41,880 nt of DNA from Acidobacteriota bacterium (GTDB taxonomy: Bacteria; Actinomycetota; Acidimicrobiia; Acidimicrobiales; Microtrichaceae), in contig QEUP01000028.1 in the NCBI GenBank assembly GCA_003577145.1, positions 1-41,880 of the forward strand. The letters are read 5' to 3'. Shown here piece after piece: positions 1 through 41,880 of this stretch. Under the pieces are notes generated by a model, which made no database searches, was not told where the DNA came from, and saw only the letters and a list, made by a program, of their open reading frames with translations. The first letter of the stretch is position 1; the number at the start of each line of letters is the position of its first letter. A program made the position numbers and the translations under genes.

Positions 1-974
1 GACTCGATGATGGGGTCGGCGATCCCGTCGCCGGCCATCATCCCCTCCCGCGCCCTGGCCAACTCGTTCTGGAAGACGAGGTTGTTGGTTCCCTCGGTAG
101 CAGTGGCGAAGGACTCGGGGAGCGGCACACCGGCGTCGAGCATCGTCGACAGCACGCGACAGAATCGCTCGGTGATTGCGTACTGTGTCACGTACCGCAC
201 CATCGGTATCGAGAGCAGTGCCTTGTGGTAGGCAAGGCGGCCCCGGGGCGTCTGGATCAGAACCAGGAAGCCGGCGACCGCACCGACCATGACTATGCCC
301 ATCAACCACCACCAGCTCCCGATGAAGCGTGATGTGGAGAGCAGCATCCGTGTCGGCAGCGGCAGCTCGGCATCGAAGCTGGCGAAGAAGTCCTCGAACC
401 TCGGCATGGCGAAGAGCACGATCACGAGAACCGCTGCCATCGCGATGAAGAACAGGATCACGGGGTAGGTCAGGGCCCCCTTGATCTTGCGCGATATGTC
501 GATGTCGCGCTTGAGGTAGGCGGTGAGCTGGAGGAAGGCCTGGTCGAGGTTGCCGGTGAGCTCGGCAGCCTGGAGGATGCCGACGTAGAACGGAGGGAAG
601 ACCTCGCGGTGCGCGGCCACCGCGTCGGCGAGGCTCTGGCCGTCCTGGAGCCGCTCGATCAGGTCCGAGAGCGTGCGCTGGAGCGTGCGGTTCTTCGACT
701 CCCGCCGGATGATCCGGATGGCCTCGATGAGGGGCACACCGGCCCGCACGAAGGTCGACATCTGACGCGAGAAGTGCATCAGCTCGACCTTCTTGACCTT
801 GGTCTGGGTGACCTCGATCCCCGAGAGGCCCTTCTTCTGGCGCAGGTCGATGACGCGGATGCCCTGCATCGCCAGCTGGTTGCGGGCCGCGTTGGGGCTC
901 GGGGCTTCGACTAGGCCACGGACCGACTCGCCTTCGAGCGTCTCTGCCTTGTACTTGAACACCGCTGCCGTCAC
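1..974 (-). CDS. Type IV pilus / type II secretion inner-membrane platform protein PilC/GspF (partial, C-terminus outside window)
   Basis: Inner-membrane platform protein that works with the PilB/GspE ATPase to assemble pilin-like subunits. Translating the minus strand from GTG at 974 gives an N-terminus with FKYKAETLEGESVRGLVEA, typical of GspF/PilC. A first T2SSF domain follows (HFSRQMSTFVRAGVPLIEA; LSDLIERLQDGQSLADAV), then a membrane segment (YPVILFFIAMAAVLVIVLF) and a second near TRMLLSTSRFIGSWWWLMG. The second T2SSF domain is entered at the window edge (FCRVLSTMLDAGVPLPES). The reading frame is open through base 1, so about 324 residues are seen of a usual 400. The start is supported by GGAGGGAAC directly upstream of GTG. 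It lies 27 bp downstream of pilB on the same strand, so the two are very likely co-transcribed. The family is certain; type IV pilus versus general secretion cannot be decided here. Confidence 0.93.
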   Translation of the reverse strand, partial: MTAAVFKYKAETLEGESVRGLVEAPSPNAARNQLAMQGIRVIDLRQKKGLSGIEVTQTKVKKVELMHFSRQMSTFVRAGVPLIEAIRIIRRESKNRTLQRTLSDLIERLQDGQSLADAVAAHREVFPPFYVGILQAAELTGNLDQAFLQLTAYLKRDIDISRKIKGALTYPVILFFIAMAAVLVIVLFAMPRFEDFFASFDAELPLPTRMLLSTSRFIGSWWWLMGIVMVGAVAGFLVLIQTPRGRLAYHKALLSIPMVRYVTQYAITERFCRVLSTMLDAGVPLPESFATATEGTNNLVFQNELARAREGMMAGDGIADPIIE

Positions 975-1001
975 GTTCCCTCCTTCCTGTTCGCTGTGCG
1001 G

Positions 1002-2987
1002 CTAGAGCACGTACACGCTGCGGATGACCTCGTCGACGGTGGTGATGTCCTGCTCGACGAGGCGTAGGGCCTCGACCTGCATCGTTCGCATGCCGTCGGA
1101 GACGCCCTGTGCCCGGATCTCGCGATGGGTCGCGTTCTGGGTGAGCATGTCGCGGATGGTGTCGGTGACACGCAACAGCTCGTAGACGCCGATGCGCTCC
1201 TGGTAGCCGGTGTGGTTGCAGAAGTTGCACCCCAGGCCGCGGATCCAGGTGTGCTTGTCACGGTTGAGCGTCTGGTTGAAGAGCTGGCGGTGCTCGGGCG
1301 GCGGCTCGTAGGTGGTGAGGCAAGACGGGCAGTTGCGGCGTACGAGCCGCTGGCCCACGACGCCGTTGACCGCCGATGACACCAGGAACGACTCGATGCC
1401 CATGTCCAAGAAGCGGTGCAGGGCGGCGGCGGCGTCGACGGAGTGCATCGAGGAGAGCACGAAGTGACCGGTGAGCGCGGACTGCACCGCGATGCGGGCC
1501 GTCTCCACGTCGCGGATCTCGCCGACGAGGATGATGTCGGGATCCTGGCGCAATATGGCCTTTAGCCCGGTTGCGAAGGTCATGGCCGCCTGCTCGTTGA
1601 TCTGGAGCTGGTTGATGCCCGAGAACACGTATTCGACCGGGTCCTCGATGGTCATCACGTTGCGGCTGACGTCGTTGATCTCGGCCAGGGTGGCATAGAG
1701 GGTGGTCGTCTTGCCCGAGCCGGTCGGGCCGGTGCAGATGACCATGCCCAACGGGGCCCGCACCAACTCCATATAGGACTCGACCGTGTCGTGGGGCATG
1801 CCCAGGTCCTCGAGCTGGAGCAGGGTGCGTCCCTTCTCGAGCAGGCGCATCACGACCTTCTCGCCGTTGATGGTGAGGGTCGTCGCCACGCGGGCGTCGA
1901 GTGGACGACCGTCGATCTCCACGGTGAACTGGCCGTCCTGGCTGCGCCGCCGCTCGACGATGTTCATGTCGGACATGACCTTGACGCGGCTGACGATCGC
2001 CTGACCCATCTTCTCGGGCAGCCTGATGGCGTCGGAGAGCGCCCCGTCTATGCGGTAGCGGATGCGGATGTCCTCGCCGGTCGGCTCGACGTGGATGTCA
2101 GAAGCCCGGCGCCTCACCGCCTGGGTGATGATCAGGTTCACGACCTGCACGACCGGGGCGTTCTCGTCGACGGTGAAGGTGTCGGCGATCTCGACCTCGC
2201 GGACCGCTTCGACGACCTCGAACGCCTGGACGTGCTGGCGGGTGCCGGCGAGGGCGCTGTAGGCCGTGTCGATCATGCGCCGGATGTCTTCTTCCGGCGC
2301 GATCATCACCGCGATCGCCCCGACCTCGTTGACGAGGCCTTCGATCACCGCGTTGTCGAGCGGATCGGCGATCACCACCTCGAGGCGGTCACCGTCGACC
2401 CGCAAGGGGAGGGCGGTGTAGGTGCGGGCGACCCGTTCGGGCATGACGTTGAGCACGCCGGGTTCGGGTTGCTCGACACGCAGGTCGGCGACCATGATGC
2501 CGAGCTGCTGACCCAGCGCGGTGGCCAGGTCGTAGGGGTCGAGCACCCCCAGCCCGACGAGCACCTCACCCAGGCGGCGGCCCGACTCCTGCTGGAGGCG
2601 CAGGCCGTCGACCAGGTCGTCGGCGTCGATGAAGCGGTTCTGCAGCAGGATCTCACCGATCGGCACCTGCTGGATGGCGTAGACCTCACCCGGTGGCTGG
2701 GAGTAGGAGGTGTCCTCGTGGCCTTCGGCACCGCCGCGCTCGGAACCAGCGTCTGGGTACTCCGCGGTCTCACCGAGGCCGAGGTCGGCGGTGACGAGCG
2801 CTCCGTTGTCGCCGGCGCCGTTGCCGCTGCTCACCGACGGGTCGAGCAGTGAAGGATCTACCGAAGGCGTCAGGGTGTCGTCGTCGGAGGGTTCGGCTTC
2901 GATGGTGATCGGCGGAGCGCCCCCGGCATCGTGGGACTCCTCGACCTCGTCGCTTCTCTTGTTGCCGCCGCGGCCAAGTCTCCTCAC
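1002..2987 (-). CDS. pilB: Type IV pilus assembly / type II secretion ATPase PilB/GspE
   Basis: Hexameric cytoplasmic ATPase that powers pilin assembly through the adjacent PilC/GspF platform. The protein has a low-complexity acidic N-terminus and a GspE N-terminal domain (VPIGEILLQNRFIDADDLVDG). The catalytic core has an Asp box (DIHVEP), Walker A GPTGSGKT near residue 420, Walker B ILVGEIRD and a His box (GHFVLSSMHS). A C-terminal zinc site is formed by CPSC near residue 550 and CNFC near residue 585. All motor motifs are present, so it should be active. I chose GTG at 2987 (661 residues) because a purine-rich GGAGAGGGGAACAGG precedes it. A frame extending to 3152 adds an arginine-rich stretch unlike the family. 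The name is by family; gspE is the alternative. Confidence 0.93.
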   Translation of the reverse strand: MRRLGRGGNKRSDEVEESHDAGGAPPITIEAEPSDDDTLTPSVDPSLLDPSVSSGNGAGDNGALVTADLGLGETAEYPDAGSERGGAEGHEDTSYSQPPGEVYAIQQVPIGEILLQNRFIDADDLVDGLRLQQESGRRLGEVLVGLGVLDPYDLATALGQQLGIMVADLRVEQPEPGVLNVMPERVARTYTALPLRVDGDRLEVVIADPLDNAVIEGLVNEVGAIAVMIAPEEDIRRMIDTAYSALAGTRQHVQAFEVVEAVREVEIADTFTVDENAPVVQVVNLIITQAVRRRASDIHVEPTGEDIRIRYRIDGALSDAIRLPEKMGQAIVSRVKVMSDMNIVERRRSQDGQFTVEIDGRPLDARVATTLTINGEKVVMRLLEKGRTLLQLEDLGMPHDTVESYMELVRAPLGMVICTGPTGSGKTTTLYATLAEINDVSRNVMTIEDPVEYVFSGINQLQINEQAAMTFATGLKAILRQDPDIILVGEIRDVETARIAVQSALTGHFVLSSMHSVDAAAALHRFLDMGIESFLVSSAVNGVVGQRLVRRNCPSCLTTYEPPPEHRQLFNQTLNRDKHTWIRGLGCNFCNHTGYQERIGVYELLRVTDTIRDMLTQNATHREIRAQGVSDGMRTMQVEALRLVEQDITTVDEVIRSVYVL

Positions 2988-3377
2988 GCCCTGTTCCCCT
3001 CTCCAGCACCGGCCACCCAACCATCTCCGGAAGGAGTCGTACCGACTGGGAGCCCGCCAACTAACCCGCCAGGGCCGAGTGGAGACACGTGCCGGCTCCC
3101 ACACGGTACGCGTCGGTAGCCGGGGTTGTCCAGCGTTGCGCCCGTCGTGCAAACCGCTCCGGCACGACCGGGTGTGCCGTTGCTGTCGATGGTCATCCTT
3201 CGGTTCCCGCCTGCCCTCGTCGCCTGGTTCCCTTCAGTCCACCACGGATCGGTGCCGCTGTTGTCGCGGGCTGCACGACCCTCGACCAACCCCGCCCGCA
3301 CGCACGCACGCACGGATCGACACTAGGTGAGCGCCGCTAAACGGGGCGTAAGCATCCCTCCGAGCAGATCACTCACT
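2988..3377. other. 390-bp intergenic region upstream of pilB
   Basis: No convincing gene is seen on either strand. Short open frames here have arginine- or proline-rich composition and no family resemblance. The region would hold the promoter and a leader for the minus-strand pilB-pilC pair. A small tetranucleotide run (GCAC repeated about four times) lies near 3298-3314. I compared it with the c-di-GMP-I riboswitch core, which is common ahead of pilus genes, and could not place its conserved blocks in order. Confidence 0.4.
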
Positions 3378-4343
3378 CTACGTGACAGTGCGGCCGCGGT
3401 TCCAGTGCTCCCTGAAGTCGAAGACGTCACGGTAGATCGCCAAGGCGTCGATCGGTTCGTCCCAGGCGACGCCGTCGAGCTCGCGGTAGGCGCGATGCAC
3501 GTTGAACGGCAGACGCCACGGCTCGTTCCAGCGGCCGTAGGGCCCGAGGTCGATCCGCTTGCAGGCCTCGACCACGGGACGACCTTCACGGTGATGGATC
3601 GCCGACTCGCTGCGCACGTGGCCGAGGTAGTCGCGCATCTCGACGAGGCCGTCGACGCCGCAGATCGGCCCGTGACCGGGAACGACGACGTCGGGTCCGA
3701 GCGCGGTGAGACCGTCGAGGGCCGCCATCCAGGTGCCGAAGGTGCCCTCCCAACCGATCGGCGTGCAGTTGCGGAAGCAGATGTCGCCGGTGAACAAGAC
3801 GCCTTCTTCGGGCAGGTGGGCGACGACGTCGCCGGCGGTGTGCGCCGGGCCCACGTAGATCAGCTCCACGCGGGTACCGTCGAGGTCGAGGTCGAGGCGA
3901 TCGTCGATGAGGGTCGTGGGCGGGGTGAGCTCGATCCCGGCGAAGTCGAACTCGGCGAACGCGCCGGCCAGCGCGGTGATGTGCGGTGGGAGGCCGCTGC
4001 TGTCGCCGCTGTCGAGTTGGTCCTTGACCACCTGAAGCACCTCAGGTGAGGAATCGGTCCCCATCCTCTCGGCGCACAACCGGTGACCGATGATCTCCGC
4101 AGCGGTGAACAGCTGGTTGCCCCAGCAGTGGTCGCCGTTGTGGTGGGTGTTGAGAAGCCGGCGCGCCGGCGACGGCGCAACCGTGGCGTAGGTGTCGATC
4201 AGACGACGGGTCAGGGACAGGTCGAAGAAGGTGTCGATGACCAGCCCGCCCCCGCGGTTGACCAGCCCCGAGTTGCTCCACCCGAGCCCGCGGTCCTCCT
4301 GCACGCAGGCGTAGACATCGGCGGTCAGCTCACGCAGCTCCAT
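3378..4343 (-). CDS. MBL-fold metallo-hydrolase
   Basis: Metallo-beta-lactamase-fold hydrolase of unknown substrate, 321 residues from ATG at 4343. The fold is shown by the metal motif region NTHHNGDHCWGN, the later metal-binding His/Asp segments (GPAHTAGDVVAHLP, LFTGDICF) and VVPGHGPICG. In the canonical HxHxDH motif the second histidine is asparagine here (HHNGDH). Some MBL subfamilies appear to carry this variant, so the metal site may be unusual rather than dead. The gene starts 11 bp after the stop of the DUF35 gene on the same strand, suggesting an operon. DUF35 proteins usually accompany acyl-CoA or thiolase enzymes, so a thioester or lactone substrate is possible, but this is inference. 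Confidence 0.85.
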   Translation of the reverse strand: MELRELTADVYACVQEDRGLGWSNSGLVNRGGGLVIDTFFDLSLTRRLIDTYATVAPSPARRLLNTHHNGDHCWGNQLFTAAEIIGHRLCAERMGTDSSPEVLQVVKDQLDSGDSSGLPPHITALAGAFAEFDFAGIELTPPTTLIDDRLDLDLDGTRVELIYVGPAHTAGDVVAHLPEEGVLFTGDICFRNCTPIGWEGTFGTWMAALDGLTALGPDVVVPGHGPICGVDGLVEMRDYLGHVRSESAIHHREGRPVVEACKRIDLGPYGRWNEPWRLPFNVHRAYRELDGVAWDEPIDALAIYRDVFDFREHWNRGRTVT

Positions 4344-4354
4344 CTGGCGCGACC

Positions 4355-4771
4355 TCAGCCACCCGCCCCGGCCACCACGAACACCGGGATGGTCACATCC
4401 TCTGACAGCTCCTCCCAGGCAACCTCGACCGGGGTGCCGATGTCGATGTCGTGTTCGGTGCAGCCGACGATCTTGGTCATCATCCGCGGTCCCTCGTCGA
4501 GCTCGACGACAGCCGCTATGTAGGGGACCTGCTCGGAGAACGGCGGCAGGTCGTTGCGGTACACCGTCGAGAACGTGTAGACGACGCCCCGGCCGCTCGC
4601 CTGCACCCACTCGACGTCGTCGCTCCAGGTGAACGGCGAGAACGGCCGCGGGTAGAAGTAGTGCCGACCGCTCTGGTTGCAGCGCTGGATGAGCAATCGG
4701 TGCTGTTGCGCGGCATCCCACCAGTGGCGGGTGTCGTCTTCGATGGTGGGCAGGTCGAAACGGGCTGCCAT
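4355..4771 (-). CDS. DUF35 OB-fold protein with degenerate zinc ribbon
   Basis: 138-residue protein of the Zn-ribbon/OB-fold DUF35 family, whose members often bind acyl-CoA and partner thiolases or acyl transferases. The family signature is the segment DVEWVQASGRGVVYTFSTVY followed by the OB strands (YIAAVVELDEGPRMMTKIVG; GTPVEVAWEEL). The N-terminal rubredoxin-like ribbon normally carries two CxxC pairs. Here the equivalent stretch reads QRCNQSGRHYFYPRPFSPF, with a single cysteine, so zinc binding is lost. The conserved aromatic/proline residues around it remain, as expected of a natural cysteine-less subfamily rather than a decaying gene. It leads a two-gene unit with the MBL hydrolase; the 5' end faces the divergent gene at 4855. 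Confidence 0.85.
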   Translation of the reverse strand: MAARFDLPTIEDDTRHWWDAAQQHRLLIQRCNQSGRHYFYPRPFSPFTWSDDVEWVQASGRGVVYTFSTVYRNDLPPFSEQVPYIAAVVELDEGPRMMTKIVGCTEHDIDIGTPVEVAWEELSEDVTIPVFVVAGAGG

Positions 4772-4854
4772 GGGCCACTGAGGTTAGACGGCACGCTGCT
4801 GGGCTGCTCTTATGAGTGGAAATACCTGAAATAACATGATATAGCATTGCGACC
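4772..4854. promoter_or_regulatory. Divergent promoter region, AT-rich
   Basis: This 83-bp gap separates the start codons of the minus-strand DUF35 gene and the plus-strand gene at 4855. Bases about 4811-4852 are markedly AT-rich in a GC-rich background (GAAATAACATGATATAGC). GATATAGC resembles a -10 element and lies close enough to the ATG at 4855 that the plus transcript would have a very short leader. No clear ribosome-binding site precedes that ATG. The promoter call is from composition and position only. Confidence 0.4.
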
Positions 4855-6693
4855 ATGGCTGAGCCGCAACTGGGCCTGGACCTCGACGGCAGCGCCCGCT
4901 TGCTGAGAGCACTGCGCAACGCCGAAGCCGAGGTCGGCCTGGCCCGGCAGCGCATCCGCGGTCTGATGGCCGTCCCAGGCGCTGCCCTCGACCGGCTCGG
5001 TCCCCTCGATGCGGCCCACGAGACCCTCGCCCGACACGCCCGTGTGCTCGCCGAGACCAGGCGGCGGCTCCTCGACCAGGGCCCGCCACCGGCCGAGGCG
5101 TGGATGACGACCCCCTCCCGAGACCCTCGCTCGGCACTCGACGCCTACCGGGCAGTTCCGGACGCGCTGGCCGCCTTGGAGGACGGCGACGTGCTCACCG
5201 CCGCCGACCTCGTGCGCCAGTGGTCGAACCACCCCGCCTTCGCGGCGACCTTCATCGAGGAGCTCGGCGCGGAGGGAATCGTCGACATCTGCTGGCTCGC
5301 CTACTCGCGCGGCAGCTACGACGGGGGTGACCACAACGAGTACGACGACCTCCTGATCGGGCTCACCACCGCCTTGCAGCGCAGCTTCGCGACCGCCGGG
5401 ACGCTGGTCGACTTCGACGACCTCCACCGCGTTGCACGCCGGCGCGACGGGCGCGACTTCCCGCTGGGCACCGAGGAGGTGAGCACCTCCCTGGCGATGC
5501 TGTTCCGCTACGGCATGTACTACCCGCCGGAGTTCTTCGTCGACGCCACCCGCAGCCTGGTCGTCGAGATGAACCAGCTCTACCTCCTCACCCCCATCGA
5601 TCAGCGCGCATCGGTGCTGCCGTCGATGGACCTGCGCCACCTCGTCCTGCGTTCCGCCTCCCGCAACTCCCGGGCTGCGATGGCCATCGTCGAGGAGTTC
5701 GACCTCGGCGATCTCGCCCACGCGTGGTTCGACTACGAGGACGACGGTGAGGCCCTGGGCGAGCTGCTGATGAAGGCGACCCGGCCCGATCCCGACGACA
5801 TCCCCGCGACCCGCATGGCTCTCGCGCGCCGTGTCATCACCATGGTCGCCACCGAGGAGATCGAACTGGCCGGCGGCGTCCACGACATCCTCGGGCTGCT
5901 GGCCGCGCCTTACATCAGCTCGTTCCGCGAACGGGGGACGCCCGACGACGCCTTCGCTCATGTCCCGTCGGCCCTTGCCCTCGACCACGGGATCGTCACC
6001 GGCTTCCTCGACGTGGCGATGGGTTCGACGCGCGCCGCACGCGACCTGCAGAAGGCCTCGACGGCCTGGGCGTGGCTCGAGTTCAACCGCCTGGCAGCCG
6101 ATCCTTCTTCCCCGCCGGCGGCCTACGCCGAGGTCGCCAACGGCGTCGCCACGGTCAACGGCGCCTGGGAGCAGCGACGCTTGAGCGACGCCCAACGTGC
6201 CGACACGAGAGCGGCGGTCACCGCCTTCGCCCTCGATCTCATGACCGAGGCCATCCCGGTGCCCGCGCTAGACCGGATTGTCTCGCCGTCGTCGATACCG
6301 GCGACGGCAGTGGCCGCCGATTCCATGGCCGGAGCCGGGTGGGACTCGTTGAGCGGCCTGGTCAACGACCTCATCACCGGTGGCACCGGCGACGAGCTCG
6401 AGCTCCGGCGCGACCAGTCACGCGTGCACCTCGAAGCCCGGGCCATGACGGTCCTCCTGGCCGCTCATGCGCTGAGGAACCAGGGCCGCCTCGACGGTCT
6501 CGACGACCCGCCCGAGCACCTCGATCCCGACCGACCGGACAGCAGCCGCCAAGACATCTCGCCCGACGAGGTCGACGAGTTGACGAGGATTGTCGACGAT
6601 CACCTGGCCTCCCGCAGAGAACCGGGCGTCCTCGCACGCGTGGCGGCCGAGATCTCGGGTGAGCTCGACGAGATCGACGCGAGTCGCGAGTAG
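4855..6693 (+). CDS. Large helical protein, DUF6571-like (ESX/WXG-associated type), function unknown
   Basis: 612-residue protein with no signal peptide or enzyme motif that I recognise. The N-terminal about 80 residues form an alpha-helical hairpin (LLRALRNAEAEVGLARQR; HETLARHARVLAETRRRL), like the N-termini of ESX-type substrates and antigen-like actinobacterial proteins. The middle (VRQWSNHPAFAATFIEELG, then EGIVDICWLAYSRG) resembles the DUF6571 pattern of actinobacterial proteins that accompany WXG100 proteins. The C-terminal third is again helical and acidic, with no recognisable toxin domain. It is followed convergently by a 73-residue WXG-like gene and then by two TPR giants. The DUF6571 assignment is from memory of the pattern and moderately secure; the secretion link is inference. 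Confidence 0.7.
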   Translation: MAEPQLGLDLDGSARLLRALRNAEAEVGLARQRIRGLMAVPGAALDRLGPLDAAHETLARHARVLAETRRRLLDQGPPPAEAWMTTPSRDPRSALDAYRAVPDALAALEDGDVLTAADLVRQWSNHPAFAATFIEELGAEGIVDICWLAYSRGSYDGGDHNEYDDLLIGLTTALQRSFATAGTLVDFDDLHRVARRRDGRDFPLGTEEVSTSLAMLFRYGMYYPPEFFVDATRSLVVEMNQLYLLTPIDQRASVLPSMDLRHLVLRSASRNSRAAMAIVEEFDLGDLAHAWFDYEDDGEALGELLMKATRPDPDDIPATRMALARRVITMVATEEIELAGGVHDILGLLAAPYISSFRERGTPDDAFAHVPSALALDHGIVTGFLDVAMGSTRAARDLQKASTAWAWLEFNRLAADPSSPPAAYAEVANGVATVNGAWEQRRLSDAQRADTRAAVTAFALDLMTEAIPVPALDRIVSPSSIPATAVAADSMAGAGWDSLSGLVNDLITGGTGDELELRRDQSRVHLEARAMTVLLAAHALRNQGRLDGLDDPPEHLDPDRPDSSRQDISPDEVDELTRIVDDHLASRREPGVLARVAAEISGELDEIDASRE

Positions 6694-6724
6694 ACCGCCG
6701 AGGCGACTCGATCGGGCGGCCGCC

Positions 6725-6946
6725 TCAGACCTGGCGCATGGCCGTGATCTCCTCGACCCAGGCCCTGATCCGGCGCAACAGCAACTCGAGCTCCTCGCGG
6801 CTCGCCCGGGGGATCCGGCCCCTCCAGACCTCGGGCCGGTTGAGCGCCCTCACCTCCTCGACCGCCGAGAGGACCCGCTGGGCCTCGCCTGCGAGCCGGG
6901 AGCGGGCCAGCGCCATCGCCGGTCCTGGCTCCAGCATGTGTGACAT
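6725..6946 (-). CDS. Small helical protein with a central W-R-G motif, WXG100-like
   Basis: 73 residues. Two predicted helices (about residues 10-36 and 48-70) flank a turn containing W41-R42-G43, the arrangement typical of WXG100/ESAT-6-like proteins. It is shorter than the usual 90-100 residues. The second helix is rich in Glu/Leu/Arg (SREELELLLRRIRAWVEEI). It lies convergent to the DUF6571-like gene (31 bp between stops) and divergent from the TPR gene at 7087. No EccC-type ATPase or other ESX component is in the window, so a secretion role is inferred only from motif and neighbourhood. It could instead be an unrelated small coiled-coil protein. Confidence 0.6.
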   Translation of the reverse strand: MSHMLEPGPAMALARSRLAGEAQRVLSAVEEVRALNRPEVWRGRIPRASREELELLLRRIRAWVEEITAMRQV

Positions 6947-7086
6947 GGCATGAGATTACATCAATTTCGGCATCCCGTAACCAGGGCAAGTGCCTTCGAG
7001 CAGTCTCTACTGCAAGCCGATGGCCTGTTGTCGAAGCCGCTAGCCTCACAGCCGGGCCGGCGCGACGAACACGAACGTGGAGATAG

Positions 7087-10000
7087 ATGTCCGACGTCGA
7101 GGGGGACGCAACCAGGCCCGGCACGGAGCGTGCGCCGGAGGAACCGACCGGCACCGAACCCGCGCTCGACCTTGCCGCGGCGCGCCGATTCGGTGCGTGC
7201 CGACGTCGGATCCTCCTCGGCGCATCCGACGGGGATGCGCTGGCTGCCCGGGCGCTGCTCGCCGCCTGGGGCGAGGGACCCATCACCGACGCGTTCATCG
7301 CAGTGAGAGCCGGCGCCGATCACGAACAGCTCCCGCGCCTGGTGGGCCACTGCATCCGCCGGCTGGCGCAGCTCGACTCCAAGCTCTCGTCAGTGCTCAT
7401 GTCCGACGCCGTGAGCCGCTGGCCGAACCACCCCGCGCTGAACGAGGTGCTGGAGCAACTGGCGCTCGGCGCGCACGCCGTACCCGACCGGATCTCGCAG
7501 CTGGCGATGGTCAGGCTCGAGGAGAGAAGCATCGACGACGCCCTCGACCTCCTCGGCACAAGCCGGCCCGACGACCCGGTGTGCCGGCACTGGGCGCTGG
7601 CCACCCGTGCGGCGGTGCTGCGCCAGCATCGACGCTTCCGTTCCGCCGCCACCTCGGGGAGGGAGTTGCTGGAGGAGTTCCCTTCCGCAGACGACCGCGA
7701 CCAGGTCCTGTTCCAGGTCTGTCTCGACGACTGGGCCGAGGGTGCACTGGCGGGCGTGCCGGCCAGGCTGCTCTCGGTCGCCCAGCGCCCGGGCGGGTTC
7801 GGCTCGGGGGGCGAAGCCCGCCAAGCCGTGAGCGTGCTCGACCAGATCGACATCGACCCGAAGACCGCTTCCCTGGGCCCGTCCCTCGTCCCCCTGCCGC
7901 TGGCGCTGCCGGCGACCCCCGAACCCGGGACCTCGAGCAGCGCCGCGTGGTCGGCGATAGCTCGGGCGATAGCAGGGCTGGCGGCGCTCGCACCGGCAGC
8001 CCCTCTCAACGGCGAGGGAATCACTTCAGCCGGCGCGCTGCTCTCCGCCGCGCGTCGCAGCGGGCTTCGTGCGGTGATGATCCGGCTCACACCCGATCTC
8101 GTCACCGCTCTGGTGGCCGCAGGCGTGATCGTGTGCCTCGATGCGACCCGCCACGGCCTCAACCGGCCGAACGTGATCGCAGGCTACGAACCGGTCGCCG
8201 ACGTTCTCCTCATCCGTGATCCCTCCTCGCCGGGGGCGTCGTGGATCACACGCTCCGAGCAGCAACGCCGCTGCCGCATCGACGCCATGACCGCCACCGC
8301 CGTGAGCGTGAGCACCGAGGGCGATCGCCTCCTCGAGAGGCTGGCAGCAGAGGGCGTCCACACGGGCGAGGAGCTCTTCGTCGAAGCCGGCGCTCTCGAC
8401 CGGATGGCTGGCGCGACTCTCGCCCCGGCCCGGGCCCCAACGGAGAGCGGCGACCTGCCTGAGGGCTTCGCCCTCTGGCTCCGGGACGCCCGTCGACGCC
8501 ACCCCGGAGCGGGATGGGTCGAGGAGGTGCACGCCAGGGCGCTCGAATCAGCCGGCCGCCACGACGAGTCGGTGGCGGCGTGGATGCGAGCGGTGTCCCT
8601 CGACGGTGATGCCATGGCCTGCAACGGCTTGGCGAAGGGCCTCGCTCGCACCGGCCACCCCGCCGAAGCACGCCTGGCGCTGCGCAGCGCCTTCGCCCGG
8701 GGTGCACCCGATGTCGGATCCCTGGTGCTGCTGGCCAGGCTCACCGAGCAAGACGACAGGGACGCCGCCGGGATCCTCGTCGACGTCGCGGTCGACCTCG
8801 ATCCCGACGACTTGGCCGCTCTCACCGAGCAGGCAGCCCTGGCCGGCAAGCTCACCGATCCCGACAAGTCCGTTCGTGCCCTCGAGCGCATGAACGACGT
8901 CGACCCCGCCAACCTCGACACTGCTGGTCGCCTCACCCGCCGGCTCATGATGATCGGCCGCTGGGGCGCCGCCGGATCGCGGGCGGCGTCGCTGGCACGC
9001 TCGCTCCCCGAGGAGGCGGCCGCCTGGCAGCTCGCAGCCCACACGGCGTGGTGCAGGGCACGAGCCGAGGAGGCCCTGGAAACCTGGCTCGCCGGGATCC
9101 GCCGTTGCGGTCCCGACAGCGGACTGGTCCGTGGAGCAGCCCGAACAGTGGCGACCCTCTTCGCAGCTGAGCGCATGTCCGAGCCGCTCCTCGAACTGGC
9201 CGCCTGCCTCGCCTCCAAGCCCGAGGCCATCCTCGACGCCGCTTCGGTGCTCGACCGCCACCAGCACCCGGCTCAGGCGGCCGAGCTGACGGCGCGGGCC
9301 ATGCAGGATCCCGGCATCGAAGGCGGTCACGGCAGGCGGGCATGGCGGGTCGCCCAGAGGCTCTCGGCCCGCGCAGTCACCCGCGGGTCGCACCACGAGC
9401 AGATCATCACCCTGCTGAGCCGGGCAGTCGACGCCGCGGGGACCTTCGCGCCCCCGCGCATCCTCCTGGCATCCCATCTCCTCGCCGACGGCAACACCGA
9501 GCCCGCGTCCCACCTCCTGGCCGAGGCCGCCCCCTCGACGGATTACGCGCCGGCGCTGTTCGAGCTGCGAGCGCGCGCCGCCGAGGCCGCCGGCGAACCG
9601 GGGCTGGCCCAGATCCACCGCGCCCAGAGGCGCTCGTGCGAACCGGCAACGCTCCTGCGCTGCGCTCCGTGGCTCCGCTCCGTCGGGCTGGCCGCGTTCA
9701 CCTCGGACCTGCTCGAAGAGGTGGAGCGCGAGCTCCCCAACCACGTGGGTGTGCTCGTGCAGCTTGCGTTCTGCCTCCGTGATCTGGGTGAGGCGGATGC
9801 GGCACTCGAACGCCTCGTTCGCGCGCACGTGCTGAACCCGCGCGCTGTCGAAGCCCCGCCGCTCCTCGACCTGGCCGAGGCCGGCGGCGCCTGGGAGCTC
9901 GTCAAGCAGGTCTGCAAGAACGAGATCGCCGCTGCCACCGCCGACTCGCGCCTCGACACCGACACCTGGTCCATGCAAGGGCGGCTCGCAGGCGTCGCCC

Positions 10001-10185
10001 TTCTCGATGGCAACGGGGAACCACGAAGCAATCTGGCGGCGCGAGCGTCTCACCACCCCGGCGCGTGGTACCACCTCGTGCGCATCGAATCGCTGCTCGA
10101 CGACGAGCATCTGGAGGCCGATCTCGACCATCTGACTCGAATCGCGCCGGGTAGCGCCTGCCGCATCAGGGAAGAGGGCGTGTGA
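7087..10185 (+). CDS. Giant TPR protein with an embedded, apparently inactive C39-peptidase-like domain
   Basis: 1032 residues from ATG at 7087, preceded by GGAGATAG. Most of it is helical repeats of TPR type (for example residues about 470-600: HARALESAGRHDESVAAWMR, GLAKGLARTGHPAEARLAL). At about residues 274-381 there is a papain-like C39_2-type segment. It has a helix (SSSAAWSAIARAIAG) where the Cys-bearing helix belongs, then ITSAGALLSAARRSGLRAVM, a beta run ending VIAGYE, and LLIRDPSS. The nucleophile cysteine appears to be serine, and the histidine before the VxxGY strand appears to be asparagine, so it is probably a pseudo-peptidase. No signal peptide is seen. The next gene overlaps it by 4 bp and has the same architecture, so the pair is co-translated and probably arose by duplication. 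Role unknown; scaffold or substrate-binding function is inferred. Confidence 0.8.
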   Translation: MSDVEGDATRPGTERAPEEPTGTEPALDLAAARRFGACRRRILLGASDGDALAARALLAAWGEGPITDAFIAVRAGADHEQLPRLVGHCIRRLAQLDSKLSSVLMSDAVSRWPNHPALNEVLEQLALGAHAVPDRISQLAMVRLEERSIDDALDLLGTSRPDDPVCRHWALATRAAVLRQHRRFRSAATSGRELLEEFPSADDRDQVLFQVCLDDWAEGALAGVPARLLSVAQRPGGFGSGGEARQAVSVLDQIDIDPKTASLGPSLVPLPLALPATPEPGTSSSAAWSAIARAIAGLAALAPAAPLNGEGITSAGALLSAARRSGLRAVMIRLTPDLVTALVAAGVIVCLDATRHGLNRPNVIAGYEPVADVLLIRDPSSPGASWITRSEQQRRCRIDAMTATAVSVSTEGDRLLERLAAEGVHTGEELFVEAGALDRMAGATLAPARAPTESGDLPEGFALWLRDARRRHPGAGWVEEVHARALESAGRHDESVAAWMRAVSLDGDAMACNGLAKGLARTGHPAEARLALRSAFARGAPDVGSLVLLARLTEQDDRDAAGILVDVAVDLDPDDLAALTEQAALAGKLTDPDKSVRALERMNDVDPANLDTAGRLTRRLMMIGRWGAAGSRAASLARSLPEEAAAWQLAAHTAWCRARAEEALETWLAGIRRCGPDSGLVRGAARTVATLFAAERMSEPLLELAACLASKPEAILDAASVLDRHQHPAQAAELTARAMQDPGIEGGHGRRAWRVAQRLSARAVTRGSHHEQIITLLSRAVDAAGTFAPPRILLASHLLADGNTEPASHLLAEAAPSTDYAPALFELRARAAEAAGEPGLAQIHRAQRRSCEPATLLRCAPWLRSVGLAAFTSDLLEEVERELPNHVGVLVQLAFCLRDLGEADAALERLVRAHVLNPRAVEAPPLLDLAEAGGAWELVKQVCKNEIAAATADSRLDTDTWSMQGRLAGVALLDGNGEPRSNLAARASHHPGAWYHLVRIESLLDDEHLEADLDHLTRIAPGSACRIREEGV

Positions 10186-13100
10186 GAGTCCTGGAGCTCG
10201 ATGCCTTGATCGCCGCCGAGCGCTACCGCGACGCTGCGGCCCTCGCCACCCGCCTCACCGAGGAGGACCTCGAGAGCGCCGATGCCTGGCTGGTGAGGAT
10301 ACGCCGTACTCACATCGCGCTCGTCAGCAACGAGGTGGCCCTCGACGACGCCCTCATCGACCTCGAAGGCGTAACCGAAGCGCGAGGGCTCTCGGCGAGC
10401 GTCGCCGCGGAGGCCTACGCGGGTCTCATCGACGGATACGCCGCCAAGCGGTGTTGGGCGCTGGTGGCCGAAGCGACGAGAGCCTCCCGGAAGCACGTTG
10501 GCACACGGCCCTCGGTCACGCTTGCCGAAGCCAGGGCTGCGCTGACCGCCGACCTCGTGTCGACCGCTGGCCGCAAGTGCGAGGCGGTTCTCGACGCCGA
10601 CCCCGACAACGCCGAGGCTCACTTCGAGGCGGCCCGGCTCAGGTGCTTCGTAGGCGACCCGGAGCAGGCGCTGGCGCATCTCGACGAGGTCACCGGCGAT
10701 GCCGAGCCCTGGGCACGGGCAACCCGCCTGCGCGCCGAGCTCTGCGCGGCGATCGGCGAACCGCTCGCCGAGGCCGGGCACTGGGCGGCCGTCATCGAGG
10801 AGCGGCCTTCGAGCGACCGATCGGCGGAGGACCACCTGCGGCTCGGCATGGCGCTGTCCATGGCCGGTCGACCCAGGGACGCCGGTGTCGCGCTGCACGC
10901 GGCCTGGCGGCTGGCGCCCGGGACAAGGCCTGGAAGGCAGGCCCGCCAGCACGCCCTCTCCCTCCGCCGAACAGCCTCGGCGCTGAACAAGCGCCTGGCG
11001 GTGTCGTGCCGCAGTTCAACCGCCTTGCCCCTCGACCTCCCCCCCGTCATCAGGGCCGCGCTCGCCCACCTCCCCGAGGCACGTCTCCCCGACACCTCCG
11101 GCCGAGCCGTTGGCCCAGCGCGCGATCGGGAGAGCCTGCTCACCGTCGTCGACACCCTGACCGGGCTCGGCGTCGCCACCAGGCGTGTCGAGGCTTCGCC
11201 GCACCTCGTACGCGAGGCGGTCAACCTCTCGCTCCCAACCATCATCTGGAACGACCTCGCCGCTCCTGCACCCCCGGTCGTGGCGGTGGGCTACGACGAC
11301 GCCCTGGGGATCGTCATCACCATCGACCCGCGAACCCACCGGCAGGGAAGCTTGCCGATGGCGCTGAGCTCGCGTGACACCTGGCTCGGCTCACATGCCC
11401 TCGTGGTCATCGGGCGAAGCGATCACCTCCACGATTCGCTGCGCGACGCGTGCGCATCGCGGGGGCTCGCCGACGCGGACCATCTGCTGCAGATCGACGC
11501 CTGTGACAGAGCCGGTCCGCTCGACCCCGAGAGCGAGCCTCAGGCCCGCGCCCATCTCGCCCGTTGCGAGGAGGCTGCGCGACGCTTCCCGGGCTCGTTG
11601 CTGGTCGAGCTCCGGCGCTGGAGGGCGCTGGAACGGTACCGCGAGCTGACCGGGGACGAGAACGCCGAACCGGTCGTCGCCCGACGGCTGGCGCAGCTCT
11701 CACGCTTCGGGCCGCTGTCCCGCTGGACAGCGCGGCTGTACGGCGCACACCTCGCCTCACTCGGGCGCCCTGACGAGGCGGTCGCGGCCTTCGAGCAAGC
11801 CCTGGCACCGGCACCCGGCGATACGGGCAGCGATGCGGTTACCGCGGCCGATGTCGCAGCGGCCGCCGGGGAATGCGCGGAGCAAGCCGGCTGGCGGGCG
11901 GACGCGCTCGGCCACCTGCATTCGGCTCTGGCTACAGACCCCGCCCACCTGCGTGCCAACGAGAACCTCGCCGCGCTGTACCTCGACGAGGTGGCGGCAA
12001 CTCGACACGACAACCGGTGGCAGTCGTGGCTCGACGATCCCGCATGGCTCTGCACCGGTCCCCGGGGGCCCTCGACGGGAGACATCGGTGAGACGGTGGC
12101 GCTGGCGAGGGCACGGCACTTCAGCCGGGTCGCTGTCTCCCGCTCGCCCGGCAACCCGTTCAACCAGGAGTTGGCCGGCCGCCTCGCATTGCTCGACGGC
12201 CGTTGGAGCGACGCCGCCGCGGCGTTCCGGTCCGTCCTCGAGCGCGATCCGGCTCGGATGACAGCCCGGCTCGGCTTCGCCGCGGCGATGGAGCTCGACG
12301 ACCGGCCGGAGCTCGCCGCGGGCGTTCTCGACGAGTTGATCGCCGCCGCCCCGGCATCGGCACCCGCCTCCCTCACGGCCGCCGCGTTCCGATACCGCCG
12401 CGGTGACACCGGCGGTGCAACCAACCTGCTCGAATCGGCCGCCTCCCCCCTCGCGGACAGCCAGACAGTGTGGGACGCGCTCTACGACCTGATCGCCTCG
12501 ACCGACGGGGTCCAGGCGGCTGCATCGGCCATCGCCGCACGGGGCTCGCTCTCGTGCTGCGTGAGGGCTGCCCGGACTCTCGACGCCAACGGCCACCGGG
12601 GTACGGCGCTGACCGTGCTGCGAAGCAACGCGGCGGGGGACGAAGGCGCTGAGGGGCACCTGCGGCAGGAACGTCGCGAGGCCGCTTCCGAGCTGGGGCT
12701 GCTCCTGAGCCAGGACCCGCTGTGCCACGACGAAGCCGCCTCCCTGCTGATGCAGCTGATCAGCGAACAACCGGACGCAGACGATCTGCGAACCGCTGCC
12801 GCCTGGTGTCTCGCAGGGCGCGATCGATCCAAGGCGATGGAGGTCCTCCGACCTGCAGTCGACCGAGCCGATTGGCGGGCGCTGGACACCCGGGCAGCGC
12901 TCTTGTCTGCTGCCGGCGCCGAGACAGATGCCGAGGTCTCGAGCCGCACGGCGATCGAGCTGGCAGGCGGCGAGCCGGCCGGCCGGATGCGGCTGGTCCG
13001 CTGGCACCTGGACCAGGGCCGGCCGACCCGCGCGGTGGCACTGGCGTCGGGCTTGCGCCATCTCACCATGGACGCCGAGCGCGTCCGGATCGATGCCTAC

Positions 13101-14012
13101 TTCCGTGCGGGAATGGCCGAGCTGATACTCGACGACCTCCGCTGCCGTTACGGCGACGACATCCCTCCCGACCTCGCCGAGGAGATCTTCCGCGCCGCCG
13201 AAGGAAGCGACGACCTCCTCGCCGCGGCCGCAGCCCGCCGGGTCGCCGACTCGAGCGCCGACCCGCGTCGCCGTCTCGGCTACCGGATCGCCGCAGCCCT
13301 GGCACAGGGGCGTCTCGGCGACACCCGACCGCTCGATCAGCTGCACCAGGAGTGCGGCCGGCAGGCGTGGGCCTGGGCCGAGATCGGCCGTGCCCATCTC
13401 CTTCTCGGTCAGGTCGATGCGGGCAGCGACGCGGCCAGCCGGGCCCTGGCGAGTGACGACACCGAACCACTGGCGCTGGCGCTGGCTGTCGAGGTCGCGC
13501 TGTGCCGCAACGAGATCCCATCCGCCGTCGAGCTCGCCGGCCGCCTCGACAGCCTTCACGGCGAGCTCGCTACGGGTGCGGTCCAGCTGGCCCTCGCCTT
13601 CGCCAAGAGCCAGAAGCCGTCGGTGGCCAGGAGGCATGCCGCCCGCGCCCTGGCTCTCGTGCCGTTCTCATCGACGGCCCACACGGCGATGGCCGCCGCG
13701 CGCTTCGCCGGCGGCGACCTCGGTGCTGCTCGGACCCACGCCGAACGGGCGCTCGAGCTCGACGCCGGGAGATCCGACGCGGGCCACGACGCCACCCTGA
13801 TCCTCGCCGCCCTCGCCGGTCGGGTGGAAGAGGTCCAGGAGGGGCTGCGGGCGCGGAGCCGCCTCGAGCCGGGATCGCTGTTCCTGGACTACAAGAAGCT
13901 GCTGGTCGCCACCGCCAGGGCCAGGCGCGACATCACCGGTGATCTGGGACCGTTGCGGCGCGCCAGGAGCGACGAATCGATCCAGGGACGGGTCGCGCCG
14001 AACACCCCCTAG
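10182..14012 (+). CDS. Second giant TPR protein with pseudo-C39-like domain
   Basis: 1276 residues from GTG at 10182, which overlaps the upstream stop as GTGA. N-terminal TPRs (CEAVLDADPDNAEAHFEAAR; HLRLGMALSMAGRPRDAGVA) are followed at about residues 283-419 by a C39-peptidase-like segment: RESLLTVVDTLTGLGVATRR, PPVVAVGYDDALGIVITIDP, and a C-terminal helix-strand unit. Neither a cysteine at the expected helix nor a histidine before VVAVGYD is present, so catalysis is unlikely. The remaining about 850 residues are TPR-like repeats (LASLGRPDEAVAAFEQAL; ELAGRLALLDGRWSDAAAAF). The pseudo-domain sits at the same relative place as in the upstream protein. The stop codon TAG shares the tetranucleotide CTAG with the stop of the convergent SGNH gene. 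Function unknown. Confidence 0.8.
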   Translation: MRVLELDALIAAERYRDAAALATRLTEEDLESADAWLVRIRRTHIALVSNEVALDDALIDLEGVTEARGLSASVAAEAYAGLIDGYAAKRCWALVAEATRASRKHVGTRPSVTLAEARAALTADLVSTAGRKCEAVLDADPDNAEAHFEAARLRCFVGDPEQALAHLDEVTGDAEPWARATRLRAELCAAIGEPLAEAGHWAAVIEERPSSDRSAEDHLRLGMALSMAGRPRDAGVALHAAWRLAPGTRPGRQARQHALSLRRTASALNKRLAVSCRSSTALPLDLPPVIRAALAHLPEARLPDTSGRAVGPARDRESLLTVVDTLTGLGVATRRVEASPHLVREAVNLSLPTIIWNDLAAPAPPVVAVGYDDALGIVITIDPRTHRQGSLPMALSSRDTWLGSHALVVIGRSDHLHDSLRDACASRGLADADHLLQIDACDRAGPLDPESEPQARAHLARCEEAARRFPGSLLVELRRWRALERYRELTGDENAEPVVARRLAQLSRFGPLSRWTARLYGAHLASLGRPDEAVAAFEQALAPAPGDTGSDAVTAADVAAAAGECAEQAGWRADALGHLHSALATDPAHLRANENLAALYLDEVAATRHDNRWQSWLDDPAWLCTGPRGPSTGDIGETVALARARHFSRVAVSRSPGNPFNQELAGRLALLDGRWSDAAAAFRSVLERDPARMTARLGFAAAMELDDRPELAAGVLDELIAAAPASAPASLTAAAFRYRRGDTGGATNLLESAASPLADSQTVWDALYDLIASTDGVQAAASAIAARGSLSCCVRAARTLDANGHRGTALTVLRSNAAGDEGAEGHLRQERREAASELGLLLSQDPLCHDEAASLLMQLISEQPDADDLRTAAAWCLAGRDRSKAMEVLRPAVDRADWRALDTRAALLSAAGAETDAEVSSRTAIELAGGEPAGRMRLVRWHLDQGRPTRAVALASGLRHLTMDAERVRIDAYFRAGMAELILDDLRCRYGDDIPPDLAEEIFRAAEGSDDLLAAAAARRVADSSADPRRRLGYRIAAALAQGRLGDTRPLDQLHQECGRQAWAWAEIGRAHLLLGQVDAGSDAASRALASDDTEPLALALAVEVALCRNEIPSAVELAGRLDSLHGELATGAVQLALAFAKSQKPSVARRHAARALALVPFSSTAHTAMAAARFAGGDLGAARTHAERALELDAGRSDAGHDATLILAALAGRVEEVQEGLRARSRLEPGSLFLDYKKLLVATARARRDITGDLGPLRRARSDESIQGRVAPNTP

Positions 14013-15214
14013 CCGAAGTCCCAGTGGATCCCGAGGGAGTCGTAGACCGCCATCGAGATGAGGTCGGTGCATTCGAGGGTCACGTGGACGCCGTCCTGCT
14101 GGCGACACTTCACAGTGGAGCCGTCAGGAAGGGTCAGCCAGTCGGTGTAGGCGCCGCTTGCGTCGACCAGCAGAGGGCGGGTGTCGACGAACTCGACCCA
14201 AGGTCGCTTGGCCGCCTCCTCGGCGGCGATCTGGTTGACGTTCGCCATGATCGAATCCATATCGGGGTTGCGCATGATCGGCTGGCCGACCCAGAACACG
14301 CGGCGATGGTCGTCTTCGGTCTTGAGCAGGTCCATCGTCCCGGCGATCCGACGCCGGTACTCGTCGTACCACTCCTGGGTGCCACGGGCGGCGACGAGGT
14401 TGAGATCTTCGTCGGTCATGTCCTGCCAGTCGTTGCCTCCGGCAAACAGGACCATCGCTTCGGGATCCGATTCCTTGGCGATCTGATCGATGCGCCGCGG
14501 CCAGTGGAAGAAGTCGAGACGCACCCACCCGGAGGAGAGTTTGAACTCGTAGTTGACGTCGACGTTGCCGAGCTCGTCGCCGATCTGTTCCATCGACACC
14601 CCGAGCGCCTCGGTGGCCGAATCGCCGACGACCCATATCCGCAGCGGATCAGCCGCGGTCACCTGGCGTATCGGTTCGGGTGGCGCGGTCGTCGTCGTGG
14701 CCTGCTCGCTCGTGGCCGGGTCAGCGGACTCGCTCGGCGTGGCCTGCTCCTCGGTTTCGGGAGAGGGGAAGACGAACTCGCCGTCTCCGCCCGTGTCGTC
14801 CTCGATCATTCCCTGGACCCAGTCGTTGGGGCGGTTCAACGACAGCAGGTTGCTGACTCGGTCGATGGACTTGGCGAGAACCAGCGAGACGTCGCGGCGG
14901 AACCCGAACGGCTGCTGCTCGGCGATCTCGACGAGGCTGCCCGAGGCAAGCAGGACGAAGATGACGAACGCGACGATCGCTCCCGTGACCGTCGAACGGG
15001 CACTCATGGTACGTCGTTTGAGCTGAGGACTCCGCTCGACGATCGTCTCCCGGGCGCTCGCCGGAGGCCGGACCGCGTCACGGTCGGGGCCCGCGGCGGT
15101 CGTGGTTGTGACGTCGGAGCTGTCCTCGATCTCGTGTCGAGGGCCGGCCTGCGAGGTTCCTCGGGTACCCGACGCGCCACGCCGCCGGCGACTGCTCTGG
15201 GAGACGGTGCTCAT
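14009..15214 (-). CDS. Membrane-anchored SGNH/DUF459 hydrolase, partner of MBOAT acyltransferase
   Basis: 401 residues. A cytoplasmic Arg/Ser-rich N-terminus is followed by one transmembrane helix (about residues 70-95, TGAIVAFVIFVLLASGSLV) and a Thr/Pro-rich linker. The extracytoplasmic SGNH domain has block I WVVGDSATEALG (Ser near residue 198), block III GGNDWQDM and the C-terminal Asp-x-x-His (QDGVHVT). All catalytic residues are present. Enzymes of this type transfer or remove O-acyl groups on surface glycans. The MBOAT gene 91 bp upstream on the same strand would supply acyl groups across the membrane. ATG at 15214 has only a weak Shine-Dalgarno sequence. The substrate polymer is unknown. 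Confidence 0.85.
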   Translation of the reverse strand: MSTVSQSSRRRRGASGTRGTSQAGPRHEIEDSSDVTTTTAAGPDRDAVRPPASARETIVERSPQLKRRTMSARSTVTGAIVAFVIFVLLASGSLVEIAEQQPFGFRRDVSLVLAKSIDRVSNLLSLNRPNDWVQGMIEDDTGGDGEFVFPSPETEEQATPSESADPATSEQATTTTAPPEPIRQVTAADPLRIWVVGDSATEALGVSMEQIGDELGNVDVNYEFKLSSGWVRLDFFHWPRRIDQIAKESDPEAMVLFAGGNDWQDMTDEDLNLVAARGTQEWYDEYRRRIAGTMDLLKTEDDHRRVFWVGQPIMRNPDMDSIMANVNQIAAEEAAKRPWVEFVDTRPLLVDASGAYTDWLTLPDGSTVKCRQQDGVHVTLECTDLISMAVYDSLGIHWDFG

Positions 15215-15305
15215 CGCTCAACCGAGCATATCGTCAGCAACCTCCGCAGCTGGGTTCGCCCCGACTCCGAGCTGACCCGGTTCGCTCTTGTCGCCCGAGC
15301 GCGGC

Positions 15306-16844
15306 TCAGAACTGGAAGTAGATGAAGGGGGCGACGGCGTGGGGGCCGACGAGGAAGTCGAAGCTGATGTCGATGACCCACAGCCAGATCCCGAACAGCG
15401 CACCCTGGAGCACCGGTGCCACGCGCGAGAGACGGGTTTCGAACCGCTGCCCCCAGCGTGTCGGGGCGTACTGGAATACCAGCGCTGCGAAGACGACGAA
15501 CGCCATCATCGGGGTGAGGATCCCGAAACCGCCCCAACCGGTGAAGATGCGGGTGAAGATCTCCCAGGCTGTGCTCATGTTCTCGGACCGGAAGAGGATC
15601 CAGCCGCCGCACACGAACAGGAACGTGAAGATCCGTCTGCGCCAGATGTGGGCCCGGGGGATGATCGGGTCGAGCGGGTTGGGGCCCTGGTCGGGGGTCC
15701 AGGTGTAGCTGCGGTGGCGGCCCGCATAGAGCAGGGCGAGACGCTCCATGCTGGTGGGCTGGCGATCGGGCTCCCTCTGGTGACGCTCGTGGACGTCTCG
15801 CACCCAACGCTCGCCGGCCAGTCCGACGCCGTGGTACATGCCCCAGATCACGAACGTCCAGCTCGCGCCGTGCCACAGTCCGCCGAGGAGCATCGTGAGG
15901 AACAGGTTCCGGTACTCGGCCAGCCTGCCGCGCTGGTTGCCGCCCAGCGGTATGTAGAGGTAGTCGCGTAGCCAGCGGGAAAGCGTCATGTGCCAGCGAC
16001 GCCAGAAGTCCTGGATGGACACCGCTGTGTATGGACGGTTGAAGTTGTCCGGGAACTTGATCCCGACGAGGAGCGCGCAGCCGATGGCGATGTCGGTGTA
16101 GCCGCTGAAGTCGGCGTAGATCTGCACGGCGTAGGCGAAGACGGCCATGACGACGACGATCGCCGTGAAGTCGCTCGGGTTGCCGAACACCGGGTCGACG
16201 AGGTTCACCCCGAGGTAGGTGGCGACGACGACCTTCTTGAACAGCCCGCGCCCGATCAACATGATCGCCCTGGTCGCATCGACCTTGTCGGGGCTGCGGA
16301 ACTTGCGGAGCTGGGGCAGGAACTCCGACGCCCGGACGATCGGGCCGGCGGCCAGGTGAGGGAAGAACGCGAGGTACACCGCGATGTCGAGCAGCGGAGC
16401 CGGGCTCACCTGCTTGCGGTAGACGTCGACCACGTAGCTGATGGCCTGGAAGGTGAAGAAGGAGATCCCGATAGGGAGGATCACCTCGAGTAGCGGCAGG
16501 TTCGATGGCAGCCCGATCGCGTCGAGGAAGTTGACCGCGGAGCTGATGAAGAACCCGTAGTACTTGAAGAAGCCGAGGATGAGGAGGTCGAACCCGACTC
16601 CCAGTGCGATCCAGGCCTTCTTGCGCCCGTCGGTGCTCGCCTTGAACACACCGATGGCCGCGACCTCGTTCACCACGGTGGTCGCGGCGAGGAGGAAGAT
16701 GAAACGCCAGTCCCACCAGCCGTAGAAGACGTAGCTGGCGGCGAGCATGAACAGCTTCCATGCGCGTGGCCTGCTGTTGAGGCGCCAGCTGACGGCGAGC
16801 ACGATCAGGAAGAAGATCGCGAACGTCAGTGTCGGGAACAGCAA
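15306..16844 (-). CDS. MBOAT family membrane O-acyltransferase (AlgI/PatA/DltB type)
   Basis: 512 residues with about ten hydrophobic segments. Family marks are the start FPTLTFAIFFLIVLAVSWRL, SYVFYGWWDWRFIFLL, the middle PIGISFFTFQAISYVVDVYR, YADFSGYTDIAIGCALLVG and the invariant-histidine motif LLGGLWHGASWTFVIWG (His near residue 318). AlgI-like MBOATs move acetyl groups from cytosolic acetyl-CoA to an outer acceptor; the SGNH protein downstream is the likely second transferase. I chose TTG at 16844 because AGGAGG lies nine bases upstream and the protein begins in the expected place. A rho-independent-like hairpin separates it from the upstream luciferase-like gene, so it probably has its own promoter between 16845 and 16930. 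Confidence 0.92.
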   Translation of the reverse strand: MLFPTLTFAIFFLIVLAVSWRLNSRPRAWKLFMLAASYVFYGWWDWRFIFLLAATTVVNEVAAIGVFKASTDGRKKAWIALGVGFDLLILGFFKYYGFFISSAVNFLDAIGLPSNLPLLEVILPIGISFFTFQAISYVVDVYRKQVSPAPLLDIAVYLAFFPHLAAGPIVRASEFLPQLRKFRSPDKVDATRAIMLIGRGLFKKVVVATYLGVNLVDPVFGNPSDFTAIVVVMAVFAYAVQIYADFSGYTDIAIGCALLVGIKFPDNFNRPYTAVSIQDFWRRWHMTLSRWLRDYLYIPLGGNQRGRLAEYRNLFLTMLLGGLWHGASWTFVIWGMYHGVGLAGERWVRDVHERHQREPDRQPTSMERLALLYAGRHRSYTWTPDQGPNPLDPIIPRAHIWRRRIFTFLFVCGGWILFRSENMSTAWEIFTRIFTGWGGFGILTPMMAFVVFAALVFQYAPTRWGQRFETRLSRVAPVLQGALFGIWLWVIDISFDFLVGPHAVAPFIYFQF

Positions 16845-16930
16845 GGTTGGCGCCCTCCTGTCCTCAGGGCCTCCAGCGCGTGATGCAAGTCATACACCGC
16901 CGCAGATCCGTCCCGACGGACCCAAACAGG

Positions 16931-16978
16931 ATTTGTGAACCGAAAAGGCCCCTATAGGGGCCTCGCGCGTTCACAAAT
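16931..16978 (-). terminator. Nested inverted repeat, probable terminator of the flavin oxidoreductase gene
   Basis: Two concentric dyads are visible. The inner one (16946-16963, AGGCCCCTATAGGGGCCT) is a perfect 18-base palindrome. The outer arms ATTTGTGAAC (16931-16940) and GTTCACAAAT (16969-16978) are perfect 10-base complements. Read on the minus strand, the inner hairpin is followed by TTTTCGG, a short U-run as in an intrinsic terminator, just after the stop at 16993. The AT-rich outer arms are not needed for termination and could close a larger cruciform or serve as a protein site. Confidence 0.7.
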
Positions 16979-16992
16979 CGAGCCGGGTCCGG

Positions 16993-18057
16993 CTACCAGG
17001 AGTGGAGCTCGGGGAGCACCTCCTCGGCGAAGAGGCGGATGCTGGACTCCGCCTCGTCGAGGGTCATCCCACCGTAGTTGGAGATGAGGTTCAGCTCGAA
17101 TTCCCCCAGCAGGTCGCGGCGACGCTTCAGCCGCTCGAGGATCATCTCCGGCGTCCCCCACGTCTGCACGTCCCAGTAGGTCTCGAGCGCGACCTCGACG
17201 CCGGCCTCCTGGAAGAGCTGGGCGGCGGTGGCGTACATCTCGTAGCCCCGGATCTTCTCGAACCGGTCCGACATCAACTCGTAGTGGTTGACGATGGTGA
17301 GGAAGTAATCGGCCATGTACTCCTTGGCCTTGGCTGCGGCGACCTCGGGGTCGTGGTGGCAGAACATGAGGTCGCCCAACACCGGCGGGAAGGCGGCTCT
17401 GCCCTGGTACTCCTCGAAGAGCCGCCGGTAGGTCGCGTACTCCTCCTCGGCCCACGATTCCCAGGGCTTCTGGGAGAAGATCATCAGCCGGGCTCCGAGC
17501 TTGGCCACCTGCTCGAGGGACTCGGGCGACATCCCGACCGAGTAGAAGCGGTCCCTCCACTGGGTGACCGGACGGGGCCTTATCGGTGTCTTGACCTGCG
17601 GGTAGTAGGGCCCTTGCCCCTCGATCTCACCCGATTCGAGGGCGGCCAGGATCATGGTGGCCGCCTCGTCGAAGCGGTCCCGCGAGGTCGAGATGTCGAT
17701 CCCGAAATGGTCGTACTCGACCTGGGAGAGGCCCCGGCCGATGCCGAGCACCGCCCTTCCACCCGAGAGATGATCGAGCAGGCTGATCTTCTCGGCGACG
17801 CGGAGCGGGTTGTTCCACGGGATGATCACCGCCCCCGTACCGAGGCGGATCCGCTCGGTCCGTCCCGCGACCCAACTGAGGAACTGCATGTTGTCGGGGC
17901 ACGACGAGTAGTCGGTGAAGTGGTGCTCGACCGCCCAGAAGGTGTCGAAGCCGACCTCCTCGGCGACCTCCGCCAGGTGCATCTCCCCTGCGACGACGTC
18001 GCTGTCGTCGCGTCGTCCCATGTAGTTCTGGAATATGGCCAGGATCCCGGCTCGCAT
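16993..18057 (-). CDS. LLM-class flavin-dependent oxidoreductase (luciferase-like monooxygenase)
   Basis: 354 residues, full length for a bacterial-luciferase-like TIM-barrel oxidoreductase using FMNH2 or F420. Visible marks are the N-terminal strand MRAGILAIFQNYMGR, the FWAVEHHFTDY motif, the strand RIRLGTGAVIIPWNNPLRVA, and GGRAVLGIGRGLSQVEYDHFGI with RDRFDEA. The substrate cannot be read from sequence; F420 use is plausible in actinomycetes. ATG at 18057 is supported by AGGGGG six bases upstream. The gene is single, ends at a hairpin, and is divergent from the flavoprotein set at 18241. An AATAAA-N8-TTTATT dyad lies just ahead of its start. Confidence 0.92.
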   Translation of the reverse strand: MRAGILAIFQNYMGRRDDSDVVAGEMHLAEVAEEVGFDTFWAVEHHFTDYSSCPDNMQFLSWVAGRTERIRLGTGAVIIPWNNPLRVAEKISLLDHLSGGRAVLGIGRGLSQVEYDHFGIDISTSRDRFDEAATMILAALESGEIEGQGPYYPQVKTPIRPRPVTQWRDRFYSVGMSPESLEQVAKLGARLMIFSQKPWESWAEEEYATYRRLFEEYQGRAAFPPVLGDLMFCHHDPEVAAAKAKEYMADYFLTIVNHYELMSDRFEKIRGYEMYATAAQLFQEAGVEVALETYWDVQTWGTPEMILERLKRRRDLLGEFELNLISNYGGMTLDEAESSIRLFAEEVLPELHSW

Positions 18058-18089
18058 GGCAACCCCCTGTTGGCGAGTCAGCTGGGCAC

Positions 18090-18109
18090 AATAAAACCAC
18101 TGCTTTATT
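18090..18109. promoter_or_regulatory. AT-rich dyad, possible operator between divergent genes
   Basis: AATAAA at 18090-18095 and TTTATT at 18104-18109 are exact reverse complements with an 8-base spacer. This AT-rich island lies in a GC-rich background, 33 bp upstream of the ATG of the luciferase-like gene and about 130 bp ahead of the divergent flavoprotein gene. The position suits an operator or an upstream promoter element. No regulator gene adjoins it. Confidence 0.35.
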
Positions 18110-18240
18110 CCGCTGTCGAGTAGGCGCCGCTGGGCGCTGACCCGTCATCCTGCCCGATCCTCGTGGTCGGACCCTGACGCCTCGACGCGAGTGGGCGCCA
18201 CAGCGCCGACACCGAGCAACCGAGATGCTAGACGTAGCGG

Positions 18241-19695
18241 ATGCGCTACGACGTGGTGATCATCGGCGGCGGGGTCACCGGCTGCGCCATCGCCCGCGAG
18301 CTGATGCGTTACCGGGTGCGGGCCGTGCTCATCGAGAAGGACTGCGACGTCGGGTGCGGCACCAGCAAGGCCAACAGCGGGATCATCCACGGCAGCACCC
18401 ACTTCGTGCCGGGCACCCTGAAATGGCGACTTGGCTGGGCCGGGAACCAGCAGTGGGGCCGGCTCAGTGAGGAGCTCGGCTTCGGGTTCGCCCGTATCGG
18501 CGATCTGACCGTCGCGTTTGGCGAGGACGAGGTCGATCAGCTCCGGGAGTTCCAGTGGCGCTGCGAGCGGTCCGGTGTCCCCCGGGGTGAGCTGTGGGGC
18601 CCCGAGCGGGTCCGAGCCGAGGAGCCCAACCTGAGCGGCGCCGTCGTCGGAGCGCTGTTCTGTCCCACCACCGGCGTGGTCAACCCCTACGAGGCCTGCT
18701 TCTCCCTCATAGAGAGCGCCCGCCGCAACGGCTTGGAGCTCCGGGTGGACAACCCGGTGCTGGGCATCAGAGCCGACGAGAACGGTCTCTGGGTCCAGAC
18801 CGAACACGAGCTGATCAACTCCCGCTTCGTCGTCAACGCAGCCGGGTTGTACGCAGACCGCGTCGCCGAGATGGCCGGTGCCGCCAACTTCACCATCACC
18901 CCCCGCAAGGGCGAGGAGTACCTGCTCGACAAACGGCTCCAGGGGATCGTCAGCCGGATCATCTACCCATGCCCGTCGTCGACGTCAAAGGGCGTGCTGG
19001 TGATACCGACCTTCGACGGGACGGTCATGGTCGGGCCCACTGCCGAAGAGGTCGACGACAGGGAGGATCTGTCGACTACCGCCACCGGCGCCGAGCACGT
19101 CTTCTCCAAGGTGGGCCGGCTCGTACCCGGCATAAGCGAACGCGACTGCATCGCCGAGTTCGCCGGGCTCAGGGCCGTGTCAGACACAGAGGACTTCGTC
19201 ATCGGCGCAACTACGGTTCCGGGCTTCATCAACGCTGCCGGCATCCAGTCACCGGGCCTCACCGCCGCTCCCGCGATCGCCGAGTTCGTCATCGGGGTCC
19301 TCGAGACCGAAGGCTTGGCGCTCGAGCCCAACGAGGAGTTCCTGCCGGGGATCGAGAAGCCGGTTCAGGTCGCGGCTCTGACTACGCGGGAGAGGCAGGA
19401 TCTGGCAGCCACTGACCCCTCCTTCGCCCAGGTCGTGTGCCGCTGCGAGCTGGTGACCCGAGGTGAGGTGCTCGACTCCATCCAGCGGGGGGCCCGGACC
19501 CTCGACGGCTTGAAGTTCCGGACCCGCGCGGGCATGGGGAGGTGCCAGGGAGCCTTCTGCAGCCTCCGTTGCATGCAGTTGCTGTCGGACTCGCTCGGCC
19601 TTCCCTTCGCAGCGATCACCAAGCGGGGCGAGGGCTCGTGGCTCGTCATCGACCGTGAGGACCTGGAGCGCCGGTCGGGGGAGCCCGCCCCGTGA
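18241..19695 (+). CDS. FAD-dependent glycerol-3-phosphate dehydrogenase-like protein (GlpA/GlpO type) with BFD [2Fe-2S] domain
   Basis: 484 residues. An N-terminal Rossmann motif ([19 protein letters not shown]) starts a DAO-fold FAD domain with [13 protein letters not shown], the substrate-site region common to GlpA and YgaF/LhgO-like enzymes. From about residue 395 there is a BFD-like domain with CRC and CQGAFC, a four-cysteine [2Fe-2S] site. The next gene overlaps by 4 bp (GTGA) and encodes a pyridine-nucleotide disulfide-type flavoprotein; a DUF1667 gene follows. This trio matches the set found in Thermotoga and clostridia (TM1432-1434 type), linked to glycerol-3-phosphate oxidation and NADH oxidase activity. 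The substrate is therefore likely glycerol-3-phosphate or a related 2-hydroxy compound; this is family knowledge, not proven here. Confidence 0.88.
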
Positions 19696-20963
19696 TCTCG
19701 GCTCGGGTGTCGCAGCTCCGCTCCGCCTACCCGCTGGTCGTGGTGGGCGCCGGGCCTGCCGGCATGGCAGCCGCGCTCGGCGCAACCGAGGCCGGGTCGG
19801 CACCCGTTCTCATGATCGATCGCGAGCCCGAGCCGGGCGGGATCCTCAACCAGTGCATCCACACCGGCTTTGGGCTGCACCACTTCAAGGAGGAGCTCAC
19901 CGGTCCCGAGTACGCCCAGCGTTACCTGGAGTCGCTGCTCGAGCACGACATCGACATCTCGACCGACAGCGACGTCGTCGACGTGGACCGCGAGCGGCGT
20001 GTGACGCTGATGTCGCCTGATCACGGGGTCCGCACGATCAGCGCCGGCGCGGTGCTGCTGTGCATGGGAGCGCGCGAACGCACACGCGGCGCCATCCGCA
20101 TCCCCGGCACGCGGCCCGCCGGTGTCATGACCGCGGGAACAGCCCAGAAGCTCGTGAACCTCCTCGGCTACCTGCCGGGCCGCAGAGCGGTGATCCTCGG
20201 CTCAGGGGACATCGGTTTGATCATGGCCCGCCGCCTCACGCTGGAAGGAGTCGAGGTGTGCGGTGTGTTCGAGATCATGCCCCACCCCAACGGGCTGAGC
20301 CGCAACATAGTCCAGTGCCTCCACGACTTCGACATACCGCTGCACCTCTCGACCACCGTCGTCGAGATCCACGGCAGCGATCGTGTCGAGCGTGTGACCG
20401 TCGCGCCGGTCGACGAGGAGACCTGGCCCTGCCTCGACAAGGCGTGGGACATCGCCTGTGACACCCTGCTCGTCTCGATCGGCCTCATCCCCGAGAACGA
20501 GCTGTCGCTGACACTGGGGCTGCGAATCGACCCGCTCACCCAGGGACCCGAAGTCGACAGCACGATGCACACCTCCCGCGAGGGCGTCTTCGCGGCCGGC
20601 AACGTCGTGCACATCCACGACATCGTCGACTACGTGAGCCAGGAGGCTCTGCTCGCCGGTCGCAGCGCGGCTGCGTTCGTCTCGCGCCGGATGCCGCCCG
20701 CCGACAACATCCGGCTCCTGCCGGGCGACAACGTCGCCTACTGCGTGCCCCAGACGATCTCCACCGACCGGGAGCACACCATCTACCTGCGGGTGCGCCA
20801 TCCACTGGAGGAGAGCCTGCTCCGGCTGGGCGACGTGTACGAGAGGAAGCTGCGCTACGTGGTGCCCGGGGAGATGGTGTCACTCAAGCTCCGACCCGGA
20901 GTGCTGGACCGCTTTCACGGTGACGCGCTTCGCATCGACATACTCCCTCGGGAAGAGGACTGA
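19692..20963 (+). CDS. FAD/NAD(P)-binding oxidoreductase, NoxB-like partner of GlpA-like protein
   Basis: 423 residues from GTG at 19692, translationally coupled to the upstream flavoprotein. Motifs are the FAD-binding [20 protein letters not shown], the segment [19 protein letters not shown] conserved in this subfamily, a second Rossmann fold for NAD(P) ([19 protein letters not shown]), and the C-terminal FAD contact [20 protein letters not shown] further about 100-residue C-terminal region follows. It likely transfers electrons between the BFD iron-sulfur site of its neighbour and NAD(P)H. The DUF1667 gene starts 3 bp after its stop. The partnership is from operon structure and known homologous trios. 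Confidence 0.88.
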
Positions 20964-20965
20964 AG

Positions 20966-21355
20966 GTGCCCGCCGCCATCGATGACCACGCCTTCACCCA
21001 CTATCTCTGCATCGGTTGCCCGCTCGGTTGCCGTCTCGAGGTCGAGGAAGGAACCGAGCACGACATCATCGAGATCAGGGGTTTCGCCTGCCAGAAGGGC
21101 AAGGAGTTCGCCGAGAGGGAGCACACCGATCCGCGACGGATGCTCGCGACAACAGTAGGCATCGAAGGTGCGCGGTGGCCGCGCCTGCCCGTCAAGACAC
21201 GCACTGAGATCCCCAAGGACCTCGTGCTCGACCTGTGCCGCTCGCTGCGCGAGGTCACCGCCCGAGCCCCGGTGAGGCTGGGAGAGGTGGTCGTGGCCAA
21301 TGCACTCGACACCGGTGTCGACATCGTCGCCACCCGGGACATGCCCGAGGCGTAG
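20966..21355 (+). CDS. DUF1667 cysteine-rich protein of the flavoprotein trio
   Basis: 129 residues from GTG at 20966. The N-terminus carries C15-I-G-C18-P-L-G-C22 and a fourth cysteine at C42 (RGFACQKGKEFAEREHTDPR), a probable iron-sulfur or zinc site. The following RRMLATTVGIEGARWPRLPVKT and the tail are typical DUF1667. In other bacteria this protein is encoded with the two flavoproteins and appears to be a small third subunit. The AlkD-like gene starts 6 bp downstream but is unrelated in function. Confidence 0.9.
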   Translation: MPAAIDDHAFTHYLCIGCPLGCRLEVEEGTEHDIIEIRGFACQKGKEFAEREHTDPRRMLATTVGIEGARWPRLPVKTRTEIPKDLVLDLCRSLREVTARAPVRLGEVVVANALDTGVDIVATRDMPEA

Positions 21356-21360
21356 GCGGG

Positions 21361-22101
21361 ATGGACGTCGACGCCGTTGCCGCAGACCTCGATGCCGCCC
21401 TCCGGGACGCGGGTACCGCCGCGCGGGCCTGGAAGGAGAAGCTGTACCTCAAGAGCGACCTCGAGTTCTACGGCGCGACCCTGCCGGCCATGCGGCAGTT
21501 GGTGAAGCGCTTCGCGGCTGACCAGCCCGACCTCGAACGCGGTGACCTGCTGGCACTGGTGCGGGCCCTGTGGGATGAGCCCGTTCACGAGAGGCGGGTG
21601 GTCGCGGTCCTGCTGCTCGAACGCTTCGAGGTCCTGCTCGAGCCCGTCGACCTCGACCGGATCGGGCAACTGCTCAGGGAGTCGAAGACCTGGGCCCTCG
21701 TGGACAACCTCGCCACCTCCGTCGCCGGCCCGTTGCTCGACCGTACCCCGTCCGCTGATGAGGTCCTGGACGCCTGGGCGGCTGACGACGACTTCTGGAT
21801 CCGCCGCTCGGCGCTGCTCGCCCACCTCGGGCCGCTGCGTGCGGGTCAAGGCGACTTCCAACGCTTCTGCAGATACGCCGACGAGATGCTGGAGGAGAAG
21901 GAGTTCTTCATCCGCAAAGCCATCGGCTGGGTGCTGCGCGACACCGCCCGCAAACGCCCGCATCTCGTGTACGAGTGGATCGCCCCCCGCACCCATCGGG
22001 CCTCCGGGGTGACGGTGCGCGAGGTCGTGAAACGGCTGCCCGAAGACCGGGCGGCCGAGGTGCTCGGCGCCTACCGGGCAGGGCGCCCGGTCAGCTCCTG
22101 A
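21361..22101 (+). CDS. DNA alkylation repair protein, AlkD-like HEAT-repeat glycosylase
   Basis: 246 residues from ATG at 21361, a usual length for the AlkD family, which removes N3/N7-alkylated purines without base flipping. The helical repeats include KSDLEFYGATLPAMRQLVKR, LWDEPVHERRVVAVLLLERF, KTWALVDNLATSVAGPLLDR, DDFWIRRSALLAHLG and KEFFIRKAIGWVLRDTARKR. The Trp/Asp pair in TWALVD is where AlkD places its DNA-contacting acid. It directly follows the DUF1667 gene (5 bp between) and so may be read from the same transcript. Immediately after its stop, in the same frame, lies a remnant of an antitoxin-like nucleotidyltransferase. Confidence 0.9.
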   Translation: MDVDAVAADLDAALRDAGTAARAWKEKLYLKSDLEFYGATLPAMRQLVKRFAADQPDLERGDLLALVRALWDEPVHERRVVAVLLLERFEVLLEPVDLDRIGQLLRESKTWALVDNLATSVAGPLLDRTPSADEVLDAWAADDDFWIRRSALLAHLGPLRAGQGDFQRFCRYADEMLEEKEFFIRKAIGWVLRDTARKRPHLVYEWIAPRTHRASGVTVREVVKRLPEDRAAEVLGAYRAGRPVSS

Positions 22102-22245
22102 CCGGCCTTGGTCCCGCCATTACGTGCTCTCGGGCTCGAGCGCGAGCTCGCCGAACTGCTCGGCGTAGAGGTGGACGTCGTGCCGGCCGACACGTTGAAG
22201 CTCCGGAGGCGAGAGCGGATCGTGCGAGAGGCTGTGCCGCTGTGA
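22102..22245 (+). pseudogene. C-terminal remnant of MntA-like nucleotidyltransferase antitoxin
   Basis: The frame just after the AlkD stop reads ...LGLERELAELLGVEVDVV, then PADTLKLRRRERIVREAVPL and a stop at 22243-22245. This matches the last about 40 residues of the minimal nucleotidyltransferases that pair with HepT: an L-x-x-EL-LLG-x-x-VDVV strand and a RERI-REAV-L tail. The catalytic GSxARG and Asp-x-Asp part that should precede it is absent, because AlkD occupies that space. Its stop overlaps the HepT start (GTGA), as in intact pairs. A TTG at 22108 could still start a 45-residue peptide. Confidence 0.65.
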
Positions 22246-22592
22246 GCCGACGGGACGACGAACGGCTCGCCGACGTCATCGCCTCTGCCGAGGCCATCGC
22301 ATCGCACCTCGATCGTGGGGGCCTCGACGACGGTCTCGTCTTCGACGCCGTGCGAGTACGACTCATCGAGATCGGCGAGGCCGTCAAGGACATCGACCCT
22401 GTGGTGCTCGCCGACGAACCCGACATCCCGTGGCGCGACGTCGCCGGGATACGCGGTCACCTCGCACACCGCTACTTCGACACCACCCACTCGATCGTGC
22501 AGGCCACCGTCGACCATGACCCGCCACCGTTGCTCGCCGCTGCTCGGCGGCTGCTCGACCGGATGGATCTGGAGACCGAGACGAACGCCTGA
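22242..22592 (+). CDS. hepT: HepT-like HEPN ribonuclease (DUF86), toxin of a HepT-MntA system
   Basis: 116 residues from GTG at 22242. Typical DUF86 features are RLIEIGEAVKDIDPVVLADE and the HEPN catalytic motif R71-x4-H76-x-Y78 (RGHLAHRYF), followed by VQATVDHDPPPLLAAARRLL. In complete systems the MntA partner AMPylates the tyrosine of this motif and so silences the RNase. Here the motif is intact while the adjacent MntA is reduced to its C-terminal tail. Either a distant partner controls HepT, or the protein is weak, or it is not expressed. It is convergent with the tRNA-Ala gene. Confidence 0.85.
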   Translation: MSRRDDERLADVIASAEAIASHLDRGGLDDGLVFDAVRVRLIEIGEAVKDIDPVVLADEPDIPWRDVAGIRGHLAHRYFDTTHSIVQATVDHDPPPLLAAARRLLDRMDLETETNA

Positions 22593-22630
22593 GCTGCTGG
22601 TGACCCCGTCGTGGAATCCACAACGACCGG

Positions 22631-22704
22631 TGGAGGTGAGCGGATTCGAACCGCCGGCCTCTACGTTGCGAACGTAGCGCTCTAGCCAACTGAGCTACAC
22701 CCCC
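22631..22704 (-). tRNA. tRNA-Ala (anticodon CGC)
   Basis: Minus-strand cloverleaf. Acceptor GGGGGTG pairs with CACCTCC (one G-U). The D arm is GCTC...GAGC, the anticodon stem is CTACG/CGTAG with loop TTCGCAA (anticodon CGC, reads GCG), and the T arm has loop TTCGAAT. The discriminator is A; the next bases are CCG, so CCA is not encoded. 74 nt, no intron. The 3' side faces the HepT gene. Confidence 0.95.
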
Positions 22705-22859
22705 GACAGAACTGTTCAGGATAGCGGACCACTCGGTCGGCTCCCGGGTGAGGAACCCCCGAAGACCAGGAGGGACAGCCACAGGCCAGTCGGGGGACAT
22801 AGGTCATGGGGCCCACGTTTTGGCTCAAGCGACCAGCGGGCCGAGGTCGATGGTGGGAT

Positions 22860-23342
22860 ATGGGGACCGCGGCGGAAACCGCAGTGACGGCGCCGGTCGG
22901 GCAGGCACGACGGGGGCATCGACGCCTCCCCCGCGTGTTGGCGGTCACCTTGGGCCTCGTCCTCGTCCTCACCGCCTGCAATCCCTACGACAACCTCGCG
23001 GTAGCCGAGTTGGTCAACCAGAGCCGGGCCCAGTACGGGAGGGCTGGTCTGCGGATGCACGGCGAGCTCACCGCCAAGGCCCAGGACTGGGCCGAGTACC
23101 TCGCCCGCATCGGCTACCTGAAGCACTCCAACCTGTCCGACGGGGTGAGCGCGCCGTGGCAGATGCTGGGTGAGAACGTGGGATACGGCCCCTCGATCCA
23201 GTCGGTTCACAACGCCTACCTGAACTCGCCAGGCCACCGGGCGAACATCTTGGACACCCGCTACAACTACATGGGCACCGGGGTGGCCTGGTCAGGGTCC
23301 CGGGTGTACACCGTCCAGGTCTTCATGCGATGTAGCTGCTAG
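22860..23342 (+). CDS. CAP/SCP-domain lipoprotein
   Basis: 160 residues from ATG at 22860; an in-frame ATG at 22806 would add 18 residues. A basic n-region (RRGHRRLPR), a hydrophobic core (VLAVTLGLVLVL) and lipobox L37-T38-A39-C40 predict a lipid-anchored exported protein. The CAP domain shows LVNQSRAQYGRAGLRMHGEL, HSNLSDG, GENVGYG and SPGHRANILDTRYNYMGTGV, the usual conserved blocks, including the His/Glu pair of the CAP cavity. The domain is compact (about 115 residues), as in bacterial YkwD-like proteins, whose role is poorly known. A repeat cluster begins at its stop codon. Confidence 0.9.
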   Translation: MGTAAETAVTAPVGQARRGHRRLPRVLAVTLGLVLVLTACNPYDNLAVAELVNQSRAQYGRAGLRMHGELTAKAQDWAEYLARIGYLKHSNLSDGVSAPWQMLGENVGYGPSIQSVHNAYLNSPGHRANILDTRYNYMGTGVAWSGSRVYTVQVFMRCSC

Positions 23343-23346
23343 TCAC

Positions 23347-23519
23347 ACGGCGCTACCGCAGGTAGCGCGGGCTGTCATATGGCGCTACCGCAGGTAGCGC
23401 GAGCTCCGCCATCGGGTTCTCCTGTCTCGCTGCTCCGCCGCAGGCTCCGCAGCCTGTGTTGACACGGCGCTACCGCAGGTAGCGCGGGCTGTCATATGGC
23501 GCTACCGCAGGTAGCGCGG
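23347..23519. repeat. Repeat cluster A: four identical GCGCTACC-GCA-GGTAGCGC dyads in two doublets
   Basis: The 19-base dyad GCGCTACC-GCA-GGTAGCGC occurs at 23350-23368, 23382-23400, 23467-23485 and 23499-23517. Within each doublet the copies are 32 bp apart, joined by GGGCTGTCATATG-type sequence. The two doublets repeat at exactly 117 bp. Between them is a G/C-rich module (GCTGCTCCGCCGCAGGCTCC). After the last copy comes GCTTCGCCGATCCGG. It fills the gap between two convergent genes (CAP lipoprotein and translin-like) and could act as a bidirectional terminator or a BIME-like element. Confidence 0.9.
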
Positions 23520-23535
23520 GCTTCGCCGATCCGGG

Positions 23536-24210
23536 TCACGCCGGATCGCTTGACGCATTCTCCAGCGCGAGCTGCAGGCGTGTCTGCAGCACGGTGGTGG
23601 TCACGTCGCCGCGGCTACGTTCGAGCACAGCTCGGAGCGCGTCGAGTGAGCGCCGCAAGCCGCTGGTGATGGCATCGGGGAAGTCCACGGTCATCAACAC
23701 GTCGTAGATGTCGTCCATGACCCCGAGCAGCTCCTCGCCCCTGTCGAGCTCACCGGCTCTCAACCGGTCGAGGAGGTGCCGGCGCATCTCGCTGGCGGCT
23801 TCGGCCAGTCCCTTCATCCACGACTGCGGGAGCACTCCCAGCTCCGCGGCAGACTGGGGCGCCTCACCAGCGACGAGCCGGGCGACGGTGCGCGCTTCGA
23901 CGTATTCCTTCTCCGCGTCGTGCAGGAAGCCGGCGTGGTAGAGAGCCGGGAACGGTTGCAGCGCCCCGTGCGCCTCCAGCAGGGCGGCCTGCGCTTCGTC
24001 GGCGAGCTCGGCCGCCCGGTCGGCTTCGAGGCGGTGCACCGACTTGATGGAGCGGCCGCTCAACTGGATCACCTTGCGGCAAGCCGGAAGGGCGGCCTCG
24101 CGGGCGTCATTGGCGCGGCGCAACTCCTCGGCCACCGGGTTCAGCAGAGACTCGAGCTGCTCGACCAGCTTCCTCGGACCGTCAGGCAACTCGCCAGTGG
24201 CCTCGCTCAC
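23536..24210 (-). CDS. Translin-family protein (archaeal-type)
   Basis: 224 residues if started at GTG 24210, 5 bp after the upstream stop. An open frame to 24330 exists but would overlap the glpR-like gene by 115 bp. The fold is all-helical with the translin pattern: RKVIQLSGRSIKSVHRLEAD, ALYHAGFLHDAEKEYVEAR (the acidic E-x-E-A region where TRAX holds catalytic glutamates), SAAELGVLPQSWMKGLAEA, RAGELDRGEELLGVMDDIYD and GLRRSLDALRAVLERSRGDV. It resembles haloarchaeal translin-like proteins closely. Eukaryotic translin/TRAX (C3PO) are RNA-binding ribonucleases; the bacterial role is unknown. It is the last gene of the galU-glp-moaA-moaC-glpR row. The start site is uncertain, as no clear ribosome-binding site is seen. 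Confidence 0.8.
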   Translation of the reverse strand: MSEATGELPDGPRKLVEQLESLLNPVAEELRRANDAREAALPACRKVIQLSGRSIKSVHRLEADRAAELADEAQAALLEAHGALQPFPALYHAGFLHDAEKEYVEARTVARLVAGEAPQSAAELGVLPQSWMKGLAEAASEMRRHLLDRLRAGELDRGEELLGVMDDIYDVLMTVDFPDAITSGLRRSLDALRAVLERSRGDVTTTVLQTRLQLALENASSDPA

Positions 24211-24215
24211 CGGGT

Positions 24216-24731
24216 TCAGTTGACCGATTGACGCAACAGCACCGGACGGGACGGTTCGGCCCGCTTGGCGGTCGGCAGATAGTGGACCTTCAGCGTGCGC
24301 TCGTGGCGGCGCTGGTTGGCCTGGTGCCACAACAGCGCGTAGCCGACCAGCAACGCGTCGGCGAGCACGTGCAGGAGCACGAACGCCCCACCGAAGCTGA
24401 TGGCCAGGCCAAGGGTGAGCACCGCTGCCACCACCAAACCGAAGCAGACCTCGCGGCGGCGGCGGGCCGCCTGCTCACGGGTGAGGCGCGCCGGCGGGAT
24501 CTGCAGGCCGCCGATGGCGGCGGTGGTGGCCCTGGGCTGGGGGACGGAGCTGTGGATCGGCCACCGTGACGTGCCGGCGGTCGACTTGTTCGAGTTCTGC
24601 AGCACCGACAGGTTGCGATTGAAGCTCGTTATCGAACTGGAGACACGGGATTCGGCCCGATTCTTGAGCATCGGGGGAATCAGTACCACTGCCCAGATCA
24701 GTGCGAGGAAGACAAGTACCAATGGGGCCAC
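24216..24731 (-). CDS. glpR: GlpR/SepX-like membrane protein (receptor of gephyrin-like Glp)
   Basis: 171 residues from GTG at 24731, with AGAGGA just upstream. One N-terminal membrane helix (PLVLVFLALIWAVVLIPPML) is followed by a basic, Ser-rich cytosolic part. A cluster of arginines (EQAARRRREV) precedes two further hydrophobic segments (FGLVVAAVLTLGLAISFG; AFVLLHVLADALLVGYALLW). This layout matches actinobacterial GlpR/SepX, the membrane protein that links the gephyrin-like Glp protein to the FtsZ-based divisome in corynebacteria and Streptomyces. The galU and glp genes lie upstream on the same strand, the usual neighbourhood, here with moaA and moaC inserted. Identity rests on topology and synteny; sequence identity could not be computed. 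Confidence 0.7.
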   Translation of the reverse strand: MAPLVLVFLALIWAVVLIPPMLKNRAESRVSSSITSFNRNLSVLQNSNKSTAGTSRWPIHSSVPQPRATTAAIGGLQIPPARLTREQAARRRREVCFGLVVAAVLTLGLAISFGGAFVLLHVLADALLVGYALLWHQANQRRHERTLKVHYLPTAKRAEPSRPVLLRQSVN

Positions 24732-24967
24732 GTTCCTCTTACCTGTACCTTTCAGTGACGCTAGTCACGATTCACCTGGCTACTGGTGGATGGTCGCCGT
24801 GGTGAGGTTGCTCTGGTCGACCTTTTCGGTCCGGCGACGGTTGTTACGGTTCTACTACGAAACCGGGGCAGGGGCCAACAAAACGCTCGCGATAGTTGTC
24901 ATCGCGTTTGCAGATGATTGCAAAAGGGCCGCTCACCTGCGAAAACGCCAGGCGAGGGAACCCGTCA

Positions 24968-24983
24968 TGTGATCCAGGTCACA
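24968..24983. promoter_or_regulatory. Perfect CRP/GlxR-type site TGTGA-N6-TCACA
   Basis: TGTGATCCAGGTCACA matches the cAMP-receptor-protein/GlxR consensus in both half-sites. It sits in the 279-bp gap between the moaC stop and the glpR-like start on the minus strand, about 240 bp upstream of that start. It could control a promoter for glpR and the translin-like gene. The rest of the gap contains AT-richer stretches (for example around 24855-24925) that could hold that promoter. No CRP-family gene is in the window. Confidence 0.5.
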
Positions 24984-25010
24984 GGGCTTCGTCCGGCTGC
25001 GAAGTGGACC

Positions 25011-25523
25011 TCAGAAGTCGAGGCCCAGACCGGACTCGTCGAGATCGGGCTCTCGCCGGTAGGTACCCGAACGTCCCCCGGTCTTCTCCCAGAGCGTGAG
25101 ATCGCCGATCACCATGGCCCGGTCGACGGTCTTGCACATGTCGTAGATGGTGAGACAGGCGACCGAACAGGCGGTCATGGCCTCCATCTCGACACCGGTG
25201 CGGTCGACTGTCTCGACCTGGGCCTCGACCTCTATGTAGCTGTCCTCGATCCGGAAGTTCACCAGCACCGACCCGACCAGCAGGGGATGGCACAAAGGGA
25301 TCAGGTCGGGTGCCCTCTTGGCCGCCTGGATCCCCGCCACCCGGGCGACGGCGAGCACGTCGCCCTTGTTGATCGCCCCTCGAGCCACCAGGGAGGTGGT
25401 CTCGGGCTTCATGTACACCTTCCCCCGCACTATCGCCCGGCGGTGAGTCGGCTCCTTCGGTGTCACATCGACCATGCGGGCCCGGCCCAGCGGATCGAGA
25501 TGGGTGAGGCCGCTATCAGTCAT
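25011..25523 (-). CDS. moaC: Cyclic pyranopterin monophosphate synthase MoaC
   Basis: 170 residues, normal length. MoaC converts the MoaA product (3',8-cyclo-GTP) to cyclic pyranopterin monophosphate, the first stable molybdenum-cofactor intermediate. Visible marks are ARMVDVTPKEPTHRRAIVRG, DLIPLCHPL (catalytic His), the acidic pair in GVEMEAMTA, and the Asp/Lys site in TIYDMCK. ATG at 25523 follows the repeat cluster that separates it from moaA on the same strand. The C-terminal tail (YRREPDLDESGLGLDF) is slightly longer than in enteric MoaC. Confidence 0.96.
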   Translation of the reverse strand: MTDSGLTHLDPLGRARMVDVTPKEPTHRRAIVRGKVYMKPETTSLVARGAINKGDVLAVARVAGIQAAKRAPDLIPLCHPLLVGSVLVNFRIEDSYIEVEAQVETVDRTGVEMEAMTACSVACLTIYDMCKTVDRAMVIGDLTLWEKTGGRSGTYRREPDLDESGLGLDF

Positions 25524-25542
25524 GGGTGCGATTGTACTCCCC

Positions 25543-25715
25543 CGCTGCGCCGCCGCAGGCTCCCTACCTTGGCGCTGGCTCCGCAGCGCCCGGCTCCGCC
25601 GATCCAACCCACGCCACACCCGCTGCGCCGCCGCAGGCTCCCTACCTTGGCGCTGGCTCCGCAGCGCCCGGCTCCGCCGATCCAACCCACGCCACACCCG
25701 CTGCGCCGCCGCCGG
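25543..25715. repeat. Repeat cluster B: 78-bp tandem repeat between moaA and moaC
   Basis: Two complete identical 78-bp units (25543-25620 and 25621-25698) and the start of a third (25699-25715). Each unit contains a hairpin GGCGCTG-GCTCCG-CAGCGCC followed by GCTCCGCCGATCC, the same tail type as in the repeat clusters near 23520 and 41500. The period is a multiple of three but the segment lies between moaA and moaC and is not part of either gene. The exact identity of the copies suggests recent duplication or gene-conversion-like upkeep. Confidence 0.9.
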
Positions 25716-25724
25716 CGGCGCAGC
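25700..25724. terminator. Strong GC hairpin after moaA
   Basis: An 11-bp perfect stem with a GCC loop (arms 25700-25710 and 25714-25724, beginning GCTGCGCCGCC) lies 20 bp past the moaA stop on the minus strand. No U-run follows, so it would act as an mRNA stability or attenuation element rather than a classic intrinsic terminator. It overlaps the third, partial unit of the 78-bp repeat. Confidence 0.5.
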
Positions 25725-25744
25725 CTGCCGGCTGTGGCGGTGCC

Positions 25745-26728
25745 TCAACCGCCGATCTGGCTCATCGACCGGGCCGGTCGGATGAACTGGACCTCGCCGA
25801 TGCGGTGACCTGCCCACTTGGCCGACACGCAGCCGCTCATCACCCTGGCGATCTCGTCGTCACCGGCGCCCGAGCGCAGCAGGCCGCGCAGGTCGACCTC
25901 TTCGACGGCGAAGAGGCAGTTGCGCATCTGGCCCTCGGCGGTCATCCGAATCCGGTTGCACGAGGCGCAGAACGGATCGGTGACGCTGCCGATGAGGCCG
26001 ATCGTGCCGGCGCCGTCCCGGTACCGGAAGCGCTCGGCGGGCTCGTTCCCCCGATCGACCTTCTCCAGTGGGTGCACCGCCGAGATCGTCTCCAGCACCT
26101 CCGCAGCAGGCACGACCATCTCCCGGTCCCAGGCCTCCCCGGCGTCGAGCGGCATGAACTCGATGAACCTGACCTCCACCCCGCGCTCGCGCCCGTACGT
26201 CGCGAAATCGAGGAGCTCGTCGTCGTTGACCCCCCGCATCGTGACAACGTTGAGCTTGACCGGTTCGAGCCCGGCGTCGAGGGCCGCATCGATACCGCCG
26301 AGCACCCGTTCGAGCAGATCGCGACGGGTGAGCTCGGCAAAACGATCCGCCTTCAACGAGTCCAGCGAGACGTTGATGCGACGCAGACCTGCTGCGGCGA
26401 GGTCGTGGGCCATGTTCTCCAGTGAGGCCCCGTTGGTGGTGAGTGCGAGGTCGACCTCCAGCCGGGCCAGCTTGTCGATGAGGACCGGTAGGCGCGCCCG
26501 GACCGTCGGCTCGCCGCCGGTGAGCCGGATGGTGTCGACGCCGAAGCGATCGACTGCAACCGTGGCGACCCGCTCGATCTCCTCGAAGGTGAGTATCTCC
26601 TCGCGGGGTATCCACTGCATCCCCTCGGCCGGCATGCAGTAGCTGCAGCGGAAGTTGCACCTGTCGGTCACCGAGATCCGCAGGTCCGTGTGAACACGGC
26701 CGAACGAGTCGACCAGTCGCTCGGTCAC
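25745..26728 (-). CDS. moaA: GTP 3',8-cyclase MoaA (radical SAM)
   Basis: 327 residues from GTG at 26728. It converts GTP to 3',8-cyclo-GTP, the first step of molybdenum-cofactor synthesis. The N-terminal radical-SAM cluster is C24-N-F-R-C28-S-Y-C31, followed by RLTGGEPTVR (SAM-binding GGE), NVSLDSL and the C-terminal second [4Fe-4S] cluster site FCASCNRIRMTAEGQMRNC. The protein ends in the double glycine SQIGG needed for activity in this family. It lies 57 bp downstream of the glp/moeA-like gene on the same strand, so the pathway genes are grouped. Confidence 0.96.
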   Translation of the reverse strand: MTERLVDSFGRVHTDLRISVTDRCNFRCSYCMPAEGMQWIPREEILTFEEIERVATVAVDRFGVDTIRLTGGEPTVRARLPVLIDKLARLEVDLALTTNGASLENMAHDLAAAGLRRINVSLDSLKADRFAELTRRDLLERVLGGIDAALDAGLEPVKLNVVTMRGVNDDELLDFATYGRERGVEVRFIEFMPLDAGEAWDREMVVPAAEVLETISAVHPLEKVDRGNEPAERFRYRDGAGTIGLIGSVTDPFCASCNRIRMTAEGQMRNCLFAVEEVDLRGLLRSGAGDDEIARVMSGCVSAKWAGHRIGEVQFIRPARSMSQIGG

Positions 26729-26785
26729 CCGACCAAGAATACGCAGGTTGCCCGCCGATGATGAAGGCGGGCGGTCGCTGATCGG

Positions 26786-28000
26786 TCACACCTCGGGACC
26801 GGCCAGCAAGATGACCTGCACCGGATCGCCCGCTGCCACCCCCGGGCCGTCGGGAAGGACCGCCAGCGCGTTGGCCGCGGCCATGACCGACAGCTGATGG
26901 GAGCCCTGCGGTCCGGCGAAGCTCGCCCGCAGCACACCGTCCTCCGCGGCACGGCAACGGACCCGGGCGAAATGGATCTTGCCGTCGGGTCGTCGCTTCA
27001 GGTCGGCGTCGGCGATCGCCCGGAGGCGCACCCGGTCCAGCGACCGGTGCCCCATCATCTTGCGCAGCGCCGGACGGGCGAACAACTCGAACGAGACGAC
27101 AGACGAGACCGGGTTGCCGGGCAGCCCGAACACCGGCACGTCATCGATCCTGCCGAACGCCAACGGTTTGGCGGGCTTGATCGCCACCTGCATCCAGCGC
27201 ATGTCGCCGAGGCGGTCCAGCACCGCCTTCACGTAGTCGAAGTCGCCCATGGACACCCCACCGCTGCTGATGAGCGCGTCGCACGAGCCGACTCCGGAAA
27301 GCAACGCCCTCTCGATGGCAGCCTCGTCGTCGGGAACGAGGCCCACGTCGACAGTGTCACAGCCGGCCTCGTGCAGCATGGTCAGCAGCGTGCGGCGATT
27401 CGAATCGCGTATCTGGCCCGGACGCAGCGACCCCGCGCCGTCGACGAGTTCGTCGCCGGTCGACATCACACCGACACGCGCCCGCCGGTGGACCCTGACG
27501 GTCTGCACGCCCAGCGTGCACAGGACACCGATGTGCCCGGGGGACAAGGTGGTCCGGGGCCCGAACACCGGATCACCGGGTGAGAGGTCCTCGCCGGCAC
27601 GCCGGATGCTGTTGCCGATCGGGACCTCTTCTCTCACCTCGACGCGCTTGCCCTCGTCGAGCGAGCCGGTCAGCTCGACCATCACGACCGCGTCGGCGCC
27701 TGCCGGTAGCGGCGCTCCGGTCATGATCCGTGCCGCTTGGCCCGGCCCGACCGGCACCGCCGGCTCGGAACCTGCGGCGATGGTGTCGACCACGTCCAAG
27801 ACGTTCGGTGGTGCCACGGTGTCGGCTGCCCTGACGGCGAAGCCGTCCATCGCCGAGTTGTCGAACGGGGGGACGAGCTCGGTGGCTGTGAGCGCCTCGG
27901 CGGTCGCCAGACCCGAGGCCTGTTCGGTCGTGACCTCCACGACCGGCAGCAGCTCACAGGGATCGAGGACCGCTCGGCGGGCTTGCTCCAGAGAGATCAT
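26786..28000 (-). CDS. glp: Gephyrin-like molybdotransferase (MoeA/Glp)
   Basis: 404 residues, full length for MoeA/gephyrin E domain. Motifs: FDNSAMDGFAVRA, IMTGAPLPAGADAVVMVE, VGVMSTGDELVDG, DSNRRTLLTML, ISSGGVSMGDFDYVKAVL and VFGLPGNPVSSVVSFELF, with a C-terminal domain IV. MoeA inserts molybdate into adenylylated molybdopterin. In actinobacteria a paralogue, Glp, instead binds FtsZ and the membrane receptor GlpR. The 16-bp gap to galU and the glpR-like gene further down fit Glp; moaA and moaC directly downstream fit MoeA. The protein could serve either role or both, so the symbol is provisional. Confidence 0.9.
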   Translation of the reverse strand: MISLEQARRAVLDPCELLPVVEVTTEQASGLATAEALTATELVPPFDNSAMDGFAVRAADTVAPPNVLDVVDTIAAGSEPAVPVGPGQAARIMTGAPLPAGADAVVMVELTGSLDEGKRVEVREEVPIGNSIRRAGEDLSPGDPVFGPRTTLSPGHIGVLCTLGVQTVRVHRRARVGVMSTGDELVDGAGSLRPGQIRDSNRRTLLTMLHEAGCDTVDVGLVPDDEAAIERALLSGVGSCDALISSGGVSMGDFDYVKAVLDRLGDMRWMQVAIKPAKPLAFGRIDDVPVFGLPGNPVSSVVSFELFARPALRKMMGHRSLDRVRLRAIADADLKRRPDGKIHFARVRCRAAEDGVLRASFAGPQGSHQLSVMAAANALAVLPDGPGVAAGDPVQVILLAGPEV

Positions 28001-28016
28001 CGAACCGGCCTGGGGA

Positions 28017-28907
28017 TCAGTCCGGGGCCAGGCCGCGGCGCTCCACCACCTCGGCGAGGAACCGGCCGAAATCGGGGCCGACGTCTTCGCGCTCGAGTGC
28101 CAGCTCGACGGTTGCCCTGAGGTAGTCGAGCTTGTTCCCGATGTCGAAGCGGCCGACGGTGAAGGTGTAACCGTAGACGGTCTGCTCCTTGAGGAGCAGC
28201 GCGATGGCGTCGGTGAGCTGGACCTCGCCCCCCACGCCCGGCTTCACCTGCTCGAGCACCTCGAACAACTGTGGTGTGAAGATGTATCGGCCCATGACCG
28301 CCAGGTTGGACGGCGCCTCCGCCGGCGCGGGCTTCTCGACGATGTCGACTATGCGCACCAGGTTGTTCCCCACCTGCTCGGCGCCGGCACAGCCGTAGGA
28401 GGAGATCTCCTCGACCGGCACCTGCTTGAGCGCCACGACCGAGCGGCCGTAGTGCTTGTAGGCGCCGATCATGCCCTCGAGCACCTCGGATCGATGATCC
28501 ATGATGTCGTCACCCAGCATCACCGCAAAGGCGTTGTCCCCCACGTGCTTGCGGGCCACCGAGACTGCGTGACCCAGGCCGAGGGGCTCGCCCTGGCGGA
28601 CGTAGTGGATGTCGGCCAGATCGGCGAGCGCGGTCACCTCCTCGAGATCGTCGTGCTTGCCTTTGTGCTCGAGTTGGTACTCGAGCTCGAAGTTGCGATC
28701 GAAGTGGTCCTCGAGGCTGCGCTTGCTCCGTCCGGTGATTATCAAGATGTCGTCGATCCCCGCCCGCACCGCCTCCTCGACGACGTACTGGATCGCCGGC
28801 CGGTCGACGACCGGCAGCATCTCCTTGGGCTGGGCTTTGGTGGCCGGCAGGAACCTCGTTCCCAGCCCGGCTGCGGGTATGACGGCCTTGCGGACTTCTT
28901 CACCCAT
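28017..28907 (-). CDS. galU: UTP-glucose-1-phosphate uridylyltransferase
   Basis: 296 residues from ATG at 28907 (a GTG lies one codon upstream). Makes UDP-glucose from UTP and glucose-1-phosphate for glycan synthesis. The nucleotide-binding start KAVIPAAGLGTRFLPATKAQ, PKEMLPVVDRPAIQYVVEEA, ALKQVPVEEISSYG and the GVGGEVQLTDAI segment are typical GalU. It is the first gene of the minus-strand row that continues with glp/moeA. A divergent promoter region of about 160 bp separates it from the FmdB gene. Confidence 0.96.
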   Translation of the reverse strand: MGEEVRKAVIPAAGLGTRFLPATKAQPKEMLPVVDRPAIQYVVEEAVRAGIDDILIITGRSKRSLEDHFDRNFELEYQLEHKGKHDDLEEVTALADLADIHYVRQGEPLGLGHAVSVARKHVGDNAFAVMLGDDIMDHRSEVLEGMIGAYKHYGRSVVALKQVPVEEISSYGCAGAEQVGNNLVRIVDIVEKPAPAEAPSNLAVMGRYIFTPQLFEVLEQVKPGVGGEVQLTDAIALLLKEQTVYGYTFTVGRFDIGNKLDYLRATVELALEREDVGPDFGRFLAEVVERRGLAPD

Positions 28908-29066
28908 CACCCGCCCACTGTAGGTCCTGGCACGCCGATCGCAGCGCCGCCACGATCATCGCAGCCGCCGGCACGCGCCAGGCACGACCCATCGATCCCA
29001 GAACGGTTCCAGGGTCCGGCGCCCCCTCGGTATCATCACCTGACTGCCGACAGCGGAGATCCGGTG

Positions 29067-29462
29067 ATGCCCACCTACGAGTACATCTGCAGGGATTGCG
29101 GATACCAGTTCGAGGTCCAGCAGTCCTTCGCCGACGAGGCCTTGACGATGTGCCCGGAATGCGGCGGGGAGCTGCGCAAGGTGTTCGCACCGGTCGGCAT
29201 CGCCTTCAAAGGTGAGGGCTTCTACAAGACCGACAGCCGGGCAACCTCGAACGGCGCCCGAAAGGACGGCGCGGCCGATGCGGCCGGGAAGAAGGGCTCC
29301 GAGGCCAACTCCCGGGCCTCCGACTCCAAGGGAGCCTCGCCGTCCTCGGGCTCGGCCAGCTCGGGCTCCGGCTCCGGGGACTCGGGCTCCGGCTCGGCCA
29401 GCTCGGGGCCGTCGGATTCAGGATCGAGCCCGGGATCTGGCTCCTCGGGCGGTTCGGGCTGA
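29067..29462 (+). CDS. FmdB-family zinc ribbon protein with long Ser/Gly tail
   Basis: 131 residues from ATG at 29067, with GGAGAT upstream. The first about 50 residues are an FmdB zinc ribbon: MPTYEYICRDCGYQFEVQQS, then MCPECGGELRKVF (two CxxC pairs). The remaining about 75 residues are low complexity: first Ala/Lys/Ser, then Ser-Gly repeats. This is a probably disordered tail, common in actinobacterial FmdB proteins though often shorter. FmdB proteins are thought to be regulators, but their role is mostly unproven. It leads a plus-strand row with mtnP and map. Confidence 0.9.
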   Translation: MPTYEYICRDCGYQFEVQQSFADEALTMCPECGGELRKVFAPVGIAFKGEGFYKTDSRATSNGARKDGAADAAGKKGSEANSRASDSKGASPSSGSASSGSGSGDSGSGSASSGPSDSGSSPGSGSSGGSG

Positions 29463-29478
29463 GACCGCATCATCGGTG

Positions 29479-30309
29479 ATGGGGACGAGGACAGACATCG
29501 CTGCCGACATCGGCGTCTTCGGCGGATCGGGGTTCTACGCGTTCCTCGACGATGTCACCGAACGCCGGGTCACGACGCCCTACGGCGAACCGGCCGCGCC
29601 GCTGCACATAGGAAAGGTGGGGGACAAGCGCGTGGCGTTCATGCCCCGGCACGGACCGAACCACGAGCACCCTCCCCACCGCATCAACTACCGGGCCAAC
29701 CTGTGGGCCATGTACCAAGCCGGTGTGCGACAGATCCTCGCGCCCTGTGCCAGCGGGTCGCTCCGGCCCGACATCCACCCGGGCGATTTCGTCGTGTGCG
29801 ACCAACTGGTGAACCGCACGACCGCCAGGCGCGACACCTATTTCGACGGCCCCGACGCCCATCACATCAGCTTCGCCGACCCCTTCTGCCCGGAGCTGCG
29901 GGCCGTCGCGATCGAGGCAGGCCGCCAAACGGGCATCACCGTCCACGACCGGGGCACGGTCGTCGTCATCGACGGCCCGCGCTTCTCCACCCGAGCAGAA
30001 TCCCGGTGGTTCCGGCAGATGGGTTGGCACGTGGTGAACATGACTCAGTATCCCGAGGCCGCCCTCGCCCGCGAGCTGGGCATCTGCTACGCCAGCATCG
30101 CGTTGATCACCGACTACGACACGGGCGTCGAGGGGCTCGACGGTGTCGAGCCGGTGACGATGGAAGAGGTCTTCGCCTTCCTGGAGACCAACGTCGACCG
30201 GGTCAGGGGGCTGCTCTTCTCCGCGCTGGCGGCAATCCCGGCCGACGCGGACTGGGACTGCAACCGCGACGGCCCCCGGCCCGACCCCACGTCGCCGCAC
30301 CTACACTGA
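29479..30309 (+). CDS. mtnP: S-methyl-5'-thioadenosine phosphorylase (MTAP)
   Basis: 276 residues from ATG at 29479, 16 bp after the FmdB gene. Cleaves methylthioadenosine with phosphate to adenine and methylthioribose-1-phosphate in methionine salvage. Family blocks are IGVFGGSGFYAFLDDV, FMPRHGPNHEHPPHRINYRA (phosphate-site residues), APCASGSLRPDIHPGDFVV, IDGPRFSTRAESRWFRQM and WHVVNMTQYPEAALARELG, ending with LITDYDTG (base-contacting Asp). NMTQYPE is the variant seen in many MTAPs. A close paralogue acting on methylthioinosine cannot be excluded. Confidence 0.93.
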   Translation: MGTRTDIAADIGVFGGSGFYAFLDDVTERRVTTPYGEPAAPLHIGKVGDKRVAFMPRHGPNHEHPPHRINYRANLWAMYQAGVRQILAPCASGSLRPDIHPGDFVVCDQLVNRTTARRDTYFDGPDAHHISFADPFCPELRAVAIEAGRQTGITVHDRGTVVVIDGPRFSTRAESRWFRQMGWHVVNMTQYPEAALARELGICYASIALITDYDTGVEGLDGVEPVTMEEVFAFLETNVDRVRGLLFSALAAIPADADWDCNRDGPRPDPTSPHLH

Positions 30310-30348
30310 CATGATGCCCGGCACCCCTGCCCTGCTCGGAGACGCCTG

Positions 30349-31278
30349 ATGGCCAAACGGAAGAAGCGCGTGGCACTGCTCCCACCGCCGCCGTCGCCTC
30401 CCGTTCGGCCGGGTCTGGTCAGCCCGATCCTGCCGGTTCCGCCCGAGATCGAACGACCCGACTACGCGACCACCGGGACACCATCCCCTCGCGAGGCACG
30501 GGCGGTACGCACCGGGAATGAGATCGAGCGCATGCGAGTCGCCTGCAGCGCGGCTGCCGATGTCCTCAACGTGATCGGCGACAGCATCGAACCCGGCGTG
30601 ACCACCGACGAGATCGATCGCATCGGCCACGAGGATTACATCCGCCGCGGCGGCTACCCGAGCACCCTCAACTACAAGGGCTACCCCAAGTCTCTGTGCA
30701 CGTCGGTGAACGAGGTCATCTGCCACGGCATCCCCGATTCACGCTCGCTCGCCGAAGGCGACATCGTCAACGTCGATGTGACCATCTACCTCGGCGGGGT
30801 CCACGGGGACACCTCGGCGACCTTCCTCGTCGGTGAGGTCGACGACGATTCGCTCAGGCTCGTGGACGAGACCCGCAACGCCTTGTACGCGGGCATCGAG
30901 GCGGTCCGTCCGGGGGCCCCCATCAACGCCATCGGCCGCGCCATCGAGCGCCACGCCAAGCGCTACGGGCTGGGAGTGGTGCGCGAGTTCATCGGCCACG
31001 GCATCGGAGACCAGTTCCACACGAGCCTGCAGATACCCCACTACTTCGACCCCGGCTACGACACCGCGCTCGAGCCGGGTATGACCTTCACCATCGAGCC
31101 CATGCTCACCCTCGGCGAGCCGACGCTCGTGGTGTGGGACGACGGCTGGACCGCTGTCACCCGCGACGGGCAGCGCAGCGCGCAGTTCGAGCACACGGTC
31201 CTGGTGACCGACAGCGGCGCAGAGATCCTGACCCTTCCGAGCGACGGGCTCCCGGCCGCCGAGCGCTTCCGGCGCTGA
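30349..31278 (+). CDS. map: Type I methionine aminopeptidase with proline-rich N-terminal extension
   Basis: 309 residues, removing N-terminal methionine from new proteins. The five metal ligands are visible in VNVDVT (Asp), HGDTSATF (Asp), REFIGHGIG (His), FTIEPML (Glu) and AQFEHTVL (Glu). A roughly 45-residue N-terminal extension contains KKRVALLPPPPSPPVRPG, a proline-rich ribosome-docking type of stretch like the one in the long mycobacterial MAP isoform. The start is ATG at 30349, 39 bp after the MTA phosphorylase stop. Confidence 0.95.
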   Translation: MAKRKKRVALLPPPPSPPVRPGLVSPILPVPPEIERPDYATTGTPSPREARAVRTGNEIERMRVACSAAADVLNVIGDSIEPGVTTDEIDRIGHEDYIRRGGYPSTLNYKGYPKSLCTSVNEVICHGIPDSRSLAEGDIVNVDVTIYLGGVHGDTSATFLVGEVDDDSLRLVDETRNALYAGIEAVRPGAPINAIGRAIERHAKRYGLGVVREFIGHGIGDQFHTSLQIPHYFDPGYDTALEPGMTFTIEPMLTLGEPTLVVWDDGWTAVTRDGQRSAQFEHTVLVTDSGAEILTLPSDGLPAAERFRR

Positions 31279-31333
31279 AGCCCCTTCCCAATTCCCTCCC
31301 CGACAGTCACAGCCACAACCGAGGAGGCGGACC

Positions 31334-31978
31334 ATGCGCCGTCGACCTTCCCGCCTGCGCCGTCGGGTCCGAGCCCTGCCCTGGATCCATTCACCACCGC
31401 TGTACTGGGTGGGTGCCACCGCCGTGATCGCCGTGACGGCCATCGTCGTATGGACCGTCACCTCCGGGGCGACCCGCGACCGCGATCGCTACGGCGAGCC
31501 CGTGGAGGTGTTGGTGGCTGCGCACGAGCTCGCAGCGGGTACCCGAATCGGTGAGGACGACCTGACCACCGTCGAGCTGCCGAGCGGGATGCTTCCCGCC
31601 GACGCAGTCGAGGCCAACCCCACAGGGCGGGTCGTCACGTCGGCGATATTCGAGGGTGAGGTGATTGCCGGGGGGCGGCTGGCACCCGAGGGGCTCTCAC
31701 CCACGGCGGCCCTGCTACCCGAGGGCTCCAGAGCCGTGGCCATCCCCCTGCTCGACAACGGGCTCCCCGTCGAGGTCGGTGATCGCGTGGATGTCCTGGC
31801 AACCGTCGATCCGGCGCTGAGCGGCGAGCAGCTCCCGACGGGGGAGGTCGCTACCGGGGCGACGGTGGTAGCAGTCGAAGAGGACTCGGTCACCGTCGCA
31901 GTGGAGCCCGAGGAGACAGTTGGCGTCGCCTTCGCACTCGTCAACGGGTTCGTAACCGTGGCCCTCACCCGCGGCTGA
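31334..31978 (+). CDS. SAF-domain membrane protein, CpaB/RcpC-like
   Basis: 214 residues from ATG at 31334, with GAGGCGG upstream. One N-terminal transmembrane helix (WVGATAVIAVTAIVVWTV) follows a basic tail. A SAF domain then begins VLVAAHELAAGTRIGEDDLT, with GRVVTSAIFEGEVIAGGRLA and a second beta-rich part (VEVGDRVDVLATVDPA). SAF proteins of this build (CpaB/RcpC) belong to Flp/Tad pilus assembly, but no tad genes are nearby. Many actinomycetes have such orphan copies; their role is unknown. Confidence 0.8.
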   Translation: MRRRPSRLRRRVRALPWIHSPPLYWVGATAVIAVTAIVVWTVTSGATRDRDRYGEPVEVLVAAHELAAGTRIGEDDLTTVELPSGMLPADAVEANPTGRVVTSAIFEGEVIAGGRLAPEGLSPTAALLPEGSRAVAIPLLDNGLPVEVGDRVDVLATVDPALSGEQLPTGEVATGATVVAVEEDSVTVAVEPEETVGVAFALVNGFVTVALTRG

Positions 31979-32026
31979 CAGTTCGACCACGAGCCACCAC
32001 ATCGTGGTCGGCTTGCTCGGTGGCGA

Positions 32027-32872
32027 TCACAGCCCGTTGAAGCCCAAGGCCAGCAGCGCCAAGACGATGGCACCGAGGGCCACCCGGTACACGACGAATG
32101 GGGTGAACGAGTGGGTGCTCACCAGGCGGATGGTCGCCCACACCGCGAAGTACCCGGTGACGGCCGAGGTGACCACCCCGGTCACGAACGGAGCCACGAA
32201 GTCGCCGGGCAGCCCGCCGGTCTCGGTGGCCACGTCATAGAACGTCTTCAGGCCGGCACCGGCGATCACGGGGATGCTCATGAGGAACGACAGGCGGGCC
32301 GCCGAAGCGCGATCGAACCCGAGGTAGCGCCCGACCGAGATGGTGACGCCCGAGCGGCTCACGCCCGGCTGGAGTGCCAGCGCCTGTCCGATGCCCATGC
32401 TCAGCGAGTCCTTCAGCCGGTAGTCGTCGGTGTTGCGGGGACCCGGGAGCTTGTCGGCCCAGTAGAGGACGAGGCCGAAGACGATGAGCATCATGGCGAT
32501 GAGCCCGATCTCGTCGTCGAGGCTCTCGATCACCCCTTCGAGCACCACGCCGGTGATTGCGGCCGGGATGGCCGACAGGAGCAGCAGCCAGGCGATGCGT
32601 CCGTCGTCGCTCACCGGCTCGCGCCGCTCGAAGAGCGCTGCCAGGCCCTGTGTGACGTAGCGGATCAGGTCCCTCCAGAAGTAGGCGACCGCCCCGACGA
32701 GGGTTCCGAGGTGAAGCGCCACGTCGAAGAACTTCGCCAGGGCTTCGTCGCCGGCGAAGTCGTCCCATCCGAAGAACCACGGGACCAGCTCCAGGTGCCC
32801 GCTGGAGGAGATCGGGAAGAACTCGGTGAGCCCCTGAACCACCCCGAGGACGATGGCATGGAGGATGGGCAC
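32027..32872 (-). CDS. uppP: Undecaprenyl-diphosphatase UppP (BacA family)
   Basis: 281 residues with about eight membrane helices. It recycles undecaprenyl pyrophosphate to undecaprenyl phosphate for peptidoglycan and other wall glycans. Both signature motifs are intact: QGLTEFFPISSSGHLEL near residue 15 and PGVSRSGVTISVGRYLGFDR in the second half. Convergent with the SAF-domain gene. The gap to the upstream PHP gene on the same strand is about 70 bp. Confidence 0.95.
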   Translation of the reverse strand: MPILHAIVLGVVQGLTEFFPISSSGHLELVPWFFGWDDFAGDEALAKFFDVALHLGTLVGAVAYFWRDLIRYVTQGLAALFERREPVSDDGRIAWLLLLSAIPAAITGVVLEGVIESLDDEIGLIAMMLIVFGLVLYWADKLPGPRNTDDYRLKDSLSMGIGQALALQPGVSRSGVTISVGRYLGFDRASAARLSFLMSIPVIAGAGLKTFYDVATETGGLPGDFVAPFVTGVVTSAVTGYFAVWATIRLVSTHSFTPFVVYRVALGAIVLALLALGFNGL

Positions 32873-32941
32873 CGTCAGCCACCCCTCTTCGGCAGATGCG
32901 CAGCACTGCCTGGCGATCCGACAACCGGGCCGGCACCCATC

Positions 32942-33586
32942 TCACACCGCCTTCGTCGACGGCACGATGCGCGGGCACCAGGGCCGCGGCTGGTCCCAGT
33001 GGTGCCCCACGACCCGTCCGGAGTGCAGATTGGCCTTGAACTCGTCGGCGCTGTCGAAGTCGGGCATCTCGACCAGCGCCGCACCGAGGGCCTCGGCGAC
33101 GTGCCCGTCGCTCCCGGCCCCCATTCCCAGACCGAAGCGCTCGGCGTGGGCACGCGCGTCGGCATTTAGCGCCTGCAACGAAGTCTTCGCGTTCAAGACC
33201 TCGACCGCATCGACCAGTCCGAGCTCGGTCAGCTCCGAGAGGCTCTCGCGGTGGAGGTTGGCCCTCATCGGGTCGAAGGGATGGGGGATGTAGACCACCC
33301 CACCCTGATCGCGTATCCGCCGAGCGGCCTCCACCGGGCTGAGACCCAGCGGGATCCGTTCGCGGAGGAACAACCCGATGATCTCGCCGCGACCGGTCCG
33401 CAGCTCCTCGCCGACGACGACCCGGCACGAAAGCTCGGCCGCCAACTCGAAGGCACCGTTCACCGCGTTGTGGTCGGTGATGCAAACCACGTCGATGCCC
33501 GACGCCACGACAGCTCTCTCGATCTCTTCGGGAGTGGTGGTGCAGTCGCCCGACCACATGCTGTGGAAGTGCATGTCGACCCTCAC
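32942..33586 (-). CDS. PHP-domain phosphoesterase/hydrolase
   Basis: 214 residues if started at GTG 33586 (VRVDMHFHSMWSGDC); an upstream start to 33727 would add a non-family segment. PHP metal motifs are present: DMHFHSMWSGDC, CITDHNAVNG, VVGEELRTGRGEIIGLFL, YIPHPFDPM and AGSDGHVAEALGAALVEM, giving the His/Asp/Glu set of a trinuclear metal site. Stand-alone proteins of this size hydrolyse phosphoesters such as histidinol phosphate or nucleotide 5'-3' bonds; the substrate here is unknown. No partner gene is obvious. It is divergent from the membrane glycosyltransferase-like gene. Confidence 0.85.
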   Translation of the reverse strand: MRVDMHFHSMWSGDCTTTPEEIERAVVASGIDVVCITDHNAVNGAFELAAELSCRVVVGEELRTGRGEIIGLFLRERIPLGLSPVEAARRIRDQGGVVYIPHPFDPMRANLHRESLSELTELGLVDAVEVLNAKTSLQALNADARAHAERFGLGMGAGSDGHVAEALGAALVEMPDFDSADEFKANLHSGRVVGHHWDQPRPWCPRIVPSTKAV

Positions 33587-33786
33587 CCAGCCGTGCGGGC
33601 AGGGCGCGGCGAGGTGAGGATGACGACCGCAGGCTTCAGCGACGGCTACCGGCACGAAGGGTGAGAGTACAAGTCCCCGGGTCGGCGGGCACACCTGCCT
33701 CGTCGGCAGCAGGGAACGGGCGCGCATTTCGACAGCTCGGCTGCAAACCCGTCGGTTCGTGGCTGAAGCGATCTAGATTTCACGGA

Positions 33787-35355
33787 ATGCCGGCACGTGT
33801 CGTCGTCCTGGTGGCTGCCGGGATCGGGCTGGTCGGCTTCGTGGCGGTGCTGCTGGGGACCCCCGACGGGGCCGTGGTGAGCACCGACTCGGCCACCTAC
33901 GTGGGTGTCGCGCGCAACATCGTCGACGGGCTCGGCGTCACCGAGCCGTTCACCCAGGTGCTCGACCCGTTCACGCCGGCAGAGGCCCTCGCGTTCGACG
34001 GCGCCGCTCCGCTGATGCTGTGGCCACCGCTGTACCCGCTCGTGCTGGCACTACCCGGCTTGTTCGGCATCGACCCGACGTCGAGCGCGGCGACCATCAA
34101 CGCGCTGTGCCTGGCAGCAGCCGCCTTCCTGGTCGTGCTGCTGACGTTTCGGCTGGCAACCGGCCGCGCGAAGCTCCGCCTCGGAGCGGGAGCTGTCGCA
34201 GGCATGGCGTTGCTGTTGCCGTACGTGTTCCTCCAGACGTTCCTCTTCGCGCTGAGCGAACCGCTGTACATCGTGCTCAGCGTGGGCGCGCTCTTCGCCC
34301 TTGCCGACTACCTGCGCTCGCCGAGGGTCGTGCCGCTGGTCGCGTTGACGCTGCTCTCGTCAGCGGCAGCAATGACCCGCTTCATAGGCCTGGCACTGGT
34401 CGCAACCTCGGTCGTGGCCGTGCTCACGCTGGCCCCGGGGGAGCGGCGGGTTCGCCTGCGGCACGCAGCGCTCGCCGCACTCGCGGCCGTGCCGCCCATC
34501 GTGTGGAGCCTCTACAGCTCGTCTCAGGCGGCGAGGTCCGTCCTCAGGGTCGGCTGGCATCCCCCGCACCGCTCCGACCTCGAGGGGATGGTGCAGACGA
34601 CGACCGAGTGGTTCGTACCCCCGGGTGCCCCCACCGCGTTGCGTGTGGTGGTGCTCGGGGCTGTGGTGGCGGCAAGCGCTGTAGCAATCCTGGCCATCAG
34701 GAAGAAGGGTCCCGGCTCCGGGGCTCTCGTCGCGTGCTGGCTCTACGTGGTGCTCTACGTCTGCTTCCTGCTGGCGAGCGTGACGCTGCTCGAAGACCGC
34801 TTCGTGCCGCTGGAGGGACGGCAACTGGCGCCGCTCTGGCCGGTGACAGTCGTGGCGATCACCTCCGGTGCTGCACGCTGGTGGCGCCGTGACCGCCCGA
34901 CCCTGGTCATCGCAGCCGCCGCTCTCGTGGCCGTCGGTTTGGTCGGCACCGGCCTCTATCTGGCCGTCGACACCGCCGAGCAGCTCGCCGGCGGGCCGCC
35001 GACCCTGGCGCAGGACGCCGGCACCGCCGAGATCGACGACTTCCTGGCCGACCTGCCGGTCGGGACCGTGGTGTTCAGCAACTCGCCGGCGGCGGTCTAT
35101 GACGCCACGCAGCGCTACGTCATGTCGGTGCCCCAGCGGGACCTGCCCGGCTCCGGTACCCCCAATCCGGACATCGACACCGACCTGGCCGAACTGGCCG
35201 AGATCGTCGACGGGAACGACACGGTGATCGTCATGTACTCGCTCGGCGCCTTCCTGTCGCCCTACCTGGTCACCACCGGCGAACTGCAGGAAGCACTCGG
35301 CGTCGAGGCGATCGCCGAGTTCCCCACCGCCGTCGTCCTCAGCGCGAAGCGCTGA
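33787..35355 (+). CDS. Polytopic GT-C-like glycosyltransferase family membrane protein
   Basis: 522 residues from ATG at 33787 (an in-frame start at 33661 is less likely). About 10 hydrophobic segments are present, with the first-loop acidic motif STDSATYVGVARNIVDGLG, typical of GT39/ArnT-like polyprenyl-phosphate sugar transferases, and a C-terminal soluble domain of about 130 residues. TAGATT, a possible -10 element, lies only seven bases from the ATG, so the mRNA could be leaderless; no Shine-Dalgarno sequence is seen. Substrate unknown. Its stop lies 3 bp from the stop of the convergent DUF998 gene. Confidence 0.75.
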   Translation: MPARVVVLVAAGIGLVGFVAVLLGTPDGAVVSTDSATYVGVARNIVDGLGVTEPFTQVLDPFTPAEALAFDGAAPLMLWPPLYPLVLALPGLFGIDPTSSAATINALCLAAAAFLVVLLTFRLATGRAKLRLGAGAVAGMALLLPYVFLQTFLFALSEPLYIVLSVGALFALADYLRSPRVVPLVALTLLSSAAAMTRFIGLALVATSVVAVLTLAPGERRVRLRHAALAALAAVPPIVWSLYSSSQAARSVLRVGWHPPHRSDLEGMVQTTTEWFVPPGAPTALRVVVLGAVVAASAVAILAIRKKGPGSGALVACWLYVVLYVCFLLASVTLLEDRFVPLEGRQLAPLWPVTVVAITSGAARWWRRDRPTLVIAAAALVAVGLVGTGLYLAVDTAEQLAGGPPTLAQDAGTAEIDDFLADLPVGTVVFSNSPAAVYDATQRYVMSVPQRDLPGSGTPNPDIDTDLAELAEIVDGNDTVIVMYSLGAFLSPYLVTTGELQEALGVEAIAEFPTAVVLSAKR

Positions 35356-35358
35356 GGC

Positions 35359-36012
35359 TCAGGCGAAGCTCGGGGCAGCTCGGATGACCCGGATGCTGGT
35401 GATCGCCAGCCACACCAGCTGCGCTACGACGACGACGCGTTGGACGACACCGACATAGCTCGTGGTGTTGTCCATCAGCGGAAAGGCGACGAGCAGCGGG
35501 ATCAGGATCACGGCTGTGACCAGCGAGTAGACGTGATAGACACGTTCGTCCCGGTCGCCCCGCAACCGGTACGCGGTGAGCACGATCGCCGCGGTCACGA
35601 CCACGAAGAAGGCGATGCTGAACAGCGCGTGAGCCAGGTTCTCCCACGATCCATCAGCCGACGGCGGGCACCCGGCGTCGCACTGGAAGAAGCCCGCCCC
35701 GAAGGCTCCGACGGCGACGACCACCAGCATCAGCGGAACGGCCGACCCACCCCCCACCACGAAAGACACGCGATCCAGCGCCGCGGCGAGTGCGGTGACG
35801 CCGATCCCCAGCACGAGGAAGCCACCTTGCATGAGGCGGGCATCCGGGGCACCGGCCGCTGCCAACTCGCTGATGAAGTCGTCGACCCCGTCATAGCCGG
35901 GCCAACGCTGGGCGGTGATCACCGCAAGAGCCAGGAACACCACCGGCCCGATGACGCCGAGGGCGCCCAGCACGCGGATCGTGGCTGCGCTGGTGCTGAT
36001 GCTGTGAGCCAC
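35359..36012 (-). CDS. DUF998 six-helix membrane protein
   Basis: 217 residues with six predicted membrane helices. Typical of DUF998 are the first helix GVIGPVVFLALAVITAQRWP followed by YDGVDDFISELAAAGAPDA, and the loop FFQCDAGCPPSADGSWENLAH with its two cysteines. Function of the family is unknown. Single gene, convergent with the membrane glycosyltransferase-like gene. Confidence 0.85.
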   Translation of the reverse strand: MAHSISTSAATIRVLGALGVIGPVVFLALAVITAQRWPGYDGVDDFISELAAAGAPDARLMQGGFLVLGIGVTALAAALDRVSFVVGGGSAVPLMLVVVAVGAFGAGFFQCDAGCPPSADGSWENLAHALFSIAFFVVVTAAIVLTAYRLRGDRDERVYHVYSLVTAVILIPLLVAFPLMDNTTSYVGVVQRVVVVAQLVWLAITSIRVIRAAPSFA

Positions 36013-36370
36013 CGACGGATCATGTCACACCGGACCTGCTGAGACCCTCATCTCCAGGGTGACCCTTCAGGGGTTGGGAACGCTCGTCAGCGCCGGTGGT
36101 GCTCCGGGTCGCTGTACGGCGCTTGACCATGGACATGGCACCTCGCCAGCAGCTCAGCCATCGTCGGCGGGATACCCGGCACCACCTCGAGCAGGCAGCC
36201 ACCGCTCGCGGTCTCCGAGCAACAGACCGAGAATCGGCACGACCGACCGATCCGGGTGGCCGGAGAAACCGGACCACGCCCGCCCGGCGCGCCACACCCA
36301 CTGCCACGACACACGTCTCCGCAGCCTCGCGACAGGAGAGCCGAACAGCCTGCGTACTACGCTGACGCTC
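36013..36370. other. 358-bp divergent intergenic region
   Basis: Separates the DUF998 and SDR start codons. I see no RNA gene or repeat. A 75-codon minus-strand frame (36087-36314) has several cysteines but no clear family. A TACTAC -10-like hexamer lies at about 36354, roughly 12 bp before the GTG of the SDR gene, which suggests a nearly leaderless transcript for it. Confidence 0.35.
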
Positions 36371-37198
36371 GTGTCAGGTACGGCGCGGGCGTTTCGCTGG
36401 GCGGACTCGGTGGTCTACGTGACCGGTGCGTCACGCGGCATCGGCAAAGCGGTGAGCCTCGCCGCGTGCGCTCGCGGTGCCCGAGTCGGCATGGTCTCGC
36501 GGTCCGAGACCGAGCTGGAGGAGCTGGCATCGAGCATGGCGGGTAGCGGCAGCGCTACCTACGCCGCGGCCGACGTAGCCGACAACTCCGCGGTCGAGCG
36601 GGCCTTCACCGTCCTCGAGGAGCAGATCGGTCCGCCCGACGTCCTCGTCAACAACGCGGGGATCGGTTCCTACCGCTCCTTCCTGGAGGAGGATCTCGAG
36701 ACGTTCCGGCGCCTCATGCAGGTGAACTACTTCGGGACCGTCCACGCCACGCGAGCCGCCCTTCCGGGAATGGCCGACAGGGGACGCGGCCACATCGTCA
36801 ACGTCGCGTCGGTGGCCGGATTGGTCGGCGCTCCCTTCGAGACGGCCTACTCCGCCAGCAAGTTCGCCGTCGTGGGGCTCAGCGAGTCCCTCACCGCCGA
36901 AGTTGCCGCCCTGGGGATCCGGGTGTCTCTGGTCGATCCCGGACCGACCCAGACGAGCTTCACCGCAGCACGCGGCGTTCCCTTCCAGCGGAAGTACCCG
37001 CGCCCTCTTCCCGCAGCCCGCGTCGCAGAAGCGGTGATCGACGTGGTCGAACACGATCGCTACGAACGGGTGCTGCCCCGGTGGCTGCGGATCGCCCCGC
37101 TCGTCAGGGCGGTGATGCCCGACCGCTTCCGCGCCGGGATGATCCGGGACTTCCGCGACCAGAGCGGGGAGTTGGCGCAGCGGTGGAGAGCCCGTTGA
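36371..37198 (+). CDS. Short-chain dehydrogenase/reductase (SDR)
   Basis: 275 residues from GTG at 36371. Classical SDR: cofactor motif VYVTGASRGIGKAVSLAAC, DVLVNNAGIGSYRSF, catalytic Ser in NVASVAGL, YSASK (Tyr/Lys pair) and VDPGPTQTSF. The R-S pair after the second strand (MVSRSETELEELA) favours NADP(H). A C-terminal extension (KYPRPLPAARVAEAVIDVVE, then RWLRIAPLVRAVMPDRF) is shared with DltE/YqjQ-like SDRs acting on lipids or fatty-acid derivatives. The following hydrolase gene overlaps its 3' end, so the two are probably co-translated. Confidence 0.92.
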   Translation: MSGTARAFRWADSVVYVTGASRGIGKAVSLAACARGARVGMVSRSETELEELASSMAGSGSATYAAADVADNSAVERAFTVLEEQIGPPDVLVNNAGIGSYRSFLEEDLETFRRLMQVNYFGTVHATRAALPGMADRGRGHIVNVASVAGLVGAPFETAYSASKFAVVGLSESLTAEVAALGIRVSLVDPGPTQTSFTAARGVPFQRKYPRPLPAARVAEAVIDVVEHDRYERVLPRWLRIAPLVRAVMPDRFRAGMIRDFRDQSGELAQRWRAR

Positions 37199-38265
37199 GC
37201 AGGACCCGCCTGGCCCTCGGGGCGATCACCGTTACGGTGGCGGCCGGCATGGCAGCCGGGCTGCGCGGGTTCTACCGCCGGCTCCCCTTCAGCTCCGGCG
37301 AGAGCGAGCTCCTCCACGCCCGCACCGGCGACGGTTGGTTCGTCTCCATGTACCGCTACCCCGGTCGCGAGCCGAAGAAGCCGCATCCCGTCGTCGCCTC
37401 ACACGGCTTCGCCGGCAGCCACGCCATCTACGACCTGGGCGAGGTGAGCCTCGCCCGGTACCTGGCGGAGTACGGCTACGACGTCTACACCATCGACCTG
37501 CGCGGCCGCGGCGAGAGCTGGCCGCCCGGCGGTCCCCGGCCCGATCTCGTCTGGGACTTCGAGGACTTCGTGAGCGAGGACCTGCCCGCAGCCGTCACCC
37601 AGGCTTGCCGGACATCGCACGCATCCCAGTGCTTCTGGCTCGGCATGGAGATGAGCGGGCAGGCCCTGTACGCGGCCTGCGTCACCGGCACCGCCGGCGG
37701 GATCCGCGGCGCGGTCACCTTCGGCGCTCCGGCGGTGACGCCCCCGACGGCACGGGTACCGGGCGTCACCGCTGCTCCACATGCCCGCTCAGGCGGAAGG
37801 GTGCGGTTCCGGGCCGGCAGCCATCACGCCGGCCCGATCCTGGCGCTGCTGCGATCGTCCCAGCTCGAATCCAGCTTCCGGCCGGCCAACACCGACCCGC
37901 TGATCTCGGCTCGCTACCTGCGCTGCGGCGTGCCGGACGAAGCCGAGAGCCTCGCCGACCAGTTCGCCGACTGGGTTGAGAACCAGACGATGCGCGACAC
38001 GGAAGGCAAGGTGGTCTACCGCGACCGGCTCGGTGAGATCAGGCTGCCCGTCTTGTTGATGGCCGGCGGTCACGACCTCCAGCGGCCGGCCGAGGCGGTC
38101 AGGGACACCTTCGAGGCGATAGGCAGCGACGACAAGACGTTCGTGCTTGCCGGCATCGACGGGGGCTTCTCCTTCGACTTCGGTCACGACGACCTCCTGG
38201 CCGGAAGGCGAGCCCCGGCCGAGGTCTTCCCGGTTGTGCGTGAGTGGCTCGACGACCATTGTTGA
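37183..38265 (+). CDS. Alpha/beta-hydrolase-fold protein lacking the nucleophile serine
   Basis: 360 residues from GTG 37183; TTG 37195, which overlaps the SDR stop as TTGA and has GGTGGAG upstream, is the alternative. An N-terminal hydrophobic helix (ALGAITVTVAAGMAAGL) suggests membrane attachment. The alpha/beta fold shows VVASHGFAGSHAIYD (oxyanion region), YDVYTIDLRGRGES, and the late Asp (LLMAGGHDLQRP) and His (FDFGHDDLL). The nucleophile elbow, normally G-x-S-x-G, reads LGMEMSGQ near residue 153: the serine position is glutamate and the following glycine is serine. It may be non-catalytic or use an acidic residue. Substrate unknown; the SDR partner suggests a lipid-like compound. Confidence 0.8.
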   Translation: MESPLSRTRLALGAITVTVAAGMAAGLRGFYRRLPFSSGESELLHARTGDGWFVSMYRYPGREPKKPHPVVASHGFAGSHAIYDLGEVSLARYLAEYGYDVYTIDLRGRGESWPPGGPRPDLVWDFEDFVSEDLPAAVTQACRTSHASQCFWLGMEMSGQALYAACVTGTAGGIRGAVTFGAPAVTPPTARVPGVTAAPHARSGGRVRFRAGSHHAGPILALLRSSQLESSFRPANTDPLISARYLRCGVPDEAESLADQFADWVENQTMRDTEGKVVYRDRLGEIRLPVLLMAGGHDLQRPAEAVRDTFEAIGSDDKTFVLAGIDGGFSFDFGHDDLLAGRRAPAEVFPVVREWLDDHC

Positions 38266-38305
38266 CCCGTCGGCGGAAGGCCGACTGACCACGGAGGTCA
38301 CAAGC

Positions 38306-39676
38306 ATGGCGGACTGGAAGACGAGGAGCTTCTGGCTCGAGCACAAGGACTACCGGCCGGGACCCCAGCTCGACGGCGATCGGCATGCCGACATAGTCAT
38401 CGTCGGCGGCGGCTACACCGGCCTGTGGTCGGCGATCCTCCTCAAGGAGGCCGAACCGTCACTCGACATCGTCGTGCTCGAGCAGAAGGTGGTCGGCTTC
38501 GGTGCCAGCGGCCGCAACGGCGGTTTCGCCATGACCATGGTTGCCCGCAACATCCACGACCTCATCCGCAAGGTCGGCCACAAGCAGGCACGCAACACCC
38601 ACCTGGCGATGGTGGACTCGATACTCGCCATCGAGAAGTTCGCCGCTGACGAAGGCATCGAGGCCGACATCTGGCACTCGGGCAACCTCACGGTCTCCAA
38701 CAACCCCGAACAGGACATCCGCATCCGCCAGGACGTGGAAGCCGCCCAGAGGCTCGGGCTCGACGACTTCACCTTCCTCGACAGGGACGAGGTGCAGGCA
38801 CGGGTCCACAGCGACAAGCTCCGCATGGGCCATTTCGAGCCCCACGCCCTGATCCTCGACCCGGCCGCGCTGGCGCGGGGTCTGGGCGAGGCGGCTCGGC
38901 GCCGGGGCGTGGCGGTGTTCGAGCTGACTCCTGTCGATGAGATCAAGACGGTCAACCAGCAGCGGGTGGAGGCGCGCACCCCGTTCGGCACCGTGCACGC
39001 CGACCGGGCGATCGTCGCCACCAACGCCTACTCCCACAACATCCCCGAGCTCAGGAAGTTCATCTTCACGATCTACGCCTACATCACCCTGACCGAGCCG
39101 CTCACCGAGGAGCAGTGGGGAAGGATCGGCTGGTCGGATCGCTGCGGGGTGGAGGACAAGCGGGTGCTGGTCCACTTCCACCGGCCCACCGCCGACGGCC
39201 GCATCCTGTGGGGTGGGCGAGACGCCCCGTTCATGCCCGGCGGGCCGAACCCCAAACACGACCGCAACCCCTACTACTTCGCCCGCCTGGAGGAGACCTT
39301 CCGCTGGACGTTCCCCCAACTCGACGACGTCAAGATCGACCGCGGCTGGGCCGGTCCGGTCTGTGGCACGGTGGACTCGATCGCCAGCGCCGGTTGGCTG
39401 GCCGGCGAGCGCATCCTCTACGCGCTCGGCTACGCGGGCCATGGCGTGGGACCCTCCCAGCTCATGGGCCGGACGGTGAGGGACCTGATGCTCTACGGCG
39501 AGAGCGAGCTGACCGAGTTGCCGTTCGTCTCCAAGAAGGCGGTGCCGCTGCCGCCGGGCAACGCCCTGCGCCGACTGATGCTCGACCAGTCCCAACGCAT
39601 CCTCCTCGACATGGACGACCACCCCGAGAAGGCCGGCCATCCGCTGGGGAAGCTCCTGTTGAAGCTGCTGCAGTAG
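38306..39676 (+). CDS. FAD-dependent amine oxidase/dehydrogenase, DAO family (PuuB/OrdL-like)
   Basis: 456 residues from ATG at 38306 with GGAGG nine bases upstream. A DAO-fold enzyme with ADIVIVGGGYTGLWSAILLK (FAD-binding GxGxxG), VVGFGASGRNGGFAMTMVAR, and the C-terminal FAD site YALGYAGHGVGPSQLMGRTV. The ASGRNGG stretch is typical of gamma-glutamylputrescine oxidase and related deaminating oxidases. Oxidation of an amine or amino acid is the best guess; the substrate is not readable. It follows the alpha/beta-hydrolase gene by 40 bp and could share its transcript. Confidence 0.9.
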   Translation: MADWKTRSFWLEHKDYRPGPQLDGDRHADIVIVGGGYTGLWSAILLKEAEPSLDIVVLEQKVVGFGASGRNGGFAMTMVARNIHDLIRKVGHKQARNTHLAMVDSILAIEKFAADEGIEADIWHSGNLTVSNNPEQDIRIRQDVEAAQRLGLDDFTFLDRDEVQARVHSDKLRMGHFEPHALILDPAALARGLGEAARRRGVAVFELTPVDEIKTVNQQRVEARTPFGTVHADRAIVATNAYSHNIPELRKFIFTIYAYITLTEPLTEEQWGRIGWSDRCGVEDKRVLVHFHRPTADGRILWGGRDAPFMPGGPNPKHDRNPYYFARLEETFRWTFPQLDDVKIDRGWAGPVCGTVDSIASAGWLAGERILYALGYAGHGVGPSQLMGRTVRDLMLYGESELTELPFVSKKAVPLPPGNALRRLMLDQSQRILLDMDDHPEKAGHPLGKLLLKLLQ

Positions 39677-39770
39677 GCGGGGGTGCTGTCAATCCTCGCC
39701 TTCGACGCCGCTGCCCTGGAGCGACGCGGCCGGCACCAGGCTGGGCTGTCGTGCCCCCGGCGATTGTAGG

Positions 39771-41318
39771 ATGCCCGCCGTGCTTCGCCGTGCCCGCCTG
39801 CTCGTCGTGTCCACGGTGCTCGCGTTGGGCACCCTGTCCGCCTGTTCCTCGGGGGACGACGCGTCACCCCAGAGCACCCCGTCGACCGGTGCCTCCCCCG
39901 GCACGGCAACCGACTCCGGCACCGATGCCGCCGGCGCTCTCGTCGATGTCACAGCCATGGGGACGACCACAGGCACCGACGGCCGAGTGTACCTGGCCGA
40001 CGGGCAGGGCCGCGCCCTTCAGCTACGAGGCTTCAACATCAAGACCGAGGATCCGCTGGCCGAAGCCTCCGAGCAACTGCTCGATGACGGCGCGGCCCGG
40101 GGCTTCAACCTGCTCCGCCTGTCGGTCTACTGGGACCACCTCGAGCCGGAGGAGGGGTCCTACGACGAGGAGTACCTCGAGGCCATCGCCACGGTGCTCG
40201 ACCGTGCCGAGGCCCGCGGCATCCACGTCATCTTGAGCTTCCACCAAGACGTGTTCGGTCCGGCCTTCGGGTTCGCCGGCATCCCCGAGTGGGCCACCCG
40301 CACCGACGGGCTCTCCTACACCCAACACGACGTGTGGCTCGAGAACTACCTCGAACCAGCGGTGCAGGCCGCCTGGGAGCACCTCTACGAGGACGAGGAC
40401 ATCCGTCAAGCACAGGCCCGCACCTGGGCGATGATCGCCGATCGCTTCGGCGACCATCGCGCTGTCATCGGCTACGACCTGCTCAACGAGCCCTTCGGCA
40501 AGATCCGAGAGGGTGAGAACCTCATCAGCGCCGCAGCCCGGGTGCAAGAGACACAGATCACGGCGATGTATGACCGGCTGATCTCGGCCATGCGGCCGGA
40601 GGACCCCGACGGGTGGATGTTCATCCAAGCCCCGAACGTGGCGTCGGTCGGGCTACCGGTGACGCTGGGCGCCGTCGACGACGAGCGGGTGGTGTTCTTC
40701 CCGCACATGTACGACGCCGCGATCGAGAGCGCGACGTATGCCGGAGGCGAGACCTCCCTCGACCTGTCGTTCTTCGAGACCTACGAGAGCGTCATCACCA
40801 CCTACCCCGACGAGCACGGGGTTCCGCTGATGATCGGCGAGTGGGGTCTGGCGTCTCCGGAGAACGAGGGCATGGACGTGTTCGTCGCCGAGAGCCTGGC
40901 TCTGATGGACCGGGTGGGATCGGGTTGGACCGTGTTCAACTGGTGCAGGGGTGACGGCTACTGCCCCATCGACGAGAACGGTGAAGATCGGCCGAACATC
41001 GGCCAGATCGTGCAGCCCTGGGCTCGCGCGATCGCCGGCTCACCGACGTCGTGGAGCTTCGACCGGGCCACCTCGACGTTCCGGGTGACCTTCGAGGACA
41101 ACGACGCGAGCGGGACCACCGACATCCAACTGGCGGCCTCAACCGCCTATCCCGACGGCTGGGTGGTCACCACCACCGACGCAGAGGGTGAGTGGCATCA
41201 CGAGTACGACGAGTCCACGGGTGTGCTCTCGGTGACGACACCTGACTCCGGGGGCCAACACACCATCTGCGTGCAGCCCCGCAGCAGCGAGTTGACCTGC
41301 TCGGCACCGCAGGCCTGA
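39771..41318 (+). CDS. GH5-family lipoprotein, endoglycoceramidase-like
   Basis: 515 residues. The signal peptide ends in lipobox L22-S23-A24-C25, followed by a Ser/Thr-rich linker. The GH5 barrel has GFNLLRLSVYWDHLEPEEG, ILSFHQDVFGPAFGFAG, the acid/base Glu240 in YDLLNEPFG and the nucleophile Glu357 in MIGEWGLASP. A C-terminal beta domain of about 85 residues follows. HQDVF and NEPFG with these neighbours resemble endoglycoceramidases (which cut the glycan off glycosphingolipids) and related actinobacterial GH5 enzymes more than cellulases. All catalytic residues are intact. The substrate in this organism is open; glycolipid or steryl-glycoside hydrolysis is possible. Confidence 0.88.
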   Translation: MPAVLRRARLLVVSTVLALGTLSACSSGDDASPQSTPSTGASPGTATDSGTDAAGALVDVTAMGTTTGTDGRVYLADGQGRALQLRGFNIKTEDPLAEASEQLLDDGAARGFNLLRLSVYWDHLEPEEGSYDEEYLEAIATVLDRAEARGIHVILSFHQDVFGPAFGFAGIPEWATRTDGLSYTQHDVWLENYLEPAVQAAWEHLYEDEDIRQAQARTWAMIADRFGDHRAVIGYDLLNEPFGKIREGENLISAAARVQETQITAMYDRLISAMRPEDPDGWMFIQAPNVASVGLPVTLGAVDDERVVFFPHMYDAAIESATYAGGETSLDLSFFETYESVITTYPDEHGVPLMIGEWGLASPENEGMDVFVAESLALMDRVGSGWTVFNWCRGDGYCPIDENGEDRPNIGQIVQPWARAIAGSPTSWSFDRATSTFRVTFEDNDASGTTDIQLAASTAYPDGWVVTTTDAEGEWHHEYDESTGVLSVTTPDSGGQHTICVQPRSSELTCSAPQA

Positions 41319-41431
41319 GCGGTGTTCGGTGCTCGCATCGACATGCCTGCCCGAGGGAGCGTGGCATCGAAACCGACCTGGCGTGTGACCTCCATCCGCG
41401 ACTCCTCCCCATTCACGCCGACGCCCTGGAG

Positions 41432-41748
41432 GGCTGGCGCCTCCGCAGTGCTGGCTTGGCTCTGTTGGCTTGGCGTCACCGCGGGTGACGCCCCGCTTCG
41501 CGGATCCGGTTCTCGCCTCCCGCTGCTGCGGCTGGCGCCTCCGCAGTGCCGGCTTGGCTCTGCTGGCTTGGCGGCTTGGCGTCACCGCAGGTGACGCCCC
41601 GCTTCGCGGATCCGGTTCTCGCCCACCCGCTGCTGCGGCTGGCGCCTCCGCAGTGTTGGCTTGGCGTCACCGCAGGTGACACCCCGCTTCGCGGATCCGG
41701 TTCTCGCCCACCCGCTGCTGCGGCTGGCGCCTCCGCAGCCGTACTCCC
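41432..41748. repeat. Repeat cluster C: three imperfect tandem units with GCGTCACC-GCA-GGTGACGC dyads
   Basis: Units start at 41432, 41530, 41637 and (partial) 41722, each beginning GGCTGGCGCCTCCGCAG. Dyads with arms GGCGTCACC/GGTGACGCC lie at 41472-41492 (loop GCG), 41578-41598 (loop GCA) and 41663-41683 (one mismatch). Each is followed by CCCGCTTCGCGGATCCGGTT. The arms relate to those of the cluster at 23350 by paired changes that keep base pairing. The rest of the gap (41319-41431 and 41749-41790) shows nothing else I recognise. No gene is seen within 41319-41790. Confidence 0.85.
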
Positions 41749-41790
41749 TCTGGCCCTTGACTGTCACTGCTGTTGTTCATGATGAGGGCC

Positions 41791-41880
41791 ATGAGCGTCG
41801 TGAGCATCGATCCCGCCGAGGCCCCGGCTGCGGCTCGCACAGAGCCCACAGAGCCCGCCGGGCCGGTGGGCGTGGAGTCG
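41791..41880 (+). CDS. Start of an unidentified protein (partial at window end)
   Basis: A frame opens at ATG 41791 (in-frame ATGs also at 41779 and 41782), preceded by GAGGGCC, and runs to the window edge without a stop. Only 30 residues are visible (MSVVSIDPAEAPAAARTEPT...), rich in Ala/Pro/Glu, with no membrane helix and no known motif. Family cannot be assigned. Confidence 0.4.
   Translation, partial: MSVVSIDPAEAPAAARTEPTEPAGPVGVES

Follow-up and report, generated by a model that had tools for sequence, protein, structure and literature searches.

P1 and P2 are two overlapping genes on the forward strand whose products, a pair of long TPR-type proteins, are each predicted, by model and sequence, to carry a degenerate, non-catalytic domain of the C39 peptidase type. 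They form an orphan pair adjoining a third orphan gene, P0003. The window, i.e., the whole stretch of DNA that was analysed, spans 41,880 nucleotides, and the features discussed below are listed here with the evidence on which each was placed.

6947..7086, + strand: gap 5′ of P1, bounded by an opposite-strand ORF (6725-6946), which could hold the promoter of the pair
7087..10185, + strand: P1, TPR-type protein of 1032 aa (ORF, codon-position GC)
7882..8340, + strand: candidate C39/papain-like domain of P1, residues 266-418 (AlphaFold2 model, PDB matches)
7933..7941, + strand: P1 Ser283-Ser285, opening the first helix, the site of the Cys in C39 peptidases (model, pLDDT <50)
8164..8166, + strand: P1 Arg360, in place of the catalytic His (profile register)
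8218..8220, + strand: P1 Asp378, the kept Asp of the DP motif (profile register)
10170-10177, + strand: GGAAGAGG run, ribosome-site-like, just before the P2 start (direct reading)
10182..10185, + strand: GTGA, P1 stop and P2 start, a 4-bp overlap (direct reading)
10182..14012, + strand: P2, TPR protein of 1276 aa with a GTG start (ORF, codon-position GC, TPR profiles)
11010..11417, + strand: candidate C39/papain-like domain of P2, about residues 277-412 (hhalign against an ABC-type C39 profile; ungapped register with P1)
11271..11273, + strand: P2 Pro364, in place of the catalytic His (profile register)
11325..11327, + strand: P2 Asp382, the kept Asp of the DP motif (profile register)

Gene pair and TPR content

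Both genes have a coding pattern, with GC at codon positions 1/2/3 of 0.77/0.55/0.85 in P1 and 0.77/0.56/0.84 in P2. An earlier note on this DNA had described proteins of 1032 and 1276 residues overlapping by 4 bp, and its coordinates are all exact. The two genes are probably co-transcribed; a promoter scan of the upstream gap (6947..7086) gave no sigma-70-like match. Inspection of both proteins by eye revealed neither a signal peptide nor a membrane segment, and they presumably reside in the cytosol.

Family libraries return only TPR-like matches for the full-length proteins. P2 passes the Pfam cut-off (TPR_19, 65.1 bits vs. 25, E 7.4e-18) and its TPR stretches flank the C39-like segment on both sides, whereas P1 is barely at the cut-off (TPR_2, 26.9 bits vs. 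27, with other TPR profiles below) and its best stretches, residues 515-552, 585-669 and 875-923, are all C-terminal to the segment. The location of the segment inside TPR arrays is therefore shown for P2 only. The best NCBIfam match of both proteins is TIGR02917 (PrsT/PEP-CTERM TPR protein), with which they share long TPR arrays, at 41 and 57.4 bits, both far under the cut-off of 312.2. The PA2778-family C39-TPR peptidase (NF033920), which combines C39 and TPR in one protein as P1 and P2 appear to do, is likewise far under its cut-off (11.2 bits vs. 150), the match falling in the TPR part of P2.

Evidence for a C39-like fold

The P1 domain was modelled with AlphaFold2 from alignment A10, which was picked, ahead of seeing the model, on the ground that it is aligned in its gap-free part only. 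One of five models rose above pLDDT 39; its mean pLDDT of 53.9 and pTM of 0.50 denote low confidence, and its residues 1-47, including the helix expected to carry the Cys, lie below 50. In a Foldseek comparison of this model with the PDB, ranks 1-36 of the 50 rows listed are all taken up, judging by title and known classification, by papain-like cysteine peptidases and their dead relatives. They include PCAT1, the HlyB domain 3ZUA, Vibrio 3B79, ComA, calpain, phytochelatin synthase, staphopain and PeiR, with a best E of 3.4e-3 and none below 1e-3 among the rows listed. VIA-align ranks 3ZUA, the dead C39-like domain of HlyB, first (Z 7.8, rmsd 3.4, 111 residues aligned), where a Z below 8 may reflect merely a common arrangement. 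Structure prediction and a PDB search, the check suggested for this segment, have thus given papain-like peptidases throughout the top matches of a low-confidence model, which tentatively points to a papain/C39-like fold in P1.

For P2, the fold is supported by profile comparison. The segment can be aligned across 86 columns with a profile built from four ABC-transporter C39 domains of related genomes, and its hhalign score against the ABC-type profile is 29.2, compared with 18.3 for the best of 60 shuffles and 23.1 for the reversed sequence. Against a mixed C39 profile, the three top-scoring windows of P1 all cover the domain, and so do those of P2. A joint P1 and P2 profile (alignment A8) scores 26.6 against the mixed profile (best shuffle 19.5) and 16.6 against the ABC-type profile (best shuffle 15.8, a small margin), with none of 100 shuffles reaching the score in either case. 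P1 alone is not significant: its hhalign score of 17.5 is exceeded by one of 60 shuffles (18.55), and with HMMER 11 of 500 shuffles score as high against the mixed profile and 133 of 500 against the ABC-type one. A direct pairwise comparison of P1 with P2 gives no significant similarity (score 36, null mean 36.8), and a single-sequence model of P2 180-480 is uninformative across the domain, where pLDDT is about 28-42 per ten residues.

General libraries do not see the domain. No Pfam C39 family matches the full proteins at E<=0.1 or the isolated segments at E<=10, the sole Pfam match of the latter being Inovirus_capsid (E 0.54), taken as chance. PF13529 finds two other proteins of the same genome and not P1 or P2, while PF03412 (ABC-type C39) finds no protein there at E<=1. 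PDB sequence searches gave no match for the P1 segment and one irrelevant match (E 0.62) for that of P2. The proposal of a C39-like segment at closely similar positions in the two proteins is therefore supported by the profile in P2 and, at low confidence, by the model in P1, but not by the P1 sequence alone or by Pfam.

Catalytic positions

Catalytic positions were set by profile register, the His position being the strand Gly minus six residues. In that register, Arg360 of P1 and Pro364 of P2 occupy the His position, while the Asp of the DP motif is kept in both. The first helix of the P1 model starts at model residue 20, i.e., P1 285, and P2 has no Cys within 276-424 and neither Ser nor Cys within 280-291. 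Ser283 and Arg360 are 77 residues apart; the Cys-His distance is 73 in four C39 domains of the ABC type and ranges over 98-141 in seven further domains. The Cys-His-Asp triad thus appears incomplete in both proteins, as far as the register holds, with the His replaced, no Cys at the expected helix start and the Asp kept, in agreement with the earlier reading that Cys and His are replaced. Neither of the two results named there as contrary, a non-papain structure or homologues with an intact Cys-His-Asp, turned up. The strand pattern and the GY and DP motifs are kept in both domains.

Distribution and genomic neighbourhood

No credible relative of P1, P2 or the joint profile was found in 1607 genome searches (repeats included), which makes the pair unusual. 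Among 61 related genomes, P1 and P2 each occur in one, their own, with at most 13 and 10 candidates, respectively, scored in each genome. P2 has matches in three of 395 genomes of the class and 14 of 396 of the phylum, P1 in five of 395 of the class, own genome included throughout; absence in these runs is not absolute, because only 2 candidates were scored per genome. None of the P2 matches in class and phylum outside the own genome covers P2 270-425. Two class matches of P1 (L091, L092) overlap the domain and were rejected by eye as relatives: L091 falls within an acyl-CoA-dehydrogenase-like frame, where local tblastn at E<=10 does not reproduce the match, and L092 is a frame with stops, antisense to a sensor-like ORF, even though it reaches E 3e-6 by local tblastn in a four-locus database.

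The joint core profile (A8) found something at E<=0.5 in 122 of 298 genomes of the order, own included, with E 0.0011 as the best beyond the own pair; seven of the 19 other loci (L094, L096, L097, L101, L105, L106, L111) were inspected by eye and encode no TPR protein. Pattern matches in Genome_contigs (35 and 18 stretches) encode no relative, and P2 has no match in Viral_contigs or plasmids. A search of class genomes for other TPR-C39 proteins with PF13529 gave matches in 30 of 296 at E<=0.1; the frames inspected at 22 of the 31 loci (L005-L035) encode C39 proteins of the ABC-transporter or another type, papain-like proteins and unrelated ones, and no TPR was recognised in them by eye. Among the titles and abstract openings surveyed, none concerned a dead C39 domain in a TPR protein.

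The three orphans lie within 4855-14012 and none was found in the relatives searched. They adjoin a DUF459/MBOAT pair which relatives keep without them: DUF459 is matched in 22 of 46 genomes, MBOAT is present in seven of nine DUF459 regions, which were chosen for holding a DUF459 match, and P1, P2 and P0003 are absent from these nine at E<=1e-3. This arrangement would suit a single mobile or conflict-type island comprising P0003 and the pair, a reading we consider very improbable, as PADLOC gives no match at E<=0.1, the single weak PHROG match (E 0.0056) is to the TPR part of P2, 393 bp, holding an ORF on the other strand, lie between P0003 and P1, and no mobility gene is found among the Pfam-scanned neighbours.

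Interpretation and comparison with known systems

Dead C39 domains have, to our knowledge, been described solely in secretion transporters, where they tether the substrate. The C39-like domain of HlyB is reported to be non-proteolytic and to tether unfolded substrate (PMC8277102; PMC6363468), and to retain a His, H83 (PMC8277102). The P1 and P2 domains would share with these T1SS ABC-transporter domains (HlyB; 3ZUA, 3B79) a degenerate C39 fold and the loss of the catalytic Cys, but in P1 and P2 the His position is replaced as well. In addition, the HlyB domain forms the N-terminal part of a membrane ABC transporter, whereas P1 and P2 are soluble-looking repeat proteins with no ABC or membrane-domain match in Pfam and no fusion to transporter membrane or ATPase domains. 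PCAT-type C39 domains (PCAT1, ComA, LahT) would resemble the P1/P2 domain in fold and element order, but P1 and P2 are devoid of the Cys, the His and the transporter part, and their genome has no PF03412 protein, so that a partner of the HlyB kind is not evident.

The explanation we favour, with a probability somewhat short of even, is a soluble pair of TPR scaffolds whose pseudo-peptidase domains bind peptides or unfolded protein in the manner of the HlyB domain at its transporter. Each protein would carry a degenerate domain, expected to be unable to cleave after the loss of Cys and His. This domain may bind a peptide or unfolded segment and display it on the helical-repeat scaffold, with P1 and P2 acting as partners, possibly in a complex. 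Peptide binding is a reasonable guess by analogy, HlyB offering a precedent for a dead C39 fold used in this way; no homologue that could reveal a conserved binding surface was found in the genomes searched.

Ordinary TPR scaffolds in which an ancestral peptidase insert has become a relic or spacer, merely shaping the solenoid, are less probable but still a serious alternative. The absence of a recognisable ligand partner, the lack of an ABC-type C39 protein in the genome and a divergence too great for Pfam all accord with such a relic, which if free would however be expected to lose the strand, GY and DP features that both copies keep. The domain may even be illusory, an alpha/beta stretch lying between helical repeats that happens to resemble C39; the low pLDDT, the single usable model in five, the P1 score within its shuffles and the null-level P1-P2 comparison speak for this. 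We regard it as unlikely, given that the top 36 Foldseek rows all fall, by their known classification, into a single superfamily and that the tests of P2 (ABC-type profile) and of the joint profile stand above every shuffle. Chemistry persisting through other residues, such as a Ser283-285 nucleophile in P1 or a base at P1 His356 or P2 His405, is highly improbable: P1 does have Ser at the expected Cys place, and His356 lies four residues ahead of the His position, but the two proteins differ at both catalytic positions and P2 has no candidate nucleophile of this kind in 280-291.

Returning to the favoured binding scaffold, a bolder form of it, which we hold to be doubtful, is a lineage-restricted two-protein soluble machine, with paralogous pseudo-C39 domains in TPR solenoids, paired peptide pockets and a transporter-free use of C39. 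Whatever the form, the occurrence of the fold without Cys or His, twice in one soluble TPR gene pair, would widen the known range of pseudo-peptidases to include scaffolds and provide a simple, testable case of what a fold of this kind binds after the loss of catalysis. The pair also illustrates how a candidate domain missed by profile libraries can be recovered from two diverged copies, each serving as the other's alignment.

Gene pair and genomic surroundings

P1 and P2, the genes of two neighbouring TPR-type proteins, exceed every other ORF in the window in length and show coding-type GC content by codon position. Their 4-bp overlap, already described in the earlier note, is confirmed as GTGA, and a purine-rich run, located by eye, lies four bases upstream of each start. 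A promoter scan of 6600-14300 found no sigma-70-like promoter. The two genes are probably co-transcribed, with products that may act as partners in the cytosol.

4855-6693, + strand: P0003, an orphan gene of 612 aa with coding-type codon GC
6725-6946, - strand: 73-aa ORF in the gap before P1, divergent from P1
7087-10185, + strand: P1, ORF of 1032 aa
10182-14012, + strand: P2, ORF of 1276 aa, GTG start
14009-16844, - strand: neighbouring DUF459 and MBOAT genes (Pfam)

The 73-aa ORF is possibly a small gene sharing a 140-bp gap with P1. Downstream of P2 the DUF459 gene is convergent; the MBOAT frame is 15306-16844 (- strand), and an ORF at 15211-16761 has no Pfam match. Upstream of the orphan genes, the - strand of 1002-4955 holds a PilB-like ATPase (T2SSE with MshEN), a metallo-beta-lactamase-fold protein and a zinc-ribbon/OB ChsH2-type gene.

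Distribution

Among relatives, P1 and P2 were each found in 1 of 61 genomes, their own, with up to 13 (P1) and 10 (P2) candidates scored per genome. With two candidates scored per genome, no credible relative of either appeared in 395 genomes of the class, nor of P2 in 396 of the phylum. A search of the order with a joint P1 and P2 core profile (298 genomes; of the 19 other loci, 7 were inspected) gave none, nor did genome scans or, for P2, viral and plasmid scans. P0003, without a match in Pfam, NCBIfam, PADLOC or PHROG at the limits used, turned up in 1 of 41 genomes, likewise its own. In nine regions of relatives, chosen by the presence of a DUF459 match, seven have MBOAT, and none has P1, P2 or P0003. 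On these searches, 4855-14012 is regarded as three genes without known relatives.

Family matches and the proposed C39-like fold

Matches of P1 and P2 in Pfam and NCBIfam are exclusively TPR or TPR-like, PADLOC has none at E<=0.1, and PHROG has one weak match, to the TPR part of P2. The strong TPR matches of P2 flank the C39-like segment on both sides, whereas those of P1 are marginal and, among the stretches listed, follow the segment only, so that the arrangement of TPRs around the domain, proposed earlier for both proteins, is evident in P2 only. The isolated segments have no C39 match in Pfam. A PF13529 search of the genome returned two other proteins, neither P1 nor P2; these C39_2 proteins retain both Cys and His and carry acidic, aspartate-rich stretches ahead of the domain.

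Profile comparisons relied on eleven aligned C39 domains from loci of this and related genomes (mixed profile), four of them from ABC transporters (ABC profile). By HMMER, the P2 segment scores 7.6 bits against the ABC profile, above 500/500 shuffles (best 3.0), and P1 scores -2.2, equalled or exceeded by 133/500; against the mixed profile, P1 (1.2) and P2 (1.6) are reached by 11/500 and 9/500 shuffles. By hhalign, the top-ranked windows against the mixed profile cover the segment in both proteins (P2 20.3, P1 17.8). The P2 segment scores 20.0 (best of 60 shuffles 17.8, reversed 18.2) and that of P1 17.5 (best of 60, 18.55); with the ABC profile P2 reaches 29.2 (best of 60, 18.3; reversed 23.1) and P1, at 12.2, gives no signal.

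P1 and P2 show no significant pairwise similarity by Smith-Waterman or BLASTP. A gap-free alignment of P1 326-405 with P2 330-409 has an equally good window on 16 of 2149 diagonals, and its hydropathy correlation is as high in 0.16% of window pairs. The two-row profile of both scores 26.6 against the mixed profile (best of 100 column shuffles 19.5) and 16.6 against the ABC profile (best of 100, 15.8). The single-profile tests predate the structure model of P1, and the joint test came after it.

P1 266-418 was modelled using P2 336-414 as the sole additional alignment row. One of the five resulting models reaches mean pLDDT 53.9 (the others 34-39) and pTM 0.50, and it has the element order H-H-E-H-E-h-E-E-E-H-E. 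A single-sequence model of P2 180-480 is uninformative within the domain. A Foldseek search of the PDB returned 240 matches at E<=10, and no E value fell below 0.001; among the best 50, the first 36 are, by their titles and presumed classification, papain-like peptidases or dead relatives. In VIA-align the HlyB C39-like domain takes first rank, with Z 7.8 and rmsd 3.4 over 111 aligned residues; after it come calpain, PeiR, staphopain, UfSP, PCAT1, phytochelatin synthase, ComA and others; Z 5 is reached by 160 of 899 chains and Z 8 by none, and the tool cautions that values under 8 may reflect merely a common arrangement. As the top structural rows belong to one superfamily and the profile tests agree, a papain/C39-like fold has moderate support. 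The observation in the earlier note is partly confirmed: for the assignment of this fold to both proteins speak the PDB matches of the P1 model and the P2 and joint profiles, against it a P1 profile score within shuffles and the uninformative P2 model.

Catalytic positions

Loss of the catalytic Cys and His, suggested previously, is supported by the profile alignment, for His in a register-dependent manner. In the profile register, the His position (strand Gly minus six) is occupied by Arg360 (P1) or Pro364 (P2), and the Asp of DP is retained (D378 and D382). Cys residues occur at 350 and 396 in P1 and at 276 and 424 in P2, none at the first-helix start, which in P1 carries Ser283-285. The Ser283-Arg360 spacing, 77 residues, compares with Cys-His spacings of 73 (the four ABC-type domains) and 98-141 (the remaining seven). 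The His loss depends on register because P1 has a His356, preceding the strand, and P2 a His405, preceding the last strand.

Proposed role

No transporter partner is evident, since a PF03412 search of the genome came up empty at E<=1 (0/1). According to PMC8277102 and PMC6363468, the HlyB C39-like domain, without the catalytic Cys, is non-cutting and tethers unfolded HlyA; in PMC3482391, inactive peptidase domains of polymorphic toxins are suggested as peptide-binding modules. The interpretation in the earlier note is partly supported. A dead C39 fold that binds has a precedent in HlyB, and by analogy binding is the likeliest role for P1 and P2: their apparently dead C39-like domains would hold a peptide or an unfolded stretch of protein on a TPR scaffold.
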